Source: Proales similis (taxonomy: Eukaryota > Rotifera > Eurotatoria > Ploima > Proalidae). Taken from it: 64,000 nt of DNA. Below, piece by piece: positions 1-64,000 of this stretch. The notes under the pieces were generated by a model, which had not been told where the DNA came from, did no database searches, and worked only from the letters and a program-made list of their open reading frames with translations. Each line of letters opens with the position of its first letter. The first letter of the stretch is position 1. The stretch is taken from contig JAGVRJ010000006.1 in NCBI GenBank assembly GCA_019059635.1, positions 1,550,001 through 1,614,000 on the forward strand, written 5' to 3'. The position numbers and the translations under genes were made by a program.

Positions 1-1056
1 GTCGCGCTCCAGCTTGTCGCTGCCAAACGCCAGCCGTCCGAATCGGTCGTAGATGGCCAATATTTGCTTTGAATGCAAACGCACAGTCACTTGGCCGAAG
101 ATGTCCGACTTGTTGAGCATCTCGCGCGTAACTATGTTTTTGACCACAGGCGGCTCGATCGATTCGATCCACTTCCATCTGAACGTCTTGAATTTCATAT
201 TGAGCCACATTTTCTGCCACAATTCATCGTCAAACTTGTTTCAAATGGTCTGCGCAAAAGCCACAACTCACCGAATAGGCGTGTTCGGTGACAAACTCCA
301 AAAGCTTTTCGTTATCACGCCTTTTCGGATTTTTTTTGTTTAATTTCAGCGGCGAAAAGTCGAGCATTGAATTTGGAAGCATTACTGAGCAAGCGCGTCG
401 TGGGCGTCTCGGTAGATCTGTTGGGCCTGTTCAGCGAACGAACTCTCCTCAAATGACTGCTCGTAGCGTCGGATCACGCGGCTGTGTCTCAATTTCTTGC
501 TCGCCAACTTGGTCACCGATTCGATCGTTTCTTTGGCGAACTAAACGCCAACCGATTGAGTTTAATGTTCATCCTTGGATGCGAATGGCGGCAACTTTAC
601 CTTTGTGGAGAACACTGACGATTTGCCCTCTCCTTCGCGCGGCACGTACGGATCGAATATTTCGCCTTGAGTTGTGAGAGACGCGTGAATGCGTGAAAGA
701 GTCTCATTTGAATTTAACTCACTTGAGGTGGTAAAATTGATCGGCTTATATTCAAAATTGACGGGCGGTTGAATTCCTTCTTTTACCATTCGAGCTCTTC
801 TCTCCTCGCGTGTCTCGTTCTCTGGCATTATCGGCTCGCGAAGCTTCTCGTACTCAGGCAACGTCGGCTTTTAAGTAAATGCTAGATGCCAAAATCTACT
901 TTGGACGTGAAAAGCAAATTGAGAACCAACTTTGATGACTTTGGCTTTTCTCAGCGATTTGAACTTGGGATTCCAGTGAGTGGCGAGCGCCCTCCAGCTC
1001 GCAGAGTTAAATGTGCTCGGCCCTAGAAGAGCCCTTTTGCTCACCAGCTGGGCCAT
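1..1056 (-). CDS. MRPL45: Mitochondrial large-subunit ribosomal protein mL45 (3' end cut by window)
   Basis: mL45 is a Tim44-like protein of the mitochondrial large ribosomal subunit that lies near the exit tunnel and helps anchor the ribosome to the inner membrane. Five exons are visible: 931-1056, 601-867, 386-540, 272-321 and 1-234. The joined frame is open and phases agree. The N-terminus is basic and hydroxylated with no acidic residues, like a mitochondrial presequence. Family landmarks are FDPYVPREG, EFVTEHAY, FKTFRWKWIESIEPP and FGQVTVRLHSKQILAIYDRF. The C-terminus continues beyond base 1. I chose the ATG at 1056; the upstream frame extends only to a TTG. The intron at 235-271 is just 37 nt. 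The family assignment is secure; the exact junctions are inferred. Confidence 0.93.
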
Positions 1057-1214
1057 TGAAAAGTCTTCTAAAAATAGTTGCCAATCAATCTGCTTTTGTT
1101 TTTCTTGAGGCACACTTTCGCGCAAGATCAATCATGACCTTGACCAGAGAACAGTCCAAGACCAGCAGCCGAGTTTATTTTTTCTGTTAATTGTTTATTT
1201 TTTCTTATCCAACA

Positions 1215-2720
1215 TTAAAATGTTAGCTTCGAGCCTTTTGAGCCGAAACTCTTGAGCTTTTTATTCGACAAACCAGCTCGTTCAGTTTCATACTCGATTC
1301 TGACCGGCTTCTTTGTCTGCTTTTTGGAGCGAGCGCGCACCTGCTTGAGGTCAGAGGCGCGTCGCTTTTTCCCACCTGAGGCATTCTTTTTATTGCTCTC
1401 TTGCCGTTTATTGTCATCATCATCATCTGCCGAGTCATCGTCTCCGAGAACGTCGTCTAGATCGTCGAACTCGTCGGCGCTTTCGTCCACCTCTCCTTCG
1501 TTTTGACTCTCTTCTTCACTGTCGCCTTCGTCGAGGCGTCTATTCAACTCCTCAAGGTCGTCGTCATCTTCGCTCTCATCGAAATCGGCCACAAACTCTC
1601 TGCTCTCTTCGTCGCCATCTTCATCCTGACCAGTTGAACAAGTTGAACTATTTTTGTTCTCATTCATCGAACGCGAAGCTTACCGAAAAATTGTCGATGC
1701 CAATTGCGGCCTTTTCTCTTTGAGTATCTGTCTCGGCCTCTTGTTCAAGTTCGTTCTCACTCAGCTCTTCGTCGTCCATCACTTTGCTGAAAGCGGTCAT
1801 CGGGAAGTTGTAAATTTCGCCGTACTAATTGAGGGGGAAACAAAATCGAGAGAAGATTAAGCAAACTGAAAGCGGAGTGAACAAAGGACGCTGTATCAGA
1901 CCGTCTTTTTGGCCAATCGATCGAGCAGCTCCTTTTCGATCGCTTTGTCTATTTGAGCAGCCACCAGTGCTTTTGCTTCTTTGCGTTGTTCACGTCTTTC
2001 TATCTTTCGCTGCAAAGGAACCAGCTCTTTCCTGCACGCCCAAACAATTTTTCAGTTTTCCTTTTTTTTTCAATCTGACCGCATGCTACTCACCGACTGG
2101 TCAGCGCCAGTTTCCTGACCTTGGCCAAGTACTGCGTGATTTTGGTGAAGCGTTGTTTACATTTGTGCTTGATGTATCTGTTTTAGGATGGCGATTTGAG
2201 AAACAGTTGAGCCTGTGCACTTGAATTGGAGCAGGGCTTACTTTGGCCAGTAGATGAGATTGCGGCTTAGTTGTTCCATGGCCTTTTCGTAGTTTTGGGG
2301 CAACTTGACTTTTTCCCAAAGTTTGCCGGGCGAGTGAGCCCGCTCCGCTGTTTTCATGTACAAATAGCAGACGCCTTTAAACTTGAGGGTTAGCTCGCGA
2401 GGCAATGTTGACGAACTCATTCAAACACTGAAACCTTTCTCTTCTCGGACTGTCGCGTATTGACTATTGGCAAGCGGACATGCTGAACGGTTACAAAGAC
2501 CCGTCAGGTTGTATTCGTTGCGGCAGAATTTCTGAGTTTTCGTCCTCAAAACCAAAGAGGTAGCCAATTGGCATCTATTTGAATTGAAAATTGCTGCCTA
2601 CTTGACTTTGTAAGAGCAAAACGAACCGTTTAGGATTCCCCACGTGATCTAATTTTGTTCGAGTTTAGAAGAGTAGAAGAGTGTCCTGAATAGACTGTTA
2701 ATTACGTCGTCCTGCTGCAT
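1215..2720 (-). CDS. MAK16: MAK16, pre-60S ribosome biogenesis factor
   Basis: MAK16 is a nucleolar protein needed for 27S rRNA processing and assembly of the large ribosomal subunit. Eight exons join in phase to about 356 aa: 2706-2720, 2602-2648, 2435-2544, 2242-2374, 2094-2177, 1902-2031, 1684-1824 and 1215-1625. The first coding exon has only five codons. The N-terminal half holds the conserved Cys-rich region ([18 protein letters not shown]), then [20 protein letters not shown]-like NLIYWPK and [23 protein letters not shown] motif follows. The C-terminal third is very acidic (Asp/Glu runs) and ends in a Lys-rich tail, as usual for the family. It is followed on the same strand by mL45, with 158 bp between them. 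Confidence 0.95.
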
Positions 2721-3024
2721 GCTTGACGGTGCCCACAAGCGTTTCCTTTAATCAAATCAACTTACTTGCTCGGCTATTTGGTGAGACGAGAGTACGCGCG
2801 TGCCCGTCCAATCCATGCAGCCGTGTGCATTGAACGGAGTGAGCGCGAAACAATCTTTCATTTGTGGCAGCAGAGCACAACCAAAGAGAGCGAGAGAGAC
2901 GAATCAAACGCCGCGAGCTCAACAACCGTTGGCAAGAGGGTCGAAACGGTAACCAAGCTGCTTTCATATTGTGCTCAACATGACTCGCAGTTTTCTTCTT
3001 TCGGTCGACTAATATCGCGACAAA
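2721..3024. promoter_or_regulatory. Divergent MAK16 / ANKRD45 intergenic region
   Basis: About 300 bp separate the MAK16 start codon (minus) from the ANKRD45-like start codon (plus), so it probably holds both promoters and both 5' UTRs. I see no TATA box and no further coding exon. Confidence 0.4.
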
Positions 3025-4060
3025 ATGTCAGCAGTCGGCAGCGCTCACAAAAAGAAGAGCAAGGGAAGCAAAGATGCGATCGAAAAGTTTAATCCGCCCG
3101 ATCCGGAAAGTTTACATTTGAACGAAAGAATTCTATTCGACTGTGCGCTAAAGAACGACTATGCGAGCGTGTGCGGGGCATTTGATGTCAAAGAGCATCC
3201 GCTGGCGACCTACTCGATTGAAAACAACTTGTTCAATAAGCGCGATGAGTTTGGCCGCAGCATATTTGACTTGGCCGCTCTCCTCGGACACAAGGACTTC
3301 ATACGAACCATATTGGACAGGAGCAGTGACAAGCTAAACGAAAACGTCTTCAATATTCGACAACTGCTTCGAGCCGATCTGGTCGCATACAACTTTATGC
3401 ATCTGGCCTGCATTTGGAATCGCATCGACTTGTGCAAGTTTCTCCTTAACCAATCCCGATACATTCTCGACCCTATGCTGCAACAGGCACCTGATGGCGC
3501 CCCGCCGAGCAAGAATCTGAGTCTAAATCCGAACTTCAAGAGCCTGAGCAGTCTTTTGTTGCGAACACCGGCTGCAAGTGGTGAGACGCCACGCCAGCTC
3601 GCAGTCAGATACAATCATCTGGAGCTGGTCGAACTACTCATTCTGGCAGGTAAGAATCTGTTTGCCTTCAGAAAGGACTAATATTTTCACGCTTATTGTC
3701 TAAGAACTGAGACAGGATATAATTGACCGAGCAACAGAGATGAAGGTGTTGTCGGGCGATAGCGAGCGAAATCAAAACAAGTTATCGAAGGACGATAAGG
3801 CAAGAATAATCGACACTTGAGGCGAACGCTTTTCTCTCTTTTCGTCTAATCAGGCGGTTTCTAAGCAGAAGCGAATAGATAAGATATACGCCGACACGCT
3901 TGACTGGCTTGAGAAGAATCGGGACCAATTGAGCCAAGAAGAACTGGAAGCCAAACGGCTTGACTGTGACAACGAGTTGGCAGCGATTTGGGAGAAAATA
4001 AACAGCGAGGCAAAAACGCCGACCAAGTTGACCTCAGCATCGAGTCGGAAACGGACATGA
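3025..4060 (+). CDS. ANKRD45: Ankyrin-repeat protein, ANKRD45-like
   Basis: Three exons (3025-3649, 3705-3799, 3854-4060) give about 308 aa. The N-terminus is Lys-rich. The centre has ankyrin-type helices: RDEFGRSIFDLAALLGHKDF, then NFMHLACIWNRIDLCKFLL, then ETPRQLAVRYNHLELVELL. The C-terminal 100 residues form a charged helical tail like the Hsp70-C-terminal-like tail of ANKRD45 (WLEKN, then a DNELAAIWEKI-type helix). Mammalian ANKRD45 is a small cytosolic protein linked to cilia and cell division; its function here is inferred from family only. The second intron (3800-3853) has a GC donor (AAG|GCAAG) and an AG acceptor, and this join is needed to keep the frame. Another small ankyrin protein cannot be fully excluded. 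Confidence 0.75.
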
Positions 4061-4525
4061 GTCGACTGCTTGTCTACTTTCCTCTGCCAGTGCACCTCTG
4101 CTCGGGCCCTTTATGTGCTTTGAATATTCTTCCACTCAAACTGCGTGTGTGCTAGCTTGTACAAGCGCGGAGTGGACGCGAATAAAATCTACTCATTGGT
4201 CCATTTCTCTACACTCGTCTGACTTGCTTAACATAATTCGCTTGCCAAGTTCAACATGAAGAAATCATCATCATTATGGCAAGAATGCATCTTGCCCTGG
4301 AAATACAAAATAGAAGAAAAAAAATGAGAGAGGGAGAGAGAGGCAAAAATATGCAAATGAATTTCGAGGTGGGATGAGAGGTGGGCACCAAGGCCACCTA
4401 TTCGCGAGTGCTCACCTGAACGGCATTCATATTCGCTTGATTTCTAAACATTTGAATATAATCGCACAATCCATCGCTATTCGCAGCTAAAATTGAATAA
4501 GAAAACTCAGATTCAGATTGCGAAC
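4061..4525. other. Intergenic: ANKRD45 3' UTR and whirlin-like promoter side
   Basis: A candidate poly(A) signal, AATAAA, lies at about 4180 downstream of the ANKRD45 stop. The remainder is purine-rich around 4315-4385. No further ORF is supported. Confidence 0.5.
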
Positions 4526-6551
4526 ATGTCAAAGACGACGAGTGGCTCTGAAGACCCGGGCGAGATTGAACATGTGCTGAACAAAGACAAGAAGCGGCTG
4601 ACCGAGCACGGCAAGAAACTGTTCAACGCGATCAACTGCCTATTGGACGACCAAGAGCAGCTTGAGCTCACCAGGTCGCTGTTCAAGTATCAGAAGGAGC
4701 ACAATGTGTTCACTTTGGTGCGCTCGTGTCGAGAGCTGTTTGACACGGCCAGAAAGAAGAGTCTTATGCTGTTCATGCGGCCGGTGATTCCGATCAAAGA
4801 TCGCTTCCATTACGACGAATACTACAAGCTGTTTTTTCCCGAAGAGTTTCCGGCCGATGTCAAGTCCATATTCGCCGACCTTATTCCTCACGAGCTCATG
4901 CAGCGCACAATGAAAAAAGTGAGCGAGAAGCAAAAGCAGAGCGCTGAAAAGAGCCAACTTGACGACGAGAGAGTGGCAGTGATTCAGGAGCTGAGGAAGA
5001 CCACCGAGGCTCTTGGACAAGATCTGCAACAGCTGTTGGAAAAGGCCAATTTAAGCTCGGCCACCACTGAAGCTGAAAAGCAAGACAAAGATGGTGCGAC
5101 AGTCGAAGAGGAGTCGGGCAAAATGAGCAAACTGGGCGGCTATCGAATAATCGAGCTGGAGCCTAAAGAAGACGAATCGCTCGGCTTTGACATTTGCATT
5201 GGACCAACCAAGACCTTTATAATGATCTCTTACGTCGAGCCAGGCAGCACAGTGGACAAGTGCGGAATGAAAATTGGCGATGAATTAGTGAGTGTAAATG
5301 ACATTTCATTCAAAATGATCGACGTTGACCAGGCCATTGAGGTGAGTTGTTTGTACGAGCCTCATATCGCCGACTCCTTCTGACTCGTTGATTTGGATCG
5401 CTTCGCACAGATCCTGAGCTCAGAGGCAAAGCTCAAGGTCGTCTTGCAAACGAGCGGCTTCATGCCCGAAACAGGCACAGAAGAGAAGGCAGTCGAGCTT
5501 CGATGGTTCGACCCTTTCGGCTTTTCCTGTCAGCCTCCGTCCGAGTCGACTGGTCCGTTGAAACGCTTCATTCGAAGGGTAAGCAAAGTCCCCTTGATCG
5601 GATCGAGCCGCTTAAATCGAGCAAACAATCGCTAGCTTTGTGTGTGTCCTCAAACGACAGAGAATGATCTGGGATTCACAATTTGCGGCGGATTCGAACA
5701 CTCGCTCGGAGTGTTCGTCTATAATGTTAGCGTCGACTCGGCCGCCCATTTGGCCGGCCTCAAATCAGCCGATCAGATAATCGAAGTGAATGGACAAAGC
5801 TTTGCGCGAATTAAACTCGAAGAGGCTGCGACAGTGCTGAAAAGCGCTCTGAGCAACTATTTGAGCAATCGAATGCCAGTGAAGCTAACTGTGCGCTATT
5901 TGGCTCGTTTGCCCAATTTGAACGTCGCCGACTTTTTCGAGCGTGAGATCAAGCTCAACGAACGGCCAGATCAGAGAAAACAGATTAAGAAATTGCTGCA
6001 AAAAGCTGATCCGATTGAACGTCAGCTCGAACTTCATCTGACTGACTATGCCCAGTTTCGCATCGGTCTGGCCCACTTGGTCTACTTGACACTTGAGCTT
6101 TTCAAAGACGATGCCGAGGTATCTTTTGGACACAGTTTATGCCGATTTCAAGCAAATTTTTAACTTTTTTCTTTTCGCTTCCTTTGCAGGTGCTGTTGAC
6201 CGATGAATTTCAAAGCCGGCTTCGACCAGTCGACCAAGTCAAATTGGAGCACATGTTGGCCAGCGAGAATCTGGACACGTCGTTCAAGCAGAGTCTGCTG
6301 GTAAGCATTTTTGCTCGTCTGAATGGCTAATCATGAAGCAACGCATCAACAAACTTAGGTTCGATCGAGCGAAGTTCTGAACGATTTAAACATAAACTCA
6401 GTCGGAAAAGAGAGCAAATATCTGTGCCGAGTAAGATCAGATAACTATTCAAAGGTATTAAGCAACAAAAATAAGTGCATCAACCAAATAGCATTCTAAT
6501 CTCACATTTCAGCTGAAACGATGCAAAAGCTTAGAAAGTTTAACCTGCTAA
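4526..6551 (+). CDS. WHRN: Whirlin-like scaffold: HHD, PDZ, PDZ, HHD
   Basis: Whirlin-family scaffolds organise stereocilia tips, ciliary and synaptic complexes. Exons are 4526-5341, 5411-5578, 5663-6118, 6190-6300, 6359-6454 (or ending at an earlier strong donor near 6433) and 6513-6551, about 550-560 aa. Order: a helical harmonin-homology domain (about residues 25-115, with ELFDTARKK and RPVIPIKDRFHYDEY); PDZ1 (about 215-290, LGFDICIG carboxylate loop); a linker with the whirlin-like phrase RWFDPFGFSCQPP; PDZ2 (about 330-420, LGFTICGGFEHSLGVFV); and a second helical HHD-like region. Vertebrate whirlin goes on to a proline-rich region and a third PDZ. Neither is seen here before the stop at 6551. 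The ATG at 4526 was chosen because the upstream extension begins at TTG. Harmonin and PDZD7 are alternatives, but the HHD-PDZ-PDZ-HHD order fits whirlin best. Confidence 0.8.
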
Positions 6552-7075
6552 ACTCAATATGCCAGACAATTATTACCGAGTACTTGACTTACGCCACTTA
6601 CATCAACAAGAGCGTCTTCTTTATTCTCAACAATTTTGTTCAATTTTTAAAAATTGTCTCCTTCTGCGCCTTGCTTTTTTTTGAATCGAGTTTTCCTTTT
6701 TGATCACAAGTCTAGATTGAATCGAATAAATAGCAGATAAAATTAAGAGCTCCTAATCTTGAGACAATATCTGCGACTAATTTTTAAGCGAAATGAAGGG
6801 TTTAGCGAAATGAAGTTTATTGCCGTGTTTTATCAAGAGCAAACAGATAACATAGAGCCGATAGACGCGGACAGGGAAAGTTTCTGTTTGATTGTATTGA
6901 GTGATAAGGCAATATTGTGACAATGACATGTTGCGATGCGGACAAATTATGAAGTTCGCCTGACTCATAATGTTTGGCAGCTCTATATAAATACGGACGA
7001 ATAGGAGCGCCGGCTTGTGAATATATTGATTGGATTAAAGGGCCGGGCGCGACTACGACAAGCATTCGAAGAAAA
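6552..7075. other. Intergenic: whirlin-like 3' UTR and RELCH upstream region
   Basis: There is an AATAAA at about 6725 downstream of the whirlin-like stop. No coding exon is visible. The RELCH upstream region begins near 6970. Confidence 0.5.
6982..6992 (+). promoter_or_regulatory. TATA-like element upstream of RELCH
   Basis: TATATAAAT lies about 90 bp before the RELCH start codon at 7076. Spacing suits a TATA box with a 5' UTR of roughly 60 nt, but no transcription start can be read from sequence. Confidence 0.35.
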
Positions 7076-10000
7076 ATGCCGCGCAGTGATGAAACTGCCG
7101 CTGAATCGGGCGGTAGCGAAGAGAAGGCCAAGCTCTCGCTAGACTCGATCGCCTCTGCCCTGCTCAAACAGAATTTTCTTTTGACTGCTCTCGAGTTGCA
7201 CACGGAATTAGCAGAGAGTGGCCGAGAACTGCCACGTCTCCGCGAGTTCTTCTCAAATCCGGCCAATTTCGAACAGGCAAATGGACAGCAGAGCTCGTCT
7301 CTGGCTGGGTTTCCCCTTCACAAAGCCTCCAGCATACAGACGTTCGACTCACTCGACATGACCCGCTACTCAGACGATGCCGATCAAGGCAAGTTTCAAG
7401 AGGACAAGATTGCCGTGCTTGAGTTTGAGCTGCGCAAGGCCAAAGAGACAATAAACCAATTGAGGAACACGCTGACCATAGCGACCGAAGGCAACGAGAC
7501 GGAAAAAGAGCTCGAGTACGAGTCGTTCGACTCGGCTGAGAAAAAAGTTCAACGAGTGAAGAAATCGCGCCGCGAGTCGATCGGCCAGACTGAGCCGGAG
7601 ATGAATGAGCCGACGCCGATGCCATTGCCGCATGAGAAGCATGCGATCAATTTTCTCATAAACGAATATTTACTTGAGAACCAATATAAAATGACGTCGA
7701 TTACATTCGCCGAAGAGAATGAGAGCCAAGATCTGGAAGACTGGGACCTGGTCGGTTTAAACAGGGCCAAGCCGCCCAGTCTGTTTGGTTTGTATCGATT
7801 TCATTTGAACCGTCAAAATCACAAGTCGAGCACGAGCGACGACTGCTTGGCCAAGCCCAAACAAGACCTCATCGACAACGGCACTCAGACAGAATCTATT
7901 CAACAGAGTGAGGTCGACTGCCAAACTTTCACAGTTCACACTCAAGACAGCGAGCAGTGCGTCAACTTGGACAAGGAAATATTCGAGAATCAGCGAACGC
8001 AAATAAACAAGCTGCTTGGCAAAGAGAAGTTGCTGTTGAAGTCGATTGAGAAGCTCGAGCACGAAATCGGCTCGTTGTGTAACGAGCGCGAAGTGAACCT
8101 GAAAAAAATCGACGCATTGTAAGTTAATTCAGCTGGACATGGCCGCTTCAGTCTAACCACATTGTGACCAAAGAACGATTGCAGCGAAAAAAGCGGCCGA
8201 GGCCAAGAAGGAAACATTCGTGGAAGTGAATGCGTTCAGCGCCAGCGAACTGGACAAAAAAGAAACAAATAAACCAGAAGCGGAAAACAAAGGCAATGAA
8301 ATAGGCCGAGAAGAAGAAGAAGAAGGAAAGCCCATTTGCAGTGAAAGGTTCACCAGTTCTCTGTTTCGCACCATTTTTCGCTTTAATTTCACTCTTGCTT
8401 ATCAAATGAAGCCGGAAAATACCAATAGCGTTCAGAAATGTGCTCGATTCGTACCTTACGTTCGAGTTTTCGCCCCCAAATCAAACAATACTGAACGAAG
8501 TAAGTGACAATCGAGCGTTTAGTTAAGGCGAATAATTGTGTTTGATGGCGCATTTTAGATTGCCAATTTGAATGTGAGCTCGGCAAGTGCGGTCGAGCTC
8601 TTGCTAAAACATTTGCCAATAATTGTAAAGAGCATGGAATCGTCCAGCCGGTTACAGTCTCTTCCTCTGGTTCTGATCGCTGCAATTATTGAGCAGAACG
8701 AAAGTGGCGAAGAAAATAAAGAGCGACCGGTGCTCCAGCTCTTGTTCAACTTGATCGAACGACCACAGGTTGAGGAGCGTCGCATGATTCTGGCCGGCTG
8801 CATCCAGTTTAGCAAATATGCTGGCCCAATGTCAATGAACAATTGTCTTTTGCCACTGTGCTGGGAACAGCTCAGCGATGAGCGCGACGAGCGACGAATG
8901 CTCGTCGCCGAGTCTTGCGCCCATTTCGCTCCTCACATTTACAACGAGATTCGCAACAGCCTCATGTTCTCGATCTTGAAACAGATAATCGAACAAGAGA
9001 AGCGGCCGAGTGTGCGCGCCTGTGCTGTCCGAAGTCTATCAGTTCTGATGAGCTACTTGACTGACGAGCACAAGTTCACCCAGTGCATTGAGCTGCTTGA
9101 CATTTGTGTGCGCGATGCTCATTCAGAGGTTATGAACGAGCTGAAACAATTCATGCTGCCCAGTCTCAGCCTGTGGGCGCTGAGTTTGAACAAGTTCACC
9201 AATGTGCTCATGATTCACCTGTTGGACAAAATCGATCAGCACATGAGCGTTAGAAATCGGCCGATTCAGGTGAGCTTTTGAAACTGACAAGCTTCTGTCT
9301 GATCCCTAAATTTGACCCTTTCAAGACTGATGGCGATGAAGGAGGAGCTCGTGAATCGCCGCTTGATGTCTACACTCAAATGCTGAGTCTGAATCTCCAA
9401 TACGTGTTCTCGTTCGTTCTCATTCAATTCAGAGACGAGCATTCAGAAGCAGTTCTAAAGCCAAAGCTGGCACAACTCGAAGCGAATGGTGAACAAAATG
9501 AGCAAGGCGAACGCGAAGAAGAAGCTGGCGTAGAGGAAGAGGACGACGAGGAGTACATGGGAAAGCTCAATTCGTTTTACCACAAACTGCAGAGCAAACT
9601 CGATATTGAGTACAGCTCGTTCAAATTGGACTCGATATTGGACGATCATTTAAAGCTGACCAGACGGTATTTGCACATGATTGAGACCGACGCTTGGCCA
9701 TCGGCTCAGTTGTCCAACGCGTTCGAATGGCTCACCGACAAGTTTCTGGTCCGTCTCATTCAGCTCACCGCTCAGATGGACGCTTCTGATCGTCTATGCG
9801 ACGAGTTTGTGAAAATATTCCGCAACTTTGTTCTTTTGTTCTCGATCGATTTCCAGCTCATCCAGAGCAAAGTGAGTATGATTGCGTCGATTCGCCTCGG
9901 CTCACCTACTCACTGATTCTAAATGATCTGACTCTAAATGATCGATTCTAAACTCAAGGTGGTGGTCATTTTAGAAAAACTCTTGTCCATTCCAAGCAGT

Positions 10001-11677
10001 CAGAATGAAGACGAAGGGCGTGAGATAATCGGTAAGATGCCAAACCCATTCGATCTGGAATTATTCGACTGTTCGACACATAAAAATAGACAAGGCGCTG
10101 AAGAACAAGTACTGTCCACTGATGAAAGTGACCCTTCCCGCATACTTTGTGGGCGTCATGTTCACGATCGTAGAAGCAGATCGAAACGGCTGGCTCAGTC
10201 TAAACACAGAGATTCTAAACAGTTCGGACGAAAAGGACAATTCAATAGGCAGCGAGTCGTCGCCATCAATATTCAAGCGCGAGAAGGTCATCAATTCGTC
10301 GATAGCCAAACACTGTGATCAAAATGAAAAGGCCAAGAGGTCTTTTGAGACGCGTTTGGATCAAATGGCCGCCTATTTGAAGAACCTTTTCTTTGTCATC
10401 TCACTGAACCAGTTGAGCTTAGACCCGGTCGTTGTCATTTATCAACAACTAAAGTAAGCCGAGTATCGAGCACATTTATTAATCGTTCAATTCGCCAACA
10501 AATATCGCTTGAAGAGAGAGAGCCAAGGGCGACGAGTTGGTCACTCAGTTCTTGCTTTCTATTCTTTGGGACGGAATCGTTCACGACTCGCTGTACGTTC
10601 GGTGCAATACGGCCAAGTTGTTTCAAGTAAGTAGATCTATTAATTCGCTTCAATGCGCCTCAGACTTCAACCTTTACCGTTCAAGATTATGGTTCAAAAC
10701 GCCGAAGAGTATTTGTTGTCCACGCGAATATTGCCGGCGCTGATCACACTTGCCAACGATTCAGACAAGTCGGTGCATGAATTCAAATATTTGCTTTTTT
10801 GCGTCAATGGCTAACCAAAGGCTTTAGAATGGTTCGCTGCTCGTCGATATTGCCGCTGGCAAGTGTGATTGAGAACTGCTCGAACCGAGAGATTCTTGAA
10901 CGCGTCTACACTCAGCTTCAGACGTTTCTGAGCGATCCCATCCTCAAGGACGACTATCAGCTGCAAATTGAGCTGCTGAAAGCGTTCAGGCGAATATTCT
11001 CGATGGCGAATCAAAAATTTCGCGAAGAATTCATTCTTCCTTACCTGGCCATCTTGAGCATGCAGATAAAGAACATAATCGTTGAGAACGACAACGAGTT
11101 CAGTCTGCAAACGATGCTCAGTCTTCACCGAAGTATCAAATCAGAGGGCATTTTGGGATCCAACGACGAGTCACATCAGCAGCAACAGCGAGACCTACAG
11201 CGAGCCTGTTTGCTGTTGTTTGACATTTACGAGCGGCTGTGCGTGCAGAGCGATTTAATTTCGCCGCAGTCGGCAAAGGAGTCGCTTTTGCCGGCCCTGA
11301 ACAGTCTGCGGGAAATATTTTCGACTCGAATCAAAAACGCCGCGTCCAATCAGTTCGAGCTCAAGCTCACCGAAATCATTGAAAGCTTCAACGGCCCGAC
11401 AGCGGATCAGCAAACACCAACCGGCAAAGTGCTGAATTCAATGGTATCGAGCAGTGCAGCGGTGGTGAGCGAGCTGATAAGTGGCGGCGCCAACGTTCTC
11501 TCTTCAGCCTCAACCGCATCTATCTCATCAACTCCGACTGGGCCAGCGGGCGCAGTCGGTGGTCCGGACGGATCGGCCTTTAAATCATTTGTGTTCAAAG
11601 GCTTTTCGAATTTCAAGGACACGTCTAAAGATCGCCTCACTAATCTCTTAACCACAAATAAAACCGTACGCAAGTAA
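7076..11677 (+). CDS. RELCH: RELCH (KIAA1468): LisH, coiled coil and HEAT-repeat Rab11-binding protein
   Basis: In mammals RELCH binds Rab11 and OSBP and tethers recycling endosomes to the trans-Golgi for cholesterol transfer. Ten exons join in phase to about 1345 aa: 7076-8118, 8174-8347, 8412-8499, 8559-9269, 9326-9871, 9959-10031, 10090-10453, 10521-10626, 10686-10768 and 10828-11677. A LisH-like segment lies near residues 15-50 and a second LisH near 185-215 (HAINFLINEYLLENQYKMTS), followed by the family phrase EDWDLVGLNRAKPPSL. Coiled coil follows to about residue 350. The C-terminal two thirds are HEAT repeats, with LLFNLIERPQVEERRMILAG, CWEQL, RRMLVAESC and VRCNTAKLFQ matching the vertebrate protein. 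The C-terminus is Ser/Ala/Gly-rich. A low-complexity acidic insert sits near 9480-9560. Confidence 0.95.
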
Positions 11678-11695
11678 AACGAGACGATTGCGGAA

Positions 11696-11703
11696 TGTAA
11701 ATA
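11696..11703 (+). promoter_or_regulatory. Pumilio-type element in the RELCH 3' UTR
   Basis: TGTAAATA lies about 18 nt after the RELCH stop codon. It matches the UGUANAUA consensus of Pumilio-family RNA-binding proteins. A chance match in AT-rich UTR is possible. Confidence 0.3.
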
Positions 11704-12963
11704 GATTGTCCGGCACAAAACATTGACGCCATCGCTTTACGATTAATAGACACCCGCCAGCAGCAGGATTTTATGTGCAAATTCAATTCTTAATCTTAAT
11801 TTTACGCCTTTTTTTTATTCACTAGAAAATGAAGCAAAATAATTTTACTTTTCTCTTAATGTACGAATGCGAAACTGAAATTAAAAGAAAAGAGCAATAG
11901 AGAAGGGAAAGGAACAGAAAGAAGCGGAAAAGAGGAAAGAGAATATATGAGACAGACAGACAAAGGAGCAGACGATCGAGAGGAGAGAGTGGCTCATCGA
12001 TGCATCTGCACTGCAAATGCTCAAGCTTTAAATTTCAATAAAAAATGAACGAGGCGGTCGATTGGCGACCGAACAAAGGCCTCCGGATAGATAATACAAT
12101 TGATTGTGGATAAAAAGCCGTCCGTGTAGGGGGATGAGAAATGGTGCATTCGTGCATAAAGCACACAAAACAGGTGGCGAATAAATTCTAAATTCAGAGT
12201 GAATCTGCTATTTGCATGTGCTTGCATGACAGCACTCATGGTGGTAGGATGGAAGGAGAGTGGACATTCGTCTGCGGGTGAGCCTAAATGAATAAAAAGT
12301 GGCAGCAAAAGGCGTTGGGTAAACATTTTCAATTTTTTTTATTCTAATGCAACTCCAGCGTTTTGTATATATATATATTTTTCTGTCTAAATTAACAAAC
12401 AAGGTTAAAATAAAAAAGAGGGAGGAGGGGTGCTGACCGTTCGGGCGACAAAGAAGATGAGCGTGGCTAAGAGAGCAAAGAGCGGTGTCGGTCTGGTTGA
12501 TTCAAGTCTAATGCGAGGTCGGTGGTGGTCACTACTGTTCTATATTAGATTCGGATCGGATTTGGCTTTTCCTGATCAAGTTTTTAAAGAGAAGAGTCGG
12601 TAGAATTACGAAAGGTACATTGATTTTGGAAAGAGAAATGGGCAAAAAAACTAGAGCTTAAGAAGACGTACAAAGACAGAGGCGTTCAAGTAGCAAAGTA
12701 CAGACAGACATAGAAGAGAGAGCAAATAGAAAAAGAAAAGCTTGAGAAAAAAGAGTATGAGAGTTTGTATTAAGAATTTTCTGCATTCGGCGGTGCGCGT
12801 CGCACTCCGAGTGCACTTGATCCAATCGCCGTTTGGGCGCGCGTATTTCACATGTAAAAATTCGACAACTTGCTTGCTTTGGTGACGATGGGTCTGTCGG
12901 TCTGTTTGGCGGATGAGAGCGTTGATCGCTAAGATGGGGTCTGATGGGTGTCGGATGATGTCG

Positions 12964-12981
12964 AGAGAGAGAGAGAGAGAG
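12964..12981. repeat. GA dinucleotide microsatellite
   Basis: About nine GA units in the convergent RELCH/CNOT6 3' region, within a longer purine-rich stretch on the plus strand. Confidence 0.8.
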
Positions 12982-13175
12982 ATGCAGACAAGTCGGTCAG
13001 ACAGACAGAGGAAGAAGAGAGAAAAAAAAAGAGAAGAGAATGGTAGGATGAACTTATTTTGGTTATCTATACATGCGAGACGTGAGTTTAGACGCTGCTC
13101 ATTGGCTGTTTCGATCTAACCAAAAGAGCAATGAATATGTGGCCTGATCAATTGAGGAGGGTGCATCGATTGAAA

Positions 13176-15070
13176 TCAACTCTTACTTGGCGTGATCTGA
13201 AGTTCGACCATGAGCGGCAAGTGATCGGAGGGCACGTGTGGATGCGGGAATCCGACCACTCGATTTGCTCTAATCCAGTCGGCGTCCATTGGTCCCAATA
13301 ACCCAATGGTTCTCATTAGTTGTCGCGAATAGAATATGTAATCAATCATTCCTTTAAAATCGTACCTACGGAACGTTGAGATTTAGAAATGGGCCGAGAA
13401 AAAGAAGGAAACCAGAGAGCGTCTGCTTACGTAAAATTGGTATAGGGCATGATGCTCTTGTCGTAGGCGCAGTCGAGACCTAGGTTGTGCGTCAGTTCGG
13501 ACGGCTTTTCGGAAGTGTTGATTTTCTGCAAGCAGGTCTCATATCCTAGATCCTTAAAGTCGTTGTGATTGGCCGAAATGCGCCCTGTACGCAAGTACTC
13601 GATGACGCCCGACTCGGGCAGCGAATTTAAATCAGCGCAGATGACCACTGGTATGCTCGAGGTGGAGTCGTTCGGCTCTCTCTCGTTTAGTTTGAACTCG
13701 TGCGTCGCTTGTTCGATTATTGTGCGAATTTCGTTCGTAAACATTAACGTTTGAATGAGCTTCACGTCACAGTACTCTGGGTCCCAGTGAATGTGCGCAG
13801 TGCAGACTAGAACAAGTTGCTTCTCGCTAATGCCATTGCCCTCTTCGGCTGTGTCGTGTCGGAGCTCGAGAAGCGCGGCCAGGCCGATGTTGTCTTTGGT
13901 CATTACACGATTAAGCATGTCTTCGGAGCCCTCGGCGTTCGCCATGGCGATTTGATTAAATTCGATTAAATAATTCTTAACGAGTTGAAATCTAGAAGTA
14001 CGAAAAAATATCGCGCATCCATCGACATGCTTCTTGTCCTGTTCAGACATGGTCTTGGCACGCGACTTGGCCGAGAATATGCCCTCGTAGCCGGACTGCT
14101 TCAGCTCGGGCAGGAAAAAGTCGTGAAACTGCTCGGTCTCAAGCTCCTGCAATGTTATTATGTCTGCGTTCAGATGCATTATCTCGTTAAGAATGAGCTT
14201 TTTGCGATAGTCCCACGACAGAGCCCAGGCCGGGCAGTAGCCGTAATATTGACGAGTGGCGTACTTGTCGCACAGCACATTGTAGCACATGGTTGTGAAT
14301 ATCTTGGAAGCATTCGCGCTCGGCGTTTCGAGAGGCACCCACGGTCTGCGAGGCGGCGCCGGACACGTAATGGTCAGCTGATCGAGCAAGTGGATAAGCA
14401 GCTTTTGAGTGCCGTTGGGCGGCTCCAGATAGATCTGCATTATATCCGGCGTGAGCGGGTTGCCCTTCAGGCCTAGTTTGTTCAGCTTGAACAGCTTGCC
14501 GAGCTCGAACGGCAGCACACGCAGCTGATTGTAGTTGAGATGGAGCTCGCGTAGTGAAATCATATCGCCAATCTCCGACGGCAGAGTGCGAATCTTGTTG
14601 TAAGAAGCGTCAAGGTACTGAAGATTACAAAGACTGGCTACCACCGGCGGCAGTCGCATCAGATTATTGTCGCTGAGTCGCAGGCTCCTCAGATGAGTCC
14701 ATTGCCAAAGTTTGGGACTCAGGTTTTTGACCGAGCCAACGATCTCGAGGTCAAGCCACGATGTTATTGCCGAGCTTGTCTGCTGCTCTTCTTGTTGCTG
14801 CTGCTGCTGCTTGTTGGCTTCGTCTTGAAGTCCGTTCGGTATTATGCCGTTGCTTGGATGGCTGGATGAGCCATTGTAAACAATCGGCGATGACTGATTG
14901 CTGTGAATATTCGAATTCATTTTCAGAGGCGAATTGTAAGCGTTGAACTGATGGTGTTGTGTCAAATGGTGACCATGATGATGCTGCGGTGTCTGATAGA
15001 AATTCATGCCTCCTCCGTTCATACTAAGTTGATGATGATGGTGATGATGATGATCGCCTTTTGTACTCAT
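13176..15070 (-). CDS. CNOT6: CCR4-NOT deadenylase CNOT6/CNOT6L (CCR4, twin)
   Basis: This is the exonuclease-endonuclease-phosphatase (EEP) deadenylase of the CCR4-NOT complex, which shortens mRNA poly(A) tails in the cytoplasm. Two exons, 13431-15070 and 13176-13365, make about 609 aa. The first 110 or so residues are low-complexity and rich in His, Gln, Asn and Ser, with runs of seven His and six Gln. Leucine-rich repeats follow (LRSLRLSDNNLMRLPP, LQYLDASYNKIRTLP, LRELHLNYNQLRVLP, LNKLGLKGNPL). The EEP domain has TMCYNVLCDKYA, the metal-binding LQELET, ICADLNSLPESG and the C-terminal SDHLPL catalytic motif. All key residues are present, so it should be active. Vertebrates have two paralogues; orthology to the single invertebrate CCR4 is more likely than to either one. 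Confidence 0.97.
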
Positions 15071-16047
15071 TCTGCGCCACTTTGGTGTCGATTAAATTCG
15101 ATTGTTGCCTCTTTCTTTCTTTTTTTTTTTGTTTGTCGGTTAAACGAATTTACTCTGATTCAAATTGATCGATTTTGAATATTAAGAAATTAACGACTAT
15201 GGGATTAAGTATTTCTTTCTTTTTTTTATGTTTTTTTTTTAGGAAATAATCTAAACAAAAGAGAGAGAGCGGGAAGTGATTAAAATGCGTTAAGCCTAAA
15301 AGTGGACATTAGGAGTTAGTGAGCGATGATGAGCAGGTCGCTTCTAACTGCAATAACCAACAACAGTTGTGGCCATCGCCTCGCCCGAACGTCGGTTTTG
15401 CAATAATAATAATTACGCTAGTTTGTGCTCATTCGACATTTGTATGGCCGGCTAGTCGCTGGCGTTCGCGCATGTCCTCCGTCGATATATACACGCAGTT
15501 TACTCAATAGCACTTGCATTAATTCAAACGCGCAAATCGCTCATAAAATAAGACCATACGTCAATAATAAGCGTATCAGACTCAAGCAGGCATAAAAAAC
15601 TAAAGCTGACGTCGATTACGCAAATTCAATTTCAAACTCTCGACTTCTCTGCCAATAAATTCAGAGCCATCTATTTTCGCCCATCACTCGGCCTGCTCGA
15701 CTAGACAGGAATTTCTGGGGGGAACTCGGATGCACATAAAGAGCAAAAAAAAAATTAGAAAATTCAAGATGAAAGCTGGGCACCATTAGACGGCAGAGAC
15801 GTATTGTCGCCGCTTTCTCCCAGGAAGACCGAGTGCATGCACGGCAACGGTGCACCGTGCATAATTTATTCACAATCACAGATAGTCTTCGTTTTGAGGC
15901 GCAGAAGCAAATAAACTCAACACTCGACCAGTTTGTCCGATTTGCATTTGAACCGCTTTCGAAGGCAAGCCCGTGAATGTCTGTTGGCAACCGAGTGACT
16001 AGCTCACCAAATCGAAGGCTCATCTAGCGCAACTGTTTGTTTTTAGA
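15071..16047. promoter_or_regulatory. Divergent CNOT6 / UBA3 intergenic region
   Basis: Nearly 1 kb between divergent start codons. It contains T runs near 15115-15130 and 15221-15240 and no supported ORF. Both promoters are probably here. Confidence 0.45.
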
Positions 16048-17385
16048 ATGTCCACTCATTCGCCGTCGTCGCCGCTTGTGAACTTTCGCTTTCGCCAACT
16101 CAGCAAGCTACTCGAGCGACCGAGCGCCTACGCTCAGGCGGATTTCGAGCCAAATCGTGAAAATGTCGAGCGCCTTTCGCAGGTGAAAATTCTGATCGTT
16201 GGCGCCGGCGGTCTTGGTTGTGAACTACTTAAAGACCTCGCTTACATGGGCTTCTCGGACGTGCACATCATCGACATGGACACGATTGACTTGTCCAATT
16301 TAAATCGTCAGTTTCTGTTCAGACGCCAAGACATTGGTCGGCCGAAAGCCGAGGTCGCGGCCGAGTTTGTGCGAAAGCGAATGCCTCACTGCAACGTGAC
16401 CGCTCACTACAAACGCATCCAAGACATGGACAATGAGTTTTACAGCTCGTTCAACATTGTGGTCTGCGGTCTAGATAACATTCTGGCTAGACGCTGGATT
16501 AACGGCTTACTGCTCAGCTTACTCGAGTATGACGAGGAGACTAACATGCTCGACTTAAGCTCGGTAATTCCATTGATCGACGGTGGCACTGAGGGCTTCA
16601 AGGGCAACGCCCGCGTAATCCTGCCTGGCCTGACCGCTTGTGTCGAGTGCACTCTCGACCTCTATCCGCCCCAAGTAACATTTCCTTTGTGCACAATTGC
16701 AAACAAACCTCGCCTGCCCGAGCATTGTGTGGAATACGCGCGCATCATCTCATGGGTGAACGAGAAGCCGTTCGGCGACGAAGTGGCAATCGACGGCGAC
16801 GATCCCGCCCATCTCAAGTGGCTATTCGATCGCGCATGTCAACGAGCCGCTCAGTTCAGCATAAAAGGCGTCACCTACCGTCTTACTCAGGGCGTAATAA
16901 AAAACATCATTCCGGCTGTGGCCAGCACAAACGCCTGCATAGCCAACATGTGCGCCACAGAGGCGTTCAAGCTGGCCAGCGGATGTGCAGAGTACTTGAA
17001 GAATTATGTGGTTTTCAATCAGGGCACCGGCGTATACACCTACGTGTTCGAGGCGGAGAAGAAGCCCGACTGTGTAGGTTGCAATCGAAACGCAACCATG
17101 CATCCGAGCCTGGAGTTCAAGCCGCACGATCGACTCAGCAAAGTGATCGAGTTCCTCTGCAAGAGCATCGACTACCAAATGAAATCGCCCGGTTTGACCA
17201 CAATCAAAGCGGACGGCAGCGGAACCAAGACTCTCTACATGTCATCGATTAAATCGATCGAAGAGGCCACCCGCGCCAATTTAGACAAGAGCCTGGAAGA
17301 GCTCGGCGTTGTCAATGGCCAAGAGCTCTACGTGGCGGACGAGACCACGCCTCAAACTCTTACGTTCAGAATCAAATTTGCTTAA
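16048..17385 (+). CDS. UBA3: NEDD8-activating enzyme E1 catalytic subunit UBA3
   Basis: With NAE1, UBA3 adenylates NEDD8 and loads it onto its catalytic Cys for transfer to UBC12, the first step of cullin neddylation. This single uninterrupted exon encodes 445 aa. The adenylation fold has the GAGGLG nucleotide loop near residue 52, DMDTIDLSNLNRQFLFR, and two Zn-binding pairs (CVEC and CVGC). The catalytic Cys is C215 in FPLCTIANKPRLPEHC. The C-terminal ubiquitin-fold domain that recruits UBC12 spans about residues 350-445. Length matches the family, and all active-site residues are present. The absence of introns is unusual in this intron-rich neighbourhood. Candidate poly(A) signals lie at about 17447 and 17481. 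Confidence 0.97.
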   Translation: MSTHSPSSPLVNFRFRQLSKLLERPSAYAQADFEPNRENVERLSQVKILIVGAGGLGCELLKDLAYMGFSDVHIIDMDTIDLSNLNRQFLFRRQDIGRPKAEVAAEFVRKRMPHCNVTAHYKRIQDMDNEFYSSFNIVVCGLDNILARRWINGLLLSLLEYDEETNMLDLSSVIPLIDGGTEGFKGNARVILPGLTACVECTLDLYPPQVTFPLCTIANKPRLPEHCVEYARIISWVNEKPFGDEVAIDGDDPAHLKWLFDRACQRAAQFSIKGVTYRLTQGVIKNIIPAVASTNACIANMCATEAFKLASGCAEYLKNYVVFNQGTGVYTYVFEAEKKPDCVGCNRNATMHPSLEFKPHDRLSKVIEFLCKSIDYQMKSPGLTTIKADGSGTKTLYMSSIKSIEEATRANLDKSLEELGVVNGQELYVADETTPQTLTFRIKFA

Positions 17386-17654
17386 TTTCGCTCAATTCTA
17401 ATAATCATTTGATCAATTCTGATAAACAATCAGCAGCCGTCGAGCGAATAAATCAACGCGAGAAATTGAAGCGCCAATATTGAATAAAAGCGAAAAAGTT
17501 TCTTGCTCATTTTTTCAAAAGATTGCCGCCTCTTAGAAGCTGATTTGCATTTGCTATTTTGTCAATTAAATTACGCGACCGAGCGATCTCTACTGTTTGG
17601 TTATTTCAAACTCCAACATACGGGCCAAGTGCGCAATAAAACCGGCACCTAGAA

Positions 17655-18626
17655 ATGGGAGACACGGCCGGAATCGAGCTAATCAGACGAGCGGTCGAGC
17701 TCGATACCCAGAGACGCTACGCGGACGCTCTGATTCTGTATCGGGAGGGCATCGAGGCTCTGATGGAGGCTCTGAAAAGTAAGTAGGTCGGTGAGTCGAT
17801 CGCTCATTGTTCCATTTTAAGCCAGCTCTGTGCTGAAGCGGTGACCAGCGACAGTAAAAGAAACGCGCTGAGGGCCAGAATAAAGGAGTATATTGAGCGA
17901 GCCGAGAAGATAAAGAAAACTGTGGACGAAATGAAAGAATGTAATGCATTTGTCCGATCACCTGTTCGAACTGACCGAACTTGCAACAACAAAGATTAGC
18001 CGGAAAGTACCACGAGCAGATCAACATCGAAGAGGACGCTGTGGGCTATTCGTATGAGAAGCTTTTCAAACGTTTCCTGGTCGAAGATTCTGTTTTTGAG
18101 GTCGAAATCGAGGACGCCTACATAAGATCAAGACGACAGGTTCAGCCGCCCGTATTTGTCTAACTAGACCCGCTCTAACTGTGACAGCCTTTCTAAAGAC
18201 ACTGAATTTCCTTCGATTCTGTGACTTGTTGGTTAAATATTGTAGAGCGTTGAAACAAATCACTCTGACCACCACCAAAGACGAGGTGAGCACGATTGTG
18301 TCCAGTCTTTGATTGAGTCTCATCTCAGGCCACAGGCTTGACTGATCAAGGACGAGGCAAATCAGCAGCAAGGTCGCCTCAACGAAATCGCCGAGAGCTT
18401 GTCCAAGCGGTCCATAAAACTGACCATCGTTTACAAGCCGAATCTGCATGACCGTGAAATAAGACTGAGCAACGGTTGGATTATCAAAATAGGACGCGGT
18501 CTAGACTATTTCAAGCCGCCCGAATCGCGCGACAAATTATGCATCGGTTTTCATGACATGGACCTTAGGCCATGCTACTCTACTTGCGTTGACATATTCC
18601 ACAAGAGCGCGACGAGAACATCCTGA
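17655..18626 (+). CDS. MITD1: MITD1, MIT-domain protein of cytokinetic abscission
   Basis: MITD1 binds ESCRT-III tails through its MIT domain and membranes through a PLD-like C-terminal domain, and stabilises the midbody during abscission. Five exons (17655-17778, 17839-17940, 18000-18139, 18199-18285, 18351-18626) join in phase to 242 aa. The N-terminal MIT helices contain [19 protein letters not shown]. After [19 protein letters not shown] comes the C-terminal domain with [38 protein letters not shown] and [15 protein letters not shown], all close to the human protein. The splice choice at 18140-18198 was made because it gives a gap-free match with the family. A poly(A) signal lies near 18755. 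Confidence 0.95.
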
Positions 18627-18913
18627 GACAGGACGATCGCATCTAGTGACGATCGTTTCAAATTTTGTTTCGAGCCGTCCTGCCTATCTTCCTCTGCTCG
18701 CGTTTCTTTTATGCTCAATTCAAAAATAATACGATCACATGATCAAATAATTTCAATAAAAGCTCTTTCTATTTTGGCCCGAATTATTATGTAGCAGCGT
18801 TTGGCGTCGAGCTATATTATAGAAGAAGCAGGAAGAGAATTGCCTGTGTGCTTAGAGCGCATTCAATTCGCTATTTGTCTCCATCCACACCCATTCGCGG
18901 CTCTGCGCTCATC

Positions 18914-20904
18914 ATGGCGACTGGCAGACATTCAACCGAATCGAACGGCTACGGTCTGGCGGTAGGTTTTTTAGCTCAGACGACTCAGACGTGTTAAATT
19001 ACCGTGAAATAAAGATCGGCTTCATTTACATCTTCAATCTAATTGTCGGCTCTGGAGCTTTGACGATGCCAAAAGCGTTCGAGAACACCGGCATCATTCT
19101 CAGCTCTGTTCTCTTGATTGTTCTCACGCTCATGAGGTGAGTACCCGAAGCCGGCGTGACTTTTTGAATCGCCCTTACAAACAAGCTTTGAATTGACCTC
19201 CGTAAGCTTCATCACGGCAACATTCATGTTTGAAGCAATGTCAATAGCCAACGCAGTTAGAAAGTACGAGACCATTCGAGTAAGAGAACTTTGCCCGCCG
19301 CAATGAGGCAATAATTTCTGATGCAGCGATCGACACAAGGACAAAATAGAGCAGAGAAAAGAGTTAGGTAATGGCGAAGGAGCCATACAAACCTCGAGCA
19401 TAGATGCAGTTGACTCAACCGAAAACCGTCCCCTAATCGATCCAGACGATGACGAGCAGAATGAAAGCATAAGTACTGACCATTCAACTCGACTGTTCGC
19501 TTGAGCAGTTGGAATAACCGCTCGGTCTAGATCAGTTGAACGACGAACTTGCCAATCCGTACGAGTTGGAAGAGGCAATGCTCAAACGCCAGGCGAACAA
19601 GTTCTTTGCCATAACCACCAAATACGAAATGGTAGCTGCACGGACATTGCTTCCCACTCATTTCTAATTTGCATTCTCGCTCCAAAAGGGAGAAATGGCG
19701 ACAATGTTTTTCAATTCGAGTAAGCTTGTCAACTTCTTTTAAACATATACGGCGGCTAATTTCGGATCTTTTCAGCCGGTCGCTTTTTCTTCTACTTGGC
19801 AATGATTTTGTATTTGTACGGTGACTTGGCAATTTACGATGCCGCAGTGCCAAAGTCACTGCGCGACACCGTCTGGTTTGTGATGCTGCTGCCCTCTTGT
19901 TTCGTCCGTCTCTAAGAGATTTCTAAAGCACTTTTTACCGCGATAATGGAACAGTGTCGGAGAGCGATCCTTGCTGGCCGAGCATAAACAACCTGGACCG
20001 GCTTAGTACTTACCGTTTGTTTGTGCTGCTATTCAATCTTACCATCGGCGTGCTAGTGTTCTTCAATATTCAAAAAACAAAGCTTTTGCAACTGCTGACC
20101 ACCTTGGCCCGGTGGCTGGCGTTCATTACAATGATTACGCTCGCCACTCGAATCATAATCGCTAACCAACGAGAGCACAAGCCAGTCGACGTGAACCTGG
20201 TGAACATCAAGGGCGTGCCCAACTTTTTCGGTGTCTGCATATACGCGTTCATGTGCCACCACAGTCTGCCGAGTATCGTAACGCCCATGAAACGCAAGCA
20301 CAAGTTCAAGCATGTCCTCGTCTCTTCTTACACTTTGATTATAATCTTCTATTTCCTCATTACGTTGACGGGCGTGTTTGCGTTCGGTAAAAATCTCGAC
20401 GATTTCTACACACTCAACTTCTTGCCCGATCACAGCAACAAGCGAGGCCTTCTACTGCAAATAATCGACTACTATTTGTCGCTCTTTCCAGTGTTTTCGA
20501 TCAGCGCCAGCTTTCCAATAATAGGCATCACCCTACGCAATAACCTTCGAAGTCTGTACGCTCTTCTATGCGGAGCGAGTGCCAATGTAGACGGCTTCTT
20601 TACGAGAATAGGCTTGCCGTTGATCACGCTCTTGCCACCGATGTGCATCTCACTGATTACACACGACCTGCAACTACTGGTGGGCATTACAGGCAGCTAC
20701 GCGGGCGTGGCTATCCAATACACCATACCGAGTCTCCTCGTCTTTTTGGGCCGCAAGCACGCAATTTCGATATTCCGTCACAATTACCAACGAGTTCACT
20801 CATTCGCTTCTCCGTTCAAGAGCCGCTACTGGGTCTTTTTTGTTCTAATATGGGCCAATCTGTCAGTGATTTTTGTAACCATTAATCACATTCTTAACCT
20901 TTAG
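18914..20904 (+). CDS. TMEM104: TMEM104, SLC38-like multi-pass membrane protein
   Basis: TMEM104 is an amino-acid-transporter-fold protein of uncertain transport function. Eight exons give about 532 aa: 18914-18961, 19015-19136, 19186-19263, 19327-19472, 19531-19631, 19689-19719, 19776-19898 and 19955-20904. Landmarks are IYIFNLIVGSGALTMPKAF in the first membrane helix, ILYLYGDLAIYDAAVP, FFNIQKTKLLQLLTTLARW, GVCIYAFMCHHSLPSI and SFPIIGITLRNN. A loop after the second helix is acidic and poorly conserved. Two junctions (19264-19326 and 19899-19954) rest mainly on frame and use weak donors, so a few residues there may be wrong. The family call is secure. Confidence 0.93.
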
Positions 20905-21432
20905 GCCCACTGCTAGTCACCTTTCGCGCCCTTTTTTTTATATTTAATAGCTCAATTGACAGTGCGTTTGTTTTTTTTTTGTTTCGGTGGGCTATGGAGA
21001 CAACGAGAGGAGGGGGCCGTTAAACAGTTGAAGGAATCGGGAAACGAACGGACCACGAGCGGTGTTGAATAATAAGAACTTCTTTCATACGAACGTGTCA
21101 AGTGACCTCCTCTTGCCCGATCGTGTTGGTTTGCACGTCCGTTTGTCTGAACTGATCAATCAAACTCGGGCTAATGTGCTGCACATATCCGCCGCTGTGC
21201 GCGCATATATTAGGTGGGAGCACGAATTATGATGTGAGATCGGCTCTATGACTATATATAGAGATTTTCATGCTCTTGAAATTATTATTATTAATCAGAT
21301 GAGAGGGAGAGAGTGAGATATTAATTCTTTTTTCTCCAGTTGCATTTTATCTTTCTTCATGTCAAAGCCAAACAAGCAAGGCTTGGTTACATATTAACGC
21401 TCAGTTTTTTAGAATTGAATCAAACTTGCGAT
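20905..21432. other. Intergenic between TMEM104 and AIP1
   Basis: About 530 bp with T runs, a TATATATAG stretch near 21255 and a GA-rich patch near 21300. No coding signal. It probably contains the TMEM104 3' UTR and AIP1 promoter. Confidence 0.45.
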
Positions 21433-23725
21433 ATGAGCTACTCGCTAGGTAGGTGGCTGTCCATTTTGGCCCAAACCGCATCACTCGTTCGTAAATGTAC
21501 TTGAACCTTTCAAAAACTTGAAGAGAATGTGTTCGCCTCTTTGCCGCGCACAGTCCGCGGCGCTTTCACTGTGCTGGGCGCCGACCCCAAAGGCCAGAAT
21601 TTTCTGTACGTGAACGGGAACAGCGTGTTTATAAGAAACGTGGAAAATCCGTTCGTATGCGATGTCTACACGGAGCACTCGTGTCCTGTTCAGGTGGCCA
21701 AGTACTCGCCATCCGGATTCTACATCGCCTCAGCCGATCAGGCGGGCAAAGTGCGCATCTGGGACACGGTGAACAAAGAGCACATACTCAAAAACGAATT
21801 CCAGCCGATCGCCGGATGCATCAAAGATCTCCAATGGTCCAGTGACAATCAGCGAATCATAATCGGCGGCGAAGGACGCGAAAAGTTTGTTTGAAAATTC
21901 TCAATCGAAAAGAAAACCAGTCTCTTGCAGTGAAAGAAAATTGCTCCTTGTAGATACGGCCACGTGTTCAATGCTGAGACCGGAACGAGTGTGGGTGAAA
22001 TAATGGGCGTGTCCAAGCCCATAAACTCAGTGGACATGAAGCCCAGCCGACCGTTCAGGGCTGTAGTGGCCAGCGAGGACAACAGCATTTGCTTCTTCGA
22101 AGGTCCTCCCTTCAAATGGACTAAAACTCTGAACGAGCACAGCCGATTTGTGAATGTGATTCGCTATGCACCAAGCGGCGAGTTCTTTGCCTCCGGTGGA
22201 GCAGATGGCAAATTGGTGGTGTTCGATGGCAAGACTGGCGATAAGCAGTTCGAGCTTGAAGACAATCAAAAGAACGCGCATGCTGGCGGCATTTACAGTC
22301 TCAGCTGGGATCCGAGCAGCAAATTCATTTTGACCGCATCTGGCGACAAAAGCGCCAAAATCTGGAGCATAGAGGAAAAACGCGTTGTAAAGTAATCCAA
22401 CACTCTCTCATTCGAGCATTATTGGGCACTTTCTAAATCCGAATGAAACTCAAAGGAGCTTTCAGTTCGGAGAGAGCATTGAAGACCAACAGGTCGGCTC
22501 ACTCTGGCTCAACGAGCATCTTCTCACCGTTTCATTGAGCGGTCAAATAAACTACTTGAACGGCTCGAGCGAGTCTGATGAGAAAGTCAGGCGAGTAATC
22601 AAAGGACATAACAAGAGCGTCACAGCTCTGGAGGTGGCCGGCACCAGTGTTGTCAGCGGAAGCCACGAAGGAGCCATAATTTGCTGGAACGGAGAGAACG
22701 GCGAGATGGAGTCGATAAAATCGAACGGCTCTGTGTCTGGACATACAAACAAAATTCAGGCCATTCGGTTTGATGCATCGAGCGCCACTGCGGTTTCTTG
22801 CGCCTTCGACGACACCGTCAAGTTCATTGACTTGGCCAGTAAACAATTCGTGTGAGTCTTGATTCAAGCTCATGCTCAATCACTTAAACTTTCTATACAA
22901 ACGAATGCCTTAAAAGTCATGAGATTCGATTGGACTCCCAGCCCCAAGGACTGGACATCAGCCTGAACAGCGATGTGTTGGTTGCTTGCATCAAGAGCGT
23001 AAGGCGATTCTGTTGGTCTCAATTGAGCTCTTGTTTACACTTGACATTTTCTAGCTCGTGTTGATCAGAAACAATCAAGTAGTCAAACAGGTTGCACTTG
23101 ACTTCGAAACGACAAGCGTTAGTGTGATGCGATATGGCAACAAAGTGGCCGTGGGTGGAAAAGTGAGACAGTCTTGTTGATGCTCGAGCAAATGCCCAGC
23201 CTGTTTACACGTTGATCTTCACTAATTCTTAGGACAACAAAGTGCACATCTATGACCTGGAGAGCTTGACTGAGATCAAATCGAGTCAAGAGCGTGACTT
23301 TATTACTGCCGTGCGCTTTTCTAACAATGACCAGTACCTTGCAGTGGCCGACAACGCCAAGAACATAAAATGCTACAAACTCGACTCGGACAGCGGTCTG
23401 ACAGACGTGACCAATGGCCTGTGGCAACATCATGCTGGCCGCATCACATCTCTGGCCTGGTCGGCTGATTCCAACTATCTGGCATCGACTGGTGTCGACA
23501 CGCACTGCTTCATACTTTCTCCCAACAAAGTGAACAGCTACTTGCAAATTAAAAGTAAACGATCGAATACGAAGAGTGTTCTCTTTTGCCGCTAATCATC
23601 TAAAACATTCAGATGCTCATCCATTGAACCCGGCAAGTGGCTGCGCTTGGCTTAGCGACAAACAGCTGATCACCAGTGGACAAGACTGTTGCCTTCGTAA
23701 ATGGAAGCTCAGTCCCGATTTCTGA
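21433..23725 (+). CDS. WDR1: Actin-interacting protein 1 (WDR1), WD-repeat cofilin cofactor
   Basis: AIP1 works with ADF/cofilin to disassemble actin filaments. Eight exons (21433-21448, 21524-21884, 21954-22391, 22456-22851, 22917-22998, 23055-23162, 23233-23554, 23613-23725) join in phase to 611 aa, close to the human length. The protein is a pair of seven-bladed WD propellers. Landmarks are [100 protein letters not shown] and [14 protein letters not shown]. The first coding exon is only 16 nt. A poly(A) signal lies near 23912. Confidence 0.96.
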
Positions 23726-24927
23726 CTGCAATTTTGAATCGCAATTATGATGATTGCATTTTGACTCGAGCATGCCAAGTTTAGACAAAATTACCAATTT
23801 CGAATTAATTAAACTCATTTAATTGCAAGCATTCACCTGTCCCCCGTCTTTGCCCAGCCGTCTATTTGACTGCCAGCCTGCCTGCGTGTCTGCCTGACGT
23901 TCCTAAGTTCAATAGAATAAATATTGTTCAATATTAAATTGCTCACTGAGTGTATAGCTTGAACGTGGCCAGACGCAAACAAATGCGGTCACTCGTTTAT
24001 TGGGTCAACGCGTTATTTTGCCCGACGCAACTTAATCCTCGATTCTAGCGTTCTATTATGAATATGGGCGAGACGACCGCCTGGGCGTTTGGTTAATATT
24101 TGCTCATCTCGATACTCTTCTGACCAGCCTGAGCGACAAACTCGAATTCTGCGCTAAGTTTTGCGCAAACACGAGACACGACGAGAAGAGAGGCGTATAG
24201 GGAAAGAGTGAGGAGGGATGGAGATGCAAAATAAAAAAAAAAAGGGAGAGAAAGAGAGTAAACTAGAGTGAGAAGATAAGGGGCCGGTTCGCATAAATCT
24301 CGCTCGTTCAGATAAGAGCCTTGATCAATGAGGTCAGCCAGCACGGCAGACGAAGCCTTCCAACAAGTTTTTTTTCTCGTCGCATTTGGGCTTTTTACGA
24401 CTTCGTAAGCACAAAGAGCATTTGCCCGTCCGCTCACTCACTTAGTTACTCATTGCCTGCCTTGAGCGAAAAAATTACTCTACGCCTTCGAATGTAGGTC
24501 TCGGCGACGTTTTCCGACCAACTTGATCCTTCCTGCCGGGCTTCACCTCTAATTATAAGCGTGTTTTGTCATTTTGCGCTTGCGATCTATTGTGGCCTTA
24601 ATATACATTCATTCATGGTTTGTGTGTGTGTGTCGTGTTTGCTTTTCATTATTTTGAATTCAAGTTGACCGTCGCCTCCGCAGACGCCAAAATGCACGAC
24701 GTCGGCTCTTTTCTCGGTCACTCAATTTCAAAAATGTTTACAGTCCATTTCAAGTGGCTCACCCGAGTCCACTTGAACGCGCTTTAACTTGAGTCTATTT
24801 ATTTTTCGCCTATTCTCGTCTCGTCTGGCATTTTGGTTACTTGTCAATCAACTTGGATTTTGTGTTTATATTTTTCCATCTAGAATTGAGCAGCAGAGCA
24901 GGCAAACATGAGAACATTTCCAAGGCA
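23726..24927. other. Intergenic between AIP1 and the Cache-EGF gene
   Basis: About 1.2 kb with no supported gene. It holds the AIP1 3' end, a purine-rich stretch at 24180-24265, and a short GT repeat near 24622. Promoter sequence for the downstream gene is presumably at its right end. Confidence 0.45.
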
Positions 24928-27900
24928 ATGATTAGCACAAATCACGCAATCAGCATGCCGTCCCACTGGAATTTCTTTTTCATATTGCTGAGCTTGACAA
25001 TTTGGCGTTCGGTCTTGGCCAACTCAAAAATCTACGACCGAAACCGCTACTCGCCCTACTCGTCCTACTTTGTCAATCCATACGACTACGCCAACACGCA
25101 ATCGTACGCCGGCAATCTCTTTCAGAGCCTCTACGAGCATCTAAACGAAGTGAAGCGCGAGTCGGCCAGATGTGGAAATGTTCCGGTGCCAAAAACAATA
25201 TTGAAAAAGCGATATTTCAATCCAGAGTACGAATACGAAGAGCGCAAGTATTGGTACCCGCCCGAAGACCATCACTACGTGGTTTGGTGGTCGCAATACG
25301 AAACACTTCGCAGCTCAATTCTCATGGGCTATCTCCTGCAGGATGACAACGCTCTGCTCCCTCCCGGTAATTTCATTTTAACTCGATCGTTCGTGATCGA
25401 TTTGTAACCAGCCATTTGCTCAGGCTGGCTTTATCTGTATGTGTCGGCTGCGGCTCAGCTCCATTCGCTGCAGACAATCGGTCTAAATGCCGAACGAATT
25501 GTAAAAGGTATTAAGATGCCGTTCGAAAGCAATGAGGCGTTCAGGGTCAATTGGTGGAGCGATGGCTACTTTATGAATTTCGAAAAGCCGTTCGCAATCT
25601 ATGCCACGTATGTTCATTCTGAATTCGCTTTGAGCTTAAACTCACGCTGATGATGATGATGCTGTGATTTCTAGACAGCCGCGTCCACTCGATAAAAAGT
25701 ACGTTCGGGTTGAAGACTTTGGCCTCGGAAATTACACCGAGGACTACACAGGACATGCGTATCTGGGAAATTATCTTTACGAAAGAAAGAACTTCCTCTT
25801 GAACAATTCGTTCGAGTACAGCAATTCTCAAAAGCGACCCTATCAAACTCAGAGGCTGAATTTAGAAGAGGAAAAGAGCCGGCCAGGCCAAGATCCATTT
25901 GCGCCCGATGCATTTGGCAGAGGCAATTTAAAGAAGAGACAAGTCGCCGACAAACCATTCCTGGTCGAGTATCCTCCACAATATCCAATCAAGCGAGTCA
26001 AGACCCTCAATTCAGACCTGAAGAGCAGCGCTGATCAGCCCCCAGGTCCCAATGGTCTAAAGGGCTACGAGCAACAGCGACCTTTTGATCCATTGGATTT
26101 GCCTCTCTACAATCAGGCACCAGCATCGTCCATCAACGACCTGTCGGCGTTCGCCTACACAAACAAGCAGCGAGTTCCCATCTACGACTGGGACCCTCTT
26201 GAAGACAACGGCCGCAAAGATCTCACCCGTTTTCCCAACCGCGACTCGGTAATGGGCTTCGATCAATGGTACATAAACAGTATTTCGCAGAGCGTTGCGG
26301 TCGACGTCATCAAAGCGTCGGACGAGAACCCGTTTGTCTTGAAGGAGCTCAACTACATTGACACTTATCGATACGCCAAGCCATGGTGGAAGAACGAGAC
26401 CCACTTTGTCAACAATCAGCAGCAGTAAGCAGCCACTCTCTTCTTTGATCAATTAGACTTTCTGAAATTCATAAACTCTGAATTAAGCTACGAGTTTCGC
26501 ATAAAGCCCGGCGACCGCTACTATCGCTTTGTCGGACCCAAGTACGAGCAGTGGGTAGAATGGACGCCGCCCTATTTCTGGTGCCAAGATCCAACGAACT
26601 GGATCGTGAGCTCAATGAGCCCGATATGGGCCACCAATCATTTCGAGTATAAAAACCGCCGTTTTGAAAACAACTCGCCGCTTAGGATGGCAGGCCTCAG
26701 TGAAGTTGTGTTGAATTTTGAAGAGCTGGACATAAATCAGTGTCCAGGCGATCGAAAGTTGAACGCGTTTGGAAGCACGGCGCTTTGCGATGCCACGTCA
26801 GTTTGCAAGCCGGTCGCGCTTTATCGCTTGACGCCGGGCGGCTACGAGTGCGAGTGTCGAGGTGGATTTCATGCGCCTTTAGGAGTTCAGACACCATACA
26901 AGGGCCGTCATTTGTCGAGCGATTTACACTCGTATCCGCTCTGCTTTCCCAGTGAAGGCCTCATGCAATATCCGAACTGGCTAAGCAAGAACGCCATCGA
27001 CTTTCCGATGCCCAACTCGCCCGCCCATCACTTTGACTATTCGTTCAAGACCAATCTGCGCAAGCGGAGAGACTCGGACGCCAGAGGAAAGAAAGCTCGG
27101 AGCAAGCGATTTCTAGATCGACGCAACAACTTCGAAAAGCTCAGAGATTCGGTTTTTATCGATTTAAATCATTATAGACGTCGATGCCAGCAGAACATGT
27201 TCCAGGACATAATTCGTCTAAACGAAGACGACGAGCGGTTCATGCTCGCTCTCAGGTAACGTCTCGCTTGCTTAGCTTTGCTCAAGGTCAAACTTGAATG
27301 TTCGTGCTTGGTCAAAGGAATCACGCCAATCAAGTTTTCAAGCCTCAAATGGCCCAGGCGATCAGACTGGCGCATGTGATATCAGCATACCTTCAACTGC
27401 ATTCACCGTTCAGCGAGTCGTCCGTCAATCTGCAGAACGAATACGCCAAGTCAAACAACTTTGGCACCAACTTACGCCCAGATCCTCAACTTGACGAACG
27501 CGTCATTATGGGCGAGCTCTATTCGACTCTGATCACCAACTATCCGATCCAGGAGGTGAACGTGTTCTTCAACGGCTCGGAGTTCGAGCGGCAAAAGTTC
27601 TTTGCCAGTCAGCACACACTCGCGTTCGGCCTCAGTATGATACGTTCGGACATCGAGATATTGTTGAATCGCAGCAACGACCATTCTCATTTGAGCAAGA
27701 GCTGGTACAAAGACTCCATTCACCGCTTCATGTACTCGGGCGGCAAGAGCCAGCAGTTCGAGTATTTCAAGGAGCGCGAGGAGAAGCGATTCGAGAAGAG
27801 CGACAGTCCATTCGGCCTCAATCCGTTCGATGACAATTTCCTGCTCGACAGATACGGAATCGAGATGAGTGTGCGCGGCTCCATGCACGGCCAGTTTGGA

Positions 27901-28616
27901 AGTCGCGAGCTGCCGCCCAAGTTCTACGACGCGGCTTCCTCAGGAGTCTGGTACGGACCGTTCTACGACTGTCAGAAGCGATTCATGAAGACCAAGACAA
28001 CGATGAGAATGAGCTACAGTGTCCCCATCATAACGTCGGCCGCCCGTTTGCCCATGTAAGCTCTTAGGCCAAAACGAATTCAATTTTCAAATATGACCGC
28101 AAATTTTTGCTCTCTGAAGCGGTTTCGTCTCGATTGTGGTCGGCTCTGATCTGCGCTGGTGGAAGATTAACCCGTGCGATACCATAAACACTCAGAACAT
28201 GTTCCAGAGCGTGCATAGATGTGACCGCGAAACGACACAGGTAAACAGATTCAACAAGCGTTTGAGATTCTCCCGTCTAAATTTGCGCAATCGGCTAGTG
28301 TCTGCCTCAAAACATTCCCGAATTCGAGAACGGCTATTTCCTCGCATCCTACAAGTGTATTTGCCGGGCCGATCATGAGTTTCCGTTTGCCGACTACGGC
28401 TCGAGCTACTTCGAAGGCGGCACGGTCGAGCGAGAGTACGAGAAAAAGATGAAAGGGCAGCCGAACATTTACGATCGACTCAAATGCCGGCCAATCCAGA
28501 AGCCGTCTGGTCCCTTCGCTCGCCATCGAGCTTTCAACTCCGCTCGCTCTATCGTTCCTTTGTTCTCTTTCGTTTTGATTTCCACTTCATTTGTAAATGT
28601 GTTCCTTCAACTGTAA
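24928..28616 (+). CDS. Secreted/GPI-like protein with two GPR158-type Cache-EGF modules
   Basis: Seven exons (24928-25366, 25424-25607, 25675-26424, 26488-27255, 27318-28055, 28120-28240, 28299-28616) join in phase to about 1105 aa. A signal peptide is clear (WNFFFILLSLTIWRSVLA). The C-terminal module has PFYDCQ, SYSVPI, GFVSIVVGSDLRWWKINPC, HRCDRETTQCLPQ and YFLASYKCICR. That pattern is characteristic of the Cache domain plus EGF-like knob in the GPR158/GPR179 ectodomain. About 450 residues earlier a second copy of the layout appears: PYFWCQD (C490), SMSPIW, GLSEVVLNFEELDINQC (C543), then CKPVALYRLTPGGYECECRG. Basic sites NLRKRR and ARSKRF between the modules look furin-like. No seven-helix domain follows. 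The chain ends in a short hydrophobic tail after small residues (NSARS), which suits GPI attachment. Function unknown; ligand sensing is an inference from Cache domains. Confidence 0.82.
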
Positions 28617-28777
28617 ATCCGACTCTCCACTTGGCTTTTATTCCATTCTTTTTTCTATGCCAATAGAGAATTGAAATTGAGCTTTTCTGCTTCTTTCTCT
28701 GCTTAACCAAGTCTAATCGATGAACAGAAAAAGTGATACAGAGAAAGAGAGGCCGGTTTAGCATGAAAAAACAGAAA

Positions 28778-29118
28778 TTATCGGGCAAGGTTGTTGAATA
28801 TGGAGTACGAAGGCTGTTGATGAGATTGAATTGAGTGAAGACATTTGATTAGCACGTAGATGAAGAGGATGCAAAGTGCGACCGAGATGATGAGCACCGC
28901 GATGCCAGCACCAATCAATAAGCCCTCTAGCAGTTTTCCACTCGGCCAGCTGAATCGAGCGGCGTACTGGTTGACTGAGAAATTGACCAGCTCCTCTGGA
29001 CAAAACGAAAAAATAATTGACGAAAGCCTCAGGCGTTCACCCTCTTACCAGTCGGATAAGTAGCTCCGTTTGAGAAGAAATCAAATGCGATCAACGCAAT
29101 TAGCTGGTTAGCGATCAT
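28778..29118 (-). CDS. Small single-pass membrane protein (unrecognised)
   Basis: Two exons, 29049-29118 and 28778-28995, with a 53-nt GT-AG intron, give about 95 aa. Neither exon stands out alone, but the join is in phase and the ends are clean. A short N-terminal region (FSNGATYP) and a central stretch (YAARFSWPSGK) precede one strong transmembrane helix (about residues 48-74, LLIGAGIAVLIISVALCILF) and a short tail rich in Gln, Ser and His. I recognise no family. It lies immediately next to, and on the same strand as, another small membrane protein at 29437-29706. Both have a single phase-1 intron, but I see no real sequence similarity. Confidence 0.55.
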
Positions 29119-29436
29119 TTCTTTTGCTTTCGAGTGAATTTTTCTTTTATTGACTCGAGTGAGCCGGCACAGAGCGAGCGTTTAAATATCTCCGATCAGG
29201 CCGAGTGCAATCGGATCATTTAGAGGCAACTCTTGGTCAGTGTAGCTCGAATAATTATCATAAAGAAGGTTTTATTGATGAATCAGGGGGCTCGAGTTTA
29301 AAACAGAAATCATCGTTTTTTGAATTTAGCTTCTCCTCTCGGCGACAGTTGGAATTGGCTCGTGAAAAAAAAATAAAATCAACCACTGTCGACGAAAAGG
29401 TGAAAAAAAGGTCAACGGTGGCGTTACGAGTGGCTT

Positions 29437-29706
29437 CTAGGCTTTAGAGAACTCGTCTGCAAAATAAAATTAGAAATTGAATTCTTGACGAGCGGCAAAA
29501 TGAGAAAAAAGGCGCGAACCTGGCACGACCAGACTGGTGAATAGGTGTACTCGGCGACGGGCCCGAATGCGTCGGCGAACTATTTGAACAACCTTGATTA
29601 CGAGAAGGGCCAGAATAGCAGTGATCAACAGAGCAGTTAGGGCTATTAGAACGTAGTTTCGGCCAGCCGAAACAGAGACGCCGTATTCACTCCATTTTGT
29701 TGACAT
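29437..29706 (-). CDS. Small single-pass membrane protein with Arg-rich tail (unrecognised)
   Basis: Exons 29520-29706 and 29437-29456 join through a 63-nt intron with a good polypyrimidine acceptor, giving about 68 aa. If unspliced the frame runs to 78 aa with a different tail. One transmembrane helix (YVLIALTALLITAILALLVI) is followed directly by a strongly basic segment (RRRIRARRRV), which predicts a cytosolic C-terminus. No family is recognised. Its neighbour at 28778-29118 is also a small single-pass protein. Confidence 0.5.
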
Positions 29707-30533
29707 TGTTCTAAATGTTCACTTGAATGAAAAAGAGCAAGCTGAGTCGAAACTGTCGAATGAGCACATTGGCCATAAACAGGTCTAACGAACGACTTGA
29801 ACTCGCACTCTTAAAACGCTCGAGGCAGGGTCATCTTGAGTGGTAACCATTTTTTAGCCGGGTAGCCAAGTCCGGTTGAGTAAGGGAACTAGGACGAGTC
29901 TAATTCAGACGGTGTTGAATTTTCAGACACACGGATGTAATTACAGAGCGGGGCTCTTTGTCCGAAATGGCTTGCTTGCAGGAGGAAGTGAAATCGCTTT
30001 GGTGAATAGAGTGCAAAATCTGAATAGTTAATATAGATTGCGATTAGAAGAGGAGAATGCAGATTACTATTTGTGGACTTGTAATCAGATTGTGAACTCA
30101 GGTCGGATCATGGTTATTTTGATTACTTGGCACGCGTTCATTCAGAATAGGACGAGCCTAAGGTGATCAAGCGCCGTGCATTTTTTATTAAACTTGGACA
30201 TTTTCGAATCACATTAAAACAAGTTCCAGTTGTATTTTGGTTTCGATTTTCAGTTCGGGAGCAAAATTCTCGGCAAAAAACTAAATACTCTTGAGGCAAA
30301 TACTCTTGGGGCTGCAAGACATAATGTCAAGTTTGATTTGAACTTGCCACGAAACCGTGACTTGTCAAGACTAAATATTGGAGGCTACTTCGGACATCAA
30401 TGCTAAACACGGGAAATTGCTAATCTGAATTAAGCCGGGCAAACAGTTGGGCCGTTTAGTTGGCATTAGTTCATATTACTCGATCGAAGAGGCGCGGAGA
30501 CACAAAAGCCTTGTGAGGCGAGCTCGGCAAGCA
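29707..30533. promoter_or_regulatory. Divergent intergenic region upstream of RYBP
   Basis: About 830 bp between the small membrane-protein gene (minus) and RYBP (plus). No coding exon found. The RYBP frame is open upstream to 30447 but only to TTG, so the 5' UTR probably starts nearby or an upstream exon is not recognisable. Confidence 0.4.
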
Positions 30534-31526
30534 ATGAAAAAGAGCAATGAGAAGGGCAGTGCCGGCCTGGCGGTCGATGAGGCATCGAGCGAAAGCAGCA
30601 TCGAAAATCGCAAGGCAAAACGCTCGAGGCTGGGACCCGCCATCGAGGAGGGCTGGAGCTGCAGCCTTTGTACGTTCCAAAACAAGTCGGAGGCGTTCAA
30701 ATGTGAAATGTGTAACATGCGCAAAGGAACCAGCACAAGACGTCCGTGCACAGCTCAAGTCGCCCAGCAGTTTTATGTGATTGAAAGTCAAATTGAGCAA
30801 GAGAAGAGACGCAAGAAAGAGGCTAGTCGACCGAAGAGCACGTCTAGGCCCAAAACAAATCGCTCGAGCAGTCGTCAACTCGCCACTCGAGCGTTTAACA
30901 ACCGTGAAGCGAGAAATGCTCAGACAATATCGGTTACAGTTAACGGAGTGACCGTTCTGATAACCGAATTCGAGCTATCAGATGGCAAAGAAACAGAGAG
31001 GGACACAGAGGAGGACGCTGAAGCCGATCAGAGCCACGGACGAAGTGAGGAAGAATTCGACGAAGCTGAAGCAGAAGAGAATGATGATCAAGAGGACGGC
31101 AATCGCGATGACGAAGACGACGACTATGAAGATTCATCGAACGCCAAACGGCGCTCGAGCACCAAGCGCAAATCAAACCCGTCGAGCAATAAGCGATTGT
31201 CAGCGCCTAGCGGTGCACGAGCCAACTCTCAGAAAAGCTCAGCAAAAGCCAAACGCCAAAGTGAGCAAAAAAAAAGTGAAAGCGAGCCGGCAAATCCTTC
31301 AGACAGCGAGGCGAACACGACCCAATCAGACACTGAGCCGAAGCAAGAAGAGGTGGCCTCCACTCAGGAAGCTGAAGACACGGCAGCTGATCATAGTCCT
31401 GCAGATGGCAAGAGCGAGTCGAATGAAAACCACGAGCCGAACGATCCAGACGAAAGCGCGCCGCTTTATGACGAGTCGATGAACGAAGAAAAGAGTCTTC
31501 AAATCGACGAGGAACCTGACCCTTAA
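30534..31526 (+). CDS. RYBP: RYBP/YAF2, RING1-binding subunit of variant PRC1
   Basis: RYBP/YAF2 joins variant Polycomb repressive complex 1, binds RING1 and ubiquitylated H2A, and promotes H2AK119 ubiquitylation. The single exon encodes 330 aa. A RanBP2-type zinc finger near residues 38-66 has the pattern C-x2-C-x10-C-x2-C ([16 protein letters not shown]) followed by RKGTSTRRP. The RING1-binding strand segment is [17 protein letters not shown] near 150. The remaining C-terminal half is a long Asp/Glu/Ser/Lys-rich tail, so the protein is longer than vertebrate RYBP (about 228 aa). The ATG at 30534 is the first in frame. Confidence 0.93.
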
Positions 31527-31792
31527 CTAATCAAGTTTTCGCCCTCATTCTCAATTGCTCAATGTCACCCGTCTTTAGCTTTCATGTTCAATTTTTCAAA
31601 TCTCAATTTATGTACACAAACAAGTCTGAATTGCGTTTGTTATCTTTCGAATTTTTTTTTTAGCAAGAATTTCTGGCTATTCAAAATTGCATTCTAATTG
31701 TTTCTATAAACTGTTCAATATTTCGACATTTTCATCTGCTCTCACCCGTTCACCGAAATTTGGTTAAATCAACAATTTAATGTTTCAGGGAT

Positions 31793-32888
31793 TTACTCGA
31801 AATTTTCAAGAAGCGTATCTGCGATTTTTAAAACACTTTTAAAGCTGCCCGACTGCTTTAGAGCGGTCCAATATTTCTCTCCAGTTTCAGTGTTCTGGCT
31901 CAGGGACGGATCAATCGGAATGGAGCCTTCAACGTGGTTGCGTTTGTATTTTTCATGCTGAGACAGACTTCAACTCGGTAGACACTCACCTAAATATCGG
32001 CAATTGGTCTTTTCCGCCAATATTTTCCCGCCTTCTTTGGTGAATATGTAAGTGCACTCGTCGCAATGAGGGCAAACGTAGCCGTTCATGTTTTCCACAA
32101 TTCCGTCGATGGGAATGCCCAGTTTACGGCAGAACGTAATCTCGCGCCGCACGTCGTTGGCAGCCAGATTCTTACACAGGCGAGTTGTAGATGCCCAAGT
32201 GTTTCGATATGAGGATACGAGGCACTCACTTGAGGCGTGGTGACCAAAACGGCCGAAAAGTCGTCAAGATTCATCGACTTGAGGTTCTCGATCATGGCCA
32301 AATGCTCGTCGCTTGTTCCGGGCGGAGTATCGATTAGCAAAAAGTCGATGTCGCCCCAGCAGACGTCCGTCATGAATCGTTTGATCATCGCTTTAATTCG
32401 AACCAGGTCAATTCAGACGGAAATTCAACAATTGAATGATCGCTCACAATTCTTTTTGGGTCCGCGCCAAATAACCTGAAATGAAATGTTCTCAGGCGAA
32501 TGTGGAATCAAAGTGACAAGGCTCAAAGTGCATACAGCGTCTGACTTGGAATTGAGCAAGAAGCCGATCGAGATGATGGCGAGCCGTTTTTGGTCGTCAA
32601 CGTAGACCGGGATCCAACCGTTTTCACTTTGCTGGATTTCGCCGTTTTCTTTGGCGAACATGCGCGGAATGCTCGGACCACAGAGGTCAATGTCAAGAAC
32701 GCCAACCTTGAATAGACCATCTAACCCGAGTCGGTGTTTGTTTTGGTCTAGTCCTTTACCTTGAAGCCTCTTTCGTAGAGTGAATAGGCCAGTTGCATTG
32801 TGACCGATGACTTTCCGACGCCACCTTTGCCTGACAGGATCAGGAAGCACTTTTTTACCGAAAATTGGCAATCTTTTTCAACACTCAT
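31793..32888 (-). CDS. NUBP2: NUBP2, cytosolic Fe-S cluster assembly ATPase
   Basis: NUBP2 (yeast Cfd1) forms a scaffold with NUBP1 that assembles 4Fe-4S clusters for cytosolic and nuclear proteins. Six exons (32760-32888, 32536-32706, 32448-32475, 32230-32390, 31990-32170, 31793-31926) join in phase to 267 aa, close to human NUBP2. One exon is only 28 nt. The deviant Walker A is [11 protein letters not shown] near residue 15. Further motifs are [46 protein letters not shown] and the cluster-binding CPHC within [10 protein letters not shown]. There is no N-terminal Cys motif, which separates it from NUBP1. It faces the lipase-like gene across a 409-bp divergent spacer. Confidence 0.96.
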
Positions 32889-33297
32889 CTTCTTTCGAGC
32901 TGACTGAGTACCAAAGATATTTACGGCCACAAAATGACTGGGCTACGCATTTTATATTTGGAAGCCTCTCATGGGCAGAATAAAGTTCTCAAACGCTCTT
33001 CTCGCTTCGAACAGCCTTTGCTTTTGCGACCAAGTCTCAGGGCTAGATTTAGGCAAGATCCTGTGTCGAAGATCGGCAAGAAATGTTTCATTTGAAATTT
33101 TCTTGTCCACCTTGAGCGCTCATTTGCATCCAAGGCCAGAGCTCAAGAGCCCCCTGACAAGGTTCAATTGAAGCATGAAAACAAAACTGCGATAACGATT
33201 CAAAATCGAACGATTCTTTCTTATCACTTTCAGATTTGAGAGATAAAAATCCCAATTGAATGTTCAATTTTATTCAGAACAAATTAAAAAGCAAAAA
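32889..33297. promoter_or_regulatory. Divergent NUBP2 / lipase-like spacer
   Basis: About 400 bp between divergent start codons. Open frames here are short and composition-driven. No motif stands out beyond AT-rich sequence near 33230-33297. Confidence 0.4.
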
Positions 33298-34793
33298 ATG
33301 AGAATAGGCTTAATAATTCTGATTGCACTGAGCGGACTGGTTGGTGGCCTGGCGTACCAGGACGTCTGCTACGGAGAACTGGGCTGTTTCAGCAATCGGC
33401 CACCGTTCGGCGGGACCTTGTCGCGGCCTTTTTCGACAATTCCAGATGAACCGTCGAAAATTGGCACAAGGTTTACATATTCATCGCGAACTGTTCAGCA
33501 GGAGTCGATCTCCCGCCACAACTTGCCTCGCCTATTCAATCCGCAGCATCAAACTGTTTTGATCATTCACGGCTTCTTGCACAACAGCTCAATATCTTTC
33601 ATTCGGCAAATGAGCGAGTCTCTTCTCAATCAAATGGAAGCCAATCTGATCGTGGTAGACTGGTCGAGTGGAAGTGGATTTCCATACACGCGAGCCAGCG
33701 CCAATACGCAAGTTGTAGCAGCCGAAGCTGCTCTTCTACTTCAAGCGTTGGTCGAATCCTATTCGCTCATGCTGAGTCGCGTTCATATAATCGGTCACAA
33801 TCTTGGCGCCCATGTGGCTGGCTACATCGGCAAGCGGCTCAAAAGCGTCGGACGAATCACGGGTCTTGATCCGGCAGGCCCCTATTTCGAGAACACACAC
33901 GAACTTGTTCAGTTAACGAAAAATGACGCCTCATTCGTCGATGTGATCCACACAGATGGAAACTCGCTCCTTAAGCTTGGCCTCGGCCTAATGCAGCCGT
34001 CAGGCCATGTTGACTTTTACCCGAACGGTGGCAAACAGCAGCCTGGCTGTCCTTCAACTTCAAAAAAACTGCTCAATGCTATTTTCGGCCTGGTGAGCCT
34101 TGGAGTAGACGACCTTGAAGATGTGTCTGGTTGCAATCATGTGGCTTCGTACAGATTCTTCATTGACTCGATTCAGAATCGATATTGCAAGTACACGGCC
34201 TACAAGTGCCAGTCAATGGAGAGCTTTGATGAGGGCGCATGTCTAAGGAGCTGCGACGTCAAAGGCTGCAATCGAATGGGCTTCTGGTTGGTTTTTTGAC
34301 TCTTTTCGATGCATTTTTTTTGTTTATTTTCCAAATATTCAGGGCCACGCCCGAAGGTCAACAAGGCAGTCTTTTACTCGAAACTCAAACGGCCGATTTC
34401 GAGCCATATTGTGTTCAAAACTTTCAAATTCAATTCGTGTCCAATTCTCTGCCCGATCAGCTTCAGTCGAGAGGCAAATTTACTATCTTCTTTCGCAACC
34501 TACTCCAATCGACGGACGTGTACGTGATTGACAACTCGGACACGACTTTCAAAGCTGGTTCAACTTTCGAGCTAAAAATAGCGCTCAGTTCATATTTTAC
34601 TGGCCCGGTGGAGAGTGCCGTGGTCTCTTTTCGACGCACCTCAAATTTGCTCAGCTCTTGGCTCTACGATAAAAAGTGGTCATTCCGCTACATAGAAATA
34701 TTCAACGGCGAGACAGGCGCTCTAGCGCGCCTTTGTCCACGTCAACTCGTCATCGAGTCCGGCGAGAGTGTGCAGTTCATCAAATGTAATTGA
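33298..34793 (+). CDS. Pancreatic-lipase-family secreted protein, catalytic Ser replaced by Asn
   Basis: Exons 33298-34286 and 34343-34793 encode about 479 aa. A signal peptide (MRIGLIILIALSGLVGGLA) leads to mature sequence with ELGCFSNRPPF, as in pancreatic-type lipases. The fold is clear: TVLIIHGFLH, NLIVVDWSSGSGFPYTRA, GLDPAGPYFE, HTDGN and GCNHVASYRFF. The nucleophile elbow, normally GHSLG, reads GHNLG, with AAT at 33799-33801 (N168). Asp191 and His281 of the triad remain. The second exon holds a PLAT-type beta domain. The frame is intact and cysteines are kept, so this looks like a maintained non-enzyme, as in insect yolk proteins of the same fold, rather than a decaying gene. A single-base sequencing error at the AAT codon is the alternative. 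AATAAA follows at about 34817. Confidence 0.88.
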
Positions 34794-36747
34794 ATTTAGA
34801 TTCACCAATTGGTCGGAATAAAACGCTTGTCAAACGAACGGAAGAAACATATATATTTGCAGGTGTCTCGATCATGAGGGGCTCGTACATAATTTTAGAA
34901 TGCAACGCGGACTGATTTAAATGTCACTTAGGCCCGGTCGGAAAAAGAGAACGGGACGGAGAGTGAAAGGGAGTCAGCGCTTCCTATCGGATTTAACTGA
35001 GCCGCATGGCTTATGCCTTTTGAGTAATGAGCTATTTTGGTTATAGCCGCTCTCTAGACAAGAATGAACGCTTTCGTTCGCTTTTGAATGGTCAGCATTC
35101 ATTCGACCGGCTAATGACTCGCTTTTCCTGGCTGAGTAAATCGCCGCCGCGTGGCCGAGTTGTTGCCGCTCTCGAGGCACAGCGGACACTTGTGTCTCGC
35201 CAACGCAAACCACATTCTTCTTCTAATGCTTGCTCGTGCGGCATTTGGCAGGAGCGGACGGACGTGATGAGCTTTTGAAGAACCTGCTCGAGACCGTGAG
35301 CGTGCCTTCGTCGGCAACAGTGCAGTGTGTGTGTGTGTTTGTTGTGTGTTGACGATACTCAGTTAATCTCCGACTAAATTTTGTCGAATCAAGTAAACAC
35401 AGAGATTCTCACCGACCGCCTATGGCATCCATGCTAATTGCCCTATCGACAACAAGGATGACTATACTATCGGCCAATGCGTGCAAGCTCATTCGCTCAC
35501 TCACTCAATCACACACACACACACACACACACACACAGGAGCGTAAACTGCTAAATGGCCCGTCCAGAAAAGAAAAAGCGCCGACAGTACCAACCAATTG
35601 AGCAAAAACAACAACAAAAAAAGGACGAAGAAATTTCATTATTATTTAGTTTAGAGCGACTCTAAGCGAGCTGGTGTCGCTTACTGCTTCAATTTGCACT
35701 CTGGTCTAATTGGCCAGAACCTAAATCAATGTCGATAGTTTGCCGACGTGGTCGAGAGCAGATTCTGTTTTCTTTTGGCCAATTTGAGAACACTCGAGCT
35801 TGGGTGGCAGTGATTTTTGGGCGGGTCGTCTCTTTTGTTGTTTGCTCGCTTCTGTTCGAGTGCGCCTACTTCTCTTCTCATCGATATCGGGCGAGCGAGT
35901 GCGCGCGTGTGTGCATTTGACCTTGTGATTGTGCTAAAGAGGGGAAATGTGACACGGACCCGCTTGGTCGCGTAAGAGCTCCGTCTCCAGGTCCGATTTA
36001 TTTATTATGCTAATAGAAACGGAGACCTGAGCGATGACGGACCGCATTTGAGCGCTCGGTTTGATTGATTGTTACATTTTTTTGCGCCCAGTGAAACTGA
36101 GCCAGTCGAGTGAAAGAGAGAGAGAGAGAGAGGTGAGCGATGAAAACAAAAATAATTGAGCTTTTAAGCTAGTTTATGGCGTTAATCGTCGATGAACGCA
36201 TTAAATTTGGATAGACTGCACCCAGACGAAATCAGCGAGTGATAAATGCGCCCTGTTGACTACCTCTATTTCCATTTTGCACTTTCTTTATGTATATTTT
36301 CATTTTATCTGAGCCGAGCGGTTAATTTCGCATTTTGTTTGCATTCGACTCAAATGAGCTCTGTTTTTTCTTTCGATGGCGGCCAATCGCTCAACAAAGC
36401 AAATTTGACTTTGCTCACTTGAACGGTTTCATTTTCTTTTTTTCTTTGCCCCAGTCCACTTCTCTTTTTTCTTTCAGAACGATTGTTGTTAATCGACTCC
36501 GATCGGTCAGGTTTGTCCTCATTCATTGCTGTGTCCGCTTTCAGCGCGGTCACGCTCGTCCGCATTTCAATTGAGGCTGGAGAGGCCGAATTTTCTTTCC
36601 GTTTTCCTTTTTTTCAGCTTTCTCCTCCAATTCCTCGACTCTCCGCTCCTTCTAATCTACTTTTGGCGTTCATTTCTAGACGTTCATTTCCAGACATTCA
36701 ATCCGATTCTTAGTTAGTTCACATAGCGAAAGGATCACGCAGACAGC
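34794..36747. other. Intergenic region upstream of the LIM gene, with microsatellites
   Basis: Nearly 2 kb with no supported coding exon. It contains a CA repeat at about 35510-35537, a short GT run near 35325, a GA repeat at about 36116-36132 and poly-T/C runs at 36420-36480. The distal promoter of the LIM gene is presumably at its right end, before the ATG at 36748. Confidence 0.5.
35510..35537. repeat. CA dinucleotide microsatellite
   Basis: About 13-14 uninterrupted CA units in non-coding sequence upstream of the LIM gene. Confidence 0.9.
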
Positions 36748-39700
36748 ATGTCGTTCGATGAGAATCTGCTCGATAACGATACAAACAGTGTTCACCTTAT
36801 AACCGCTTCGCTGCAGTTCGGACCTGACTCAAGCATGCGCATCGTCAATGAGAACTTCTTTCGTCAAGTATGACAAGACCTCTTTCTCAGTCGCTTATTC
36901 ACTTATTTGACGCTCTCCGTTTCAGGTCAATAATCCCTTGTTCGACGAGCAATCGATAACAACAACTTCGAGCTGGATTGAAGGGCCAAGTAAGCTAGAT
37001 CGTTCTCTGATCGATTCCAGAGCAGCTGTGGACAAATGAATTTTGTTTTAAAAGACGAGCAAAGCGAAACAGAGCCAGAGACGTATGGCACAGACAAAAA
37101 GCCGTCGAATGTGTTCGACGCAAACGGAGACGAGGGCACGGATCGTTTCCTGTCCAAAATAAACGCTCACATCACGAGCAATCTATCGAGCGTAATGGGC
37201 GGTGTCGATTCATCGAATCAAGTCGAAAATTTACAATTTGGCTTCAAACGACCCGAATTCACCGGCCTGTGCAACGAAAGCAACAACGAAACCAACAACA
37301 ACAACTACACAAGTGGCAAGTTGGCGTTTTTTTTCTTTTGCATGTTTGTTTGTGTCGGTAAAGGCGTCGGGATTGACCAAACCCTCCTCTGGCCCGTTCC
37401 AATTCACTTGGCCGGCTCCTAGTCCCCTCTTGGTTCGCTTGTCGCGGGTTGTTTCCTTACGGTCACATCATCTATTGGCCGAGAGCCGTATTCTTCTGGA
37501 TATTTACCTGAGAATTTGCGATAATTGGAGATTAGACGATTATGAGTAAATATCGCACAGCAAACCCACCAGCTGGGATGATTGCATTCGATTGAATTAA
37601 TAGACGCTGTAATTGCTTTCATATTGACGATTTAAAGTGACTCTGGCCACTGATGCTCGCTTGCGTTTGACGGGCGGCCGACCGGCTCTATTACCTAATC
37701 CATTGGCGTATGTGTGCCGCTCAGCGGTACGAAGCCCTTTTGTTGGCGAAAAATATTTTCTAGCGGCCAGGCGAGTCGTAATCAAGACCAAGCGATAAAA
37801 AGATTAGTTTGGCCAGTAATCAAGAAGAAAAAAGAAAAGAATAGGCCCAGTCTAGTTAGATGTTGACTGGCTGCCTTTAAGAGCCAACGAACGAGCCGAA
37901 GGGTTAACTATCGTGCTCCATGCCAATCCTTCAATGCTCTCCAACTCGATCGTATTCTTATCACGTCAATCAAACTATTTGAGTTATATCATCGTCAGTT
38001 GAGCGGTTCTGGCCTTGCTAGGTCCGCTCCTTGCGCTCAAGTTTCCTATCAACTCGGTGCAAACACGACTCGGCAGTGAACGAGTCCTAAACGTATTAGC
38101 ATCGCTTTGTCTTCTTTATTTCATCGCTCTCGTTTTTCATTGAAGACAACTGCAGATTAACGAGTCGAATCTCAGTTGCACGCGGCCAACCGTCCTGCCC
38201 TTTTAGAGTTGTTAGAAGCGTCAAGAGCGTTTTGAGAGTTGGAAAGACCGCAACTCGCAACGTACACGAGGCGAGCCGGACTGAACGGCATCGATAGGCC
38301 GTCGCTTTGATTCGGGTTGAATGAGCCGTTGTTTGAGTGAAATATTCGACTTATTCGACGACTAACTGGGTTAATGAATTGAAGAGTGTGAGTCGTGTGT
38401 TTGCTCTTCAGACCGTTCATATTTTAGATTAAAGCCAGTGTGCATGCGCGCACCGACGCGTGCGGGCTGGTGTGTGTATGTGCGATTTAAGTTCAAGCGC
38501 GGTAGTTTTGAAAGGTCAATTCGAAATTCGCTTCTAATTGAATTTTTATTTGGCGGCTCGCTAAATAAATAAAAAAAAAACGTCCAAGAGGAGCAGAGTG
38601 AACGGTAGGCCGCCACTCGGCCAAGAAGCCCACTCGGACACATTATTGCACCCGCCTGAGCATCATCGTCGTGATCGCCAGAGACACTCGATCTGGCGAA
38701 ATTGAGACGCTCGAATCGAGCAGAATTTATTCAAGTGTTCCGCATCGATCAGAGATGGGATACCATTCAGACTCTGCCGTTCGCCGCCCTTTCTCTCTTT
38801 AGAATAGGATCGCGCGACTAATTTGAATAAGAGTGTCAGTGACCGCTTTTCAATCGGAATTTTGCTTTTTACATATTTTTGTGTCGCGTTTTGTTTTCTC
38901 TTCTATTTTTTTTTTTTGCTGTGTCAATCAGACGACGACAACGACTTTGATCGGACGCGTTTGAACAAATGGCGCTACTGTCAGCCATTGTCGATAGAAA
39001 TTTTTTTTTTATTTTTGCTTCTCATTGTCATGAATGTAGACGTTAGTTCAGTTAGCGTGAAAATTAACACGAGAGTTCATTTCTCCTTCTTGTTCTTCGT
39101 CGTCGTTGTCTCCGGCATTCTTCTTTAATTCTGTATGCATCGATTGGCCCAGACATGCTCACCGGCATATTGATGGACTCAACCTGGAGTAAAACAACAG
39201 CCTCAAAATATTCAAATAAACATTTGCAGGGCAGAGAGCGAGAGTCAGCAAGAGAGAGAGAGAGAAAGGGAAAGCCTTAAATTAAATATGCGTGCGTTGA
39301 ACTCGATTTAATTCGTCAAGAGAATTGGCAATAAACATGTGAGGAAGAGATTAGTGAGAGATGGCAACTGACCACATCGACTGTTGCTGCTGCTGCTGAT
39401 GGCCACAAACAGGTCATGTTTTCCTCACATTGCTTGACATCTAAGCCATTCGTAAACAAAATAGGTGAAATTACAGCGAACAGATTGTATCGGTGAATGA
39501 AGCAATGTGCACGATGATGATGATGACCCCATGGTCAGTGCCTTTGAGATTAGATTAGCTCTCGAGCCATTTGTCTTTTTTAATTCACTAATGCGCGATC
39601 TATGCCTTAATGGCACACTCGACAGTCGAACGTTGATCGCGACGCTCCCTAAGCGCCCGTGGATGTTCAGCCGTCCATTCACTCATTCATTAATTCGTTT

Positions 39701-42700
39701 GTTCAAACATTATTCAGCTCAGTCATCGTTCAAGCAGATATTCGAGCGTCTGCTTGATTTCATTATTCGAGTGCTCGAGCCTGGCAGGTGAGAATGTCAT
39801 TTGTTTGGCCGACAATTGACTTGTCGATTCTATTTGACATCAGGCGTCTTGCTCTCCTCTCGTCTAATCTGCAACATGATGTGATTATGTAGATGAGCGA
39901 CGACTGATGTAACCGCACGCTGATCAAAGACCTCAAGCTGACAAATTTGTCCATCTTTTTCATCAGATTCATTTTAATTCTATTTTTTAAAGTTCGCGAG
40001 CAAATTATGATGTTTGTGTTTGTGAGAAACGAAAGTGTAAGCTCAATGGAGGCACTCTCCTATTTTCCCCTCTCTACCTCTCACACACACACACACACAC
40101 ACACTCACAAACACTGGCTCTTTAGCCAAGCTCTCGCCTTTTATTTCATTCTCTATTTAGACCCCGTGAGCACAGCGTGCGAGTAATTAAAATTTTCAAT
40201 GCCTTTATTTAAATACACCTCATTGAGGTCTTTATGCTGCTCTCTAAAGCCCAATTCATTCAACTTGAATGCGTTGTAGTTTACCTAATCGAAAATAGAA
40301 AAAAAAAAGCGGCGAGAGGATGAGAACGTAAACACGTCGCATTCGAGACCCACTACCACTTGGCTTGGTTGTTGTCGGCAGCTCTCGAGGCTAAGCATTA
40401 AATTTTGATTTGTATTTCTAAGCGCACACACACACGCTTGTGCCTTTCTAACTTATCAAGAGAAGCCATGTGTGTTGGTATTTGACTCTTGATTTACCGC
40501 AGAATTTCTCTCATTTCCTCCCATCAACTTGGCTCAGATTGTTTGCTCATAATACGGTGGCAATGACGTTCGTGGAACTTTTGTTCCGCCAACCTGACTC
40601 TGCCAATTAATTTAATATGCGCTCACCTAGGCACAGTTGCGGCGGAGTAATTCCCGGATAATGCAGAGAGCTTGCTTCCGATTTAACTCAATCACAGACT
40701 TGTTTTAAATTCATTAACCAGCGCGATCGATTCCCTCTTATCTTGTTAAGATAAGGACCATGATGACCAGCTTTTAGTTGGCTGGCCGTTGATGCGCTCG
40801 TCTATTTTGCTATTTGCTATTCATTTCATTTTGTTCTGTTGTCATGGATTGTGATTAGAAGCAGATTGAACTAAGTGACAAAATGATCGTGGTTGATTTG
40901 AATTTTCGCTATTTTTTCTCAAACTTGTAGAATTGACTTGGAGAGTTGAATTCGATTTTTCGAAACGAAGCATCGATTAGCCGTCGTCGATGAGCATTAG
41001 CGTATTAATTCTCATCTGAAATCGGTGCATGGACAGAATCGGCCATACATGAATTTCGCAGCTCGAAGAGAGTAAACGACGATGAGCGCTCGAGCATGTC
41101 AAAGTAGAGGCCAAGTCGCTGGTGGCGGCGAGCTGTCATCAAATGGCAGTCACTTGTCTCTAAGTTCAAGCGATCGTCAAGCACATACTGAGAATGCGCC
41201 AGTTGGACCACAATCAAAGCAGCCGTCATTGTCATCATCGTCTTCTTCAACGTCCCTGCTCAATTGCACCTCTCTATTTTGGCTCAATCAACAGAAATTG
41301 AAAAAGCTGAACAAAAATCCAAAATGCAATCACAGCGTGAGCACACCGACGCTCTTCTCGGCGTCGTCATGCTCTTCGACCGCCTCCTCGGCTTCAATCG
41401 ATAAGGATGAGGATAATGGGCAATATAATAAATTATTTAATTTGGATTTGATCCACAACAATGACAACGAGCACGACGACGAAGACGACGACGGTGACCA
41501 CCGCCACCATCATTTTAATCGCAACAAATACGATGGCCAATTATGCCAGAGCAGGCCTACTACGGCCGGCGGTACGGGCCGAGTGCAGTCTCTAAATTTG
41601 ACGAGTTGTGACCAACCCGTGTCTGTGCTTGATGGGCGAGAGTTGACAACCTTGAATGTAAACACGAGCCAACTGTTGTCCGCTAGTTTAGATAAGGAGG
41701 CGACATACCTCGACCATAATCGAGTAAACAAAAGCGGAGCGTGGAGTACGCCAGCGCTAAATCGCACTCGTCCGACAGAGAGCACGTCGCACGACAATTT
41801 CCTTCATTCATTGGGACACGCGCAGCTAATCGATGAGTATTTGACCGACGAAGAGATCAAGTCGATTGAGCTGAGTAGGAGGAACCAGATTGGCTGCGTT
41901 CAAGTCAGAAGCCAAACGCTTTACACACCGGACAGTCTCGAATCGAGCGAATCGTCGTCAGACACCGACGAAGAAGAAGCCAAAAAGTCCGACTCAAACC
42001 AATCTACACCGCGTCAGCAGTTCGACTGCCAAGAAACAACGGCAGAACAAAACTATAAAGAGCAGCCGCTTCAGAGTAGATCGCCTTCTCTGGTCGAAAA
42101 CATTGCTGACGGCAGTCTCATATTGGACAAAATAGAGAAAATCAACAGACTTCAGGAGAAAATCAACGAAATAAGCAGCAAGATAAGATCGATTGATATG
42201 AATTGCAGTCGCAGCCAATCGAGCTATTTACCATCAGCAAACCAACAAGCAATTGAGAATGAGCTGCTGTTTGCCTCCTCAGCCGCCGAGTTGGTCAATG
42301 ACGAGAGCGACGACGTGCAGTATTTTGTGAATCCAAATTATTGTGGCGACGACGACGATGATGACGACGATGTTGACGAAGAAGACGAGCTTGAACGTGG
42401 CCAAGAGAACGAGAGATTTGAGGGAACGTTCAAATATGACCGTAGTTCGAACCGCACTCGACTCGGTCTGCGGACTGACGATTCAGTCGAGTCAGAGGCC
42501 AATGACGAAGATCTCAAGCGTAACACCGATGAGGTCAACGAGCTTTTAGGCCTGAACAATCACTCTGACGGTGATAGTGATCAATATGACGAAGAAGAAG
42601 CTGATCAGTACGAAGAAGACGAAGACGATATGTTTGATCGGGACGACCTGCTCGGCGTATCTGGTGGCTATTTCAAGCAAGCGCAGCCTGCTGGACGTAA

Positions 42701-43260
42701 ATACGCGTCCACCGGCTTTTTGTTTTATAGATATGGCGGCTTACTGGACACAATTGAAGAGTCGAATGAAGAGCTTTGCGAAGAGCCAGTCGAATACAGA
42801 CACACGGCGTTCGCCAGCTGTTTTAATCTTGCCGCAGTTGAATCTAGTAATTCGTCCTGGTCCGAACCCGACGGCCCCGCTTCTCCCTCGCCCCGCTCTC
42901 ATCCTAACTCGAACGCAATTTCGCACTCTAAAGGTGAATTGTCCCTCTCTCATCGCTCATCCTTCGTCTTTCAGTCCACTAAAACAACAACGACCCAAAT
43001 CGAATGATTGTCCCCGACGCCTTTCCAAATATTCGATTTCACTCGCGCTCTTTGTTTAGAATCTTTTATTTCTAAGCCTAATTTTAATTTCCATTTCAGA
43101 GCTGGACAGTCTATATGAAGAAAAGTCAAGCCCCGAGTCACATAGCCGAACACGGACCAAAGGTTTGCCCTTTTGTTGTTTTTGTTGTTGGTAGTGGTGA
43201 TGGTGTATTTCTATTTACATTTCACTCATAATCCTCTGCGCTTCATTTCAAACGGCCATA

Positions 43261-43294
<34 letters not shown>

Positions 43295-46200
43295 AATCGA
43301 ATTTTACAGTTGGCGTGCGAATATATTAATATTTGAAAAGTGAGCGGACGCAGCGACCGCGCCTTGTGAAATCCTCTCGACAATAGCAGCAGTGAGAAAT
43401 GAGAGAATGACAGAGAGACATTTGACCTCCGTTCGCGTCGTGTTCGTCCAATTTTACGATCAATTGAAGCGAATGCGAAGCAAATAAAATGAGACTGTGT
43501 GCACAAGTATGCCAAAGCGGCTAAAGTGAATATTTCTCGGTATTAATGCTAATCGCTTCACGTTTCGATTGACACGAGCTCCGACACTTCCGACGCTTAT
43601 TTACATTTGAATCTAGCCAATGGTCCATTAAAAAGCGAGCAATCACACGGGTGATGATAAGCACACGCCGGCCTGCCCGTCCGACTTGTCCGCCCAAATT
43701 TTATCTAGCCTACTTCAGAATGGGCCAGGGGCGCTTGTTCTCAATTAGATGCTGTACAAGCTGGTTAGTCTCGATGCGAATGCATTGCAGGACGCGATAA
43801 ACAGATTATCTGCCCGCCATCATTGACCGCTAATGCTGTTCAATGCGCAGAGAGAACTCGCCCACACATGTTTATGATTTGGCGCCCTTAGATGGGACGG
43901 GTTGAACTTGAAGAGGCTGAGCAGCGTTTTATGTTTGCACGGCCTCATAATAATGCCAATGACCAGCAAAAGCAACGCCACCACGCTGATTGCAGTTCAG
44001 AGGGCAAGCACACACACACACACACGTACATACAGAGCATATCCGATCGAATGAGGCAAAGAATGAACTCTTTCGGACGCATTCTACTACTCCGAACGCG
44101 CTCAATTTTTCTGCAATCTATTTCTTTACTTGCGTCTGTTTTCTTCTGATTAATTTTTTATTTCTTGTCCGTGATGCTTGCTTGACGAGTTGGCGAGTTT
44201 AATCAACTGAGCAAGCAAACTGGCGCTCGCTGACTGGACGCAGCCGTTCGCGGCTTCTAGTGAGCGCCTATCCTAGTAGCCACCTTAAGACGCGCTGGCT
44301 AAATATTGACCAAAGCGGGTCGGATTGAGCGAAGCGGTCCAATTGATTATGCAATTCGATACGATTACAAAGAAAAACAAGAGAAAGGGCTGAGAAGCTC
44401 TTCAGGGCGTGATTAACTCGACCGCTAAGCTTAAAAATTCCTGCGATTTAGACAATTGGGAATGCTCAGTGAGCTGCTGCTTGCTTTTGCTCACCCACTC
44501 GCTCGCTCGCTCGCAGGCTCGAATAATTTGGTAATCTGGCGCCGTTCTCGACGCCCATTATTCCGCATTAGAATAGTTTTTTTCTTTATCAGTTGAGTCA
44601 GCCAGCGTTTGCCTTAATGATTGATTTCAGAGTTAGTTCGAGAATACAAGGAGGCGGTCGAGCGGCGAGAATAAACGAGATTAGGAGAGAGAGAGAGAGC
44701 GATCAGGCGCATTATACTGAAACCTGAAATGCGCTGCTCATCTAGATGATTCAACACTTTCCTAATAGTTGCTGCTGCTCCTCCTCCTCTTTTTTCTTCG
44801 TATTCTTACGTGGTCTATATTTCTATCTATTCTAGCGAACGCTACCCGCACACAATCCTACCTACTCAGGCCAGGCAATCGATACTATAAATCGATTTAT
44901 CTTGCGCTGCATATGCCCAGATCTGGTGCATATGAGAGCCGTTTGATTTACTCATTGTAGTTGACCAGAATTTGCTCTATTTCGGTTCCGAATTACTGAA
45001 TTGGTTCTGAACGGGCCAATTTATTGCCAATCTGCTTTAGAGTTTGTTCAGTTTGGTACGCAAACTTAGACAAGAAAGGATGGTCGATGTGAGAAGCACA
45101 GAGGTGGCCTACGTTGCCGACTTGGACAACTTGAGTAAGTTCCTCAGAGTGCATTAGAGTGCAGTTTGCCGCCTGACTACCTGCTACAGAGCATCCAAAT
45201 TTGCATGATACTGGCATGGGTTGCCGTGAGAGCGGGCCTCATCAGCTCGTCTGCCCGGCATCGCTTAGCTAATGACAGACGGCGCTTAATACTGGCCAGT
45301 CTCAAATTAAGGAGCGATTATTGCAAATGGAGCATGTCCCTGCATTGATAGACGCGCTTGCTCTAATTGCAAATTAGTCGCCGATTTATTCGCTTGCTGG
45401 CCATGTCTAATCGCTCATGTGCTGACCGGTTGGTTTGCTGCGTTTGTCGGCGCTCGATTTAATTGTGAGCCAGAATTGATCTCAATCACATTTGTCAAAA
45501 GTTTTATTTTTCTCTTCTCTCTTCGTTTCGCGTAATTCTCCTCTCCATCACCTGGCTGCTTTGGCTTGCAATTTTTCATACAATGACGAGTTTTTTATTT
45601 TCTAAATGGCAAAAGCAGAAAGAATGCATGAAATGTTCACGGCTAATTAATTAAAACGCTCCTATTTAATCCAAGGCGAGAGAATTTTTTTGGCGTCCAC
45701 CAAGTTTTGTAAATTCGACTGCAGTTTCTCTCGCAACCTTTTTTGTCGCGTTCTGTGCTGTTTTGAGTATTTGGCTTCGTGTTTCGTTTTTTCTGTTTTT
45801 TTTTTTGCTCATCTGTTCGAACTGAGTCTAATCGATTTGTTTAGTACCGGAGGACAACGTCGAACGCCTGCGCAACATACGCGACATGTTCGAACAATCG
45901 GGAATGGACGCCTCGGACGATGTTGAACTTCAAAAGGTCGAAAAACTCGAGCCGTCGGAAAAGCTCCGCGACAAACTCACCAGGTTTGGAATGTTCTAAT
46001 TCATAAAACAGAATTGTTGAGTGAGTTTTACTTAACTCGTGTTTTCTCTCTTTTTTATTCCCCTCTTCGTTCGGCGCTCACTCAATGTGCGCGTGCATGT
46101 GTGCTTGACTTGTGCGATACGCATTGATTTGCTCGCTTTGATTGTTTCTGCTTGACACACAGTGTTGAATTGAACAAGTCAACAAACAACGCATCGGCTA

Positions 46201-49200
46201 TGGAGATCGAAAGCATGAAATTCTTGAGCCAAGAGGCGACTAACAGAAACAGCGCCGAGCATCTCTCACATCTCAACCTCGAGCTTGTCAATGAGCGTCA
46301 CGAAGAGGACGGTTTCATTTACATTCCGAACAACTTTCACCAGTCGAACGACACCATCGAGCGTTTGAATGAAGTCATTTCATCGAGCTCTTCGCCCGTC
46401 TCCTCGACACGTTCACTTGACCCTAGCAGTCCTAGGGACGAGGAGAATTCAGAGGGCAACGAAGAGGCCGAAGTGAACCATTCAAACAAACGTGGCGAGG
46501 TCGTCTCCAACTCGGACGACGAGTCCGAGCTCGCTTCAGAGACTAACTTGAGTTTGCATGAGCCTGCACCCGATTTGATTCTGCCCGAACAACCCAGGTT
46601 GGTTTTGTTTGCCTGACTGACTGCTTACCGTCCGCCAGCTGACTAACAAGTCTGCCGCTTCTTTTTTTTCCCAATTCTTAATCGAATATTTCGATCAGAT
46701 TCGAGGAGGGCACTGCGTTCGAGCAGCAAGAAGAAGATGAAGAGGAGGAGGCGGCCGATGATGCCGAGCGAGATATTGTGAAATCGTCACGCAAAAAGAC
46801 CAAGGATGTTGTAAGTGAATTCGACCGACTAATGACCAGTCAATGAATAGAAATATTCAAATTGAACTTAAGATCGCGTTCGCCGAGCTTCAGGACGTCA
46901 AGTCGAAATTTGAGCGAATCGGCACCGAAAGCGATTCGAACGGACACGAGCTGAAGCCAGTGCGTGAAATCACACCACCACGCGAAGGCGAGCGAGTCGA
47001 GATTGAAAATGAGCCGATGGAACGGCCTGCCGATGTGGTGAGCGCGTATGAGAAAAAGCAGGACGAACTGCCCGAGGAAGGCTACATTAAGAGCCGACGT
47101 GAGGTTTTCTCTGGCCAGGGCGGCCAAGAAAGCGTCGAAAAGTCGAGCGAGTTCATTGACGAAAGTCTATTGCAAGCGGGCCACACAAAAGAAAAGGCCG
47201 CCCTATTCACAAACGCCTCGTTGCAAAAGGCCATCGAACGCAGCAGAGTCACTGTCGAGGGCGAGCTGGCCGAGAAAGGCATCGCCAAGTCACGTTTGGC
47301 ATTCTTCAGTGATCCGAACAACTTGAGTCAGCAAGCTAGCGCCGTGCACACGGCCGACTTGGAATCGGACATAATCAAGAGCGCGTCGGGCATAGCCAAG
47401 GAGCGACTCAGTTTGTTTAAAAATATGGAGCAGTCGCCAGCTGAGACACGTCTCAGTCCGACGCGCAAATTCAAGGAGTTCACTCCGCCACCTGAAGGCT
47501 CTATGGTAAGTGGAGGCTTTTAACGGTTTAGGTTTAGGCAAATACGATGACGACGGTGATATTTGACTGGCTGGGTGGCCTAGGTGACCTAGACAAATAT
47601 CAGCGGACAATTCGTCAAGCCAATTTAATTAATAAGTAAATTGGGCCTAATCTAAGGTTTAACCTCATGCGAACTGCTTAGTTCGAGAAAAGAAAAAAAA
47701 GCAAGACAGATGTTCACGTCAAATCACTTACATTTGTTTGTTTTTTAAAGCCAAGAGAACAGTCGCCCGAGAGTGAGAGCGGCGATATGCATGCCAACTT
47801 CGACTACAACAAAGATGAGTTTGTACCAGAAACGGGACTGGCCAAATCGCGCATGAAACAGTATTTGGAGACCGCCTCGACCGGCGCCGGCTCATCAACA
47901 GCGCATGCGGCCGAAGGCGAAGAGCTGCCCAAAGGCCTGGCTAAATCGCTCCTTGAAAAATGGAAGTCAATCGAGAACGTGGACAAAGAAACCAGTCCGG
48001 AGCCGAATCGAGCTCGTAAAGAGCGATCAAGTTCAATGGTCAGCGGCGACAGTGGAGCCGAGAGCGGAAGCAGTGACTTTTTGCCTCAGGCCGGAACCGC
48101 CAAGTCCCTGCTGAGCAAATGGCAAAACATTGACTCGAACGGCTCCGCTCAAAGAGAGCGAAAGGGCCCGCGACCCATCACACCGCCGCCAGCTGAAGAG
48201 CTTCAGCGCTTGAATCAAGTAAGCAGACATCTGTCAGGCTGATGCTTCAATCAATCAGAAATCATTTATCCCCGGTTCTACAATTAGAATGACGAGGAAG
48301 AGGTGAGAGAGATTCCGAAAGCCGCTCATGAAGATGAGCTCGCCATGATTGGCAAGGGATACGCCAAGAACGCCCTGGCCAAGTGAGTAGACTTTCTGCC
48401 TTAATCGAACACGACCATCAATGTATTCCATGTCGAATTTGATCAGATTCGAGCAGTCCCTGGCTGAGTCGAGTCGTGTGGTGAAGAAGAGCGTTACCCC
48501 ACCGAGAGAGTACCTTAATAACGCATCCTCCGCCAAGATGGTGTAAGTGACCAGGATGTTGTGGCCTTTAATCACGATTAGCGTGTTCTAACCCCCCACA
48601 AATAACTTGATCGCTCTTTCACGAATGCTTTTGTATTTTCGCATTGCTTGTGCTTTTCTGTCTGTGCTCGAGTGAATGTTTGCACGTCGCAGCGAGCGCT
48701 TCTGATAGTCTGCTTGACTTTTGCCCTCTCCTCCAAAATGAAACCGGCTAATTTCTGTTCTACTTTGAAGCTACGAGTCACAGCCGGCCGAGAGCAATTT
48801 GAACGCCCAGTTTGCCGAAGAAGAAGTCATACCAACTCCGGGACATGCCAAAGAGCTCAAGAACAGATTTCTGAATCTAGAGCAGCAAGCAAAGCAAGTG
48901 GAGACGTCGAGCTCGAAGATGACCTACAAGCCAAAGAAATTCACGTCTTACTCGTCGCCGAAGAGCTCAAATTCGAAAAGCACGCCGGTTAAGACAGAAG
49001 AAGCACCCAAACCCGCCAAGGTGATTGCAAGCTCAGCCCCTTAAGCCAACTCTGATCTAAACAATGCGTTCATAGCTAAAGAACAACGGACTCCTCACCA
49101 CGGCGCCGAATGCAGTCAATCCGGGCGTTGAGAAATGCGTCGCCTGCGACAAGACCGTCTATGCGATGGAGAAAATCGAGGCCGACAAGAAAATCTATCA

Positions 49201-50364
49201 CAAACTCTGCTTTAAATGTACAAGCTGTAATTGCACTCTAAAGTAAGTAGATCGATTTAAGACAAATTTATTAATCGTCCTGTCGAAGCCGAAGGCACCG
49301 ATATCTAAAAATCGCCCAACCTGGGTCAAGCGACCACCACACTCTAATTAAATTCATTCAAAATTTTCGCTCTCTTCACTTTCCATTTCTCACGTAAGCG
49401 CCGAAGCGGCTAGAACGATTGCGAACCGGCTGTTCGATTGCCTTCTTGAGTTCTTTTCTGAATTGGTTTTATTGCTCAAACTTTGTTGAACTCACACTAA
49501 GAAACGATGTTTTTACCTTTTCTTGTTTCCTTTTGTCTAATAGTGAGAATAACTACAACCTGAGAGAGAAGCAACCAGTGTGCCGAGATAAATGCGCCAA
49601 AGCGGCTGCAATAAATGCTAACAAAGAGTATGGCGCGATAATAATAGAGACCAATTACGTGGCCGAGGGAAAACTTCCTTCGACCTCATCGACAAGCTCT
49701 CCGAGATCAGTCTCGACTGTTTCACCTGGCGCCAAGTCGCCCAATAACACTCTTAGCCCGAAGTCCTCCTCTAAGCCCTCTTCTGCGCAAAACTCTCCTT
49801 CCGCGTCATCCAAAGTCAAAAACGTTGAGACCAAGTCTCCTAAAAGCCCCAACAAGCTCTAAATACCGAGTCTAAAGAACAGTCAAACAAATTACAAGTA
49901 AACATCGCACCCATTGTTGTCCAACTCATCCCACCCGCTGCTCCCTTATTCCACTCCTCACCTGTTTTGGCTTCCTACTGCCCCCCTGGCTCGCGTCTTC
50001 ACTGGCTGTTCGACCCTCAGTTTGCCATTAGAGATCATCACATTCCGTTGCACTTGAGCATGATGTTTGCCTCTGGCTTGATACCTTTTTTGCTTAACCT
50101 CAAATGTGTTTAGTTTGAGTGTTTTGGTTTTCTTTGGTTTTGAGTGTTTTTTTTTTCATAAAACTTAAAAATCGAGAATTTCTATTGATTCGTTTGCAAT
50201 TTTTCAGACTCGGCAACTTTTCCTCCATCAAACAAACACTCTACTGCACTCCGCACTACATTCAACTGTTCAGTCGAAACGGCAACTATGACGAAGGCTT
50301 CGGACTCGAGGACTACAAACGCAAATGGCTTCACCGGAGTGCTGAACCACTGGCCACAAGCTAA
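36748..50364 (+). CDS. EPLIN/LIMA1-like LIM protein, multi-promoter gene
   Basis: This is the largest gene here. Distal first exons: 36748-36867, 36926-36989, 37055-37315. Shared exons: 43100-43162, 45845-45983, 46163-46597, 46699-46810, 46873-47505, 47751-48218, 48288-48382, 48447-48542, 48771-49020, 49076-49242. Then one of two last exons, 49544-49862 or 50208-50364. All joins are phase-consistent and give about 1019 or 1073 aa. The body is disordered and acidic, with at least nine copies of a short motif G-x-A-K-S/E-x-L-x2-F/W between about 47070 and 48900. The C-terminus is one LIM domain (CVACDKTVYAMEK, HKLCFKCTSC) closest in memory to EPLIN/LIMA1 and LIMD2. With 50208-50364 it ends in YCTPHY and NYDEGFG, typical of that group. 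EPLIN binds and bundles actin; an actin role here is inferred. Two further first exons are listed separately. Confidence 0.85.
37316..41081. other. Large first intron of the LIM gene, upstream of its second promoter
   Basis: About 3.8 kb of intron. It holds a CA repeat at about 40083-40105, GA-rich stretches near 39240-39265, and poly-T runs. The donor at its left edge is either GT at 37313 or GC at 37316; both leave phase 1. I found no additional exon with good evidence. Confidence 0.55.
40083..40105. repeat. CA dinucleotide microsatellite
   Basis: About 10-11 CA units inside the first LIM-gene intron. Confidence 0.85.
41082..42933 (+). other. Alternative first coding exon 2 of the LIM gene (617 codons)
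   Basis: An ATG at 41082 opens 617 codons ending at a phase-1 donor (AAAG|GTGAAT). It can splice to 43100, giving isoforms of about 1488 or 1542 aa. The segment is Ser/Asp/Glu-rich, with poly-Ser, poly-Asp and a short coiled coil (LDKIEKINRLQEKINEI). No domain is recognised. If read without splicing it stops at 43007. Confidence 0.75.
43261..43294. repeat. GA dinucleotide microsatellite
   Basis: A run of GA units with one interruption (GACAGA) in a LIM-gene intron. Confidence 0.85.
45080..45134 (+). other. Alternative first coding exon 3 of the LIM gene (18 codons)
   Basis: ATG at 45080 opens MVDVRSTEVAYVADLDNL and ends at a strong donor (TTGA|GTAAGT) in phase 1, exactly the phase needed for the acceptor at 45845. 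The resulting protein would be about 868 aa with the short last exon. It is supported by frame, splice consensus and position only. Confidence 0.5.
49544..49862 (+). other. Alternative last exon A of the LIM gene
   Basis: The acceptor (TCTAATAG) joins in phase 2 to 49242. It encodes NENNYNLREKQPVCRDKC, which completes the second zinc-binding module with Cys-x2-Cys, then a Ser/Pro/Lys-rich tail ending at TAA 49862. Confidence 0.75.
50208..50364 (+). other. Alternative last exon B of the LIM gene
   Basis: The acceptor (TTTTTCAG) also fits phase 2 from 49242. It encodes LGNFSSIKQTLYCTPHY and NGNYDEGFG, the usual LIM ending for EPLIN/LIMD2 proteins with Cys-x2-His, then stops at 50364. AATAAA lies near 50761. 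Confidence 0.8.
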
Positions 50365-51029
50365 ACGCCTTGCAGCCTCCTTCAGCTTTCTCTTATTCAC
50401 TCAGACCCACCTGAATTGGACGTTTTGATACGCAAAATCAGACAATTTCTCTCATTTTTCTCTTCTTCTTATTCTTTATTTTACCTGCAATTGTCTCACT
50501 TGACTGTAAAATTTCTCTCAAAGCAAACATCCAAATGCAGCGCTTCGATTCATGTTTGTTTGTACGACGCCATGACTCTGCCAAAGAGCATCTCATCTTC
50601 TTCATCCTAATTATTGTCACACGCAAACACACACACACACACAAACTCTGCAACACACAAATTTTAATCGAATTTTAATCGAATTTTAACTAATCTAAAT
50701 TGCAATTCAATTAAATTACTTAATTTTTAGAAGAGTGCTTATAGAACCAATTCGCTCTTGAAATAAATGAATTCTTTTTGCTTTAGTGCTCATCTGGCTC
50801 GTTTTTATTTGGCGACCATGTTCTCGCTATTCGCTTGTCCTCGTTTTTAGGCTCCGAGCCGCTTTGGTCTGGTCCGAGACGAATTGCATAATTGTCCGAC
50901 TCGACCACACCAGTCCATGCACTCTGAACGGGGTTTGGGCTAATGGTGATGGACAACTTGATTAGACAAACTTGGATCAGATTTAAAGTACGAGTGATCG
51001 CACCTCATTCCTAATAATTGCCAGAAAAG
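50365..51029. other. LIM 3' UTR and upstream region of the eight-repeat gene
   Basis: About 660 bp containing a CA run at about 50628-50642, repeated AATTTTAATCG-like AT-rich sequence near 50660-50690 and a poly(A) signal near 50761. No coding exon. Confidence 0.5.
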
Positions 51030-53060
51030 ATGATTGCTCGGTCCAAATCGCTTGGAATTCTGCTCACGTCGATTCTCGTTTCGAACAGCGTGCTAGTCGC
51101 TTGCTCAGCGTGCGATTGCTCAATTGAAGAGCTGCTTGAACGAGAAAAGCTATTTAAATCGATGAGACGAATTCGAATTGAAAAAGAGGACGGCATCAGC
51201 GTTTACGAGTCGGACGAACTGGACACAAGCAAACGAGTGACGTGTGGATCCTTGGTCATTTACGAGGCAGTCGAGAACAATCGTTTGATAAAACTCTGCC
51301 GCCAATGCGCTCACTCGTCATGGACACAGGTGGCAGTCTGCTCATCGGTCAAATGCGACAAACAAGACTTGATAATGAACGCAGAGATTCGAACGGCCAC
51401 CAATCAAATGCTCAACCCAAAGCAACGTCTATTCTCGCCCGATCTGACCATGGCCATCTACGTCTATTCCACGTTTAAAATCTGCAAGCTTTGCCAGGAG
51501 AACGGCATTTGGTCACAAGTGTTCATGGGCGCTGAGTGCCCTCCGATTGAAACGCGACCAGCCGAGCCAGGCTGCGATCCAAATGAACTAACCCAAACGG
51601 AACAGACCGATCCTACTTACTTACGCATTCGGCTAGAATCGGGCGACGGCTTGAAAAAGCTCAGCAGCAAGGACAAGCTGCCATTTGGAAGTGTGGCCGT
51701 CTATCAACGCTTCCTGCCCACTCTGGAGGCCAAGTTCAATAAGAGCTCGCGTTTATCGCAGCCGTTCTTTCCATTCAATCCTTTCACAAGGAAGTTCTGC
51801 CGTTATTGCCACCACGGTCACTGGTCCGAGTTAGAGTCGTGCGTCACGCTCAATTGTGACCGAGAGGACTTGACTGGCTTGCCAGACGTGTTTCATTTGA
51901 ACAACAAGAGTCGAGCCGAGGAGAGCTTGAAGATATTCGTGCCCGGCTCGGTTGTGGCCGTCTACTCGTTTGGTGAGGCCAAGTTCTGCAAGTTGTGTCA
52001 CGAGAACGGCGAATGGAGCCGTTACTCCATGTCCGAGCTGTGTCCCCCTCAGGTCAATGGCCCTCTGCTTCCCTTGCGAACAGATTACGGACGCTCGTCG
52101 GCCGTGCAAAGCAAACAGCAAAATATTGACATCCAAAAGATAGAGAGCTCGTGCAATTTGGAGCCTCTAACTCGACTTGAATCAGCGCGGAAAGATTTAA
52201 GACGTGAGCTGTTTATTTCTTCAGACCATAAGCGCAAACTTGATCCGACTTTTGACGCGAGAATACCAAGTCGCAGTCTGGTCGTGTTCTCAAGCTCAGC
52301 CGATTCACTTCAGAAAGAATGCAGCGTGTGCATCAACGGCGAATGGACGCAAATATCGCCCACGTGCTCAATAGATTCGAAAGTGCACTTCTGCGAGCGA
52401 GACAAGCTCGACGACAAAGCTGAGATTCGTCTGACAACTGGTCTGGCGCCGGCTGAACAGAATCTGTTTGAACTCAACTCAGCAGTGGCGGTCTATCGGT
52501 TCGGTGAAAACAGCTTCAGATGTCGCCTGTGTGAAGTTGAACACGGCAAGGCTGGCTGGTCGAAATTAGCTCAGCCGCTTAAATGTGGCCTTATTCATCA
52601 AAGAGAGAAGGTGATCAAAAGTCGAGCAGGTAGCGAATGTTCAATCAGCGACTTGCAAAATTCGCCTGAATTCAGCCTTGATTCCGTTCTTTCTCCTGAC
52701 GGCTTGCTTAAAGTCGAACAGGCCTCGACCATTTTGGGCTCCATGGCCGTATTTGACCGCACCTCTTCGAACATAAAATGGTGTCGAAGATGCGAAAGGA
52801 GCGGCTGGTCTACTCAGTATTTGCCTTGTTCATTCAGACATGGATCGACCAAATGCAAACTGAGTGAGCTGCGAGGAGTCAGTTATTTGGCAGATCCAAA
52901 TGACGGATCCAAAATTTTCTACTTTTCGCCTCAGATGCTCGTCTTTCCGACCCGTCTGATTGCAGTCTACGAGTTTGCCGGCCAGAAATACTGCAAAGCC
53001 TGTCAACTGGACGGTTCATGGTCTAAACAAGCCACCCGTGGGCTCTGTGCTGGTATTTGA
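51030..53060 (+). CDS. Secreted protein of eight tandem Cys-rich repeats (unrecognised)
   Basis: One intronless exon encodes 676 aa. The first 30 residues form a signal peptide (LGILLTSILVSNSVLVACS). The rest is eight repeats of roughly 65-100 residues. Each begins C-x2-x-[DE]-L, has a central G-S-x-x-V-[YF] strand, then K/R-x-C-x2-C, a G-x-W-[ST] turn and a final Cys. Examples are FGSVAVYQRF, FCRYCHHGHWSE, FCKLCHENGEWSR and YCKACQLDGSWSK. Odd and even repeats differ slightly, as if an ancestral pair was multiplied. The G..V.Y....C...G.W....C spacing is reminiscent of sushi/CCP modules with extra Cys pairs, but I cannot assign it. No transmembrane segment at the C-terminus. Function unknown; an extracellular binding role is inference. 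Confidence 0.8.
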   Translation: MIARSKSLGILLTSILVSNSVLVACSACDCSIEELLEREKLFKSMRRIRIEKEDGISVYESDELDTSKRVTCGSLVIYEAVENNRLIKLCRQCAHSSWTQVAVCSSVKCDKQDLIMNAEIRTATNQMLNPKQRLFSPDLTMAIYVYSTFKICKLCQENGIWSQVFMGAECPPIETRPAEPGCDPNELTQTEQTDPTYLRIRLESGDGLKKLSSKDKLPFGSVAVYQRFLPTLEAKFNKSSRLSQPFFPFNPFTRKFCRYCHHGHWSELESCVTLNCDREDLTGLPDVFHLNNKSRAEESLKIFVPGSVVAVYSFGEAKFCKLCHENGEWSRYSMSELCPPQVNGPLLPLRTDYGRSSAVQSKQQNIDIQKIESSCNLEPLTRLESARKDLRRELFISSDHKRKLDPTFDARIPSRSLVVFSSSADSLQKECSVCINGEWTQISPTCSIDSKVHFCERDKLDDKAEIRLTTGLAPAEQNLFELNSAVAVYRFGENSFRCRLCEVEHGKAGWSKLAQPLKCGLIHQREKVIKSRAGSECSISDLQNSPEFSLDSVLSPDGLLKVEQASTILGSMAVFDRTSSNIKWCRRCERSGWSTQYLPCSFRHGSTKCKLSELRGVSYLADPNDGSKIFYFSPQMLVFPTRLIAVYEFAGQKYCKACQLDGSWSKQATRGLCAGI

Positions 53061-53158
53061 ATTGGGGTCCAGTTCTCGGTTTATTTTTATTTATTCAAAA
53101 TTCTTGTTTTTTCATTTTGCAGTCTATGTCAAGCAAATAAAAATCATGAACAATCGAG

Positions 53159-55593
53159 CTAGGCGTTTGAAAATAAGAAATTTTGCGGCGGAATTGAGAA
53201 GAAAATGTAAAGAAAGACAGAAATAGAAATGATGATGAACAGATTCACTCTGAGCACGAGCTTTTCCTTTCGACTCTGTTTCAAAGAGCGAACGCTCTCC
53301 AGACGTCTGTCGTCTTCTTCGACTATTTGCCGCTCTGTCTGCGCTTGGTCAGCCTCTAGACCGCAAAATATTCGGAGGAACCAACGCTTAAAACCTTTAT
53401 CTTCCACTCGTTGCTGCTCCTTATCAAGTGAGTCTATTGACTTGTCGGCAAGCTCAACATATTGCGTGGGCTTCGATCCACGAGCAACAATCTCATCAGG
53501 ACGAGGCTCTTCTGAACGACGAGTCATGTAGGTGGTCCGAATTGTCTTTGATTCAAAACGTTCAAGCGATCGTTTCACAGACCAAATTCAAAACACTTAC
53601 GCGAAAGGCTTCTGGCTCTTTGGTAAAAAGACTTGTCACCACCATAACGATAGCAGTTGACCAAAAAAGAAATACGGCAAAATACAAATAGTGAAAGTCG
53701 CGGATTATAGAAGGTCGCTTGTCTTCCTCGCCGCACGGAGGCTCAACGTAAATAAACTCTAAAATCATTCGAACTACACCAACAACCATCCCGTACATGA
53801 GACTGAAGAAGGCGCCCTTGTGAACAGATCGGTAAAGACAAGAGTTGAAAAGGCGAAGAATAATTGCTTTGCCTACTTTCTCGTTGGCTCGTTTCCAAAG
53901 AACAGCGAGAAGATAGACAGCGGCTATCGGAGGCGCTAAAAATGATGCAATGCTCTGAATGTAGATATAGAGCTGGCCGCCTTGCATGTTCTTGATTATC
54001 GGCACCCAGGCGATGCCAATAGCGACCATCACCAAGATGAAGATTCTAAACAAAACCTAACGATCGTGAACTAGAAAGAGAAAGGAAATTCGAATTACCG
54101 TCCAGCGATCATAAGACTTTTGTTCGAGGCGTTTGCTTTGAACTGTTTGAAAATGTCTACAGTAAATAGAGTGGACGAGCTGTTGAATATTGAGGTCAAG
54201 TCAGAAATGAGAGCGGCGAGCATGACGGCCATCATGAGACCGCGCAGACCGGACGGCATCAGCCGCAAGATGAGCATCGGATAGGCGATGTTGGAGCAGC
54301 CGTTGCGGCTGCCGCAGATGCGCATGCACGCGTCGGGGTCGCTGCAGCCGACCTCGTCCGGGTAGAGGGCGCGGCTGATCATGCCCGGGATGACCATCAT
54401 GAACAGCGGCAGGATCTTGATGTAGCCGGCGAGCAGCGTGCCGCCCTGCGCATGCGACAGGCTCTTGGCGGCGAGCGCGCGCTGCACCATCATCTGCGAC
54501 CAGTCGATCCGATTAGAAGGCGCACTCGCTCAGCTGAGGCCGAGACCTACCTGGTCGGCGCACCAGTACCAGATCGAGCTGGGCGTCTGGCCGAGGAAGA
54601 AGCCCAGCCAGGGCATGTCTTTGTCGTCGAGCGAGCGCAGCATCTGGAACGCCTTCGGATTGGGCATGCTGCACTCAAAGTTGGGCGCCGACATGTTCAC
54701 GTGAGAATGGTTCATGTATTGATGGTAAAGGCTTTGGTAGCTTCCGACTTTATGAAAAGCCACGCCCATCAACGATACCCCGCCGATAATCATTATAATC
54801 GTTTGAATCGTATCAGTGTAGATAACAGCGGCCAGGCCGCCAGCTATTGTGCACAGAGCCGTGAGGGCTAATATGACCAGCACTGACAAGTAGAGATCCC
54901 AGCCTAAGGCGATTTTGATGAACAGAGCACCTGAGTAGAGGTTGACCTTGATGAAAGTATTCTGTCAAAACTGAATCGATGGCCGAATGATGGCTTGCTT
55001 TTTACCGATATTTTGGTGAATATGTAGAGGAAGAGGGAGAGCACGGACAGATAGACGCGGATTCGATTTCCTCCGAAGCGCTTGCTCATGAACTCGGGCA
55101 GCGTGGCTACACTGCTGGCGATAAACACGGGCAAGAGAATCCATCCCAAGAGTTGGAGAAGAAGCATTGCCTTTTGTTTCTTCATTAGAACGGCTTCTAG
55201 ACTAAAATTGTTGCGTCTGTTTAACTTGCATTCAGCTCAAAAGCGCCGACGGCCAGGCCACTAGCCGCTCCCGATCCGGCAAGTCCGATGAAGTGCTCGC
55301 TGCCGATGTTGCTGGCAAACAGACTTGCCCCGACCTGTCAAATTAAATTGCAATGCGCTTTCACTTAATCTATCGAAAAGAATAAATTACAAAAATCCAT
55401 GTCATTCGTCGACCGGCCAGAAAATAGGAATCGACTGTGTTCCGTTTGTAAGCTATTGAGCTCTAATCGAAGCATGGAGGTCTTGGCAGAATGAGGGCTG
55501 GCAAAGGTTGCATCTTACATAGACTCCGGTGCCTATAACCAGAGTGAAGTAAACCACTACAACAACCAAGTCCCATACGTCAAGGTTGTTCAT
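53159..55593 (-). CDS. SGLT-type sodium/solute cotransporter, copy 1
   Basis: SLC5A family, Na+-coupled sugar or polyol uptake across the plasma membrane. Nine exons (55519-55593, 55391-55462, 55230-55334, 55006-55170, 54551-54946, 54099-54493, 53877-54045, 53601-53816, 53159-53545) join in phase to 659 aa, near human SGLT1. Landmarks are [88 protein letters not shown] and a C-terminal final helix ([11 protein letters not shown]). Residues aligned with the SGLT1 sugar site (Asn and His in SNIGSEHF, Glu in FELN, Tyr-Trp in WYWC, Gln in YIQS) are kept; substrate is not determinable. The intron 55171-55229 has a GC donor. A central segment is nearly identical to copy 2. Confidence 0.93.
54213..54710. 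repeat. Near-identical tract shared by SGLT copies (copy 1 side)
   Basis: Base-by-base comparison with 57331-57828 shows 498 aligned positions with two differences (54248 A versus 57366 G, and 54693 A versus 57811 T). The tract covers parts of two exons and the whole 57-nt intron between them. It is visibly GC-richer than its flanks. Similarity drops sharply at both ends. Confidence 0.93.
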
Positions 55594-56104
55594 TTTTCTG
55601 TCTCATGCGTAGAACTGAAGCATCGAATTACTGCAGTGCTAATTCGGTTGCGATGGCTGCTTGTATTGTTCGCTGCGTATTATTCACCTAATTCTCAAAT
55701 CGAATCGCTCTTTGTCTGAATAAACTTGATTAAAACCATTCACGTAATCAAATGCCTCGTTGTCATTAAACAAACCAACGCCTGGTCATCGCTTCTTTTC
55801 TATTATGTAATTGTTTAGGGCCTTGTTAATTCAAAATGTCTCTACCTTGCCAAGTCCTCGACCATGTTCAATAAAATTCTTTTTCTTTTCGATTGAAGTT
55901 TGAACTTTGCAACAATCGAGTTGGTTTCTTTGGTCCCGCCCAATTTCTATCAGCTTGACACAAAGAGTAAAATATCTAGGCTGTGTTGTTTTTAATGATT
56001 TCTTATCTCTTCGCTTTCGACGATAAACGGGTTTATTAGTTGACAAGAATGCGTCAAAAGTGAAAATCGTTTTTAAAATGAACAACCAACAACAGTCGAC
56101 TCAT
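55594..56104. other. Spacer between the two SGLT copies
   Basis: About 510 bp between the start of copy 1 and the stop of copy 2, so it should hold the copy 2 3' UTR and copy 1 promoter. No coding signal and no similarity to the spacer upstream of copy 2 that I can see. Confidence 0.45.
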
Positions 56105-58711
56105 TCAGATTTTGAAATGTGTGCCGTTCAAATGCTTGACGTTTTTGAACAAGAAGCTTTGCGGCGGAATTGAGAAAAATGTAAAGAGAAAGACTGCGAT
56201 CAGAATTATGAGAACAAGGTTTAGCTTGAGAATTGCTTTTTCAAATTTTGTTTTCTCGAACGAGTTGAGATTTTCGATTCGTTTCATCATTTCGTGGTGC
56301 TCCATGTGCGCTACTTGGTCCTCATGCGACGGCTCGAATCCGCAAAATACGCTCAGCATGATCTGTTTCCACGTTCTGCTGGGCGTTTCCATCTCAAACT
56401 GGCTGCGGTAGGGCTGATCAGAAATCGAAGTTGTCTCAAGTCTACTTCTAGAAGTGAGCACATAAAAATCGTCGAGTTCGTCAGGCCTTCCTTCTTGCGA
56501 TTTTTTAGTCCAAAATGTGGTTCTGATGGTCTTTGGGAGCAAATTTTCAACATTCCCTCATTTCGTCAAGTTGAATCAAAGAGAGCAAATTTACCCAATA
56601 ATCGTCCAGTTTCGAAGTTAATGAGCTAACCAAAACCATAACGATTCCGGTCGACCAAAACAGAAACATGGCGAAGTAGAGATAGTGAAACTGAAAAATG
56701 TGAAAGAAAAACAGGCGCAAGTTAAAACGAGAAAGGCCATTTACTTTTTTCAAAATCTCAGGACGTGTGTCTGGGTCTCCACAAGCAGGCTCAATGTAAA
56801 CAAAGTCAAGAATCATCCTTGATGGAATATTTTCTAAAGCAGAATAGACTGAGTCGTAAAAACAATCCGTACCTTGTGATTCCGATCACCATTCCGTACA
56901 TCAGGCTCCAAAACGCTCCCTTGCAAGTTAAATGAAAATGAAGAGAAAATGAATTAAAATAAAAAATCGAATCGAAAAAATTACTTTCTCATTTGCTCGA
57001 CGCCAGAGGATCGCAATTAAATAAACGACGGCAATGGGAGGAGCAAGGTATGAAGCAACACTCTGAATGTAGATGTAGAGTTGAGCGCCCTGCATATTCT
57101 TAATAATCGGTATCCAGAAAATACCGATCACGACCATGAATATCACAAAGAGCCTTAAGTAAAAAACTTCAAGCTTAAGAAAGAGCAGAATTGTTAGGAG
57201 CAAATGACCAACTCACCTCCCTGCGACCATTAAACGCTTGGTCGAAGCATTTTTGGAAAACTGTCCGTAGATGTCGACGGTGAATAGGGTTGCCGAACTG
57301 TTGAAAATGGAAGTCAAGTCTGACATTAAGGCGGCGAGCATGACGGCCATCATGAGACCGCGCAGGCCGGACGGCATCAGCCGCAAGATGAGCATCGGAT
57401 AGGCGATGTTGGAGCAGCCGTTGCGGCTGCCGCAGATGCGCATGCACGCGTCGGGGTCGCTGCAGCCGACCTCGTCCGGGTAGAGGGCGCGGCTGATCAT
57501 GCCCGGGATGACCATCATGAACAGCGGCAGGATCTTGATGTAGCCGGCGAGCAGCGTGCCGCCCTGCGCATGCGACAGGCTCTTGGCGGCGAGCGCGCGC
57601 TGCACCATCATCTGCGACCAGTCGATCCGATTAGAAGGCGCACTCGCTCAGCTGAGGCCGAGACCTACCTGGTCGGCGCACCAGTACCAGATCGAGCTGG
57701 GCGTCTGGCCGAGGAAGAAGCCCAGCCAGGGCATGTCTTTGTCGTCGAGCGAGCGCAGCATCTGGAACGCCTTCGGATTGGGCATGCTGCACTCAAAGTT
57801 GGGCGCCGACTTGTTCACGTGAGAATGGTCCATGTAATGGACAAAAAGACTTTCGTAACTTCCGATTTCCTTGAATGCAAAGCTCATGAGCGTCAATCCT
57901 CCGCCGAGCATTATCACAGTTTGAATAGTCTCTGTGTAAATCACGGCGGTCAATCCTCCCGCAATCGTACAAATGGCTGTCAGAGCGAGAATCAGCAGCA
58001 CAGAAACGTACAGGTCCCATCCGAGAGCAATTTTGATGAACAATGCTCCAGAATATAGATTTACCTTTTTGCACGAGATGAGTACAACTCAAGTAAGAGA
58101 ACTTGGTCAAATTTAGGCGATTACGGATATTTTCGTGAATATATAGAGAGTGAGCGACAACATTGACAAATAGACTCTGATGCGGTTGCCGCCGAATCTT
58201 TTGCTCATGTACTCTGGTAGAGTAGCAACCATACTCGAGATGAATACCGGCAGAAGGATCCAGCCAAGCAGCTGCAAAATCAGCATTGCCTTGAACACAA
58301 GAAATGACCATTTGAGATCAGTAACGTGCAGGTCTAGTTTTTCAATACATTCAGCTCGAAAGCCCCGACGGCCAGGCCACTAGCCGCTCCCGATCCGGCA
58401 AGTCCGATGAAGTGCTCGCTGCCGATGTTGCTGGCAAACAGACTTGCCCCGACCTTGATTAATTTGCTGATTGAAGCTCAAGTTAGTGTCGCAAAGTTGT
58501 CTCACCAGAATCCAGTTCATCTTTCGACCAGCCAAAAAATAACTGTCAACGGTGTTTCTTTTGTGATTGAGCGATACCTTGAGCACAAAACCAGAGTTAG
58601 AGACTTGGATCGGTAATCAAGACCTAAGAGTCGTACATAGGCACTGATTCCAATGATAGCACAGAAATAGGCGATTAAAACGGCGAGATCGGCTATCGAC
58701 AACGAGGCCAT
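56105..58711 (-). CDS. SGLT-type sodium/solute cotransporter, copy 2
   Basis: Tandem paralogue of copy 1, same strand. Eleven exons (58637-58711, 58506-58577, 58349-58453, 58125-58289, 57669-58064, 57217-57611, 56985-57153, 56873-56919, 56745-56817, 56595-56690, 56105-56530) join in phase to 672 aa. The first seven intron positions match copy 1. The region matching copy 1 exon 53601-53816 is split by two extra introns of 55 and 54 nt. Outside the shared tract the proteins have clearly diverged, especially in the hydrophilic C-terminal loop, so both copies are old and apparently functional. Sugar-site and Na-site motifs are kept ([27 protein letters not shown]). Confidence 0.93.
57331..57828. 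repeat. Near-identical tract shared by SGLT copies (copy 2 side)
   Basis: Partner of 54213-54710 at a constant offset of 3118 bp; the intron 57612-57668 is identical to 54494-54550. Confidence 0.93.
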
Positions 58712-59178
58712 GATTCATCAATTGGCTCTGTCAATCAAATCGTGCTGAACCTCGGTTCCGACTCGGTATTTTCTGTTCAAATAATTTGCAAATATTTTAT
58801 TATAATCGCACAATAGCAACTTTTTAATTTATCATCTGCAAGGAAAATTTTCAAAATATAAAGTGTCGAGAAAGAAAGAAATTATGCCATTTAGTATTTG
58901 GCCTCTGACGCGCAACTTTTCATTGAAGGTGCCAGAGTTTGCTGCACCTGAGAGTCATAAATTTTTATGCACGACAGGTTTGGTTCTAGTTCGATTAAAT
59001 TAGACTTGGAGCATCGTTTTCGATGCAGAGCTGCTCTCACTTTTAGTCTGGACGTCGATAAAACAATAAAAGTTAACTTTAAATCATCAGCGCACACGCC
59101 CGTTGTGGAGCCAGTTTAGACCAAGCAAACGAAAAATGAAAGCAAAGCTCATTGTCTGCTGGGTTTTATTTTAAAAAT
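58712..59178. other. Spacer between SGLT copy 2 and POLR1E
   Basis: About 470 bp, AT-rich near 58790-58870. It probably holds the copy 2 promoter and the POLR1E 3' end. No ORF of interest. Confidence 0.45.
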
Positions 59179-60405
59179 TCAAGTTTTTCGGGTTCGCTTT
59201 TTGCCGTTCGTGATCTTGTTCTCTTGCAACGGAAGTGATAGAGTCGCTATTTTGCTTACAACTCTTTTCGAGTTTAAGGTCGAGACCTGGTTCTTAATTG
59301 AGCAGCCGAGTGCTTGGCAAAAGTCGACTAATCGTTGAACAGACATTTTCAAATCAGATTGAAACGAGTCGATTGTGGTTGAGAAATCGTCAATGTGCAA
59401 TGCCAAGATCAGAATGTGACAAGTAAGTTTGTCTTTTAAGCGTCTGGGCATTGACCGGGTGTGCTTGGGTCCCGAAGTGACCGTATAGTTGTCAAGGAGC
59501 CGTTTAGCAAGCGCATCGGACACTTCGGCTGTTTTCAGCGGAGCTTTGGACCTAAACTGCATCGCCTTCATTTTGAACAATATGATCAAGTAGTTCAGAT
59601 AAGCCAACTGTCGACAACGCTCCAATTTGTAATTTTGCCCGATTTTGTTGGATAGATACGCTGAAATGTGCATGCAGATGTAGTTTGCATAGACTCCTTC
59701 TTCTCGCCACTTTTTTATTTGATCGCTCTGAGCAGTGGCAAATCTGGCACCGAGCTCCATAGTGTATCGATCGAACTCCGCCTGACTCAAACCGAGCACA
59801 ACACTCAAATCGTAGACTTCGGCCGGAGTTTTTGCCTCTCGATTCGGCACCGGAATGATTGAAAAGTTCTCGGCCGCTTGTCCTCCTTCCTCTTCATCGT
59901 CGTCCAGTGTTTCCTCGTTGGTCACACTGTTTTTCTTTGATTCGGCCACAGCCGCGCTCACAGCCGTTTCAAGAGTTCCCGAGTCGATTCTGTTCTTCAA
60001 TTTGGTCTGCATTGCCTTGCGCTTTTTAGAACTTCCGAAAGCTGCTGTCAGTTGATCCAGCTTCTCCGAGTAGCTGATTTCATTCGTCTGCTCGTTGGCA
60101 TTTTCTTGCCCTTTGTCCAGGTAGCATTCGGGTTTCATCATGAAAAACGGTGAATCGAAAACCTCAATCTTGTCATGACGATCCAACGCGCCAATCACGT
60201 AAGGCTGGTCGTCCTCCTCCAAGGCTCCATATTTCATATTGTCATCGGATAAATGCAGTCTCACTCGCTTGCTTGGTCCTTTGGAGCTCAAATCTGGCCC
60301 ATTCGAGTTCTTCGTCTGTTTAATAAGTTCATATGAAACTTTCAGGCTCTGATTTGTGATCAAGTCCGCATTTGTGAAATAGAGCAACGGAAAGCTATCG
60401 CTCAT
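59179..60405 (-). CDS. POLR1E: RNA polymerase I subunit RPA49 (POLR1E, PAF53)
   Basis: RPA49 forms the TFIIF-like heterodimer of RNA polymerase I with POLR1G/RPA34 and stimulates initiation and elongation on rDNA. The single exon encodes 408 aa. The N-terminal dimerisation region is followed by a linker with EKLDQLTAAFGSSKKRKAM (family: EKMDSCIEAFGTTKQKRAL). The C-terminal tandem winged-helix region has RRLKDKLTCHILILALHIDD and ATLSLPLQ, both characteristic. The protein starts about 20 residues later than the human one; an unrecognised upstream exon is possible, but the upstream ATG I tested does not splice in frame. Confidence 0.9.
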   Translation of the reverse strand: MSDSFPLLYFTNADLITNQSLKVSYELIKQTKNSNGPDLSSKGPSKRVRLHLSDDNMKYGALEEDDQPYVIGALDRHDKIEVFDSPFFMMKPECYLDKGQENANEQTNEISYSEKLDQLTAAFGSSKKRKAMQTKLKNRIDSGTLETAVSAAVAESKKNSVTNEETLDDDEEEGGQAAENFSIIPVPNREAKTPAEVYDLSVVLGLSQAEFDRYTMELGARFATAQSDQIKKWREEGVYANYICMHISAYLSNKIGQNYKLERCRQLAYLNYLIILFKMKAMQFRSKAPLKTAEVSDALAKRLLDNYTVTSGPKHTRSMPRRLKDKLTCHILILALHIDDFSTTIDSFQSDLKMSVQRLVDFCQALGCSIKNQVSTLNSKRVVSKIATLSLPLQENKITNGKKRTRKT

Positions 60406-60818
60406 CTTCTAAAATCAAATTCAAAATTATCCACTTGCCTCCTCATCGAGTTGTCCTCATCAAACAAATTTCCCATTTGAAGGTGTACCTAAAGGCACGT
60501 GTAGAAAGAGGAGTGCAAATCTCCTGCAACTTAAAAATGCACGTTTTGTTATTTGAAATTTGAATTGGCGCACGCATTGCATTTGAAACTTCCATTTAGC
60601 TTAGCTCGGCTACTTTCAAATCTCAAGTCGGTTGGGTCAAAATTCATAGCGTTTATTCACGAAATGTAGAAAAATAGAAACCAGAACGCTAAATGGCCAT
60701 CCACGCACCCGTTTGTTAGCTTTACTCACACGAGCAGAATTTGAACTCAAAACAAATGTATAAAATATAAAACTGATTGTTGGAATTCTGAAAAGTTGAT
60801 TTGTCTTGAAAGTCGATT
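60406..60818. other. Spacer between POLR1E and ZDHHC16
   Basis: About 410 bp containing the POLR1E 5' side and the ZDHHC16 3' UTR (AAATGTATAAAATATAAAAC is AT-rich near 60750). Nothing coding seen. Confidence 0.45.
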
Positions 60819-62359
60819 TTAGACGGTCAATATCGGCGTTTCATTCAAATAGCTATTCCAGTCGATGCCGTCGCCTTCGGGCTTATGACTGGAGGGCAAG
60901 ATCACTCTGGTGATGAATGTCCTTCGATCGGTCAGGTTAAAATACTGTGAGAATTGCCGCTTTTGAAAACTAGCTACTTGAAATCGCTAAAGCCGAGGAA
61001 CTTTTTCCAGTTCTCTAGGATACCTTTGTCGTAAGGATTTTTCGGGTGCTGCATAAAAGTGAACGCCAATGGGTTTAAGGCCTGATGTCGGCAAGTAGGA
61101 TCGGAGTAATTTACCTGTTTGGTACATGGAAGACAAGGTACGCTCAGGTTGCGTATTTCAATGTTGGTCGCTCCATTCGATATCATGAATGCGTTCATAA
61201 TGACCAATAGCCCTTTAATTTTTCATTTAATTCTGGCAAACATTTAGCAATGGGCGCTGTCAGCTTACAGACAGCGAATTGGGCTGCAAACATAATAAGA
61301 AACTCGACTGTTGTTAGTCGAAAGTAGACTTGGTCAGCTTCGCCTCCTTTGGGAACGCCGAAGATTATCGAGTAAATACGCAGATCCTGGCCCGAAAATT
61401 AGTCAAATAAATTCGGCTAGTCAGTTTGAAAGTTGAAAACCTCGTCAGGAAACAACCGCCTCTGGTAGTAGTGGAATCCAAAGGTGCATAAGTAAAAGCA
61501 GTCAATCACCAGGCTGAGGCAAAACAAAAAGAAATATCGATGATTGTAAAAGCCTATACAGTTGTTGAACCATCTACGAGTCAACGCTAAAAATTTAATT
61601 GAACCAGCTCGCCCGAGATAGAAAGCCAACTCTTACGGACAGTGATGATCCATCTTGAGGATGCATTTGTTGCATATGCTGCAGTGATGGGTCCTAGGTG
61701 GCTTTGGCGCCACACACTTGCGGCACATGGTCACAATATTCTCGATGCCTGTCTTGAGGCCGAACTCGATCAATTCGTTTTCTAAGCCGAATATTCAAAC
61801 TGCTCACTTTGGGAGGCTGGCCCGGATTGGTTGTCACGCCCTTGTAGTAGTGGAACACGGTGTTGGCTGCCATCACGTTATCGAACAGAAAATGCGCGAC
61901 GAACAGCAGAGTACCGTCTTGGTAAATCTCGGGCAGAATGAGAGAGTAGAGAAGATAGATCATGTTGCCGATGAGTATCGAGACCAGTATGACCAGGAAC
62001 TGTTTCAAAGCCGATTAGCCGAGTCGAACGTGGCGCAAATTTAAAAGCCGAAAAATTACCGCGCCCAAGTATCGCATAAATCTGGACATAGACTCCACTA
62101 ATGGAGACAAGCAAGTTTCGATTGAGCTGAGCGAGTCATTCTGCTCATTGTATAGAAAAGTAAAGTAGACAAGTCTCAGTTGTTTACAAGAGAAGCAATC
62201 TAGCGCGCTTTTTGAATGCTTACGACGACTCACCGACGTCTTGCCAAGATTGCATCTTTTAATTGCATTCAAGCACTTGGCAAGCCAGATACGCATCTGC
62301 GATTTAGTTAAACATTTGCGTGAAAAAGTCAAAGCTAGAATGAATGAATGAAGCGACAT
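60819..62359 (-). CDS. ZDHHC16: DHHC palmitoyltransferase ZDHHC16-like
   Basis: A multi-pass protein S-acyltransferase of the endomembrane system. Exons 62060-62359, 61808-61999, 61637-61764, 61441-61573, 61269-61386, 60978-61212 and 60819-60921 join in phase to about 402 aa. The Cys-rich domain is complete: [20 protein letters not shown], then [20 protein letters not shown] with the catalytic DHHC. Two membrane helices precede it and two follow. After the last helix come SNGATNIE (the TTxE-like motif) and [16 protein letters not shown], then [18 protein letters not shown], all matching ZDHHC16. The 43-nt intron at 61765-61807 and the junction at 60922-60977 were set by frame and by gap-free match to the family. 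An in-frame 33-nt segment at 61082-61114 has intron-like ends. Confidence 0.92.
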
Positions 62360-62431
62360 CGCACAGCCGCTGTTTGTCAAATCAGCTCAAGTTGAATTTT
62401 TCGGTTTTTTTTTTTTATTCGAGACCACAGT

Positions 62432-63256
62432 TCAGTCGGTTTTCAGTTCGTCCTCTTTTACGCTGGTGTCGGGCAAACCCTTGAGTCTCACAACACCCGG
62501 CATGTCCTGGTCGTACTTGTAGTCGTATTCGGCCGGGAAATACTCGTCATTGAGTTTGCATAGTTGCTTGCGACGATGAAAGTCCCAGTGCAAATCCTTT
62601 CTGGTCAAGCCAAACGAGCTAGACGGAGTTAGATCGCTGGTCACGTTGACGCCGTTCACTTGACTGTATTTAACGCCATCAGCGGACTCGAGCAGCTCGA
62701 TAGGTCGAATAACCTCCAGCTCGCCGGACTCTAAATTTATGCGCGTGTGGCCCAGATCGGCCTCAGTCGGATATCCGCTTTTGAACGTGATCGGCACAAT
62801 CTTAACCATGTGCTTGCAGAGCCAGAGCTTTTTGTTTATCTCCTGCGTGTTTGGCTTTATGGAGTAGACAACGTTCCACTCCTTGCGGCGATTTATGACA
62901 AAGCCGAGCTCTTTGAGTGCTTCTTTCACCCATTTCGGCTCTCCCTTGACGCCTCTGATTTTCTTGATTAGATGCAGCTCGTTCGGCTGCTTGCTCTCGT
63001 CGATGTTCGGCTCTACTAGTGTGTAGCCGTCGTTTGTCTTTACCTCTTGTTCTTGAATGTACACTTGTTTGGTAAAATTGGGAAAATTTTCTTGTTTCTT
63101 GCGAAGATTGCGATCCTCTGACGACTGGTAATTGTAGGTCTTGGCTAGACGCGCTTCGATGCGCAACGAATCGAGACGCATTGTGTTGGAGCCCACTCCA
63201 CATGAACTTAACAAGTTGGGCAAGCGTGCCAGCCGAACGAGTCCAAGCTGCCTCAT
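62432..63256 (-). CDS. MRPL30: Mitochondrial large-subunit ribosomal protein uL30m
   Basis: uL30m belongs to the mitochondrial large ribosomal subunit. The single exon encodes 274 aa. The N-terminus is basic and Ser/Leu-rich (MRQLGLVRLARLPNLLSS), as for import. The ferredoxin-like L30 core lies at about residues 90-165: LHLIKKIRGVKGEPKWVKEA, LGFVINRRKEWNVVY, IKPNTQEINKKLWLCKHMVK. The long C-terminal extension (about 170-274, with LHWDFHRRKQLCKLNDEYFP) is typical of animal mitochondrial L30. Only 72 bp separate its stop from the ZDHHC16 start on the same strand. Confidence 0.9.
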   Translation of the reverse strand: MRQLGLVRLARLPNLLSSCGVGSNTMRLDSLRIEARLAKTYNYQSSEDRNLRKKQENFPNFTKQVYIQEQEVKTNDGYTLVEPNIDESKQPNELHLIKKIRGVKGEPKWVKEALKELGFVINRRKEWNVVYSIKPNTQEINKKLWLCKHMVKIVPITFKSGYPTEADLGHTRINLESGELEVIRPIELLESADGVKYSQVNGVNVTSDLTPSSSFGLTRKDLHWDFHRRKQLCKLNDEYFPAEYDYKYDQDMPGVVRLKGLPDTSVKEDELKTD

Positions 63257-63493
63257 CTAGTTTTCAATTGTTCAACTTAATCACGTCTATTGGAAATTCA
63301 AGCGACTCGCGACCGTTCAATTGGTCGGATTTAGAGACTTTAAGCACTCGAGTAAAGACATAAGCGCATGTTGCGTAAAAATTCAACAATTAAAGCCATT
63401 TCGATTCGGCCAGTCAGCATATTCGATTTCGTTCAAGAAATGAGACGCCAGAGCAAGAGCAAATCGCCTTGTGCGTTTGGTTTCGTCTTGACT

Positions 63494-64000
63494 TCATTCT
63501 TGTTCAATTTGGGCGGCTGAAGATGAAGATGTGCCGGCCGATAAGAGAACAGAACGTGGCATGGGCACTTGGCTCGACCTCGGGCTTGTTTTTTTCTCTT
63601 CATCCGGCTTTTCTTTCCTCAGCTCGAACTCTTCCATCTCCTCGTCTTCGATTTCACTGTCCGCACTTGTTCTCGACGCTTGACTCTGTTCTAAATTCTT
63701 TTCTACTTTCTCCCTGAGTTCTTTTTGCTGATTCAAACAGACCAGACTAAGATTGAATTCAGAATAGCAGTCGAGCGGCGCTTTACCTCTTGCTCGAGTT
63801 TGAGAACTTTCTGCCTTTCCAGTTCGGCTTCATCCTGTTCGTATTTGTCCAAAGTGGCTTGATTCTGCTTACTCCGCTTCTCGGCCTCTTCGTGCTCTAT
63901 GATGGTGCTCACTCGATTGAACAGCTCTTCCAGAAGACGCATCGATTCAAGTTTGCGTTGAGCGATCAGGATTTTCCTCTCCTCCATTGAGATTTTCATG
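63494..64000 (-). CDS. Coiled-coil/acidic protein, partial (unrecognised)
   Basis: Two exons, 63787-63999 or beyond the window and 63494-63729, join through a 57-nt GT-AG intron in phase 0. The visible part is a highly charged helix (ESMRLLEELFNRVSTIIEHE, then Lys/Glu/Gln-rich coiled coil) followed by an acidic segment (SEIEDEEMEEFELRKEK) and a Ser-rich end. The ATG at 63999 may be internal, since the gene may start outside the window. No family recognised. The spacer 63257-63493 to uL30m is non-coding. Confidence 0.6.

Follow-up and report, generated by a model that had tools for sequence, protein, structure and literature searches.

In the small marine rotifer Proales similis, a single gene encodes two consecutive modules that are, by their sequence, homologous to the ectodomain of the receptors GPR158/GPR179, a relationship that for the second module is also indicated by the predicted fold of its relatives. 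The chain has no seven-helix (7TM) domain and, by prediction, leaves the cell by secretion; a furin-type protease likely cuts it between the modules, and a GPI anchor likely attaches it to the cell surface. For the protein as a whole, the reading preferred here is that of a ligand-sensing co-receptor, a proposal that we hold with about even confidence.

Gene structure and domain layout

The gene lies in the window (the whole stretch of 64,000 nucleotides analysed), on contig C6 of the genome searched (Proales similis, 32.7 Mb in 15 contigs). Its seven exons form one reading frame across six GT-AG introns (Table 1), and the exon joins are uninterrupted in the relatives P0001 and P0008 when the alignment is inspected by eye. 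A second ATG at residue 10 would be possible as an alternative start. The adjoining genes, assigned by Pfam, show no connection to the tandem gene.

Table 1. Features of the tandem gene, its neighbours in the window and the other ectodomain loci of the genome (window positions unless a contig is given)
Feature	Position (strand)	Residues	Basis or remark
Tandem gene	24928-28616 (+)	1105 aa	7 exons
Exon 1	24928-25366 (+)		
Exon 2	25424-25607 (+)		
Exon 3	25675-26424 (+)		
Exon 4	26488-27255 (+)		
Exon 5	27318-28055 (+)		
Exon 6	28120-28240 (+)		
Exon 7	28299-28616 (+)		
Start codon	24928 (+)		ATG
Predicted signal peptide	24928-25020 (+)	~1-31	hydrophobic N-terminus, 12-residue mean 1.91 (mark used for relatives, 2.0)
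Module 1	25090-26869 (+)	55-210 and ~405-535 (Cache-like)	long insert separates the two; Cache limits inferred from relatives
PF22572 match of module 1	26558-26869 (+)	482-585	hmmscan, 47.4 bits
Trp489	26579-26581 (+)	489	motif PYFWC; GPR158 Glu271 position; Asp in the wider family
EGF-like region 1	26729-26950 (+)	to C610	DINQC...ECEC...C610; cysteine pattern
Inter-module linker	27059-27109 (+)	649-652 and 662-665	furin-type sites RKRR and RSKR
Module 2, Cache	27212-28165 (+)	~700-975	PF22572 and predicted fold of relative P0008 module 2
PF22572 match of module 2	27949-28373 (+)	925-1025	hmmscan, 49.9 bits
Asp931	27967-27969 (+)	931	motif PFYDC; GPR158 Glu271 position; acid retained
EGF-like region 2	28163-28493 (+)	to C1063	KINPC...CIC...C1063; cysteine pattern
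GPI-like tail (predicted)	28539-28613 (+)		hydrophobic end preceded by small residues; cytoplasmic part absent
Stop codon	28614-28616 (+)		
Neighbour, amino-acid transporter (Aa_trans)	19954-20901		Pfam
Neighbour, WD40 repeat protein	21964-22392		Pfam
Neighbour, YAF2/RYBP-like protein	30447-31523		Pfam
Neighbour, NUBPL/ParA-type P-loop NTPase	32428-32871 (-)		Pfam
Neighbour, lipase	33256-34296		Pfam
Second tandem Cache-EGF gene (L007)	C6:788501-798000, gene near 792-795 kb (-)	879 aa	two modules, GPI-like end
Single-module Cache-EGF gene (L008)	C11:1465001-1474500 (+)		membrane segment 3' of module

PF22572, the Pfam family of the GPR158/GPR179 extracellular domain, is matched twice in the window protein, both times above the Pfam cut-off of 28.1 bits, and the two matches fit the regions (residues ~400-600 and 860-1050) in which the original prediction had placed two GPR158-like Cache-EGF modules. 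No EGF family and no further Cache family appeared at E <= 1 in the window protein by hmmscan, PF22572 being the sole match; the label "EGF-like" is used here on the strength of the cysteine pattern (eight cysteines in each module) and of the C-terminal portion of PF22572. EGF-like region 2 opens (28163-28177) with KINPC, not DINQC. According to Jeong 2021 (PMC8611064), D314 of GPR158, the first-position Asp of the EGF-like motif, is a proposed calcium ligand, and therefore such a ligand may be lost in region 2.

At the level of predicted structure, models of the relatives' module 2 gave Foldseek and VIA matches to GPR179/GPR158, whereas module 1 is poorly modelled in the window's clade, with long stretches below pLDDT 50. 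The Cache-like fold proposed earlier is thus borne out in models for module 2, and for module 1 of this clade it would follow from the PF22572 match and from the well-modelled relative P0033 (pTM 0.84 for the whole-chain model). Cache sensors of bacterial chemoreceptors and histidine kinases (3li9, 3lic, PctD 7prq, McpX 6d8v) have the same fold as that predicted for module 2, but they are parts of signalling proteins and their identity in the matching rows is 13-28%.

A tandem family in protostomes

The search with the window protein as query recovered 12 proteins, one of which is a 7TM receptor from a starfish. The other 11 are relatives, in part fragmentary, and all the named ones belong to rotifers (Brachionus, Adineta, Rotaria). 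Of eight relatives scanned for PF22572, P0004 and P0005 have one match each and the other six have two. Identity to the window protein is 50-59% over 35-99% of the searched region in the monogonont-like matches (P0001-P0005, P0009 and P0010) and 34-36% over 77-98% in the bdelloid ones (P0006-P0008 and P0011), so that the window finding is not a product of chance. The bdelloid models P0007 and P0011 continue past the tandem end into a GNAT-like acetyltransferase stretch (weak, below cut-off), and each is probably two genes merged by annotation.

The Proales similis genome contains at least three ectodomain loci. The second of them (L007), also on C6, is a tandem gene with eight exons (its last acceptor corrected) and, of the two tandem genes, is the one nearer to the protostome family. 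The third (L008), on C11, has a single module, with a weak 7tm_3 match (E 4.8e-4, under cut-off) about 1 kb downstream, and is probably the true GPR158-like receptor of this rotifer. A search of the same genome for the Cache family PF22673 gave no match.

When L007 was used as query, 50 proteins were retrieved, one of them a receptor (P0062, fish GPR158), and a profile built from eight members yielded 189 matches, the best 120 of which entered the family set; this profile directly matches GPR158 (E 1.2e-20) and GPR179 (E 1.2e-16). Altogether, there are at least 159 relatives outside the window's clade (clade A hereafter), none of them with a 7TM domain. Both modules could be read in 141 of the 159 listed, the remaining 18 being without two readable anchors in a set that includes fragments. 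Hence, the layout is not unique to the window gene. The original prediction knew of no described protein with this layout; the second gene on C6 and these relatives share it, and the search for orthologues led to proteins in rotifers and across protostomes. The tandem relatives have a length of ~800-1000 residues and are mostly annotated as uncharacterized or hypothetical; they share with the window protein the layout, the cysteine pattern, the hydrophobic tail and the two module groups. All of the 37 members scanned carry PF22572, and 36 of them PF22673. Named taxa with a tandem protein comprise rotifers, insects, chelicerates, crustaceans, molluscs, annelids, the brachiopod Lingula, the nemertean Tubulanus and the orthonectid Intoshia, and no named tandem protein from deuterostomes, cnidarians, nematodes or flatworms was present among the matches listed (120 of 189, from a search that needs shared five-letter words). 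In the open-access literature, screened by title and the start of the abstract, no paper was found to treat a free-standing doubled GPR158-type protein.

In an unrooted tree of 39 modules, all 18 first modules cluster together (97/97), as do the 18 second modules (90/98; not starred, and held together in 88% of bootstrap trees). The two modules of the window protein fall in their respective groups, and three receptor heads are placed, on very long branches, on the module 2 side. Since first and second modules each group together, the tandem probably goes back to a single old duplication that predates the split of these phyla. The whole-chain tree recovers clade A, a second rotifer group (rotifer B), arthropods and lophotrochozoans each as one group (99-100 in both measures). 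The longest branch in this tree separates clade A, found so far in rotifers only, from the other groups. An AU test that kept all rotifers in one group did not reject a shared rotifer ancestry of A and B (p 0.278); clade A may have arisen within rotifers by duplication of the B gene. Both tandem genes of Proales share two introns in module 2 (phase 2 before GFVSIV/GVVRID, and phase 0 before EGF CLPQ/CIHV, by eye). In comparison with the wider tandem family, members of clade A are longer, owing to the insert in module 1, and lack both the acidic residue of module 1 and the AGASS motif described below.

Conservation of the putative ligand pocket

We take Glu271, Asp307, Arg172 and Ser173 to be the ligand-pocket residues of GPR158, and Glu271 is said, in work by Laboute from 2023, to have a role in glycine binding. 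This Glu directly precedes Cys272 and corresponds to the fourth letter of a P-x-x-x-C motif. Among the 141 listed relatives read in the wider family, module 1 has Asp at this position in 135 and Gln in one (five unread), and the retention of the acid in 135 of the 136 scored suggests that the pocket of module 1 is under constraint there. Module 2 of the same proteins is more variable, with Asp in 75, Lys in 26, Gln in 19, Arg in 16, and Glu and Asn in two each (one unread). In clade A, on the other hand, the position in module 1 is aromatic in all 12 members (Trp in eight, Tyr in three and Phe in one), for which reason the window gene is filed as a divergent paralogue rather than an orthologue, and module 2 has Asp in the ten that reach the position (P0009 and P0010 stop short of the module 2 core). 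The E271 column, we infer, corresponds to Asp173 of the bacterial amino-acid motif (PMC10104139), a correspondence not counted as evidence.

At the second acidic position, that of Asp307, the window protein has Val in module 1 and Gly in module 2. Across clade A, this position is Val in eight and Glu in four first modules, and Gly in the eight second modules read; the four with Glu are bdelloid, so that module 1 would not be wholly stripped in them. No conservation of the equivalents of Arg172 and Ser173 is apparent by eye, and this, together with the Gly at the Asp307 position, implies that glycine may not be a ligand even of module 2.

These data bear on an alternative that we regard as possible but doubtful, in which the tandem protein serves in adhesion or in the matrix, its modules attach to partners resembling glypican or pikachurin on a neighbouring cell, no small ligand is involved and the unused pocket is left to drift. 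A solved structure of GPR179 is, per its entry (8d1b), a complex with the matrix protein pikachurin, and the loss in the window protein of the acid of module 1 and of the second acidic position in both modules is what such drift would produce; the nearly invariant acid of module 1 in the wider family speaks against it.

The inter-module linker

The linker between the modules frequently contains a furin-type RX[KR]R site. It was found in 9 of 11 linkers of clade A (1.9 expected in shuffled linkers), the exceptions being P0006 and P0008, and in 19 of 19 of rotifer B (1.0 expected). When the other relatives are split at a linker length of 75 residues, a limit chosen after the lengths had been seen, the site is present in all 63 with linkers of at least that length (23.4 expected) and in 4 of 68 with shorter ones (2.2 expected). 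In long, basic linkers, then, chance alone would produce the site fairly often. By taxonomic group, with names sorted by hand and unnamed rows not placed, it occurs in 43/43 lophotrochozoan proteins measured (47 named), 28/30 rotifer proteins and 0/41 arthropod proteins measured (43 named). The linker was not measurable in 10 of the 171 proteins (P0001, P0020, P0034, P0061, P0071, P0101, P0117, P0119, P0129 and P0132). Furthermore, in the proteins that carry the site, the distance from the first Arg of its last copy to the next Cys is 29-30 residues in 9/9 of clade A, 15/19 of rotifer B and 54/63 of the long linkers. Basic composition hardly accounts for such a near-fixed place just ahead of module 2. 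In the window protein it is RSKR that sits at this shared place, with RKRR as the earlier site. A point against cutting is the Phe that follows RSKR, since Phe at P1' is generally disfavoured by furin. The window protein is likely cut between its modules by a furin-type protease, and the two halves would need no disulphide link, since each has its own eight cysteines.

Would the cut then be the purpose of the protein? As a pro-ligand or decoy, it would release module 1 as a soluble Cache-EGF protein, which would bind or block the single-module GPR158-like receptor presumed on C11, and module 2 would be left as a tether. The near-fixed site in rotifers and lophotrochozoans, the halves that need no link and the presence of a receptor candidate in the genome all fit this proposal, which we nonetheless consider unlikely: the absence of the site from the 41 named arthropods measured means that shedding is not the common function of the family, and the whole-chain model of P0033, with its pTM of 0.84, favours packed modules.

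Predicted secretion and anchoring

At its C-terminus, the window protein has a hydrophobic stretch (best 14-residue mean 2.05) and stops almost directly behind it. Using simple hydrophobicity windows, with a 14-residue mean of at least 1.6 in the last 32 residues as the mark, 140 of 142 listed relatives have such a stretch, followed by 0-10 residues, in a count that excludes 17 of the 159 without CR within 90 residues of the end. Met followed by a hydrophobic start is seen in 129 of the same 142. After the last CR, their consensus is [IL]-A-G-A-S-S (Ile in 68 or Leu in 52, Ala in 114, Gly in 91, Ala in 117, Ser in 72 and Ser in 74); the window tail has KCRP and no AGASS. Within clade A, the ends are hydrophobic in the window protein, P0001, P0003 and P0008, P0007 and P0011 run on as described above, and the others are truncated or end differently. 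The earlier proposal of a secreted chain with a GPI-like tail fits the hydrophobic end, the hydrophobic start (just under the mark used for the relatives) and the shape of the tail in the relatives; the tail, which has the form of a GPI signal, probably directs an anchor of that kind. A single-pass membrane protein, with the last helix as a true transmembrane anchor, seems improbable, because so few residues follow the best window and small residues precede the hydrophobic stretch in the wider family, in spite of a hydrophobic length of ~20 residues that would be sufficient to span the membrane.

Absence of a seven-helix core

The genome gave ten matches to the class C 7TM family (7tm_3), none of them on contig C6 (best candidates scored). 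Downstream of the gene, among plus-strand frames of at least 25 codons with a hydrophobic window of at least 1.5 between 28299 and 31000, only the last exon and two fragments (41 and 25 codons) were present. A missed 7TM exon is rejected on these two results, which cover C6 and the plus strand up to 31000, and the lack of a seven-helix domain claimed in the original prediction holds. No 7tm_3 match was found in the 37 tandem relatives scanned. Inner hydrophobic segments were counted in 171 proteins (including fragments and both tandem genes of Proales similis), with none in 160, one in ten, two in one and three or more in zero of them; the receptor controls have 4 and 7 such segments over the whole chain. 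It is hardly credible that the protein is a mis-modelled class C receptor with an overlooked 7TM exon, as the database names of P0001, P0128 and P0159 ("G-protein coupled receptor" or similar) might lead one to think, given the 7tm_3-free C6 and a chain that stops after its hydrophobic end in P0003, P0008 and nearly all of the listed relatives with a measurable tail. A further tandem protein, P0097, is named a Fras1-related matrix protein in the database, and no 7TM family was matched in P0001, P0097 or P0128 (the three scanned of these four). Caution is advisable with entries named as mGlyR-like receptors in locust (P0128) and rotifer (P0001), which have no 7TM match.

A possible mechanism

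As a ligand-sensing co-receptor, the protein could have its modules paired like the two Cache domains of the GPR158 homodimer, one gene giving both halves; in GPR158 (mGlyR), the two Cache domains of the dimer meet, according to a nanobody paper (PMC12834959). After the cut, module 1 would be shed or held without a disulphide. In clade A, the acidic residue could allow module 2 alone to bind a ligand resembling an amino acid or an amine, with module 1 as a structural partner. As there is no cytoplasmic part, the signal would have to pass through another membrane protein, the single-module 7TM receptor presumed on C11 being one candidate partner. By analogy with GABA-B, it might even be a split receptor, in which one chain is cut and re-paired to give one binding and one blind half, an extension that we put forward as rather unlikely. 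On this reading, the blind half would differ between the two tandem genes (module 1 in the window gene, and module 2, with Gln, in L007), and for this reason the animal may carry complementary sensors.

The α2δ subunits of voltage-gated calcium channels are GPI-anchored and proteolytically cut, and they have Cache domains, amino-acid-like ligands and no signalling part of their own. The likeness to them is in working parts only; the window protein is not an α2δ subunit, given a weak fold match and no VWA domain (PF22572 alone at E <= 1).

Implications for the family

GPR158, a brain receptor and former orphan, has reportedly turned out to be a metabotropic glycine receptor. It has the PF22572 ectodomain in common with GPR179 and the window protein: a Cache fold, predicted in the latter, with an EGF-like stalk rich in cysteines behind it. 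Unlike the window protein, with its two modules, GPI-like end and no 7TM domain, GPR158 and GPR179 combine one module with a 7TM domain and an RGS-bound cytoplasmic side, where RGS7-Gbeta5 binds, a side that the window protein is predicted to lack. The Cache-EGF head of GPR158 has been treated as part of a GPCR (PMC12716839). Doubled and predicted GPI-anchored heads across protostomes would mean that this head has a role without the helices. Ligands and structure could be studied on them without the helices, and mGlyR-like receptors might have partners or decoys among them. If the split-receptor reading is true, they would constitute an old and overlooked class of amine or amino-acid sensors in protostomes, sometimes taken for GPCRs.
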